Shown here one piece after another: positions 1-35,470 of a stretch of DNA of 35,470 nucleotides. The position numbers and the translations under genes were made by a program. The stretch spans positions 1 to 35,470 of the forward strand of contig JAOUNI010000026.1 of NCBI GenBank assembly GCA_029881035.1, read 5' to 3'. How positions within the stretch are numbered: position 1 is the stretch's first letter; the number at the start of each line of letters is the position of its first letter. This DNA comes from Gammaproteobacteria bacterium. GTDB lineage: Bacteria; Pseudomonadota; Gammaproteobacteria; SZUA-229. The notes under the pieces were generated by a model, which was given only the letters and a program-made list of their open reading frames with translations, made no database searches and was not told where the DNA came from.

Positions 1-68
1 TGCACAACATCCTCTTATTCTCCGTTAGTTATACTTTTCCACTCTGTGGATGCATTTTCTCTTTGTGC

Positions 69-94
69 AAAAACGCTATCCCCTGTGTATAGCG
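69..94 (-). terminator. Probable Rho-independent terminator after the response regulator
   Basis: Read on the minus strand, a 6-bp stem (CGCTAT / ATAGCG) with a 9-nt loop is followed directly by TTTTT. It lies about 57 bp past the stop codon of the minus-strand response regulator gene, where a terminator is expected. The stem is short, so the call is moderate. Confidence 0.5.
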
Positions 95-150
95 CAGATT
101 GTCTTTCAATATAAATTATTTATAAATACGGATGTTCCCCTATCCGCCCT

Positions 151-546
151 TTACTTACTACCTTCTAACAGAGCCATATCGACCACCTGCAACAACTCGC
201 CCAGATCAATAGGTTTAGTGATGTAATAATCAAAACCAGCTGCCAGACCTTTTTTTACATCTTTTGGCATAGCATTAGCGCTAATGGCAATAACCGGTTT
301 ATTTCGAGTAGCTTCCCGTTGACGCAAATGTTTGAGCACTTCAAAACCATTGAGCCCGGGCAGATTGATATCTAATAGGATCAGGTCAGGCTTATGTTCA
401 GCAGCTAACTCAAGCCCCTGCAATGGTTCAGCTGCACTCAACATATGAATATCAGATCGACGCCCTAATAACTGCGCAACCAACCGCAGGTTGGCCGGGT
501 TATCTTCTATGTACAGGACGGTATATTTATCTTTTTGTGCAGCCAT
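151..546 (-). CDS. Single-domain CheY-like response regulator
   Basis: A 131-residue protein that is a receiver domain and nothing else. The acidic pair E14/D15 (YIEDN), the phospho-acceptor D59 (LLDINLPG), the switch S89 (ISAN) and K111 (TKP) are all in the expected places. It should accept phosphate from a histidine kinase. The sequence resembles receiver domains usually found at the C-terminus of hybrid kinases, yet there is no kinase or output domain here, so its partner lies elsewhere in the genome. It has no clear Shine-Dalgarno sequence before the ATG. It is transcribed alone; the next gene on the same strand is about 290 bp upstream. The receiver call is firm, the pathway is unknown. 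Confidence 0.9.
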   Translation of the reverse strand: MAAQKDKYTVLYIEDNPANLRLVAQLLGRRSDIHMLSAAEPLQGLELAAEHKPDLILLDINLPGLNGFEVLKHLRQREATRNKPVIAISANAMPKDVKKGLAAGFDYYITKPIDLGELLQVVDMALLEGSK

Positions 547-839
547 GAATAATTATTCTATAAATCCTGTTTGGTTTGGACTCATATATGAGTGGAATGT
601 TTGTTGATATTCTGTCAGTTAAACTCAAATACCATGCTCCCACTTTACTGAGATCTGTGATTAATATTGCCACACAAGAGATTATCCAAATACGTAGTGA
701 TACTAGGGGTAATAGTCGTGACTATTTTTTATGAATCAACTCTACCTAAATAGATTCAACACAGTTAGTCTGGCCTATATGATGGATGCGGATGATGCCT
801 TACTTATTGCTGATGCTTTTGAGCACAGGGAAGCTTCAG

Positions 840-2132
840 TCATTTGATTTTTCTGGCCTGAACTTTTTGTGTTTTAGATGACTGGCTCTGGGTATCAATA
901 ACACTCTGACCCGCCCTACTGTCTGTTTTAGGCTTTTTAGGTTTCTTTGGTTTCCTGGGTTTAATTGGACGGAGATCCAGATGAGATTCGGGCACTTCCT
1001 GAACGGGTTTAAAGCCCTCAATCAATTTGCGTGGTATTAGCTGTTTAATCAGTCGCTCAATATCAGATAGCTGCTCAAACTCATCAGCACAGACCAGTGA
1101 CACAGCCCTGCCGCTTAAGCTTGCGCGACCGGTGCGACCGATACGGTGGATATAATCTTCTGTTATATGAGGCAAATCAAAATTGACCACCTGCGGCAGT
1201 TGATTGATATCCAGACCACGAGCAGCCAGATCGGTGGCAACCAAAACTCGAATCAAACCCGTTTTGAATTCAGCCAATACTCTCGTACGTGCGCCCTGGC
1301 TTTTGTCGCCATGAATTGCTGCCGCTTTAATATCTTTTGTTTGCAGATAACGAACCAGTCGATCAGCACCGTTTTTTGTTCTGACAAACACCAGCACTTG
1401 ATCCCAGTTATTATTTTTGATCAGTTGTGTGAGCAGAGCAGATTTCCGGTTTTTGTCTACCGGACACATCCACTGCTCTATGGTTGTCGCCGTAGTCTCG
1501 GCCGGATTTACAGAAATCTCAACCGGATCGTTAACAATAGTCCTGGCCAGCTGACGAATCTCATCAGAAAAAGTAGCAGAAAACATCAGGTTCTGGCGCT
1601 GTCTGGGCAACAGCGCGATAATTTTCTGGATTTCGTCGATAAAGCCCATATCCAGCATCCGGTCGGCTTCATCCAGCACCAGTACTTCCAGTTGCCTGAA
1701 TTTCACCGCGTTCTGATGATAAAGGTCGAGCAAGCGACCCGGCGTCGCCACCAGCACATCAGCCCCCCGGCGTAACTTCATCATCTGCGGGTTTATTTTA
1801 ACGCCGCCAAAAACCACCGCCGAATGCAGCGACAAATTTTTACCATAAGCGGCAACACTGGCACCAACCTGTGCAGCCAGTTCCCGGGTCGGTGTGAGTA
1901 TTAGCGCCCGTATTTGATTCGCCCGAACGCGATCACCTTTTGACAACCTCTCCAGCAGCGGCAAAACAAAACCCGCAGTTTTACCTGTACCGGTCTGGGC
2001 AGCAGCCATGACATCTCTACCCCTGATAATAGCGGGTATAGATTCAAGTTGAATCGGTGTAGGCGCCTCATAACCCTGCTCAGCAATAGCATCAAGAACA
2101 GGAACTGACAGGCCCAGGGAGGCAAAGCTCAT
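840..2132 (-). CDS. rhlE: DEAD-box ATP-dependent RNA helicase, RhlE type
   Basis: A 430-residue cytoplasmic RNA helicase with all core motifs in order: Q motif (GYEAPTPIQ, 20-28), Walker A (AQTGTGKT, 45-52), PTREL (81-85), TPGR (130-133), DEAD (154-157), SAT (185-187), and the HRIGRTGR arginine-finger motif in the second RecA domain. The last ~45 residues are a lysine/proline-rich basic tail ([11 protein letters not shown]...) typical of RhlE proteins, which help remodel structured RNA and mature ribosomes. It appears to be a single-gene unit. The family is certain; RhlE rather than another DEAD-box branch rests on overall resemblance and the tail. Confidence 0.9.
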
Positions 2133-2269
2133 AAAATTATCTCTGGTCGGGTTTTATATCTTCAACCACCGTGGTGGCGAAGTTACAGTTTACAGAATAT
2201 CATTATCGCGAGCCATGATTGCCGAGCATGATATGCCAATGCCCTCAATGAGTGGCCTATAATGAAACG

Positions 2270-3307
2270 ATGAGCCGACCTTCGAACTGCTTATTTATCA
2301 TTATATTTATATCCGGCAACTTATACGCCGAATCATATTATACGCCTAGAGATTACGGCTCCGATTCCCTGTACGATCCTTTTGGTAATTTCCTGAGTTA
2401 CTCACTTGATTCACTGCAGGTATCGGACAGTTTTGACACCCGTAATTTCAGAAGCAATCTTGACCAGGTTTTAAGTAACCTGTCACATCCTAAAACAGCA
2501 ATAAATAATGAAGGCGGTTTTAATCGTTTTATTAATCGCCAAATATTTCCTGTCAACAGTAATCACTCAGATGAGAGCTGGGCCATCCTGCCAAACTATG
2601 GCCTGCACCTACTTGGCGGTGGCATGGTTTTCAGAAAAGACCTGGAATACTTCAGGGCGAACGGTGTTGAAAATGCTGCAATCTACTCCATCACGCTGGC
2701 GATGACAGCTGAACTTATCCAGGAAGCCTTTGAAAAAAAGACAACCCTGAAGGATGACGCAGTTGCCGATTTTTATTTATTCCGACCACTTGGTATATGG
2801 CTGTTCAATGATGATGACAGAGCAAATTATATTATGGATACCCTGGATCCGGCCATCTGGCCCTATTTACAAGCGTTTGATTTTTCTGAAGATCATTTCA
2901 TTAACACTGGAATCAATTATATGTATCGCCCGCCCGCCACAGAATTTTTAAATTCACGATTATTTGTTTTTACCGGCCTGAATAATCAGATTGGTTTATC
3001 TCATCGCATCGATAAAACCGACTGGTTTTCATGGGGAATCGGCCTATCCACGCAACGCATTGATTTTTCATTAAGACAGCAGGCCGAACTGGATACCAGT
3101 TTTGGATTTTTTTATGACAAAAACAAAAGCCTGTTATGGTCGCTGGTATTCAATGATGCCGGCGGTACTGATTACAGGTTCAACCTGTTCCCAACCAACC
3201 AAAGCCTGCCTGGAAAATTTGGTTATTTTATCAGCCATAATGAAAATCAGGATCTGTCACTGGGAATGCTCTATAGAATCCAGATTGGTATTAGCTTCAC
3301 GAAATAA
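2270..3307 (+). CDS. Predicted exported, probably outer-membrane, protein of unknown function
   Basis: About 345 residues from the ATG at 2270; an upstream in-frame GTG at 2252 would add six residues. The N-terminus is a signal peptide (hydrophobic LFIIIFISGNLYA, cleavage probably after YA). The middle (about 110-190) has hydrophobic helices with repeated acidic residues. The C-terminal third alternates polar and aromatic residues in short strands (for example SLLWSLVFNDAGG) and ends in a strand-like segment, as in outer-membrane beta barrels. TATAAT at 2258-2263 sits only 6 bp before the ATG with no matching -35 or Shine-Dalgarno sequence, so the start and promoter are unclear. I do not recognise the family. 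It converges on the lipoprotein gene downstream. Confidence 0.65.
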   Translation: MSRPSNCLFIIIFISGNLYAESYYTPRDYGSDSLYDPFGNFLSYSLDSLQVSDSFDTRNFRSNLDQVLSNLSHPKTAINNEGGFNRFINRQIFPVNSNHSDESWAILPNYGLHLLGGGMVFRKDLEYFRANGVENAAIYSITLAMTAELIQEAFEKKTTLKDDAVADFYLFRPLGIWLFNDDDRANYIMDTLDPAIWPYLQAFDFSEDHFINTGINYMYRPPATEFLNSRLFVFTGLNNQIGLSHRIDKTDWFSWGIGLSTQRIDFSLRQQAELDTSFGFFYDKNKSLLWSLVFNDAGGTDYRFNLFPTNQSLPGKFGYFISHNENQDLSLGMLYRIQIGISFTK

Positions 3308-3387
3308 TATCTAAAATTATTATGTCCATAATACTGCCGTATCTATATAGATCTTCTTATTACTAAATAAAATCACATAGATAATTA

Positions 3388-4269
3388 TTATTTTTCTGGT
3401 TTGACGTTACTTTTTTTCAAGCGTTCGAGATTTTCAATAACACGTTGAGTACGCTCAAGATTGGCCTTAATCTCGGTATTTTCCGGATCTAGCAATAACA
3501 CCTGTTGCCAAATGACTATAGCCTCCTCATAGCGCTCCTGTCCGTAAAGCTCGGCCCCTTTATTAATAAGGTCCTGCAAAGGGCCTCCCATGGATTTAGA
3601 TAATTTTTCGAGGCGTTTATTAGCGGCTTCAATCTCTTTGTTATCATAAAGCCGAAGTGCTAATGGCAGTGTGCGTTTAGCTATAGCAATTTCATTATCT
3701 TCTAAAGCCTTAACTCCATGTTCAAGTAATTCTCCTGCGATACTTTCAATTTCAGAATTTAACAAAGACAGTTTAATTTTTTTAATATAACTATAAGGGT
3801 CCAATTCAGAAATAGACTGACGTATTTTCATGATTTTTTCCAACGAACCCGCCCTTATTACCAGCGCCTGGATTTCCAGTTCGTAAATATGTCGTTGCTT
3901 TAATTCATTAAATGACTCGTATTCACGAAAAACAATGGAACTTTTCGGCAATCTGGCTAATGCATCTTCGTAGATATCTATTGCCACCTTCCAGTTACCC
4001 TGTTCAACAGGCAACTTCACCTTTGCTAGTACTTTATCTTCATAAACATGCATTGCCTGAGTAAGAACTTTTCTTTTTTCTGACAGTTCTTTACTACTGG
4101 AAATAGCATCAGGTAAGCTATCGAGATAAAAGATGGCTGAAACAAACTCATTATCCTGCATGAGTTGTTCAACAATATCACTGGCTTTCTTTTTATTGGT
4201 TTCAAGAAATGCACATCCTGCCAGATTAACCAGCAAAAAAATGCACAGAAAAAACTTCTGATATTTCAC
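3388..4269 (-). CDS. TPR-repeat lipoprotein
   Basis: A 293-residue protein with a lipoprotein signal peptide: hydrophobic LCIFLLVNLAGC with lipobox LAGC, so Cys19 would be lipidated. The body is helical; the C-terminal part (about 235-285) contains a clear tetratricopeptide repeat (KGAELYGQERYEEAIVIWQQ...LDPEN) followed by a coiled-coil-like tail ending KKSNVKPEK. Its ATG overlaps the stop of the adenylate cyclase gene by 4 bp, so the two are translationally coupled. The lipoprotein probably works with the periplasmic sensor part of the cyclase or assembles an envelope complex that it reports on; that partnership is inferred from coupling only. Confidence 0.75.
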   Translation of the reverse strand: MKYQKFFLCIFLLVNLAGCAFLETNKKKASDIVEQLMQDNEFVSAIFYLDSLPDAISSSKELSEKRKVLTQAMHVYEDKVLAKVKLPVEQGNWKVAIDIYEDALARLPKSSIVFREYESFNELKQRHIYELEIQALVIRAGSLEKIMKIRQSISELDPYSYIKKIKLSLLNSEIESIAGELLEHGVKALEDNEIAIAKRTLPLALRLYDNKEIEAANKRLEKLSKSMGGPLQDLINKGAELYGQERYEEAIVIWQQVLLLDPENTEIKANLERTQRVIENLERLKKSNVKPEK

Positions 4270-5726
4270 GGTTTCCCCAAAGATGTAGAGAGAATGGTTT
4301 CTATATCTATATTAAGACGAGATTGCAATTCGGGAAAAACACCTTTAATAAAATACGCATTAACCGGCTCCAGTTTACCCTTAACAGTTAATTGTTCAAA
4401 ATACTCAAACTCAATACGCCCACATACATTCTCATCCAGAGCGACACTATCATCCACGAGCGTTGCCGACGGCATAGACTTTGATGCCAGCCTGGAAGCT
4501 AAATTAACTGCGTCGCCCAAGACTGTGTATTCCATCCTGCTGATTGAACCCATATTACCCGCCAGCATTTCTCCAGAATTCACTCCCACTCGAAATTCTA
4601 CAATCCTCTCACCTAAACTACTGCGCTTAATATTAAGTTGCTTAATCACCTGCTGAATCAAAATAGAGCAATAAACCGCATGGAAGCTGTGATCCGGGTC
4701 CTCCTCGGGCGCACCAAACAACAACATGGCACAATCACCAATATATTTGTCCACATGACCATGACAAATATGTGATGCCATGTCGATATAACTAAAATAG
4801 GTATTTAGCAGTGTGCTCACTTCTGCCGCGGTCATCTCCTCAGACATTCGGGTAAAATCAACAATATCAGCAAACACGACACTGGCATTAACATTCCGAC
4901 CACCCAGTTCACGAGCTTCTGTATCAGCTAATACTTCCTTCGCCACTTTCGGCGATACATACCGGGATAATGCCTGTTCAACAACCGCTTTATGTATCAA
5001 ACCCTGAGTCATTGAGTTTAGCGAATCACTCAAAACACCAAGTTCATCATTATAATTTTTATCAAATCTTGTTTCATAATCACCACTAGCGATTCTTCGA
5101 CTGGCACTGATTAATTTATAAATAGGTTTTGTGATAATTTTCGATAGAAGATAAGCCGACAATAAGCCTATTATTATCATTAGAAAAGTTGAGCCTATGA
5201 TGGCTAAACGACTACTTTTCTGCGCCTCTTCGAGTACAGTTCTATCAAAGCTGACAACAACGTAACCTAATGCAACATCGTTGGAAATGGCACGCCCAAT
5301 AAAACTAATGAAATTATTATCTCCAGCGCCTTCGCCCCGCCATAGAAAATAACTATTATCAGTCAGGAAAGCTTTTTCGGGCATTTTTGCAGGCACATCA
5401 CCTCGAGAAAGGATTATCTCACCATCAGCAGTAACAATTTGAATTCCATGGATATTTTTTATTTTTAACGATGAAGATACTATAGATTCAATGGTAAGCT
5501 CGTCCTGGGACAGGATAGGCTCCTGAAATTGTTGAGTGATCTGAGTCGTCGTACTAATACCAAACTCATGAATTTGCTCTTCCAGAAGGCGAGATTGATT
5601 ACTGGAGATAAGCGTACCCTGAGTAATCATTGAAACTACTAACAATACCGTAACAACCAGTGCCAGTTTAAAGACAATGGGCAAATAGGAGATTTCCAGT
5701 AATACTTTTTTCAGGTAATACAGCAT
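4266..5726 (-). CDS. Membrane-bound class III adenylate cyclase with HAMP domain
   Basis: A 486-residue transmembrane cyclase. TM1 is about residues 15-38, then a ~140-residue periplasmic sensor region, TM2 about 177-198, a HAMP domain (KPIYKLISASRRIASGDYE..., about 200-250), and a C-terminal class III catalytic domain. Metal-binding aspartates are present in FADIVDFT (about 285-292) and KYIGDCAMLLFG. The Lys before IGD favours ATP over GTP as substrate, and the VLGDAVNLASRL motif supplies the transition-state Asn and Arg. It should make cAMP in the cytoplasm in response to an envelope signal. The downstream TPR lipoprotein gene overlaps it by 4 bp. The cyclase call is firm; the signal sensed is unknown. 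Confidence 0.9.
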   Translation of the reverse strand: MLYYLKKVLLEISYLPIVFKLALVVTVLLVVSMITQGTLISSNQSRLLEEQIHEFGISTTTQITQQFQEPILSQDELTIESIVSSSLKIKNIHGIQIVTADGEIILSRGDVPAKMPEKAFLTDNSYFLWRGEGAGDNNFISFIGRAISNDVALGYVVVSFDRTVLEEAQKSSRLAIIGSTFLMIIIGLLSAYLLSKIITKPIYKLISASRRIASGDYETRFDKNYNDELGVLSDSLNSMTQGLIHKAVVEQALSRYVSPKVAKEVLADTEARELGGRNVNASVVFADIVDFTRMSEEMTAAEVSTLLNTYFSYIDMASHICHGHVDKYIGDCAMLLFGAPEEDPDHSFHAVYCSILIQQVIKQLNIKRSSLGERIVEFRVGVNSGEMLAGNMGSISRMEYTVLGDAVNLASRLASKSMPSATLVDDSVALDENVCGRIEFEYFEQLTVKGKLEPVNAYFIKGVFPELQSRLNIDIETILSTSLGKP

Positions 5727-5855
5727 GATACTACGCTAACAACTTAAGGGAACAAGAAGGATAAAAGCCATTCCTCTAAAAGTCTATGGTTATTGACCAG
5801 ATACATCCATGGAAAGGCGATCGAAATACGTCCCATTATAATCTTGCTATCTGAT

Positions 5856-8831
5856 TCAAATAGCCGGTTGCGCCTTTAGCAATTTTTCGATATCACCTGC
5901 CAGCATGGGCTTACCAAAATAAAAACCTTGCATATAACGGCAGCCATTTTGTAACAAAAACTCTTTTTGATGTTGTGTCTCTACTCCTTCTGCAATGACA
6001 CTCAGTCCCATATTTGTTGATAGTGCAATAATCGTCTTTGAGATCATCACATCTTCTTCATCATGAGGTAGTTCACGTATAAATGATCGATCTATTTTCA
6101 GTTTATTAATGGGCAACCGTTTAAGTTGAGATAAAGATGAATAGCCAGTACCAAAGTCATCAATAGCCAGACTGATACCTAATTCTTTTATCCTGTTGAG
6201 AACTTGTATAGCAACACTGGTATCTTTCATGATTTGCCCTTCAGTCACTTCCAGCTCCAGCCACTCCGGCTGGTAATCAGTTTCTTTGAGAAGCTGTTGC
6301 ACCGCTTCAACAAATCCTTCCTGATGAAGCTGCCTTATTGATAAGTTCAGTGCCAATACACCCGGCTGCAATCCATCGTTATACCAGTCAACATATTGCA
6401 TCATGGTCGTTTTCATCATCCATTGATCCATTTGCACAATTAACCCTGTATCGTATGCAAAAGATAAAAACATGGCTGGCGATATCAACCCCATGGTTGG
6501 GTGCAACCACCTGACCAGAGCTTCCATTCCAACAAATCGTCCCGTTTCTGCATCTATCTGCGGCTGATAATAAACGACAAATTCTTCGTTGCTTAATGCA
6601 TTACGGAAACTGGTTTCCATAGCGATGCGTTCAAAGGCTTTTTCAGTCATCACCTGCGTATAAAACTGGTAGGTATTTCGTCCATCATCCTTGGCCTGAT
6701 ACATCGCTGCATCTGCATTTTTAAGCAACTCATCAGGTGTCGTGCCATCTTCAGGGTAAATGGCCACGCCAACGCTAAGGGTGATATAAAAGGATTGCTC
6801 ACGCAGTTCAATCGGCGCATTCATAGCATTGATCAGGTTTTGTGTGACTTCCACGACAGCATCATTATTAGCCACCTGATTTAATACAATAGAAAATTCA
6901 TCACCACCCAGACGAGCCAAAGTATCCGTCTGGCGAATTTCTTTTTTCAATCTCCGTGAAACTTCTACCAGTAGCTCATCACCAACTTTATGTCCCATTG
7001 AATCATTAATACCTTTGAAATGATCAAGATCAACGAAAAGAACAGCTATTTTTGTATTATCACGCCTGGCCTGTTTGATAATCTGGTTGAGTCGGTCATT
7101 AAATAGAAATCGGTTAGGCAAATCAGTGAGTGAATCATGGTGAGCATGGTAATGAAATGTTTCTTTCTGAATTTTTAGTTCTTCCTGAATAAAACGCCGC
7201 TTTTTAATTTCAAGTGATAGTGAAATTGCATTGACCATAGAGCTGGCAAACTCCTGTTCATCTGGTGCCCACAATTTTTTTTGACCCACTGATGCATGAC
7301 AGATAACACCAATCAGGTGTTCATCCTGAACAATTGGCACATCCAGGATTGAATAAATATTCAGAGGCACAAGGTGTTGATCACTAAACTCTCGGGTACG
7401 GGCATCTTTTCTGGCATCATCGGCCACCAGTATTTCGCCACTATATAGAGCCTTAAAGTATTCAGGATAGTCTTCTATGTTCCTGATAAATCCACTTTCA
7501 TGCTTACCTGAATTACTGTGATACAGATCAACACAGGTCAATACGGTTTTATCATCATTGAATAACCAGATACTGACGCGTTCTACGTGCAATGCCCTTG
7601 CAGATAACTCAGTTGCTTTATGGATAGTGACTATATCATCCTGGTAATCCACCTTGGACCATTCCAGTAATGCCTGCTGATATTCCAGTTTTCTATTCAG
7701 TACATTTTGAATTTTTACAATATTTTCGTTAACCACGTCAGCCATAACAGAAATTTCATCGTGCCCGCTCACAACAATGGGTTGAGCTGTCTTTTGCTGC
7801 TGATTAAGATATTCAAAAAAGTTAAGTAGGCCATTCTGAAATGAATTTATAACTAGAGAAATCGATCTGGCAATCATTGTCCCAAATAATATACCCAGCA
7901 CAATCGTCAGCGCACTCACAACAAGCAATGTTAATGCAATACTGTTACGCTGCTCTGACATATGTTCAACTGAATGTTCAGCTGAATGTATGGCGCTACT
8001 AATAACGCTATTCCCCAGCTGTTTCATTTTTGGCAGAATTTCTGTCACCAGTTGCCGATTGAGGCTGACCCAGGAAAGCATGGCATTTTCATATTTTTTT
8101 GCAGAAACCCTGAACTCTTCCAATTTTTCAAATTCGAAATCCTGATTAGACATTGATTTTAAGCGCTGCCACTCGCTCATCATAAACTGATAATCTTTTT
8201 TGAATGATTCAAATACTACATCATCTGGACTTAACCGATATTTCTTTTCATTGAGTCTTGTCACATAAGTGAATTGCCAGATATTGGAACCATTGTTAAT
8301 TTTTTCAATTGTCTTCTCAGACAGCCTTTTTTTAATCTCCAGCCTTTTTGACTCAACGTATTCCTGAATCTGCAAGGTAATATATTCACCTTCAGTCCCC
8401 AAAATATTTGCCTGTATATTTAACTCTGCCAGTATCGACACACCTTTTAAATACAAATTTTTATATTCATCCGTGGATTGACGTGTTTTTTGCATATCAT
8501 TGCGAAACGTATATTTCCCATCCTGCCTGTCAATCTTATTAAGTATTCGATAAATTTCATCAACATATTTAATGGCATTTTTATAGGCCTGGTTTGCTGC
8601 CTCAAAGTCATATACAGAACCATTCGCATTCAAACGATAATTTTGCTCCTCCAGTATTAATTTATTAGTGTAACGCTCTATTTCTGTGGCAAAAATCAAA
8701 TCATCCAGCTCATTACGAATTATATTAAGTCCATTATTAGAAACAAAAGATAAAATCAATGCGACAACAACACTTAACAACACCAGTAGGTAAGTCTTAT
8801 TTTTAATCGATAAATGATTGGCAATATTCAT
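5856..8831 (-). CDS. Membrane GAF-GGDEF-EAL cyclic-di-GMP turnover protein
   Basis: A 991-residue protein with TM1 (about 13-31), a long helical periplasmic sensor region, TM2 (about 295-320), a linker resembling HAMP, a GAF domain (about 400-550), a GGDEF domain (about 565-730) and an EAL domain (about 745-985). The GGDEF motif is intact (about 642-646) and is preceded by an RxxD inhibitory site (RQTD, five residues upstream). The EAL domain keeps its catalytic set: EALVRW, LALNLS, LEVTEG, DDFGTGYSSL, the KID lysine, AEGVET and the Q of YMQGFYFGKP. Both synthesis and hydrolysis of c-di-GMP are therefore possible. It is a single-gene unit between the cyclase pair and a 345-bp gap. Confidence 0.93.
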   Translation of the reverse strand: MNIANHLSIKNKTYLLVLLSVVVALILSFVSNNGLNIIRNELDDLIFATEIERYTNKLILEEQNYRLNANGSVYDFEAANQAYKNAIKYVDEIYRILNKIDRQDGKYTFRNDMQKTRQSTDEYKNLYLKGVSILAELNIQANILGTEGEYITLQIQEYVESKRLEIKKRLSEKTIEKINNGSNIWQFTYVTRLNEKKYRLSPDDVVFESFKKDYQFMMSEWQRLKSMSNQDFEFEKLEEFRVSAKKYENAMLSWVSLNRQLVTEILPKMKQLGNSVISSAIHSAEHSVEHMSEQRNSIALTLLVVSALTIVLGILFGTMIARSISLVINSFQNGLLNFFEYLNQQQKTAQPIVVSGHDEISVMADVVNENIVKIQNVLNRKLEYQQALLEWSKVDYQDDIVTIHKATELSARALHVERVSIWLFNDDKTVLTCVDLYHSNSGKHESGFIRNIEDYPEYFKALYSGEILVADDARKDARTREFSDQHLVPLNIYSILDVPIVQDEHLIGVICHASVGQKKLWAPDEQEFASSMVNAISLSLEIKKRRFIQEELKIQKETFHYHAHHDSLTDLPNRFLFNDRLNQIIKQARRDNTKIAVLFVDLDHFKGINDSMGHKVGDELLVEVSRRLKKEIRQTDTLARLGGDEFSIVLNQVANNDAVVEVTQNLINAMNAPIELREQSFYITLSVGVAIYPEDGTTPDELLKNADAAMYQAKDDGRNTYQFYTQVMTEKAFERIAMETSFRNALSNEEFVVYYQPQIDAETGRFVGMEALVRWLHPTMGLISPAMFLSFAYDTGLIVQMDQWMMKTTMMQYVDWYNDGLQPGVLALNLSIRQLHQEGFVEAVQQLLKETDYQPEWLELEVTEGQIMKDTSVAIQVLNRIKELGISLAIDDFGTGYSSLSQLKRLPINKLKIDRSFIRELPHDEEDVMISKTIIALSTNMGLSVIAEGVETQHQKEFLLQNGCRYMQGFYFGKPMLAGDIEKLLKAQPAI

Positions 8832-9176
8832 AACTAATATATTTTTAACACATCGTTATATAACTTGGCACGCACATCACTACAGCACGCTCACAGAAAA
8901 TCACGTTCGTAATACGTTATTGTTTTTTTTACAATTAGAAGTCTCATCCCTGAATCACCATATAGAAAGCTAATAATCAGACTCATGCCTGCTTTAGTTT
9001 TTTTGATTGAATATTTCCATGACACGAGTCATCCTGTTAATCGCGTATATAACCATAACCTTGCTAGAATCAAACCTTTGAATAATAGTGGTTATTTAGC
9101 CACCTAAACCCATGTCATTTTTAGCTTTTTATCATGAAACATGAATGATCATCATGCCAATTTAAAAACCGTATTA
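8832..9176. other. 345-bp AT-rich gap with no supported gene
   Basis: This is the region upstream of the GGDEF-EAL gene and downstream of the minus-strand VOC gene. It must contain the GGDEF-EAL promoter, but no good -35/-10 pair stands out. A 40-codon reading frame at 8985-9107 has no ribosome-binding site and is not counted as a gene. No tRNA, repeat array or strong hairpin is visible. Confidence 0.6.
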
Positions 9177-9557
9177 TCATACGTTGCTTTCAATCAACTC
9201 AATAGCGTTACCATCAATATCACGGCAAAACAGTGCACACCGGCCTGATTTGCTCAGAGTAAAATCAATATTGGCCTGTTCCAGCGCAGCTTTGATCTGG
9301 CTCAGGTCGGTGACCGTCATGGCCAGATGGCGGTCACGACCACCGTGACTGGGCCGGCCTGTAACCGGGTCAGGGTTGGGCAGCTCAAGCAGGTGAATCT
9401 GGCCATCGCCCACCTGCAACCACGCACCGGGATAACCCAGATCGGGGCGACTGAAGTCTTGAGTCAGTCCCAGCACACCGCAGTAGAAAGCCAAAGCCCG
9501 CCGGGTATCCGCAACGATGAAACTGACATGGTGGATGGCGGTGATGATATCGGCCAA
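9177..9557 (-). CDS. VOC superfamily (glyoxalase/dioxygenase-fold) protein
   Basis: About 126 residues from a TTG start at 9557, chosen because AGGAGA (9565-9570) lies 7 nt upstream; a GTG at 9584 would add nine residues. The protein has two beta-alpha-beta-beta-beta halves of the vicinal-oxygen-chelate fold: IHHVSFIVADTRRALAFY, a GVLGL turn, GQIHLLELPNPD, RHLAMTV and a final DIDGNAIELIE strand. The conserved His and Glu positions (IHHVSF, GQIHL, RHLAM, AIELI) fit a metal site. Substrate cannot be told; related proteins include glyoxalases and fosfomycin-resistance-type enzymes. It is divergent from dapC, with about 100 bp between the starts. Confidence 0.8.
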   Translation of the reverse strand: MADIITAIHHVSFIVADTRRALAFYCGVLGLTQDFSRPDLGYPGAWLQVGDGQIHLLELPNPDPVTGRPSHGGRDRHLAMTVTDLSQIKAALEQANIDFTLSKSGRCALFCRDIDGNAIELIESNV

Positions 9558-9659
9558 GGTCTTTTCTCCTGTCTGAAAGTGCACTTTAGGTTATACTATG
9601 CGCCGCTCGAAGCACAGACTTTACACGAATATCGCTACACAATTACAGCACCTGCCACT

Positions 9660-10853
9660 ATGAATCCTGATCTTTCCAAGCTACAACCCTACCCCTTCGA
9701 GAAGCTGGCTGCGTTGAAGGCGGGGTGTAACCCCCCTCAGGATTTAGCCCATATCGCACTCTCCATCGGCGAGCCCAAGCACCCCTCACCGGAAGTAGCA
9801 TTGAAGCCGTTACGGGAATGCCTGGCGCTGACGAACGATTACCCGCTGACCAAAGGCGTACCCGAATTGCGGAAGGCGATTGCAAACTGGCTGCAAAACC
9901 GCTTTTCACTGCCTGCCGGTGCGATCAACATGGAGACACAGGTGATCCCCGTCAACGGCACGCGCGAAGCGTTATTCGCCTTCGCGCAGGCCGTGGTGAA
10001 TAGAAGTGATGAGGCACTGGTATTGATGCCGAACCCGTTCTACCAGATTTATGAAGGCGCAGCGTTTCTGGCCGGCGCAACGCCGTATTTTTACGGCACC
10101 ACCCGCCAAAACAATTACCAGCCCGATTTCGACGCCATTCCTGAAGATGTCTGGCAACGTTGTCAGTTGATTTATGTTTGCACGCCGGGTAATCCGACCG
10201 GCGCAGTTCTATCCGAAGCGGAGCTGGTCAAGCTGATCGAAAAATCACTGCAATACGATTTTGTCATCGCTTCTGATGAATGTTATTCCGAAATTTATTT
10301 TGATGGTATAAAACCCACAGGATTGCTGCAGGCCGCGGTCAATAGTGGTCACCCCGATTTCAAAAACTGCGTAGTCTTTCACAGTCTGTCGAAGCGCTCC
10401 AACCTGCCGGGGATGCGTTCGGGTTTTGTCGCCGGTGATGCCGAAATCATGAAAGCTTTTTTACTCTATCGCACCTATCACGGCTGCGCCATGCCACCAG
10501 TACATCAGATGGCCAGCATCGCAGCCTGGAACGACGAACAGCACGTTGCAGAAAACCGCCGACTGTATCAGCAGAAATTCGACGCGGTGCTGGCGATTCT
10601 CAGCCCGGTGTGCGAAGCACAAAAACCTGATGCCGGTTTTTACATCTGGCTGCATACCCATATTGATGACACTGATTTTGCCCGCCGTTTATTCGACCAG
10701 AAAAACGTCACGGTGTTACCCGGCAGTTATTTATCGCGTACAGTGGATGGCCAGAACCCCGGCAACCATCATGTACGCATGGCACTGGTCGCTCCCTACG
10801 ATGAATGCATCGATGCGGCCCATAGAATTAAACAATTTATCGAAACCTTATAA
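9660..10853 (+). CDS. dapC: Succinyldiaminopimelate aminotransferase
   Basis: A 397-residue fold-type I PLP aminotransferase. From the ATG at 9660 it reads [16 protein letters not shown], the usual N-terminus of proteobacterial DapC. The PLP lysine is K245 in [14 protein letters not shown]. Other landmarks are the substrate-loop PGNPTG motif, [11 protein letters not shown] before the lysine, and the C-terminal arginine in HHVRMAL. It transfers an amino group from glutamate to N-succinyl-2-amino-6-ketopimelate in the succinylase route to diaminopimelate and lysine. dapD follows after 19 bp in the same operon, which supports the specific assignment. TATACT at 9592-9597 may be its -10 element, but no good -35 is seen. 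Confidence 0.9.
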
Positions 10854-10872
10854 GCTATTTCTGGAGAGCACG

Positions 10873-11697
10873 ATGGACAATTTGAAAAACATAATTGAAG
10901 AAGCCTTTGAACGCAGAGCCGAGATCACTCCACGCAATGTTGAAACGCATGTATCCGATGCGGTTAACGAATGCATTGCCCTGCTCGACTCAGGGCAGCA
11001 ACGTGTGGCCGAAAAGAAAGACGGTGACTGGGTGGTCAACGAATGGTTGAAAAAAGCCGTGCTGCTTTCTTTCCGCATCAACGACAACGAATTTATCAAG
11101 GGTGGTTTCACCAACTACTACGATAAGGTCGATTCCAAGTTCGCCAATCACAACATCCGTGATTTCCGCGAATCTGGCGTGCGCGTAGTACCACCAGCGA
11201 CTGCCCGCATCGGTTCCTACATCGCACCCAGTGTTGTGTTGATGCCATCTTATGTAAACATCGGCGCTTACGTTGATACCGGCACCATGGTCGATACCTG
11301 GGCGACAGTAGGATCATGTGCGCAGATCGGTAAAAACGTGCATCTTTCCGGCGGCGTTGGCATCGGCGGCGTTCTGGAGCCACTACAGGCAGCTCCAACC
11401 ATCATTGAAGACAACTGTTTCATCGGCGCACGTTCAGAAGTCGTTGAAGGCGTGATCGTGGAAGAAGGCTCGGTGATTTCCATGGGCGTATACATCGGCC
11501 AGAGCACCAAAATCTTTAACCGTATGACCGGCGAAATCACCTACGGTCGCATCCCTGCAGGCTCAGTCGTGGTCTCTGGCAATCTGCCCTCCAAAGACGG
11601 CACTTACAGCCTGTACTGCGCTGTAATCGTTAAGCAGGTTGATGAAAAGACACGCGGTAAAGTAGGTTTGAACGAACTGCTTAGGGATATAGACTAA
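10873..11697 (+). CDS. dapD: 2,3,4,5-tetrahydropyridine-2,6-dicarboxylate N-succinyltransferase
   Basis: A 274-residue trimeric acyltransferase. The start at 10873 follows a GGAGAG ribosome-binding site by about 5 nt and gives [15 protein letters not shown], the typical DapD N-terminus; reading further upstream in this frame only overlaps dapC. The middle is a run of hexapeptide repeats forming a left-handed beta helix ([53 protein letters not shown]). It succinylates tetrahydrodipicolinate just before the DapC step. The length matches the family. Confidence 0.96.
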
Positions 11698-11698
11698 G

Positions 11699-11768
11699 TT
11701 TCACCGCAAAGGCGCAGAGTAAAAAACAATATAGGTTTTCTCTGCGCCTCCGTGTCACTGCGGTAAAA
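11699..11768. repeat. Dispersed imperfect inverted repeat, copy 1
   Basis: The left arm starts TTTCACCGCAAAGGCGCAGAG (11699-11719). The right arm (11740-11768) is CTCTGCGCC followed by ...CACTGCGGTAAAA, close to its reverse complement; the A/T-rich loop is about 20 nt. A second copy at 12155-12224 matches at most positions including the loop, so this is a mobile or recombining repeat unit and not a simple terminator. It lies between dapD and the ArsC-family gene. Confidence 0.8.
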
Positions 11769-11788
11769 GCACTTAAGGTTTTTTTAGA

Positions 11789-12136
11789 ATGACAAAGATG
11801 TACGGCATTCCCAACTGCGACACCATCAAAAAAGCACGTAAATGGCTTGAAGCCAATGGCGTGGATTATGAGTTTCACGACTATAAAAAAGCAGGCGTGC
11901 CAGAAAAAGAACTCAATCAGTGGCTCAAAAAAGTTGGTTGGGAAGTATTATTAAATCGCCGCGGCACTACCTGGCGAAAACTGGACGATGTCGTCAAGAA
12001 CAACATCGATGAAGCCTCAGCCGTCAAACTTATGCATGACAATCCCAGCATAATAAAACGTCCAGTACTCGAATATGGCAAAGCTATACTGGTCGGCTTC
12101 GACGAAGGCGCATACAGAGAAGCATTTGGTAAATAA
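11789..12136 (+). CDS. ArsC/Spx-family reductase (YffB-like)
   Basis: A 115-residue thioredoxin-fold protein of the ArsC family: MYGIPNCDTIKKARKWLE with the active-site Cys10, then EFHDYKK, the LLNRRGTTWRKL segment, and a C-terminal IIKRPVLEYGKAILVGF strand-helix motif. The family includes arsenate reductases and Spx-type regulators, but this compact form is the YffB type commonly next to dap genes in proteobacteria, with no proven physiological substrate. Two ATGs (11789 and 11798) are possible starts; neither has a strong Shine-Dalgarno sequence. Inverted repeats lie on both sides, which may uncouple it from dapCD. Confidence 0.88.
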   Translation: MTKMYGIPNCDTIKKARKWLEANGVDYEFHDYKKAGVPEKELNQWLKKVGWEVLLNRRGTTWRKLDDVVKNNIDEASAVKLMHDNPSIIKRPVLEYGKAILVGFDEGAYREAFGK

Positions 12137-12154
12137 CCGAAGACTAGAATCTTA

Positions 12155-12224
12155 TTCACTGCAGAAGCGCTGAGTAAAAAAACATAAAGGTTTTCTCTGC
12201 GCCTCCGTGCCTCTGCGGTGAAAG
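12155..12224. repeat. Dispersed imperfect inverted repeat, copy 2
   Basis: The left arm is TTCACTGCAGAAGCGCTGAG (12155-12174) and the right arm CTCTGCGCC...CTCTGCGGTGAAAG (12195-12224). It closely matches the copy at 11699-11768, including the spacer TAAAAAA...AGGTTTT. It sits between two convergent genes (the ArsC-family gene and the minus-strand gene ending at 12242), so its hairpin could also stop transcription from both sides. Confidence 0.8.
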
Positions 12225-12241
12225 TTTTTAGTTTTTAGCCT

Positions 12242-13357
12242 TTAACCGCCCAGTATATGCAACTGTTCAACAATTGGATCAGTAATATGTTTGATCTTTT
12301 TGCGCATCATGGTGCCGATAGCATCGGTCTGGGAAAACACCGGGTTGAGCAATTTCACGCTCAGGCATGACAGCACTAACATCGCCTGAAGTTTATCCTT
12401 CATCTCAGGCATAACATTCAGCACCGCTTTTAAAGCTTCATCTTCAGTTCTTTCACAGATACAGGCTGTTTGGGTACAAATCGCAACGATATCATCATTA
12501 GCAAAAACATCAGGCCTGATCGCATCAAAATAAATGGCAATAGCATTTAACAGTGACTCAACCACTTGCTGGTTGCCGGGTTTCTTCAGCGCCACTTCGG
12601 CAATTTCTACAAACGCCTGGCCGGTGCCACTCAATATTCGTTTGAGCATTAATGCATAGGGATTATTATCGGCGATCAACCCTTGCAGGCGTTCGATCAC
12701 AGGCACGTAAGAAACATTCGAACTTGTCTCGACAGGAAGATCATCCGGTAAAGCGTGCAAAAAACCAACATAGAGATTGCGTTTAGTTTTTGCCTTGTTC
12801 CACAACGCCAGCTTTTCTTCTTCACTAATCAGTCCCGGCTGCAATACCAGACGAACTGAATCAATCATGACATGCGGGTCTTCCTCAAAGGGCAAAAACT
12901 CAATTAAAAAATCAGCCAGCACCGGCCCTGTCTTGCCCTGTACAACCGCTTTTTTCTCCAGCATACGCCGGGCATTATCCGCTGTCGGCATCGCCCACCA
13001 GGCGCGCCCAGCCAGCTCGTCGGTCAAGCCCGGCGCATAGACCGCGGCCACTATTGCTTCTGATTCACCGAGCAACAGCAACTGCTGCAGGCTTTCATCA
13101 CGCGCCTGCCCCATGCGCGTCCAGCGTTTCAAAAACACCGGGTAACCGCCGGGCGAACCCATAACGTGCGTCGAGAACAAGGCCTTTACTTCTTTCAGAT
13201 ATTTTTCATCCTTGCAATTCGGATTCAAAACAACTTTAGCCTCACCTCTTTCGGTGAGCGCATGTACGATCATTTTAGATTCATCAATGCGCACCGCCTG
13301 CAGCTTTTGCGCAAGCAAAACATTGAGACGTAGATTGTCTTCGGCGGAGAGTTCCAT
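12242..13357 (-). CDS. Conserved cytoplasmic protein, possibly DsrS family
   Basis: A 371-residue soluble, mostly helical protein with no signal peptide or membrane segment. Distinct stretches are MELSAEDNLRLNVLLAQK at the N-terminus, MGSPGGYPVFLKRWTRMGQ (about 66-84), APGLTDELAGRAWWAMPTADNARRML (about 108-134) and FLIEFLPFEEDPHVMI. From memory these resemble proteins annotated as sulfur reduction protein DsrS, a cytoplasmic protein of about 41 kDa encoded at the end of the Allochromatium dsr operon; this was not checked. Its gene starts only 4 bp after the VWA gene stop, in a moxR-VWA operon. If the DsrS identity holds, this is a dsr-related gene about 13 kb from the dsr operon. Confidence 0.6.
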   Translation of the reverse strand: MELSAEDNLRLNVLLAQKLQAVRIDESKMIVHALTERGEAKVVLNPNCKDEKYLKEVKALFSTHVMGSPGGYPVFLKRWTRMGQARDESLQQLLLLGESEAIVAAVYAPGLTDELAGRAWWAMPTADNARRMLEKKAVVQGKTGPVLADFLIEFLPFEEDPHVMIDSVRLVLQPGLISEEEKLALWNKAKTKRNLYVGFLHALPDDLPVETSSNVSYVPVIERLQGLIADNNPYALMLKRILSGTGQAFVEIAEVALKKPGNQQVVESLLNAIAIYFDAIRPDVFANDDIVAICTQTACICERTEDEALKAVLNVMPEMKDKLQAMLVLSCLSVKLLNPVFSQTDAIGTMMRKKIKHITDPIVEQLHILGG

Positions 13358-13361
13358 AATT

Positions 13362-14609
13362 TTAATTCAGTTGTATACGCTGACCAAACGGCACTTTAGT
13401 TTTGCCTTTCACTAACCATGTCACAGGAAAAGCCGGTTCAACGTCGGGGAACACACCATCGGCATCGGTGAAATAAATCAGCATATCCGGGGCCTTGTCC
13501 TGATCTTCTGCCCAGGCAAATACCGGCTTGAAACTGGTACCACCACCGCCGCGAATTTCAACATCAAACTTGAATTCGTCCCACGGTGCAAATGTCCATG
13601 GGCAACCGTAGTTCAAATCCGAATCGCAGGTCAGCAAGGTAATGCCGGCGCGCACCTGACTTTTAATGGCGTCAATCTCGGTAATAAATTCCTGAATCTC
13701 TTCCGCCGAAATAGAGCCGCTGGTATCGACGGCAACCACGATATTAGTTTCGCTGCTGCGCAGACTGGGATACACCGCCGGGTCGCCACGACGACTGGAT
13801 GGCCGTGAATAGCTATAGTCATCCCTGGCGGTCGCCGACATATATCGCGCCAGCAACATGCGCCACGGTAATTTAGGCTGCAATAGATGATCAACCATGC
13901 GCGCCATATCGCCTTCCAGTTTGCCGGACTGCAAAGCCTGTTGCGCAGCGCCTGCTAAACGCTGCTGCCACTGCACGCTTAAGTCTTCCAGTTCCTGCGG
14001 TGACATTTCAGGCGGCCGATTAGAACCTGTTTGACCACCCTCTTTCGACGATTCGTTTTTATTGCCCTTGCCATCCTGCTTGTCATTTTTTTTACGCTCG
14101 TTTTCTCCACCGCCATCGCTGCTTTCCGGCGTCTCATTCTCACCGTCTTCAGAACTATCGTCCTTGTTCTGCTCAAGGTCACGCTCACCACCGTTGTCAT
14201 TATCTTCAAGACAGGGATAGATTTCCTCGGCGGTCATGCCTTCGTATTCACGCAGATGCATTGCATCCGGCGTCGGCTTCAGACCATCATTGATCAACAT
14301 GGGATTGACCGCGTAATCACAGGCCAGCTCCCAGCGATATTTTATGCGATGACCTTTGCGATAAAAATGCGACAACGCGCAATGCAGTGCTTCGTGCGAT
14401 AAAGCAAACTGAGTCTGTTCCGAATCGAGCGCATCAATATAATCGCTGTTATAAAAAAAAGTTTTACCATCACTGAATGTAGTTTCACACCAGGACGAAT
14501 CGGCAGGCACCATCGGCAGACGTAAAACCAGCGCGCCCAGAAAGGGTTTATCCAGAATCAAACGTGTTCTGGCAGTGGCGAGTTTGGTTTCAACGTCGGG
14601 GTAATTCAT
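13362..14609 (-). CDS. VWA-domain protein with putative metallopeptidase domain (DUF2201 type)
   Basis: A 415-residue protein in three parts. The N-terminal domain has a zinc-binding HExxH motif (H72-E73-x-x-H76 in SHEALHCALSH). The middle (about 137-205) is a low-complexity Asp/Glu/Ser/Lys/Gly linker. The C-terminal half is a von Willebrand A-like domain with the metal-ion adhesion motif DxSxS (D295-T-S297-G-S299) after a VVAV strand. Such proteins are partners of MoxR AAA+ ATPases, forming chaperone-like machines that activate or insert cofactors. It lies between moxR and the 371-residue protein in one minus-strand operon. Whether the HExxH site cuts peptides is unknown. Confidence 0.9.
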   Translation of the reverse strand: MNYPDVETKLATARTRLILDKPFLGALVLRLPMVPADSSWCETTFSDGKTFFYNSDYIDALDSEQTQFALSHEALHCALSHFYRKGHRIKYRWELACDYAVNPMLINDGLKPTPDAMHLREYEGMTAEEIYPCLEDNDNGGERDLEQNKDDSSEDGENETPESSDGGGENERKKNDKQDGKGNKNESSKEGGQTGSNRPPEMSPQELEDLSVQWQQRLAGAAQQALQSGKLEGDMARMVDHLLQPKLPWRMLLARYMSATARDDYSYSRPSSRRGDPAVYPSLRSSETNIVVAVDTSGSISAEEIQEFITEIDAIKSQVRAGITLLTCDSDLNYGCPWTFAPWDEFKFDVEIRGGGGTSFKPVFAWAEDQDKAPDMLIYFTDADGVFPDVEPAFPVTWLVKGKTKVPFGQRIQLN

Positions 14610-14624
14610 TTTTAAAACTCTAAG

Positions 14625-14661
14625 ACATTCACCACAGACAAATTTAACTGCGGTTAAATGT
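14625..14661. repeat. Degenerate short relative of the dispersed inverted repeat
   Basis: In the 54-bp gap between the moxR stop and the VWA start lies ACATTCACCACAGAC, then an A/T-rich spacer, then AACTGCGGTTAAATGT. The ends pair imperfectly, and CACCACAGA / CTGCGGTTAAA recall the arms of the repeats at 11699 and 12155. It could be a decayed, internally deleted copy. Confidence 0.35.
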
Positions 14662-14663
14662 TT

Positions 14664-15704
14664 TTAATACAACATTATATCCGCGATCTTGTCGGCCCAC
14701 GCTGCAAACTCCGGCACGGCAAAAATATCCTGCCCTACTGCACGATGCATGTCAGATACCATCATCACGCCCATTTCACGTTGTGGAAAACGACTGGCGT
14801 ATTTGAGTATATTGCCGTGCACGGTCATGGCATCATCGGTTTCCTTGGCGCGAATCGCGCGTCCAACCAGTGCGGTGGCAACGGCGTACTGTAAATCGAT
14901 TTCTTTGGGCGCGGCAACATCTTCACCTTTAACAATCGCATCGAGGTCGGGCATCTGGTCGAGGCTATCGACGAAGGCTTTGATTTCGATACCGGCGGCT
15001 TTGCCAACGCAGGCCTGTAGTGCGCCCAGCAGTAAATTATTGGACTCATCGAATTTCTGCAGCGCGCGGTGGGCGAATTCCCACGAACGTGGCGACGGGA
15101 AAGCGACCGGGTTCTGCGCCGCATCAAATTCAAACAACAGGTCCTGGCGGAAACGCAAAAAAGCAATGATGCGCTCATCAATGCCGTTGGCATACGCCCA
15201 GGCCACCCAGTCATCGAGATTAATTTCAACTTCGTAATGCGAGAATCGGTTCGCCAGCGGTGCCGGCATGCTGTAGGTCACACCGCGATCACCCTGACGA
15301 TTACCCGCCGCGATAATCGCCCATCCTTCGGGCACTTCGTATTCGCCCAGCTTGCGGTCGAGAATCAGCTGATAAGCGGCAGCAGAGACGCTCGGTGGCG
15401 CTGAAGTGATTTCATCAAGAAACAGGATGCCGCTGTTGCCGTGACGCTTCAGGTTAGGCAGCATCGAGGGCACTGCCCACTCGACAAATTCATCGACACG
15501 AAAAGGAATGCCACGAAGATCGCTCGGCTCCATCTGCGACAGGCGTATATCGATCAACGGTACATTATGGCGCTCGGCAATCTGTGCCACCATCTGTGAT
15601 TTACCCACCCCGGGCGCACCCCACAGCATCACCGGAGTGTGGTGGCCGGTGTCTGCGCTGGAGAATTCTTTTTCAATGACTGTTAATAAATGAGCTGGAC
15701 GCAT
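14664..15704 (-). CDS. MoxR-family AAA+ ATPase
   Basis: A 346-residue ATPase with Walker A GAPGVGKS (29-36), a DLRGIPF segment typical of MoxR, Walker B ILFLDE (93-98) followed by ITSAPPSV, the sensor-1 region IIAAGNRQGDRG, and a C-terminal lid domain. MoxR proteins act with VWA-domain partners to remodel or mature other protein complexes in the cytoplasm. The next gene on the strand, 54 bp downstream, encodes such a VWA protein, so the two very probably work together. A degenerate repeat fills the gap between them. The substrate complex is not visible in the window; a link to sulfur metabolism is only suggested by the possible DsrS-type neighbour. Confidence 0.92.
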   Translation of the reverse strand: MRPAHLLTVIEKEFSSADTGHHTPVMLWGAPGVGKSQMVAQIAERHNVPLIDIRLSQMEPSDLRGIPFRVDEFVEWAVPSMLPNLKRHGNSGILFLDEITSAPPSVSAAAYQLILDRKLGEYEVPEGWAIIAAGNRQGDRGVTYSMPAPLANRFSHYEVEINLDDWVAWAYANGIDERIIAFLRFRQDLLFEFDAAQNPVAFPSPRSWEFAHRALQKFDESNNLLLGALQACVGKAAGIEIKAFVDSLDQMPDLDAIVKGEDVAAPKEIDLQYAVATALVGRAIRAKETDDAMTVHGNILKYASRFPQREMGVMMVSDMHRAVGQDIFAVPEFAAWADKIADIMLY

Positions 15705-15754
15705 AGTAAATTAATTTTTTTAAATATTTAGCACGAGTGCTTTGAACGATGTAG

Positions 15755-15863
15755 ATTTTTTGTCAGGGCAAGGCAAAAATCGTCGAAAAAGCGGAGTTTA
15801 CACATAGTTTGTCGCTTCGCGACCCCGCATTTTGAGGGTTTTTAACGCAGCCATGACGAAAAA
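15755..15863. repeat. Long imperfect palindromic element with a hairpin at its centre
   Basis: The left arm (15755-15795, beginning TTTTTTGTCAGGGCAAGGC and reaching AAAAAGCGGAG) and the right arm (15823-15863, CCGCATTTTGAGG...GCCATGACGAAAAA) are imperfect reverse complements, matching at about two thirds of 41 positions. Near the apex is a perfect GTCGC-TTC-GCGAC hairpin (15811-15823). It lies between moxR and the Sel1 gene and has the look of a dispersed extragenic repeat, though only one copy is in the window. Confidence 0.6.
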
Positions 15864-15885
15864 GATGCTTCGAGCAATGCGCTCG

Positions 15886-16338
15886 CTACTTATCAAAACC
15901 GGCGAGTTTGTAGAGGCGCTTCGCTTCATCGGGGTCTTTTGCAACGCCCTTGCCCTCTTCGTACATCATTGCCAGCGTGGTCAGCGAGCCCATCAGGCCC
16001 TGCTCAGCCGCCTTTTCAAACCACTTCACCGCTTGCTCACCGCTCTGCTCGATGCATTCACCTTCCATGTACATGAAACCCAGACCGTGCTGCGCCACCG
16101 CGTGGCCCTGCTCAGCCGCGGCTTTCATGTATTCAAACGCTTTCTGCTCATTGACCACGGTGCCCAGACCATTCTGAAACATAATCGCACAACGGTGCTG
16201 TGCTTCCGCATCACCCGCATCAGCCACCTGCCTCAGAAAGACCATGGCCTGAGCAAAGTTCTTCGCTTCAAAAGCTGCTATACCGCTAGAAAAAGCCATA
16301 CTGGCTTCATTCATTTCATTATTCGCGTCACTGGACAT
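15886..16338 (-). CDS. Sel1-repeat protein
   Basis: About 150 residues. I take the ATG at 16338 (MSSDANNEMNEAS) because GGGGAA lies 5 nt upstream; an ATG at 16350 would add four residues. After a short helical N-terminus there are about three Sel1-like repeats of ~36 residues (ADAGDAEAQHRCAIMFQNGLGTV..., AAEQGHAVAQHGLGFMYMEGE..., AAEQGLMGSLTTLAMMYEEGKGV...). Such solenoids serve as protein-interaction scaffolds. There is no signal peptide, so it is probably cytoplasmic. It could be the first gene of the moxR operon, but the palindromic element in the 181-bp gap makes that uncertain. Confidence 0.85.
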   Translation of the reverse strand: MSSDANNEMNEASMAFSSGIAAFEAKNFAQAMVFLRQVADAGDAEAQHRCAIMFQNGLGTVVNEQKAFEYMKAAAEQGHAVAQHGLGFMYMEGECIEQSGEQAVKWFEKAAEQGLMGSLTTLAMMYEEGKGVAKDPDEAKRLYKLAGFDK

Positions 16339-16451
16339 CAGTTTCCCCATTCAAATATCATTCGAAATATCTAATATGTGGCGCATGCTACAAAATACAA
16401 GCTTTAATGAGAATATCTATCATTGGGAGTATTGCTTATATGCTAGCCCAG

Positions 16452-16468
16452 CCCTCCCGAAAGGGATA
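16452..16468 (-). promoter_or_regulatory. TATCCCTTTCGGGAGGG box upstream of the small-protein promoter
   Basis: On the minus strand this reads TATCCCTTTCGGGAGGG, nearly the same as TATCCCTTTAGGGGTAA upstream of dsrA at 26304-26320. It lies just upstream of the -35 element at 16480, a usual place for an activator. The box may bind a shared regulator; that is inference from the matching sequence. Confidence 0.4.
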
Positions 16469-16479
16469 TAAACAGAACT

Positions 16480-16508
16480 TTTACCCGACCGCCTGAATAA
16501 GTTATAAT
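16480..16508 (+). promoter_or_regulatory. Sigma70-type promoter of the 64-residue protein gene
   Basis: TTTACC (16480-16485) and a perfect TATAAT (16503-16508) are separated by 17 bp. Transcription would start near 16515, leaving a leader of about 95 nt before the ATG at 16612. Within the leader GACTAA (about 16528) can pair with TTAGTC (about 16571), so it may fold. Confidence 0.65.
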
Positions 16509-16611
16509 CTGCGCCCATTGTTGGTGACTAAGTATCAGGAAATAGATTCCAGTTTTACGCAAGTCATCGTTTAGTCGTGATGAATATAGAAAATTAACCG
16601 AGGATTTATCA

Positions 16612-16806
16612 ATGAATCAAGAATACTACAATGCTGTTACCAAGATGGAAGAAGCTGGCGTTGATCCAGATTACATCTGTGGATGGGAAGGCGGTTACGT
16701 GTTGAACCCACCACGTGAAGAGCAACGTGTGACTGACGCTTATGAAGCCGGTTACGAAGATGGTAAAGAAAGAAACGCTGATAACTTCAGTGCCTGGGCT
16801 AAATAA
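16612..16806 (+). CDS. Small conserved-looking acidic protein of unknown function
   Basis: A 64-residue soluble protein, MNQEYYNAVTKMEEAG at the start and NADNFSAWAK at the end. It has a clear ribosome-binding site (CGAGG, 8 nt before the ATG). The C-terminal AYEAGYEDGKERN segment and the earlier GWEGGY recall the short glycine/aromatic helices of ribosome modulation factor, but the basic residues of that family are missing, so this is a loose likeness only. It has its own good promoter and a strong terminator, so it is a single-gene unit probably made in quantity. A box shared with the dsrA upstream region hints at co-regulation with sulfur oxidation. I do not recognise the family. Confidence 0.75.
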   Translation: MNQEYYNAVTKMEEAGVDPDYICGWEGGYVLNPPREEQRVTDAYEAGYEDGKERNADNFSAWAK

Positions 16807-16831
16807 GCTTAAGCGACTGAAATAGAAGCAG

Positions 16832-16866
16832 AAAAAAGCCGGTGTTGCAAAACACCGGCTTTTTTT
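16832..16866 (+). terminator. Strong Rho-independent terminator
   Basis: AAAAAAGCCGGTGTT, a GCAA tetraloop, then AACACCGGCTTTTTTT: a perfect stem capped by a GNRA loop and followed by a T-run, 25 bp past the stop of the 64-residue protein gene. The A-run on the other side could let it also stop transcription of the convergent minus-strand gene ending at 16893. Confidence 0.93.
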
Positions 16867-16892
16867 ATGTCTGGCTTTCACTTGAGCATTGC

Positions 16893-17447
16893 TTAAATCA
16901 GGTTCCGCGCCACCTTCTTGAAGGTCTTCAGCGCGTCGGGGATCTCGATATCCATAATCTGGTCGGTGACCCATTTTTTGTCTTTCTCGCCCATCACCTC
17001 GGTGACGTGCTGGCCGCAGCGCCTTCTCATCTGGAAACCAGGCTCATTTCCGTCGTAAGCAAAAGAAGAATATTCATTCATGCGCTCATTCAGTAGCTGA
17101 ATGAACTCGGCTTTGTAGTCCTTCTTCTCGTCATTCACATCGAGGCGGTTGTCGTGCATGGTTTTGGCCAGATTCAACGCCAGCGCGGTAATCAGATCCC
17201 GGCGCCTGTCTTCTGAATACTCTTTCTCAGAGGTCATACGATCGACCACGTGCACGAAAAAGCCCAGCAGTTCGGCAACCACGTCCAGACGCTGGTTGTA
17301 GGTGTCGGTCTGGAAGCCTTCGTTTTCCAGATGTAATACGTTCGCACCGGCAATACGCCACAGGTTGAAACCCAGAGCACTGCCGACCTCCTCGGCACTG
17401 CGCTCACGAGTTTTATCATTCCACGTACTTTTTACCCTGATTTTCAC
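16893..17447 (-). CDS. Hypothetical cytoplasmic protein
   Basis: A 184-residue protein from a GTG start at 17447, supported by AAGAGG (17454-17459) 6 nt upstream. It begins MKIRVKSTWNDKTRERSAEEVG; the centre (about 50-110) is helical with VVAELLGFFVHVVDRMTSE and LITALALNLAKTMHDNR, and it ends in a basic helix (DALKTFKKVARNLI). There is no signal peptide or membrane segment. I do not recognise the family. It is a single-gene unit convergent with the 64-residue protein gene and divergent from the six-gene mod operon. Its promoter has an operator-like dyad in the spacer, so it is probably repressed or switched by a dedicated regulator. Confidence 0.75.
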   Translation of the reverse strand: MKIRVKSTWNDKTRERSAEEVGSALGFNLWRIAGANVLHLENEGFQTDTYNQRLDVVAELLGFFVHVVDRMTSEKEYSEDRRRDLITALALNLAKTMHDNRLDVNDEKKDYKAEFIQLLNERMNEYSSFAYDGNEPGFQMRRRCGQHVTEVMGEKDKKWVTDQIMDIEIPDALKTFKKVARNLI

Positions 17448-17469
17448 GATAAGCCTCTTAAAAAATCGC

Positions 17470-17498
17470 CTTATAAAACCCGTAAACTACGGGTGTAA
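17470..17498 (-). promoter_or_regulatory. Promoter with operator-like dyad in the -35/-10 spacer
   Basis: On the minus strand, TTACAC (17493-17498) and TATAAG (17470-17475) are 17 bp apart and would start transcription just before the ribosome-binding site of the gene at 16893-17447. A perfect inverted repeat ACCCGTA-N3-TACGGGT (17478-17494) fills the spacer almost exactly. This is a classic place for a repressor or a MerR-type activator. It also lies about 75 bp upstream of the divergent operon start at 17569. Confidence 0.6.
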
Positions 17499-17568
17499 GC
17501 ATTGCTGGCGAATAGTATACTGTTTTACTAAGGAATTAACCGGCCGATTACAGGTTTATTGCTCAAAA

Positions 17569-18612
17569 ATGATGAACACTGACTACACAAACCTACAGCA
17601 ACACGTGCAGAACAACTGCCATATTTCGGACGCCCGATATGCCGGCAATTATACGCTGTGCATCTATCTGCTGAAAATGCGTGAATATTACCGCTGGGAA
17701 AAAGCCTACACCTACAATCAGGCACTTTCTACCGACGAGGTTGGCGACTGGCTGACGCGGCGTGAAAATCTCTGGGACGAGATAGAAAACAATGATTATG
17801 CGCGTATTGAATTAGACAGCCGCCTTTACGACCCTTTTGACGCACAGACCATCAATACCAAGTTACTGCCACAAGGCCTGGTTTACAGCGCGGGTATCGG
17901 CCAGAAAGACAAACCACATTTCTTTCTGGCGCAGCTGGAACGTGAAGAAAACCATCATGGCTATCAGATTCTCGTGTCGGGCAAGGAATACGCCCGCGAT
18001 CTGACTTCACCGCCGGCGATGAGTCAGGGCAAAACCATCTTCATCCGGCGCGAATCATTCCAGCGCATGATCTGGGAAAAAATTGAAACCTGGCGCTGGA
18101 ACAAGCCAGAAAATGCTATGGCTGCAGCCATGCGTAGCTATGACTTTGAACATGAACTGGAAAACTCGCTGGAAGCCATGACTAACAATGAACTGGAATC
18201 CGCGATACTGCATGAAATCGGCGAGATTAAAGCCGGAGAGCAATTACAGGGCTGGGGTGAGATGATGCAGGACATCAGCTTTACTCCAGCGGAGATTATG
18301 GCACGTGCGGTGCGTGACCACCTGGCTGATGCCCTCTCCACCCTGCCCGCGCTGATCGAACAGAATAACCAGGCCTCTATCCATTTTTATTTTGGTAATT
18401 TGACCAATATGCGCAAACATATTTTTCCATCCTTACAGGCAGCCTACCAGCAGTGGCAGACCTCGAACGACATCAGCCCGCTAAAACAGGCCGTAAAAAA
18501 TAGCCTGGGTCACTGGCAAAACATTGCAACTCTAATGCTCAGCCTGCACAATCGGCATCAGGAAAAATGCAGCCTGCACATTGAAGCACTCATCAACGCC
18601 AACCACCTTTAA
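17569..18612 (+). CDS. Conserved protein of unknown function, first gene of the mod operon
   Basis: A 347-residue soluble protein starting at the ATG-ATG pair at 17569/17572 (MMNTDYTNLQQHVQNNCHISDARYAG). Extension further upstream overlaps the control region of the divergent gene and is rejected. Notable stretches are YTLCIYLLKMREYYRWEKAY (about 28-47), several short acidic helices, and IHFYFGNLTNMRKHIFPSL near the C-terminus. From memory it resembles a family that NCBI labels Sfum_1244, unverified and without known function. It is followed after 14 bp by the 2OG oxygenase gene, in an operon that ends with modABC. Nothing in the sequence shows a catalytic motif I can name. Confidence 0.7.
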   Translation: MMNTDYTNLQQHVQNNCHISDARYAGNYTLCIYLLKMREYYRWEKAYTYNQALSTDEVGDWLTRRENLWDEIENNDYARIELDSRLYDPFDAQTINTKLLPQGLVYSAGIGQKDKPHFFLAQLEREENHHGYQILVSGKEYARDLTSPPAMSQGKTIFIRRESFQRMIWEKIETWRWNKPENAMAAAMRSYDFEHELENSLEAMTNNELESAILHEIGEIKAGEQLQGWGEMMQDISFTPAEIMARAVRDHLADALSTLPALIEQNNQASIHFYFGNLTNMRKHIFPSLQAAYQQWQTSNDISPLKQAVKNSLGHWQNIATLMLSLHNRHQEKCSLHIEALINANHL

Positions 18613-18626
18613 ACTTAATAATCGTT

Positions 18627-19232
18627 ATGCAAACTGAAACTGGGAAAACCCCGCTTAAAACCATTCACGAAGTCAAAGCCGGCACTTTTATTTTCGAAAA
18701 GAAAGATGCACTACCCAAAGACGTGTGCGCAGAAATGATTCGCCGCTTCGAAGCCAGCGAAGACGAACAGTACGAAGGCCGCATCGGTCAAACCGCTGCC
18801 AAAGAAAACAATATCAAAAAAACCACCGATCTGGTCACCAGCGGCAAGGAGAAATGGAAAGACCTCGACCGCGAACTGTTTCGCTCACTCAGTATAGCGA
18901 TACAGGAATTTCGCGAGACCTTCCCTTTTTTCAAAGGCCCGTTCAAGGACATGGGCTACAACATGCAGCGTTATAAAGAAGGCGAGTTTTATCACTGGCA
19001 CATCGACAGCGGCAGCCACGAATTCAGCCAGCGCCAACTGGTCGCTCTCTGGTACCTCAACGATGTCGAAGGTCCTGGCGGTGAAACCGAATTTGCCTTG
19101 CAGAAATTAAAAGTCACCCCAGAGGCCGGTAAACTGGTTTTGTTTCCACCGTTCTGGACACATGAACATAGAGCAGTCACGGTTGAGAAAGGCGTTAAAT
19201 ACATCGCTACTACCTGGGTCGTGTTTGCATGA
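18627..19232 (+). CDS. 2-oxoglutarate/Fe(II) oxygenase, prolyl 4-hydroxylase-like
   Basis: A 201-residue cytoplasmic enzyme with a double-stranded beta-helix core. Iron ligands are H125 and D127 (YHWHIDSGS) and a distal histidine in FWTHEHRAV (H179 or H181). K191 in GVKYIATTW would hold the 2-oxoglutarate carboxylate. GPGGETEF precedes the distal strand, as in the prolyl 4-hydroxylase alpha-subunit group. Such enzymes hydroxylate proteins or small molecules using O2 and 2-oxoglutarate. It sits 14 bp after the unknown protein and 10 bp before the GNAT gene, so the substrate may be linked to those two. It is one of three separate 2OG oxygenases in this window. Confidence 0.85.
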   Translation: MQTETGKTPLKTIHEVKAGTFIFEKKDALPKDVCAEMIRRFEASEDEQYEGRIGQTAAKENNIKKTTDLVTSGKEKWKDLDRELFRSLSIAIQEFRETFPFFKGPFKDMGYNMQRYKEGEFYHWHIDSGSHEFSQRQLVALWYLNDVEGPGGETEFALQKLKVTPEAGKLVLFPPFWTHEHRAVTVEKGVKYIATTWVVFA

Positions 19233-19242
19233 TTTTTTGGCA

Positions 19243-19683
19243 ATGCCAATAACAATCAAACAACCCAAAACCGAAAAGGAATTTGACGCCTATTACGACT
19301 TACGCTGGCGGGTACTGCGCGAACCGTGGAATCAGCCACAAGGTTCTGAAAAAGACGAACTGGAAAATGACAGTTTCCATATTATGGTTTGCGGCGAAAA
19401 CAACAACGTGATTGGTGTTGGACGCTTGCACTTTAACAATAAAAAAGAAGCACAGATTCGCTATATGGCGGTTGATCCCGAATACACAAACAAAGGTTTT
19501 GGGAAATTAATTCTCGGAGCACTCGAAGAAAAGGCGGAACAGGAACAATGTGAAGTTATCGTGCTGGACGCACGTGAAAATGCGATTGGATTTTATGAAA
19601 AAAATAATTATAAATTACTGAAAAAAAATCATTTGTTATTTGGCACTATTCAACATTACAGAATGAGAAAAACAATCATATAA
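19243..19683 (+). CDS. GNAT-family N-acetyltransferase
   Basis: A 146-residue acetyltransferase. I start it at the ATG at 19243 (MPITIKQPKTEKEFDAYYDLRWRVLREP); reading further upstream in the same frame overlaps the 2OG oxygenase gene. The acetyl-CoA-binding motif A is IRYMAVDPEYTNKGFGKLIL, and motif B is VIVLDARENAIGFYEKNNYKLL. The short ElaA/YjcF-like N-terminus with LRWRVLREPW suggests a small-molecule or protein N-terminal acetylase. It lies 10 bp after the oxygenase and 5 bp before modA. The substrate is unknown. Confidence 0.87.
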   Translation: MPITIKQPKTEKEFDAYYDLRWRVLREPWNQPQGSEKDELENDSFHIMVCGENNNVIGVGRLHFNNKKEAQIRYMAVDPEYTNKGFGKLILGALEEKAEQEQCEVIVLDARENAIGFYEKNNYKLLKKNHLLFGTIQHYRMRKTII

Positions 19684-19688
19684 AAATC

Positions 19689-20444
19689 ATGGCCATAAAA
19701 CCTCATCTATACCTGCTCATGTCGGCGCTGTTTTTCTCCAGCCCACAAACACATGCTGACGATCTGAATATTGCGGTGGCGAGCAACTTCAGCCATGCCC
19801 TGCACTCGCTAGCTGAAGATTTTGAATCGAAGACCGGTCATCGGCTTCGCATTAGCAGCGCCTCGACCGGCAAGCTTTATACTCAAATCAACCACGGCGC
19901 ACCATTTGATATATTCCTGGCGGCTGACGAACACAGACCTGAGCGGCTGATTGCTGGAGGCAAGGCCAGCACAGAGTTTTCGCTAACCTACGCGATGGGC
20001 AAACTGGTGTTTATTTCGAATATCGCGGGAGAAAAAAACTGCTTTGATGTGCTCGATAGCACGGCATTAAAACGCCTCGCTATCGCCAATCCACAAACCG
20101 CGCCTTATGGCCTGGCTGCGCAGCAGACGCTGGAAAAATTGCAGCGCTGGCAAAGCACCAAAGCCAAGCTTGTCATGGGTGAAAATATTGCGCAGACGCT
20201 GCAGTTTGTTGCCACCGGTAATGCCAGTGCCGGGTTTGTCGCACAGTCCATGTTGCATCAAGGCAGTAAAATTAATCTCGCCTGCGAATGGCCAGTGCAT
20301 GCAGACATGCACGAAGCGATCAACCAAAAAATGCTAGTATTAGAGAGCGCGTCGAAGAAACCTGCGGCCAGAGCATTCTGGCAGTATATGCAAAGCGAAG
20401 ATGCCAGAACAATCATAAAAAATAGCGGCTATGATGTGCCGTAA
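19689..20444 (+). CDS. modA: Molybdate ABC transporter substrate-binding protein
   Basis: A 251-residue periplasmic binding protein. It has a signal peptide (LYLLMSALFFSSPQTHA, cleavage after A23), then DDLNIAVASNFSHALHSLAEDFE, the standard start of mature ModA. Other family marks are SSASTGKLYTQINHGAPFDIFLAADEHRPERL, the oxyanion-contact regions, and TAPYGLAAQQTLEKL. It binds molybdate or tungstate and delivers it to ModBC. modB follows after 35 bp. The choice of molybdate over another oxyanion rests on family resemblance and on modBC next door. Confidence 0.92.
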   Translation: MAIKPHLYLLMSALFFSSPQTHADDLNIAVASNFSHALHSLAEDFESKTGHRLRISSASTGKLYTQINHGAPFDIFLAADEHRPERLIAGGKASTEFSLTYAMGKLVFISNIAGEKNCFDVLDSTALKRLAIANPQTAPYGLAAQQTLEKLQRWQSTKAKLVMGENIAQTLQFVATGNASAGFVAQSMLHQGSKINLACEWPVHADMHEAINQKMLVLESASKKPAARAFWQYMQSEDARTIIKNSGYDVP

Positions 20445-20479
20445 ATAACAAAACGCACTGGATAATAAAAATCGAACTT

Positions 20480-21157
20480 ATGGATTTATTTCCCGGCTCT
20501 GGCCCTCTACTGCTGACTATCAAACTGGCGTCGATCACGACGCTGATTTTACTCATCATTGGCACACCGGTGGCATGGTGGCTGAGCAATACTCGCCTTA
20601 AAATTAAACCTTTGATAGAAACCATTGTCGCCTTGCCCATCGTACTACCGCCGACGGTGATGGGCTTTTATCTGCTGATTTTATTAAGCCCGCAAAGCGC
20701 TATTGGCAGCTGGTGGTTTAAACTCACCGGCGAAACGCTCACTTTCAATTTCACTGGGCTGGTTATTGCCTCGGTGTTATATAGTTTTCCTTTTGTCGTG
20801 CAGCCGCTGCAAAGTGCTTTCGAAAGCGTAGGTCGCGATTTAATGGAAGCCGCGTACACGCTAGGCGCCAAACCTCTAGATGCTTTTTTCAGTATTGCCA
20901 TGCCGCTAGCGAAACGTGGTTTTCTCACCGCAAGTGTACTGGGATTTGCGCACACGCTGGGCGAGTTCGGTGTGGTGTTGATGGTTGGTGGCAACATACC
21001 GGGAGAAACCCGCGTCATCTCCATCGCCATATACGATCACGTTGAAATGCTCGAATACACTCAAGCGCATATGCTCTCAGCTATGCTGTTAGGCTTTGCT
21101 TTTCTGGCCATGTTACTGATGTACACGGTTAACCATCAACAGGCGCGGCACTCATGA
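20480..21157 (+). CDS. modB: Molybdate ABC transporter permease
   Basis: A 225-residue inner-membrane permease with about five transmembrane segments, starting at LLLTIKLASITTLILLIIGTPVAWWL. The cytoplasmic EAA loop that docks on the ATPase is present (EAAYTLGAKPLDAFFSIAMPLAKRG), as is the LGEFGVVLMVGGNIPGETRV segment characteristic of ModB. The last 4 bp overlap the modC start (ATGA). It forms the molybdate channel with ModC. Confidence 0.95.
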   Translation: MDLFPGSGPLLLTIKLASITTLILLIIGTPVAWWLSNTRLKIKPLIETIVALPIVLPPTVMGFYLLILLSPQSAIGSWWFKLTGETLTFNFTGLVIASVLYSFPFVVQPLQSAFESVGRDLMEAAYTLGAKPLDAFFSIAMPLAKRGFLTASVLGFAHTLGEFGVVLMVGGNIPGETRVISIAIYDHVEMLEYTQAHMLSAMLLGFAFLAMLLMYTVNHQQARHS

Positions 21158-22233
21158 ACAAGGCCGGTCACTGCGCCATCAAATTGCAGCGTAAAGCATT
21201 TGCTATCGATGTCGAATTCGATATTCCATCCCGAGGTGTACTGGGTATTTTTGGTCATTCCGGCTCGGGTAAAACTACCCTGCTCCGATGTCTTGCCGGG
21301 CTGGAAAAAGATGTTCAAGGTCAGATTGAATTCAACTCGCAAACCTGGCTGAGCCAGTCACAAAACTTATCCAGCCAGAGCCGAAACATTGGTTATATTT
21401 TTCAGGAAGATCGATTGTTCCCACATTTAAACGTGCGACAAAATCTTGACTACGGCAGCACACGAAATACAGCGAACAACTCTGCCCCGCTGGATCGTGA
21501 ACATCTGTTCAAACTGCTCAACATCGGACATCTACTCGACAGAAAACCGCGACAACTTTCTGGTGGTGAAAAACAACGCGTTGCCATTGGCCGTGCCCTA
21601 CTGAAAAATCCGCAGATCATGCTGCTCGACGAACCACTGGCTTCACTGGATAAAAAACGTAAACAGGAAATTTTACCTTTCCTCAGCCGCCTGCACCGTG
21701 AACTCAGCATCCCCATGCTCTACGTCAGCCACAGCATGGAAGAGGTTTCACTACTGTGCGATCACATCATCGTTATGGAACAGGGTCGAATTCAGTTCAA
21801 CGGTCGTTTGCACGAGGCACTGGTCTCACCCGAATCACCATTAACAAAAGCAGATGATGCCGCGGCTGTGCTCGATGGTATTGTCACCAAACAGGAAAAA
21901 GAATTTCAGCTTTCAACCATACAAACGGCTAACGGCAACAATATAGTAGTCCCGGGTGATACAGAAGTTGGCCAGCCAGTACGTGTACGCATTCAGTCAA
22001 GCAATATTAGCCTGTGTAAAACAGCCGTGACCAATAGCAGTATTCTCAATATTATCGAAGGCACTATCTCGGCCATTGTTGATAAAAGTGGGTCACATGT
22101 TCTATTACAGATCAACAGCCGAAATGACTTGCTGTTAGCCCGAATCACAAAAAAATCGTATCAACAATTAGAACTCAGTATTGACCAGACAATATTTATG
22201 CAGATAAAAGCGGTTGCAATTCACGGCGCTTAA
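21154..22233 (+). CDS. modC: Molybdate ABC transporter ATP-binding protein
   Basis: A 359-residue ATPase with Walker A GHSGSGKTT (34-42), Q-loop FQE (83-85), signature LSGGEKQR (135-142), Walker B IMLLDE (155-160) and H-loop H193 (YVSHSMEEV). The C-terminal region (about 285-355) is a Mop/TOBE domain (NIIEGTISAIVDKSGSHVLLQI), which binds molybdate and gates the transporter in ModC proteins. It overlaps modB by 4 bp and ends the six-gene operon. No convincing terminator follows before the convergent gene. Confidence 0.95.
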   Translation: MNKAGHCAIKLQRKAFAIDVEFDIPSRGVLGIFGHSGSGKTTLLRCLAGLEKDVQGQIEFNSQTWLSQSQNLSSQSRNIGYIFQEDRLFPHLNVRQNLDYGSTRNTANNSAPLDREHLFKLLNIGHLLDRKPRQLSGGEKQRVAIGRALLKNPQIMLLDEPLASLDKKRKQEILPFLSRLHRELSIPMLYVSHSMEEVSLLCDHIIVMEQGRIQFNGRLHEALVSPESPLTKADDAAAVLDGIVTKQEKEFQLSTIQTANGNNIVVPGDTEVGQPVRVRIQSSNISLCKTAVTNSSILNIIEGTISAIVDKSGSHVLLQINSRNDLLLARITKKSYQQLELSIDQTIFMQIKAVAIHGA

Positions 22234-22271
22234 AATACTGTGATCTTGTATTTGAAAATCAGTACCACTAA

Positions 22272-22631
22272 CTAAAAGATCGGCCCTAGCGGTTTGTTAT
22301 TAGTTTCAGCCCCTATAATGATATCGGTTTCATTCATGTCACCAGTAATATCGATATTCACGCCACGCACTCCGGGCATCGTTTTCAATATATAAGCGGC
22401 CATCAACATCAGTAACTTTTCATTATCAACCTCAATGGCAGTAAGTATTTTATCTGCCGCAATCTGACAACGCTGCTCAGCATTAGGATAATCAACCCAG
22501 TCACGGCTCATTTGCCAGCCTTTATCCATATCTGCATTCATCTGATCAAAGAAATCGGAGGCTTCTGTTAAAATTTCTTCCGGTACATCAAAAGCATTAG
22601 TGCGGCCATCAACGATGATATTAAGTTTCAT
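22272..22631 (-). CDS. Small hypothetical protein
   Basis: A 119-residue soluble protein from the ATG at 22631 (MKLNIIVDGRTNAFDVPEEIL). Reading further upstream overlaps the divergent oxygenase gene and is rejected. It has a beta-strand start, a long helical middle (EASDFFDQMNADMDKGWQMSRDWVDYP and AEQRCQIAADKILTAIEVDNEKLLMLMAAYIL) and a C-terminal strand region (GVRGVNIDITGDMNETDIII). I do not recognise the family. The 64-bp gap to the divergent PiuC-type gene contains ATTATAC, usable as a -10 element on either strand. Confidence 0.75.
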   Translation of the reverse strand: MKLNIIVDGRTNAFDVPEEILTEASDFFDQMNADMDKGWQMSRDWVDYPNAEQRCQIAADKILTAIEVDNEKLLMLMAAYILKTMPGVRGVNIDITGDMNETDIIIGAETNNKPLGPIF

Positions 22632-22695
22632 ACGGCTAAATCCTGTGTAATTCCTGCTAACATTGGCCAAATTATACTTCAACTGAGATAAACAA

Positions 22696-23370
22696 ATGCT
22701 ACTCACTTTACCGGGTGTTTTAAACAAAGAAGAACTGGCTGTAGTACACGATCTACTCTCGCGTGGAAATTTTATCGATGGCAAACTCAGTGCAGGTGAA
22801 GAAGCAATTCGCGTTAAAAACAACCAGGAATTAAACGCCAGCGATCAGGTCATCCAGCCCCTGAACAATCTGGTTATGGGTAAACTGATCAAGCATCCAA
22901 CTTACCTCGCCGCCGCGTTCCCCCTCAAGATTGCCGCACCCTTTTACGCCAAGTATGGCAAGGGTATGACTTATGGCAACCACGTTGATGACCCGATCAT
23001 GGGGCCAGTGGGACAGCGCTATCGCACTGACTTGTCGATTACCGTGTTTCTAAATGAACCAGAAGATTACGAAGGTGGTGAACTGGTAATACAAACACCA
23101 TTTGGTGAACAGAAAGCCAAACTCGAAGCCGGCAGTGCCATTATGTATCCCTCTGGTAGCACACACCGCGTGGCTGAAGTCACCAGTGGTGAGCGCATTG
23201 TTGCCGTCACCTGGCTACAGAGCATGGTTAAAGATCCAGCTAAGCGCGAGCTACTTTATAAATTATCGCAGGCTCGTGATATTTTAATCGACAAATCAAA
23301 CGCCAACGAAGAAACGGAACTGGTAAGCAATAGTTACATTAATCTGGTTCGAATGTGGTCTGACACTTAA
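22696..23370 (+). CDS. Fe(II)/2OG hydroxylase of the PiuC/YbiX (PKHD-type) family
   Basis: A 224-residue enzyme beginning MLLTLPGVLNKEELAVVHDLL. Iron ligands are H96 and D98 (NHVDDPIM) and H157 (PSGSTHRV), with R167 (GERIVAVTW) for the 2-oxoglutarate carboxylate. The C-terminal DPAKRELLYKLSQARDIL segment is typical of this family, so length and layout match. E. coli YbiX and Pseudomonas PiuC are associated with iron uptake genes, but no iron receptor lies here. It is followed by a bidirectional terminator. Biological substrate unknown. Confidence 0.92.
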   Translation: MLLTLPGVLNKEELAVVHDLLSRGNFIDGKLSAGEEAIRVKNNQELNASDQVIQPLNNLVMGKLIKHPTYLAAAFPLKIAAPFYAKYGKGMTYGNHVDDPIMGPVGQRYRTDLSITVFLNEPEDYEGGELVIQTPFGEQKAKLEAGSAIMYPSGSTHRVAEVTSGERIVAVTWLQSMVKDPAKRELLYKLSQARDILIDKSNANEETELVSNSYINLVRMWSDT

Positions 23371-23378
23371 ACAGGCAC

Positions 23379-23420
23379 AAAAAAAACCGCACCACGCTTA
23401 AAGCATGATGCGGTTTTTTT
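23379..23420. terminator. Bidirectional Rho-independent terminator
   Basis: AAAAAAAACCGCA (23379-23391) pairs with TGCGGTTTTTTT (23409-23420) around a central stem-loop (GCTTAAAGC). With an A-run on one side and a T-run on the other it can end both the plus-strand oxygenase gene (stop at 23370) and the minus-strand cluster that ends at 23457. Confidence 0.88.
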
Positions 23421-23456
23421 ACTCTACAGCCGAAGAAAAACTTCAGCTACAGGATT

Positions 23457-23660
23457 CTAGCGTTCTGAACCCGCTTCTTTATGAGCAAGATCAACCACTT
23501 CCATAGCCAGATCTCTGTATTTTTGACGGTAACCGTCTAATTCAGAACCAGCTTCAGGAGTGAAGTATTCTTCCTGTCTTACACCGCTAGCACGCTCTTT
23601 TTCCATAAATTTCTTCTGCATTGCCAGCATTTCTTTAATTTTATCTGTTTTTGCGCTCAT
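23457..23660 (-). CDS. Small hypothetical protein, last gene of the Cas6-like/DsrC-like cluster
   Basis: A 67-residue, charged, helical protein (MSAKTDKIKEMLAMQKKFMEKE at the start, DLAHKEAGSER at the end). I take the ATG at 23660, preceded by AAAGG about 9 nt upstream; a TTG at 23687 would add nine residues and lacks a ribosome-binding site. Residues 6-26 would make an amphipathic or coiled-coil helix rich in Met and Lys, and the second half (about 42-65) another helix. There is no cysteine. It follows the DsrC paralogue gene by 105 bp and may have its own promoter in that gap. I do not recognise the family. Confidence 0.7.
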   Translation of the reverse strand: MSAKTDKIKEMLAMQKKFMEKERASGVRQEEYFTPEAGSELDGYRQKYRDLAMEVVDLAHKEAGSER

Positions 23661-23715
23661 AACTTTATACCTTTGTTGAACAGCCAACTAATATCAGCCT
23701 TCTTGTCGTGGCCGA

Positions 23716-23760
23716 ATTCTAGCATTGACCAGAAAACAACCCCTATACCCCATATGGGTA
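23716..23760 (-). promoter_or_regulatory. Possible extended -10 promoter and TACCC-dyad upstream of the 67-residue protein
   Basis: On the minus strand the gap contains TGCTAGAAT (plus 23716-23724), an extended -10 with no good -35. About 20-45 bp upstream is TACCC-CATAT-GGGTA (plus 23746-23760), next to a second CCCCTATA box. A promoter lacking a -35 but with a dyad near -44 would suit an activator-dependent gene. Confidence 0.4.
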
Positions 23761-23765
23761 AGAAA

Positions 23766-24086
23766 TTAATAACCACCTTTACGGGTGCTCTGTGGACACC
23801 CACCGATTTTCAGGCCCTGTTTTGAAGGCATACCGGGGAACATTTCGTACATTTCTTTGGAAGTTACTTTACGATTCCATTTCTTGCTCATGGCTTTCAG
23901 AATGCCACGCTCGTTAGGCTCATCACCGGCCAAAGTTTCTTCGCGGACATAATTAACAACGTCCCATTGATCCTGAGTTGGCTCGATGCCTTCTTCAGCG
24001 AACAACTCTTTAGCTATCTCTTCATTCCAGTCGTTTGCATTGACCAGGTAGCCATTTTCTGTTCTTTCAATTGATTCAAGTGCCAT
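23766..24086 (-). CDS. DsrC/TusE-family paralogue lacking the functional cysteines
   Basis: A 106-residue protein clearly homologous to the 110-residue DsrC encoded at 30126: GYLVNANDWNEEIAKELFAEEGIEPTQDQWDVVNYVRE matches DsrC's N-terminal domain, and KAMSKKWNRKVTSKEMYEMFPGMPSKQ matches its C-terminal part. DsrC needs Cys98 and penultimate Cys109 to carry sulfur as a trisulfide. Here those positions are Leu92 and Lys103; the only cysteine, Cys97, falls where DsrC has a leucine, and the tail is TRKGGY. It therefore cannot do DsrC chemistry in the usual way. Cysteine-free DsrC relatives have been described as RspA and proposed to be regulatory. AAGGTGAG precedes its ATG, and a TATCCCTTT box lies about 95 bp upstream. 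Confidence 0.9.
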   Translation of the reverse strand: MALESIERTENGYLVNANDWNEEIAKELFAEEGIEPTQDQWDVVNYVREETLAGDEPNERGILKAMSKKWNRKVTSKEMYEMFPGMPSKQGLKIGGCPQSTRKGGY

Positions 24087-24178
24087 AATATTCTCACCTT
24101 TTATCTATTCTTTATATGAAATGCCTAAAAATTGAAGGCCGAATGTTAAAGCAGATAAAATCAAGTTTCCACCTGCTC

Positions 24179-24188
24179 AAAAGGGATA
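24179..24188 (-). promoter_or_regulatory. TATCCCTTTT box upstream of the DsrC paralogue
   Basis: On the minus strand, within the 118-bp gap after the Cas6-like gene, TATCCCTTTT shares nine bases with the dsrA-upstream box (26304) and the box before the 64-residue protein gene (16468). The GGG half of the dyad is missing here, so this is the weakest of the three. Confidence 0.3.
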
Positions 24189-24204
24189 TCTATTTCGACC
24201 CGGT

Positions 24205-24906
24205 CTAGGTTCCTGAAAAATGAGATTTATCTTCAGTTTCACCAACCGCTTTTATGCCTTTATGAGGCATAAAAATACCACAACCCAAATGCCGATGTTC
24301 GCCGATACCCTGCTCCTGCAAGGCAATGGATGCCTGTTTATCCATATCGGCGACCATGACACTACGTGTTTCAATTTTTTTATCCGGGGTATGGATAATA
24401 TGACCGATACCACACAACATTTTTCTCAGTTTTATATCCCGTTTGGCCAGCTCTTCAACCACCCACTCCATAAAACCATCTTCATCCATACCCTCAGGAA
24501 CGGCCACATAACGTGAAAATAGTGTACCCAGAGGGCTTAATGGTTTTTCTGTAACGGCACCAATCTCCAGCTCATAACCGGCAATATCTATTTTTTGACC
24601 CGTCAGCGCCATCATCTCTTCGACCCGGGTTTTAGGCACTCGCAGATTCATCCGTGTGCGTTGCGACAAATGCATCAACTCGCCATCAGGTGGACGCTCC
24701 CAGCCATTGCCCGAGGTCGCCCCGTGTATTTGATGAATACCCACTTCTGGCTCTTCTCTCAGCCAGGGCAAGATTTCGTACAGCGCCTGAGTCAATTCCC
24801 AGGCATGCATGGTTGGTAACTGTTTGCATTTAATTTTGAATGACAGATCAACTGTATTATCGACCTGCACAAATTCAGTTTTTTTATCGTCGTCTTCCCA
24901 GATCAT
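24205..24906 (-). CDS. Cas6/Cmx6-like CRISPR RNA endonuclease-family protein, solitary
   Basis: A 233-residue protein that resembles, over most of its length, the Cas6/Cmx6 family of the I-MYXAN CRISPR subtype. The shared pattern includes VDLSFKIKCKQLP at 19-31, a histidine (H34) in the LPxxH-aromatic motif, VGIHQIHG (55-62), RTRMNLRVP (83-91), ALTGQKIDIAGYELEIG (100-116), KPLSPLGTLFSRYV (121-134) and the C-terminal glycine-rich loop IALQEQGIGEHRHLGCGIFMP (194-214). Cas6 proteins are RAMP-fold enzymes that cut CRISPR transcripts at repeat hairpins; H34 could be the catalytic base. There is no CRISPR array or other cas gene in the window, and its neighbours concern sulfur oxidation, so a non-CRISPR RNA target is likely. 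Starts 9 bp after the 63-residue gene. Confidence 0.75.
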   Translation of the reverse strand: MIWEDDDKKTEFVQVDNTVDLSFKIKCKQLPTMHAWELTQALYEILPWLREEPEVGIHQIHGATSGNGWERPPDGELMHLSQRTRMNLRVPKTRVEEMMALTGQKIDIAGYELEIGAVTEKPLSPLGTLFSRYVAVPEGMDEDGFMEWVVEELAKRDIKLRKMLCGIGHIIHTPDKKIETRSVMVADMDKQASIALQEQGIGEHRHLGCGIFMPHKGIKAVGETEDKSHFSGT

Positions 24907-24915
24907 TGTAAAACC

Positions 24916-25107
24916 TTATTCCTGTCTGGCAGTAAAAGCCGCTTCCAGCTTGTCCTGCCAATCTTTAGGCGTATCAGAATAAGGGGGCTTTACATCCATT
25001 TGAAAAAACAGCTCACCCTGTTTCGCTCGTTTGGCCAATTCTTTTTTCAGGTCTTCAAAGCTTTCCAGATCATGTCTTTCCAGCATTACTTCACTCAACC
25101 AAAGCAT
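24916..25107 (-). CDS. Small hypothetical protein between the TauD-like and Cas6-like genes
   Basis: A 63-residue protein, MLWLSEVMLERHDLESFEDLKKE at the start and LEAAFTARQE at the end. The gene has a strong ribosome-binding site (AGAGGAA, 7 nt before the ATG). It is highly charged: an N-terminal amphipathic helix rich in Glu and Lys (about 14-32), a short FFQMDVKPPY strand and turn, and a C-terminal helix. No cysteine and no signal peptide. The gene lies 18 bp after the TauD-like gene and 9 bp before the Cas6-like gene, so it is almost certainly co-transcribed with both and may encode a partner of the Cas6-like protein. I do not recognise it. Confidence 0.75.
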   Translation of the reverse strand: MLWLSEVMLERHDLESFEDLKKELAKRAKQGELFFQMDVKPPYSDTPKDWQDKLEAAFTARQE

Positions 25108-25125
25108 TCTATATTCCTCTTTCTA

Positions 25126-26061
25126 TTAAACCTGTTGCAGCAGGCCGGTTCCGGCAATTCGATCATAATACCTTGCCCTGTACATTAAGCGCTGCTGCGT
25201 ATCACTATCTTCAAAACCGCTACGATTATGCAGGATGTTGTTACAAATAATACCCTGACCCGCATTCAATCGATGCTGAATGGTGATGGTCTCGTCGGCC
25301 AGCCATTCATTAATTCGTTTGACCGCCTGATGCGTCAGAAGATCATCGCGCCATTCAATATTCCTCTTGCGCGCCGAATAGCGCATGTGCAGACTACCCG
25401 TCGTCTTATCCACCGAGAATACCGGGCCTGTACTTGCACTACGTATTTCTACACCATCCTCGATATTAGAAGGAATGGTCATTGCCTGCGGGTGCATCAA
25501 GGCTTCAATCCAGGCGGGGTTCTCGTCACGCATGTAGATATACAACATTTCATGATCAAGCAGCTGATTAACACCACCTTCTGCTGCCGCACTCACACAG
25601 TGCATAATAATCGTATGAATTTGCCTGTCTGCCGTATTGTAATAACCATCGGTATGCCAGCTCAGCGGTTTATTGGTATATGGAATATACTGATTCCCCT
25701 GTTGCGGCCGCACCTGCAGACTACTGACGCTGTCTTCATCCGCACGTAAATTACCATCCAGTGACACCAGGCCCAGCTGACGCCCTATCTGATGCACTAG
25801 AGTTTTATCCTGCTGCGAAGAATCACGTAATTGATAAATGACCAAACCCAAAACAGCACACCGGTCCTTAATACCCATAATCTCTTCTACCTGAAGGGAA
25901 TATGGGTTCTCAATCTCAACTTTCAATGCTTCCACATCTTCGGGCAGGGCATTTAATTTATTGTGACGCCAGTTTTCATAATCACTGGAGCAGGACAAAT
26001 CAAAAACCTTCTCCGGGTCATACGGCTTACCATCGAAGTTGTCTATATTGAGATCTGTCAT
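25126..26061 (-). CDS. TauD/TfdA-like 2-oxoglutarate/Fe(II) dioxygenase
   Basis: A 311-residue enzyme from the ATG at 26061 (MTDLNIDNFDGKPYDPEKVF); a GTG at 26070 would add three residues. The iron ligands are H136 and D138 (PLSWHTDGYYN) and H278 (NNILHNRSGFED), with an arginine in the following LMYRARYYDR for 2-oxoglutarate. The family includes taurine dioxygenase and gamma-butyrobetaine hydroxylase, so a sulfonate or other organosulfur substrate is possible but not shown. It is the first gene of the minus-strand cluster and diverges from dsrA across a 477-bp control region. Compared with TauD it has extra N-terminal sequence of about 60 residues. Confidence 0.88.
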   Translation of the reverse strand: MTDLNIDNFDGKPYDPEKVFDLSCSSDYENWRHNKLNALPEDVEALKVEIENPYSLQVEEIMGIKDRCAVLGLVIYQLRDSSQQDKTLVHQIGRQLGLVSLDGNLRADEDSVSSLQVRPQQGNQYIPYTNKPLSWHTDGYYNTADRQIHTIIMHCVSAAAEGGVNQLLDHEMLYIYMRDENPAWIEALMHPQAMTIPSNIEDGVEIRSASTGPVFSVDKTTGSLHMRYSARKRNIEWRDDLLTHQAVKRINEWLADETITIQHRLNAGQGIICNNILHNRSGFEDSDTQQRLMYRARYYDRIAGTGLLQQV

Positions 26062-26232
26062 ACTCTGCACAGTGCCATTAAAATTAGCGAAGAAGAATGG
26101 CGATATTCCATCCAGAAAACAATATCACTTAAGGGCATACCATTAATTTGCTGAACACCCTGTTATTTACTCATTAATATACATTGGTATATAAGCTTAA
26201 ATACAAGTAATAGATTCATATCAACCAAAGCC

Positions 26233-26258
26233 AACCAATGTTCAGTATCATATTGGTT
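26233..26258. promoter_or_regulatory. Inverted repeat AACCAAT-N12-ATTGGTT, possible operator
   Basis: A perfect 7-bp inverted repeat with a 12-bp spacer midway between the two divergent genes. Half-site-like AACCAA (26223-26228) and ATTGGT (26183-26188) lie nearby, as expected for a dimeric regulator with extra weak sites. No regulator gene is in the window. Confidence 0.4.
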
Positions 26259-26303
26259 TCGACATTAACGTCTACAGCAATAACAAGGAAATTAAAAACA
26301 CTC

Positions 26304-26376
26304 TATCCCTTTAGGGGTAAAGCAGAACGCCTCCCCCCCCCCAAGGGTAGGATTCTACACAGGCCTGCCTACCCCT
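26304..26376. promoter_or_regulatory. G/C boxes with ten-C tract upstream of dsrA
   Basis: The dyad TATCCCTTTAGGGGTA (26304-26319) is followed by AGGGTA (26344-26349) and TACCCCT (26370-26376), the same half-site in both orientations. Between them is an uninterrupted run of ten C (26333-26342). The whole cluster lies about 55-130 bp upstream of the dsrA -35 element. The dyad recurs upstream of two other genes in the window. Confidence 0.45.
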
Positions 26377-26432
26377 AGACTCTCGTTCCATAATTTTCCA
26401 TGGAGCTGTAAAAAACAGTAACCATGTGGATA

Positions 26433-26461
26433 TTGAGAACAATTTGAATTGGGAATAGAAT
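26433..26461 (+). promoter_or_regulatory. Sigma70-type promoter of the dsr operon
   Basis: TTGAGA (26433-26438) and TAGAAT (26456-26461) each match the consensus at five of six positions and are exactly 17 bp apart. Transcription would start near 26468 and leave a leader of about 70 nt before dsrA. The leader contains a hairpin, CGATC-ATAA-GATCG (26495-26508). Confidence 0.72.
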
Positions 26462-26538
26462 TAGCACCCCGATTTAGACCAAAAATACAGGCTTCGATCA
26501 TAAGATCGGCGCAACGACGGTACAACAGGAGACAATCC

Positions 26539-27801
26539 ATGGCCAAAAAGATATACGAAACACCAATGCTGGACGTCCTTGAAGAAGGACCATGGCCCAG
26601 TTTTATTTCTGGTATCAAGAAACTTCGTGACGAACATCCAGATGAACGCATCCAGAACGTAACAAGCAGTCTTCTTGGCCAGCTTGAGCATTCTTACGAA
26701 ACTCGTAAAGGTTACTGGAAAGGCGGTACTGTATCTGTATTTGGTTATGGTGGTGGTATCATTCCTCGTTTCTCAGAAGTAGCTTCTGCTTTCCCTGAGT
26801 CAAAAGAATTCCATACCATTCGTGTTCAACCACCTGCTGGTAACCACTACACCACAGCTATGTTGCGCCAGTTAGGCGACAGCTGGGAAAAATGGGGTTC
26901 AGGCCTGCAAACATTCCACGGCCAGACTGGTAACATTATGTTTATCGGTACTGATACAGAGAACACACAACACTTCTTTGATGAAATCAATGAATATGGC
27001 TGGGATCTTGGTGGTGCAGGCCCATGTGTACGTACTGCAATGTCCTGTGTAGGCGCTTCACGTTGTGAAATGTCTAACTGTAACGAGCACGGCATTCACC
27101 GCCATCTGGTCAACAACTTCACTGATGATGTTCACCGCCCTGCTCTGCCTTACAAATTCAAATTTAAAGTTTCAGGTTGCCCTAATGACTGCCAGAACGC
27201 GATCGAGCGTGCTGATATGGCTGTTATCGGTACATGGCGCGATGAAATGAAAGTTGACCAGGAAGCGATCAAAGCTTATATGGGCACTAAAGGCCGTCAG
27301 TACATCAATGACAACGTTATTACTCGTTGTCCAACCAATGCACTGACTTTGAACGACGACGACACACTGACTGTTGATAATCACAACTGTGTTCGTTGCA
27401 TGCACTGCCTGAACGTTCTGCCTAAAGCTCTTCACCCCGGTGATGACAAAGGCGTTACCATCCTGATCGGCGGCAAACGTACACTGAAAATCGGCGACAT
27501 GATGGGTACCGTAGTTATTCCATTCAAAAAACTGGAAACAGAAGAAGATTACGAAAGCCTGGTTGAGTTAGCTGAAGAAATTATTGATTTCTGGGCTGAA
27601 AATGGTCTCGAGCATGAGCGTTGTGGTGAAATGATCGAACGTATCGGCCTGGTTAACTTCCTTGAAGGCGTTGATTTTGATCTGGAAGTTGATCCAAACA
27701 TGGTCAGCAACCCACGTCAAAGCTCATACATCCGCATGGATGGCTGGGATGATGAAGCTGTTAAGTGGTTCGAACGCAAACAAGAAGCTGCTAACGCGTA
27801 A
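26539..27801 (+). CDS. dsrA: Dissimilatory sulfite reductase alpha subunit (oxidative type)
   Basis: A 420-residue cytoplasmic subunit of the alpha2beta2 siroheme sulfite reductase, which here runs in reverse, oxidising sulfane sulfur to sulfite. I start it at the ATG at 26539, 7 nt after AGGAGA. Siroheme-[4Fe-4S] cysteines are C170 and C176 (SCVGASRC) and C214 and C218 (SGCPNDC). A ferredoxin insert follows with C264, C284, C287 and C290 (RCPTNAL, NCVRCMHC). The C-terminus FERKQEAANA is normal length. It leads the dsr operon; dsrB follows after 77 bp containing a strong hairpin. Confidence 0.97.
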   Translation: MAKKIYETPMLDVLEEGPWPSFISGIKKLRDEHPDERIQNVTSSLLGQLEHSYETRKGYWKGGTVSVFGYGGGIIPRFSEVASAFPESKEFHTIRVQPPAGNHYTTAMLRQLGDSWEKWGSGLQTFHGQTGNIMFIGTDTENTQHFFDEINEYGWDLGGAGPCVRTAMSCVGASRCEMSNCNEHGIHRHLVNNFTDDVHRPALPYKFKFKVSGCPNDCQNAIERADMAVIGTWRDEMKVDQEAIKAYMGTKGRQYINDNVITRCPTNALTLNDDDTLTVDNHNCVRCMHCLNVLPKALHPGDDKGVTILIGGKRTLKIGDMMGTVVIPFKKLETEEDYESLVELAEEIIDFWAENGLEHERCGEMIERIGLVNFLEGVDFDLEVDPNMVSNPRQSSYIRMDGWDDEAVKWFERKQEAANA

Positions 27802-27822
27802 TCTAAACAATTAATTAACACG

Positions 27823-27842
27823 GAGGGGGTAAACGCCCCCTC
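27823..27842 (+). other. G5/C5 RNA hairpin between dsrA and dsrB
   Basis: GAGGGGG (27823-27829) pairs perfectly with CCCCCTC (27836-27842) around TAAACG. It is not followed by a T-run but by TAAATAACATATT, so it is not a typical terminator. It may stabilise or mark a processing site between dsrA and dsrB in the mRNA. A similar hairpin lies between dsrC and dsrM. Confidence 0.8.
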
Positions 27843-27878
27843 TAAATAACATATTTAGAAATTATTTGAGGAATAACC

Positions 27879-28952
27879 ATGAGTGATAAACCTCGTTCAC
27901 CGATTGAATCTGGATGTCCTGACGCATTCCAGTACATGCACCCAGTAATGCGCAAAAACTATGGCGCATGGAAATATCATGAGCATCCAAAACCAGGTGT
28001 ACTCCGCCACGTAGCTTATAGCGGCGACGAAATCTGGACTGTACGTGTTGGTACACAGCGTATTCTTGATATCTTCTCTTTACGCAAAATTTGTGACATT
28101 GGTGATGAATTTGCAGATGGTTACATTCACTTTACTATCCGTAGTAACGTTGAATACATGGTATCTGATGCTTCTAAAGTTGAGCCGCTGATCAAAGCGA
28201 TCACCGATGCTGGCTTCATTGTAGGTGGTACACAGAACTCTGTTGCCATGATGTCACATACACAGGGCTGGTTGCATTGCGACATTCCTGGTACTGATGC
28301 ATCTGGTGTTGTTAAGTCAATGATGGATGAGCTAATCGATGAATTCCGTAATGCTGACATGCCAAACCGCGTGCACATTACTACTTCTTGCTGCCAGATT
28401 AACTGTGGTGGTCAGGGCGATATCGCAATTAACATTCAGCACACTAAACCGCCTAAGATCAACCATGACCTGGTATCTAACGTCTGTGAGCGTCCAACGG
28501 TTGTTGCGCGTTGCCCAGTTGCAGCGATTCGTCCTGCTATGGTTAACGGCAAACCTACACTGGAAGTTGATGAGAAAAAATGTATTTGCTGTGGCGCGTG
28601 TTTCCCTCCTTGCCCTCCAATGCAGATCAACGATGCTGAGCATTCTAAATTAGCTGTTTGGGTTGGTGGTAATCACTCAAATGCACGTAGCAAACCTACT
28701 TTCCAGAAACTGGTTGCTGCCGGTATTCCAAACAACCCACCACGCTGGCCAGAAGCGACTGCTATTGTTAAGCAAATTCTTAAAGCTTATAAAGCAGACG
28801 CGAAAGACTGGGAACGTATGAATGACTGGATTGAGCGTATCGGCTGGCCACGTTTCTTCGAGAAAACAGGTCTTCCGTTCACCAAATACCATATTGATAA
28901 CTGGCGCGGTGCACGAAACAGCTTAAATGCATCTACCCATATTCGTTTCTAA
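27879..28952 (+). CDS. dsrB: Dissimilatory sulfite reductase beta subunit (oxidative type)
   Basis: A 357-residue subunit pairing with DsrA; it carries the active siroheme. Cysteines for the siroheme-[4Fe-4S] centre are C134 (GWLHCDIPG) and C171, C172 and C176 (TSCCQINCGG). The ferredoxin domain has C212 (RCPVAAI) and C235, C238 and C241 (KCICCGAC). A GAGG ribosome-binding site precedes the ATG. dsrE starts 9 bp downstream. The lengths and cysteine spacings match functional DsrB. Confidence 0.97.
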   Translation: MSDKPRSPIESGCPDAFQYMHPVMRKNYGAWKYHEHPKPGVLRHVAYSGDEIWTVRVGTQRILDIFSLRKICDIGDEFADGYIHFTIRSNVEYMVSDASKVEPLIKAITDAGFIVGGTQNSVAMMSHTQGWLHCDIPGTDASGVVKSMMDELIDEFRNADMPNRVHITTSCCQINCGGQGDIAINIQHTKPPKINHDLVSNVCERPTVVARCPVAAIRPAMVNGKPTLEVDEKKCICCGACFPPCPPMQINDAEHSKLAVWVGGNHSNARSKPTFQKLVAAGIPNNPPRWPEATAIVKQILKAYKADAKDWERMNDWIERIGWPRFFEKTGLPFTKYHIDNWRGARNSLNASTHIRF

Positions 28953-28961
28953 GGTGAATCT

Positions 28962-29354
28962 GTGAAAATATCACTTCAAATTAACGAAGGTCCTTACCAG
29001 CATCAGGCATCTGATAGTGCAATTCAGTTCACTAAAGCTGCGCTGGCAAAAGGTCACGAAATTTTCCGAGTGTTCTTTTATCATGATGGTGTGAATAACG
29101 CGACTCGTCTCGCTATTCCGCCTCAGGATGACCGCAATATCACTGAACAGTGGGTTGCTTTACAAAAAGAACATAATCTTGATCTGGTTGTTTGTATCGC
29201 TGCAGCCCAACGTCGTGGCATGATCGACGAAGACGAAATGAAACGTCAGGGTAAAGATGCTAACAATATTTCAGAAGGCTTCCGTATATCCGGCCTGGGT
29301 CAGTTGATCGAAGCCGGTATTGAAGCAGATCGTTTAGTCGTATTCGGTGCATAA
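28962..29354 (+). CDS. dsrE: Sulfur carrier protein DsrE
   Basis: A 130-residue protein with a GTG start 9 bp after dsrB (MKISLQINEGPYQHQAS). It is the TusD homologue in the DsrE2F2H2 hexamer, which passes persulfide sulfur to DsrC. The sulfur-binding cysteine is C78 (LDLVVCIAAAQRRG), the same number as the active cysteine described in Allochromatium DsrE. Presence of dsrEFH is a marker of the sulfur-oxidising form of the Dsr pathway. dsrF follows after 11 bp. Confidence 0.95.
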   Translation: MKISLQINEGPYQHQASDSAIQFTKAALAKGHEIFRVFFYHDGVNNATRLAIPPQDDRNITEQWVALQKEHNLDLVVCIAAAQRRGMIDEDEMKRQGKDANNISEGFRISGLGQLIEAGIEADRLVVFGA

Positions 29355-29365
29355 GGGGAAATACC

Positions 29366-29767
29366 ATGGTTAAAAAATTCATGTATATCAACCGTAAAGC
29401 ACCCTATGGCACTATTTACGCTCTGGAATCTTTGGAAGTTGTGCTAATCGGCGCGGCTTTTGATCAGGACGTAAGCCTCGCTTTCATCGGTGATGGTGTC
29501 TACCAGTTAACTAAAGGACAAGACACTAAAGCTATCGGACAGAAGAATTTCTCTACTGTTTACATGGCTCTGGGTGATTATGACGTAAATAAGATTTATG
29601 TCGAAAAAGAGTCCCTCGAGGAACGCGGTCTCACTTTAGATGACCTTCAACACCTTGTTTGGGAAGATGAAGATGAAGATTGGGCAGAGAAAGACTCAAT
29701 CCGCTTGGTGAGCCGAGCTGAATTGTCCGACGTGCTTGATGAACAAGACGTATTATTGAGCTTCTAG
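29366..29767 (+). CDS. dsrF: DsrF subunit of the DsrEFH sulfur-transfer complex
   Basis: A 133-residue TusC-type protein (MVKKFMYINRKAPYGTIYALESLEV) with a DsrE-like fold: VVLIGAAFDQDVSLAFIGDGVYQL is the central strand-helix. It has no cysteine at all, which agrees with DsrE and DsrH being the sulfur-carrying subunits. The C-terminal half is strongly acidic (WEDEDEDWAEKD). A GGGGAAAT ribosome-binding site precedes the ATG; dsrH follows after 11 bp. Confidence 0.94.
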   Translation: MVKKFMYINRKAPYGTIYALESLEVVLIGAAFDQDVSLAFIGDGVYQLTKGQDTKAIGQKNFSTVYMALGDYDVNKIYVEKESLEERGLTLDDLQHLVWEDEDEDWAEKDSIRLVSRAELSDVLDEQDVLLSF

Positions 29768-29778
29768 GAGATATAAAA

Positions 29779-30081
29779 ATGTCATTATTACATACTGTAA
29801 ATAAATCTCCATTTGAATCAAACACTTTTGATGCCTGTTTAGGTCTGGCTAAAAGTGGTTCAACAATACTATTGATTGAAGACGGTGTTTATGCAGCAAC
29901 CACTGGCAACAGTGTCGCTGACAAAATCAAAAACACTACGGGCATCAACTTCTGCGTACTGGGCCCTGATGCTCAAGCACGTGGAATACAAGGAAAACTA
30001 GCCGAAGGTATCAAGGTTGTAGATTACGAAGGCTTTGTTGATCTGGTTGCTGAGCACGACGCGGTACAGGCTTGGCTTTAA
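29779..30081 (+). CDS. dsrH: DsrH subunit of the DsrEFH sulfur-transfer complex
   Basis: A 100-residue TusB-type protein (MSLLHTVNKSPFESNTFDAC...). Cys20 in the DACLGLAKSG segment corresponds to the conserved DsrH cysteine. VLLIEDGVYAA is the hallmark strand of the TusB family. The gene ends the dsrEFH cassette; 44 bp of A/T-rich sequence with no hairpin separates it from dsrC, enough room for an internal promoter, though none is evident. Confidence 0.94.
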   Translation: MSLLHTVNKSPFESNTFDACLGLAKSGSTILLIEDGVYAATTGNSVADKIKNTTGINFCVLGPDAQARGIQGKLAEGIKVVDYEGFVDLVAEHDAVQAWL

Positions 30082-30125
30082 CTTTTTAATTTTTTATTTT
30101 CGTTCTCAACGAGGAAAGCAATATT

Positions 30126-30458
30126 ATGGCTATTGAAGCAAACGGCAAAACATTTGAAACTGATGAAGAAGGTTACCTGGCTAATCTGAATGAGTGGGAA
30201 CCAGCTGTAGCAACAGCAATGGCAGAAGCAGAAGATTGTCCATTGACTGACGAGCACTGGGACATCATTAACTTCCTTCGCGAATACTACGAAGAATACC
30301 AGATTGCTCCTGCAGTACGTGTACTGACTAAAGCAGTAGGTAAAAAGTTAGGTAAAGACAAAGGCAACAGCAAGTACCTGTACGAACTGTTCCCTTACGG
30401 TCCTGGCAAACAAGCATGTAAATATGCCGGCCTGCCAAAACCAACAGGTTGTGTATAA
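30126..30458 (+). CDS. dsrC: DsrC sulfur-carrier protein
   Basis: A 110-residue protein with both functional cysteines: C98 in GKQACKYAG and penultimate C109 in PTGCV, ten residues apart. DsrC accepts sulfur from DsrEFH, presents it to DsrAB and is re-oxidised or reduced through the DsrMKJOP membrane complex. The ribosome-binding site is GAGGAAAG, 8 nt before the ATG. Because DsrC is needed in excess over DsrAB, separate control is plausible; a strong hairpin lies just after its stop. A cysteine-less paralogue is encoded about 6 kb to the left. Confidence 0.97.
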   Translation: MAIEANGKTFETDEEGYLANLNEWEPAVATAMAEAEDCPLTDEHWDIINFLREYYEEYQIAPAVRVLTKAVGKKLGKDKGNSKYLYELFPYGPGKQACKYAGLPKPTGCV

Positions 30459-30474
30459 GTATTAATCTGTATAA

Positions 30475-30498
30475 CAGGGGGTCTGAATAGACCCCCTG
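30475..30498 (+). other. G5/C5 RNA hairpin between dsrC and dsrM
   Basis: CAGGGGGTC (30475-30483) pairs perfectly with GACCCCCTG (30490-30498) around a TGAATA loop, 17 nt after the dsrC stop. Only CTTTAC follows, so any termination would be partial. Such a hairpin could protect a dsrC-containing mRNA or reduce read-through into the membrane-complex genes. Confidence 0.85.
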
Positions 30499-30552
30499 CT
30501 TTACAACACAAATTTGTAATTTTCAGTAACACTAAAGCGAGACGCTATAACC

Positions 30553-31314
30553 ATGACTGTTTTAAGTATCATATATGTCGTGCTTTTCTATGTAGCTATG
30601 ATCATTTTATTTGGCGGCATAGCCAATAAAATAATGTTATATACACGCGTACCCGCTCCACTAAAAATAGCTGTGACACCTGCTCCTTTAACGACTGGTG
30701 GCGTTGTCTATCGATTATTTTATGAGGTTGTTTTCTTCAACAGCCTTTTCCGTGCCAGCAAATGGACCTGGATTTTTGGCTGGGTTTTCCATTTATCCCT
30801 GCTGCTCGCATTTTTCCGTCATCTTCGTTATGTTATCAGCCCGGATTTTTTCCTGTGGCCACTAGTTAACCTTGAAGTCGTACAAAGTTTTGGTAAATAT
30901 GCCGGCTTTGCCATGGTATTTGGACTGGTAGGTCTATTTGGCAGAAGAGTTTTTGTTGACCGTGTTAAATACATCTCATCAGCTTCTGATTACCTGATGC
31001 TGATCCTGATCGGAATGATCGCTGTAAGCGGTTTAATGATGAGCTTTGTTTCTCATACCGACATCATACAGTTAAAGGCTTTTATTCTTGGCCTGTTCTT
31101 TCTGGATTGGCAGAATTTGCCTAATGACACCATATTACTGGTTCACCTGACTTTAGTGTTAACACTGATGCTGATCTTCCCAGTCAGTAAACTGTTACAT
31201 GCACCCGGTTTGTTTTTTGCACCGACACGTAATCAGGTAGATAACCCACGTGAAAAACGTCATCTGTCACCCTGGGGCGCTGAGATTGAAGCCAAAGATG
31301 GCCGTAACGCTTAA
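30553..31314 (+). CDS. dsrM: DsrM, membrane cytochrome b subunit of the DsrMKJOP complex
   Basis: A 253-residue integral membrane protein related to NarI. Hydrophobic segments at about 3-23, 73-92, 112-132, 149-167 and 196-216 suggest five to six membrane helices. Candidate heme b ligands are histidines in the VFHLSLLLAFFRHLRY region and in LLVHLTLVLTLMLIFPVSKLLH. It exchanges electrons with the quinone pool and with DsrK. dsrK follows after 66 bp. Confidence 0.93.
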   Translation: MTVLSIIYVVLFYVAMIILFGGIANKIMLYTRVPAPLKIAVTPAPLTTGGVVYRLFYEVVFFNSLFRASKWTWIFGWVFHLSLLLAFFRHLRYVISPDFFLWPLVNLEVVQSFGKYAGFAMVFGLVGLFGRRVFVDRVKYISSASDYLMLILIGMIAVSGLMMSFVSHTDIIQLKAFILGLFFLDWQNLPNDTILLVHLTLVLTLMLIFPVSKLLHAPGLFFAPTRNQVDNPREKRHLSPWGAEIEAKDGRNA

Positions 31315-31380
31315 CTAATTTATTACTGCGATTAATTTTAACCAGAAGTAACTGCAACCATAAAAAGCTGAGAAACAAGA

Positions 31381-32931
31381 ATGGCTGATTACGAGATACC
31401 AGAAACGCACGAATTCCCCGTCATTCCATCCATCATGGAAGGCGCGATGGCGCACAGCTCACCTTTTGTTGCCGGCAAAGAATTTCAGGATGACATGGGA
31501 TTCCCTAGTCCAGAAGAGCCTGGCCAGCTGATTGATGGTTGGAAAGAGAAATTTCTGGAATTGTTGCAGGAAAAACTCGGTAAATACCGTTCTTTACAGG
31601 TATTCATGGATACCTGCGTTAAATGTGGAGCCTGCACCGATAAGTGCCACTACTTCATTGGTACCGCTGATCCAAAAAACATGCCGGTTGCACGTCAGGA
31701 CCTGATTCGTAAAATCTATCGTCGTTATTTTACTTTTGCGGGTAAATTATTTGGCAAACTGGGTATGCCCAATTTTGTCGGCGCCGCCGAATTAACCGAA
31801 GAAGCTGTTAAAGAAATGTACAGCTACTATCACCAGTGTTCAGAATGCCGCCGTTGTGCCGTATTCTGCCCATTTGGTATTGATACTGCTGAAGTAACCA
31901 TGGCCGCTCGTGATATTCTGGCGATGATTGGCATGGGTCAGAAATACTCAAATCAAATCATTCCAAAAGTACATAAGATCGGCAACAACCTTGGTCTGCC
32001 TGAGCCTGCTCTGCGCGACACCCTGGAAGGTCTGGAAGAAGAAATTGAAGACGATATCGGCGTAAAAGTTCGCTTCCCGCTCGATGAAAAAGGCGCAGAC
32101 ATTCTGCTGGTTACTCCTTCTGCCGATTTCTTCGCTGAACCTCACGTTGATGGCTTAATGGGTTACGCCAAAGTATTCCACGCAGCAGGGGTTAGCTGGA
32201 CCATCAGTTCAAAAGCCTCGGAGGCCGCTAACTTTGGTCTGTTCATCGGCAACTATGAATCCATGCGCCAAATTTCCCTGCGAATTCGTGATGCGGCCAA
32301 AGAGCTGGGCGTTAAGCGTATTATATTCGGCGAGTGTGGCCATGCCTGGCGCGTTGCCTACAACCACCTGAATACGCTGGCTGGTCCATGGGATTTCCTC
32401 GATCAAAATTACCCTATCCCACAGCACATTCTTGAATTCACCAAGGATTGCCTGGATCGCGGCATTCTGAATATCGACAAATCTGAAAACGATCACATGA
32501 CTCTGACTTTCCACGATTCATGTAACATCGCACGTGCCTCACGTATTGGCGATACCCCGGGCAGCCAGTTCACAACGCCTCGTCAGGTTATTCAGGCTGT
32601 TTGTAATAATTACTACGATATGTCGGCAGAAACTATTCACGACCAGACATTCTGCTGCGGTGGCGGTGGTGGTCTATTGACCGATGACCTGATGGAACTG
32701 CGGATTAAAGGTGCGCTACCACGTATGGAAGCGCTGAAGAATGTCATCGCAGATAACGGCGTAACTCATATGGCGGCAATTTGCGCGATATGTAAGTCGC
32801 AATTCACCAAAGTTTTGCCTTATTACGGCATGACGATGGATCAAATCGTCAGTGTTCATCAGCTTGTTAGCAGCGCCATTATTCTTGATGGTCAGGGCGA
32901 AGAAGCGGAAGAGTCTAACGGAGCAGAGTGA
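31381..32931 (+). CDS. dsrK: DsrK, HdrD-like iron-sulfur subunit of the DsrMKJOP complex
   Basis: A 516-residue peripheral membrane protein on the cytoplasmic side. Two [4Fe-4S] motifs are near the N-terminus: C79, C82, C85 and C89 (CVKCGACTDKC) and C153, C156, C159 and C163 (CSECRRCAVFC). The C-terminal half has the CCG-type motifs of heterodisulfide reductases (FGECGHAWR, DSCNIAR, TFCCGGGGG, AICAICKSQ) that hold the catalytic non-cubane cluster. It acts on the DsrC disulfide/trisulfide. It lies between dsrM and dsrL. Confidence 0.96.
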   Translation: MADYEIPETHEFPVIPSIMEGAMAHSSPFVAGKEFQDDMGFPSPEEPGQLIDGWKEKFLELLQEKLGKYRSLQVFMDTCVKCGACTDKCHYFIGTADPKNMPVARQDLIRKIYRRYFTFAGKLFGKLGMPNFVGAAELTEEAVKEMYSYYHQCSECRRCAVFCPFGIDTAEVTMAARDILAMIGMGQKYSNQIIPKVHKIGNNLGLPEPALRDTLEGLEEEIEDDIGVKVRFPLDEKGADILLVTPSADFFAEPHVDGLMGYAKVFHAAGVSWTISSKASEAANFGLFIGNYESMRQISLRIRDAAKELGVKRIIFGECGHAWRVAYNHLNTLAGPWDFLDQNYPIPQHILEFTKDCLDRGILNIDKSENDHMTLTFHDSCNIARASRIGDTPGSQFTTPRQVIQAVCNNYYDMSAETIHDQTFCCGGGGGLLTDDLMELRIKGALPRMEALKNVIADNGVTHMAAICAICKSQFTKVLPYYGMTMDQIVSVHQLVSSAIILDGQGEEAEESNGAE

Positions 32932-32998
32932 TCTGCATAAAAATTACATTTATTATTTGATTAATACCGGCAACGGTTGAAGCAATAGGAGAACTGGC

Positions 32999-34972
32999 AT
33001 GGCCACTTCCAAAGAAGACATGCAAAACACGAAACTCACCTTCAGAAAATTTGAAGAGGGTAATAATGATTGGGGTTCACTCACCAATAAAATCTTTAAA
33101 GAAGACACTTCTCATAAGTGTCCTACTTATGTTCACCGTACACCACCCTGCCAGGGTAGCTGTCCGTCTGGTGAGGATATTCGTGGTTGGCTGGATATTG
33201 TTCGCGGTATCGAAATTCCACCAGAAGGTGTGTCAATGCAGGAATATGCATTCCGCCGCTCAACTGATGCTAACCCGTTCCCGTCTATGATGGGTCGTGT
33301 TTGCCCCGCTCCCTGTCAGGATGGCTGTAACCGTAATGACGTTGAAGACTTCGTCGGTATCAACTCTGTTGAACAGTACATCGGTGATTCAGCTTTTGCT
33401 GGTGGCTTCAAGTTTGACAACAGCGCAGCAATGACTGGCAAGAAAGTGGCTATCATTGGTGGCGGTCCTGCTGGCATGGCTGCTGCTTACCAGCTGCGTC
33501 GTAAAGGCATCGCTTCTACCATTTTTGATGACCACTCTGAACTTGGCGGCATGATGCGTTATGGCATCCCTGGCTACCGTACTCCACGTGATTACCTGAA
33601 TAACGAATGCCAACGTATTATCGATATGGGTCATATTGAAACACGTATGAACACTCGTGTAGGTAAAGACGTCAGCGTGGCTGATCTTGAAAAAGAATTT
33701 GATGCTGTTTTATGGGCATTGGGCTGTAAATCTGGCCGCGGTTTGTTCCTCGAAGACTGGAACACTACACCTAACTGTGTATCAGCGGTTGATTTCCTTG
33801 AGCAGTTCAATAAAGGCGACATGAAATACACCGCTAACAAGATTCTTTGTGTGGGTGGTGGTGATACCTCCATTGACGTAGTCTCTGTTGCTCGCCGTAT
33901 CGGCACACTGAAAAACTACAATGAAAATCCAGAAGATTCTGCCACTGGTGTAAGCGCTCATGGTGATGTTGATGCTTCTTCAAAGAAACCTTGCGATAGC
34001 GTTGTCCTGACTGCCCTGTTCAAACAGGAAGATATGACGGCGGCTGAACACGAAGTACAGGATGCGCTGATTGAAGGCGTTACCATCATGAATGAAGTGA
34101 TGCCTGTAGAAATCATTAAAGATGCCAGCGGTCGCGCCACTGCACTGAAACTGGTTGACAGTAAGTTTGAAAACAATGCTCCTGTCGCCATTGAAGGCGG
34201 TAAAGAATACATCGTTGAAGCAGATCTGATCGTTGCAGCTATTGGCCAGACAGGTGACATGACTGGTGTTGAAGACTTTGATAATGGTCGTGGTTTAATC
34301 GATGCTGACAACTTCTACCGCGTACCAGGTAAAGATGGTCACTTTGTCTGTGGTGACATCGTTCGTCCACACCTTCTGACTACGGCTATTGGACAGGCAT
34401 CCATTGTTGCTGACACCATCGAAGCTTACCTTAAAGAAGTAAAGGTAGATAAGCGTCCCAAAGTTGATGTTCATCACTTCCAGTTGAACAAAAAATTACA
34501 GGAAGCTGGACTACAGGCTGCTCCTTACGATGCAGCTGATCATAAAGAAGATGGTCAACGTGGAACCGATAAGAGTGCATACGCTGTACATAACTATGAA
34601 GATCGTTCATCACAGGAAATTATTTCAACAGATCATATGTTCCTGGGACACTTCAATTACACACCACGTAACTTACGTACCACTGACGTACCTTCTTCTG
34701 AAGAAGTACTTGGCCACTTCGCCGAGCGTCAAGCAGGTCTGACTGACGAGGCAGCTATCGCAGAAGCGGGTCGTTGCATGAGCTGTGGCATGTGTTTTGA
34801 GTGTGATAACTGTGTGATTTATTGTCCACAGGACGCTGTCTTCAAAGTGAAAAAAGACCAGCACACCACAGGTCGTTATGTTGATACTGACTACAGCAGA
34901 TGCATCGGTTGCCATATTTGTTCTGATGTTTGCCCAACCGGTTACATCGACATGGCTATGGGCGACGCTTAA
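32999..34972 (+). CDS. dsrL: DsrL, NAD(P)H:acceptor oxidoreductase of the oxidative Dsr system
   Basis: A 657-residue iron-sulfur flavoprotein of the GltD family. The N-terminal domain has a [4Fe-4S] set (C41, C51, C55 and C102, C106, C110). FAD binds at GGGPAG (154-159), and an NAD(P)H-binding GGGDTS motif lies near residue 280. The C-terminal extension carries ferredoxin motifs beginning C593-C596-C599 (with further cysteines to C609) and C635, C638, C641, C645. DsrL takes electrons released by DsrAB during sulfur oxidation. An AGGAGAAC ribosome-binding site precedes the ATG. Presence of dsrL with dsrEFH marks the pathway as oxidative. Confidence 0.96.
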   Translation: MATSKEDMQNTKLTFRKFEEGNNDWGSLTNKIFKEDTSHKCPTYVHRTPPCQGSCPSGEDIRGWLDIVRGIEIPPEGVSMQEYAFRRSTDANPFPSMMGRVCPAPCQDGCNRNDVEDFVGINSVEQYIGDSAFAGGFKFDNSAAMTGKKVAIIGGGPAGMAAAYQLRRKGIASTIFDDHSELGGMMRYGIPGYRTPRDYLNNECQRIIDMGHIETRMNTRVGKDVSVADLEKEFDAVLWALGCKSGRGLFLEDWNTTPNCVSAVDFLEQFNKGDMKYTANKILCVGGGDTSIDVVSVARRIGTLKNYNENPEDSATGVSAHGDVDASSKKPCDSVVLTALFKQEDMTAAEHEVQDALIEGVTIMNEVMPVEIIKDASGRATALKLVDSKFENNAPVAIEGGKEYIVEADLIVAAIGQTGDMTGVEDFDNGRGLIDADNFYRVPGKDGHFVCGDIVRPHLLTTAIGQASIVADTIEAYLKEVKVDKRPKVDVHHFQLNKKLQEAGLQAAPYDAADHKEDGQRGTDKSAYAVHNYEDRSSQEIISTDHMFLGHFNYTPRNLRTTDVPSSEEVLGHFAERQAGLTDEAAIAEAGRCMSCGMCFECDNCVIYCPQDAVFKVKKDQHTTGRYVDTDYSRCIGCHICSDVCPTGYIDMAMGDA

Positions 34973-35010
34973 TCGCCAGGACAATAACAAGTAATACTAA
35001 GGCTGACATT

Positions 35011-35470
35011 ATGAGCAAGCGTTTTCTGCGTATATCGCTAATCTTTATAGGATCGATCCTGCTTTTCCCTGCACAGGGAATGGCAGGTACGCCCTTCCCT
35101 TCAATTCACGAACCTGAGGGAGAGGGTGTTGAATGTGTTGAAGACGAAGATGAAATGCGCCGGAATCACATGAACTACATCCTGCACCAGCGTGATAAAA
35201 CGATGCACGAAGGTATTCGTACCGAAACTTACAGTTTATCCAAGTGCATCGATTGTCATGTTCAGCCTAACGATAAGGGCGAAGTACCTACTCACGAAAA
35301 TAAAGAGCATTTTTGTGTTGCCTGTCACCAGTACGCATCCGTACAGATCGATTGCTTCGAGTGTCATGCCGATCGTCCGCAGAAATTCATTAAACGTGAT
35401 TCAAAGCCACAGGCACTGAGACAGCAGTTACAAGAAGTGCTGGCCGAGAAAGACATGGGAGATGCGCAGT
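35011..35470 (+). CDS. dsrJ: DsrJ, periplasmic triheme cytochrome c (3' end cut by the window)
   Basis: The first 153 codons; the stop lies beyond the window, probably only a few codons away given the usual DsrJ length of about 150-160. A signal peptide (ISLIFIGSILLFPAQGMA, probably cleaved after A25) targets it to the periplasm. Three CxxCH heme sites are present: C79-C82-H83 (CIDCH), C102-C105-H106 (CVACH) and C115-C118-H119 (CFECH). C42 (GVECVED) fits the unusual cysteine heme ligand known in DsrJ. It belongs to the DsrMKJOP complex; dsrO and dsrP are expected just to the right. Confidence 0.93.
   Translation, partial: MSKRFLRISLIFIGSILLFPAQGMAGTPFPSIHEPEGEGVECVEDEDEMRRNHMNYILHQRDKTMHEGIRTETYSLSKCIDCHVQPNDKGEVPTHENKEHFCVACHQYASVQIDCFECHADRPQKFIKRDSKPQALRQQLQEVLAEKDMGDAQ

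Follow-up and report, generated by a model that had tools for sequence, protein, structure and literature searches.

A Cas6-family protein, here called Cas6L, is encoded next to the reverse dsr genes of a gammaproteobacterium, and it is almost certainly a near-fixed companion of dsr in Gammaproteobacteria and not a CRISPR component. Cas6L tracks the dsr genes and belongs to no CRISPR system, so sulfur-oxidising Gammaproteobacteria seem to have taken a protein of immune origin into their core energy metabolism. The window (the whole stretch of DNA that was analysed, 35,470 nucleotides) contains the following features.

23457..23660, minus strand: orf67, a conserved protein of 67 aa, encoded downstream of the DsrC-like gene
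23766..24086, minus strand: DsrC-like protein without the C-terminal Cys of DsrC (PF04358, 83 bits; alignment)
24205..24906, minus strand: Cas6L, Cas6/Cmx6-family protein of the dsr-type clade, 233 aa (Pfam, NCBIfam, PADLOC, PDB, AlphaFold2, tree)
24916..25107, minus strand: orf63, a conserved 63-aa helical protein of no family
25126..26070, minus strand: 2-oxoglutarate dioxygenase of the TauD/TfdA family, whose gene opens the satellite operon and is divergent from dsrA (PF02668, 70 bits; conserved order)
26539..27801, plus strand: dsrA (TIGR02064, 626 bits)
26539 to 34972, plus strand: the dsrABEFHCMKL genes

The coding strand of 24205-24906 is the minus strand, and the plus-strand translation is riddled with stops. 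The order of the satellite operon (TauD, orf63, Cas6L, DsrC-like gene, orf67, divergent from dsrA) is conserved, and alignment of the DsrC-like protein revealed that the C-terminal cysteines of DsrC are missing. In about 20 loci (L162, L163 and L176 included) a conserved protein of ~235 aa is found between orf63 and Cas6L. A Pfam search with this insert protein, orf63 and orf67 returned no family.

Cas6L scored above the curated thresholds of both PF09559 Cas6 in Pfam (213.2 bits, cut-off 26.7) and TIGR02807 cas6_cmx6 in NCBIfam (136.9 bits, cut-off 98.85), matched the PADLOC Cas6 (1.2e-61), and retrieved Cas6 8fcj_B in a PDB sequence search (1.4e-13). The protein contains H34, the segment VGIHQIHG and a Gly-rich loop, IALQEQGIGEHRHLGCG. 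An AlphaFold2 model built with 48 homologues (pLDDT 88, pTM 0.82) has the Cas6 fold (double ferredoxin-like RAMP) and was aligned to 8fcj_B over 198 residues with 27% identity (Foldseek and VIA-align, E = 9e-16, Z = 24.6, rmsd 2.1), and the next-ranked structural matches are Cas6 structures too, of other families. By profile and by predicted fold, Cas6L is a true Cas6 homologue. The first-pass annotation had proposed Cas6/Cmx6-like motifs, which these matches bear out, and had named structure prediction against Cas6 as a check, with lack of a RAMP/ferredoxin-like fold counting against the proposal; the fold is present in the model.

The same annotation had described a solitary Cas6-fold protein tied to the dsr locus and had called for a survey of dsr genomes for linkage to dsrA. 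Among 370 Gammaproteobacteria genomes sampled class-wide, each at least 90% complete, PF09559 was found in 128 and dsrA in 125, both were found in 122 and neither in 239 (odds ratio ~1,620, P-value = 5e-86, Fisher test, a value that overstates independence because the sampled genomes are related), and in 90 genomes no more than 10 kb separates Cas6L from dsrA. The tie is thereby upheld, and Cas6L belongs to the dsr-associated gene set, by co-occurrence in 122 of the 125 dsrA genomes and by linkage in 90. In the three genomes with dsrA only (G132, G144 and G222) the contig ends just upstream of dsrA, and in G144 TauD, orf63 and the first part of the gene that follows them are still seen before the break. 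Of the six genomes with cas6 only, five (loci L130, L132-L135) show the dsr-type gene neighbourhood, in most cases on a contig that is short or broken, and the sixth is G390. One genome counts against a fixed pairing: Cas6L is missing from G031 (one contig, 82% complete), where dsrA and part of a TauD gene are present. Among 58 relatives, PF09559 was found in 30, dsrA over the cut-off in 32 and both in 28.

A separate scan gave 379 relatives, the best 80 of which include Thiothrix lacustris, Marithrix, Parabeggiatoa and Thiogranum; within flanks of up to 6 kb, these best 80 of 379 loci contain dsrA in 62 cases, orf63 in 75, a DsrC-like gene in 76 and TauD in 70. The unannotated orf67 is seen in 64 of the same best 80. 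Cas6L is also kept in genomes of 1.0-1.1 Mb that have no Cas1 (G073, G162, G261, G289, G340 and G403), a size in line with SUP05-like or symbiont lineages. The open-access papers searched contain no report linking Cas6 to dsr, and the dsr papers among those read do not mention a Cas6.

To see what distinguishes this group, 87 dsr-type sequences were compared with nine CRISPR-type sequences. His34 is present in 86/87 and 8/9 of them, respectively, and R89, Q197 and the Gly-rich loop are common to both types. The loop is nearly invariant across the dsr type, with G200, G202, G208 and G210, like H34, held in common with the CRISPR members. From alignment, H34, which lies near helix 1, is inferred to be the candidate catalytic residue; one dsr-type Cas6L (L143, genome G091) has Asn at this position, a point against an RNA role and a natural variant useful for testing catalysis. 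The hallmarks of the dsr type are W48, W69 (in an inserted GNGW motif), R83, E142, K162 and K216. The two types also differ in charge (median pI 6.5 and net charge -2 in the dsr type, pI 9.4 and net +7 in the CRISPR type, P-value = 9e-6), and about ten basic positions are conserved in the dsr-type clade despite its far lower net charge. In the tree, the types are parted by one branch with support 97/81, the CRISPR sample being small and mostly cyanobacterial. Judged by codon substitutions, Cas6L is under purifying selection (dN/dS within the genus 0.086, several dS values being near saturation).

These features bear on what the protein does. We consider it somewhat probable, from sequence and model, that a Cas6 has been exapted to serve Dsr sulfur oxidation in Gammaproteobacteria by binding or processing RNA; the fold and the conserved residues make action on RNA plausible. 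A near-invariant His34 and Gly-rich loop over deep divergence would be hard to explain without a nucleic-acid role. The low charge of the dsr-type clade argues against a generic RNA-binding surface. Of the earlier suggestion that a Cas6-fold protein was recruited to process or bind a cellular RNA, the fold, the tie to dsr and the independence from CRISPR stand; the clade's loss of the strong positive charge of CRISPR Cas6 speaks against the RNA part. That loss is also what one would expect if the Cas6 fold had been repurposed without any RNA function, for example to scaffold DsrAB, the DsrC-like protein or orf63 or to assist in their maturation. The clade-specific invariant residues (W48, W69 of the GNGW insert, R83, E142, K162 and K216) and the conserved operon partners, which are proteins of the sulfur pathway, point the same way, but the candidate catalytic His34 and the Cas6-typical loop have stayed near-invariant over deep divergence, and we regard a purely protein-level role as rather unlikely.

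Under the exaptation reading, a Cas6-family protein would have left a CRISPR context, probably at an early stage of the dsr-bearing Gammaproteobacteria, for the satellite operon of the reverse dsr locus, where it may still bind, and probably cut, one specific cellular RNA. If so, its action on Dsr sulfur oxidation would be post-transcriptional, with orf63, the TauD-type dioxygenase and the Cys-less DsrC-like protein as its partners. The most specific version, a dedicated processor making an H34-dependent cut in one RNA that controls reverse-Dsr sulfur oxidation throughout the gammaproteobacterial sulfur oxidisers, including in reduced genomes of thiotrophic-symbiont size, is put forward tentatively, as one possibility.

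The first-pass annotation had suggested dsr mRNA as the RNA in question, and two hairpins in the window were considered as candidate substrates, neither of which was supported.

27822..27843, plus strand: dsrA-dsrB intercistronic hairpin
30475..30498, plus strand: dsrC-dsrM intercistronic hairpin

According to this proposal, Cas6L would process the polycistronic dsr transcript at the hairpins that follow dsrA and dsrC and so set the stoichiometry of the Dsr subunits. Most dsrA-dsrB and dsrC-dsrM gaps do hold strong hairpins, diverged in sequence, but they occur with or without Cas6L: about a dozen Cas6L-bearing clusters have no stable dsrA-dsrB hairpin, both hairpins are missing from three reduced genomes that keep Cas6L (L160, L161 and L170), and both are present in dsr clusters of other classes that lack Cas6L. 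In Allochromatium vinosum grown on pyrite, the fall in dsr expression is graded along the operon and is smallest for dsrC (PMC11267869), which would suit such processing; however, dsrC has its own promoter in this species (PMC3368242), and this explains its differing behaviour. Because the intercistronic hairpins do not follow the presence of Cas6L, no RNA target is supported, nor is that part of the earlier suggestion, and we judge processing of dsr mRNA at these sites to be improbable. No hairpin conserved across families was found upstream of dsrA or between Cas6L and the DsrC-like gene, and an Rfam scan of the window gave no match. Alifold gave a signal in the stretch that separates the PKHD gene from the DsrC-like gene, but this covers the protein-coding orf67 and was rejected as RNA structure.

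As regards CRISPR, no array-like direct repeat was found within the 35 kb window and no cas3, cas8, cas5 or cas7 among its ORFs, in agreement with the first reading of this DNA (no array or other cas gene in 35 kb), and the gene does not adjoin the array and cas3/cas8/cas5/cas7 set of a type I-MYXAN system. The source genome (2.69 Mb, 98% complete) has a single copy of the Cas6L gene, and its sole Cas1 lies on another contig, beside a Cas9-like ORF and a 36-nt repeat, in a locus read as type II-C.

L081:16141-20000 and L082:542-642 (source genome G000, contig C37, at the contig end): type II-C-like CRISPR locus with a Cas9-like ORF of 1021 aa, Cas1 and a 36-nt repeat

Profile searches of this genome found neither a Cas3 HD domain nor PF03787 (type III RAMP), and the absence of Class 1 systems is taken from the Cas1, Cas3 HD and PF03787 searches. 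In type II systems, crRNAs are matured by tracrRNA and RNase III, not by Cas6. Since these searches showed a type II-C locus and neither Cas3 nor a RAMP, Cas6L was rejected as the CRISPR Cas6 of its own genome; a system there using it in the normal way, which the first-pass annotation had named as evidence to the contrary, was not found.

Across the 370 genomes, Cas1 and Cas6L occur together in 61, Cas6L only in 67, Cas1 only in 89 and neither in 153, a weak, near-random association (odds ratio 1.57, P-value = 0.046). A CRISPR-cas operon adjoins the PF09559 gene in just one of the 128 carriers (G390, with an array). In one locus (L138, genome G362), a CRISPR array at 5487-6655 lies ~3 kb from a dsr-type Cas6L, with no cas genes recognised adjoining the array. 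Although its membership of the Cas6/Cmx6 family (PF09559, TIGR02807) and the nearby array in G362 would allow Cas6L to be a working CRISPR Cas6 that processes, in trans, arrays of loci elsewhere in each genome, 67/128 carriers have no Cas1, the type II-C locus of its own genome is of a type that matures crRNA by another route and 127/128 carriers follow dsr, so this reading is already largely refuted and highly improbable.

PF09559 was not found in 32 sampled dsrA genomes from other classes of the phylum. Five of these other-class genomes are probably oxidative dsr genomes (judged by score and gene set); none has Cas6L, which counts against the exaptation reading, and in four of the five TauD and orf63 lie beside dsrA. 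Of these clusters from other classes (L288 and L290-L292), three have a small ORF and a CysG-like siroheme synthase gene after TauD-orf63. This suggests that TauD-orf63 joined dsr earlier, as a module with a possible tie to siroheme. As these clusters have TauD-orf63 without Cas6L, the pair would be the older partner, and Cas6L looks like a later, gammaproteobacterial addition to the dsr locus. A mobile origin was considered and rejected: the plasmid matches of Cas6L are cyanobacterial Cas6/Cmx6 records, with no dsr-type member among them.

If the exaptation reading is true, a family of CRISPR proteins has also taken up work in metabolism, the Cas6/Cmx6 label in Gammaproteobacteria nearly always names the wrong function, and counts of lone cas6 genes mislead CRISPR surveys. 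Reverse-Dsr sulfur oxidation in Gammaproteobacteria, a pathway of major ecological weight, would gain an unstudied and nearly universal component (Cas6L, along with orf67, the Cys-less DsrC-like protein, orf63 and the TauD-type dioxygenase), and culturable hosts such as Thiothrix would allow direct tests of post-transcriptional control of dsr.

Among the known systems close to Cas6L is the type I-MYXAN Cas6/Cmx6 (PF09559, TIGR02807; for example in cyanobacterial plasmid loci), with which it shares family, fold, His34, R89, Q197 and the Gly-rich loop. The plasmid-borne cas6 of this type adjoins cas3 (and cmx8/cas8 where read) in 6/7 plasmid loci and encodes a basic protein, whereas dsr-type members lack CRISPR partners, carry the GNGW insertion and are acidic to neutral. 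In Gloeobacter morelensis plasmid pGMOR1 (L286), cas6 lies beside a PAPS-reductase-family gene and a cupin gene, not beside cas genes, a non-canonical context. The best solved-structure match, the Cas6 of a type I-B CAST Cascade (8fcj_B), is part of a transposon-encoded Cascade and has Asn where Cas6L has His34. Among dsr-linked accessory proteins, Cas6L resembles DsrR and DsrS of the Allochromatium vinosum dsr cluster in its linkage; DsrR, which is reported to take part in regulating sulfur oxidation (PMC11406059), is IscA-like according to the title of a paper cited there and is unrelated to Cas6.
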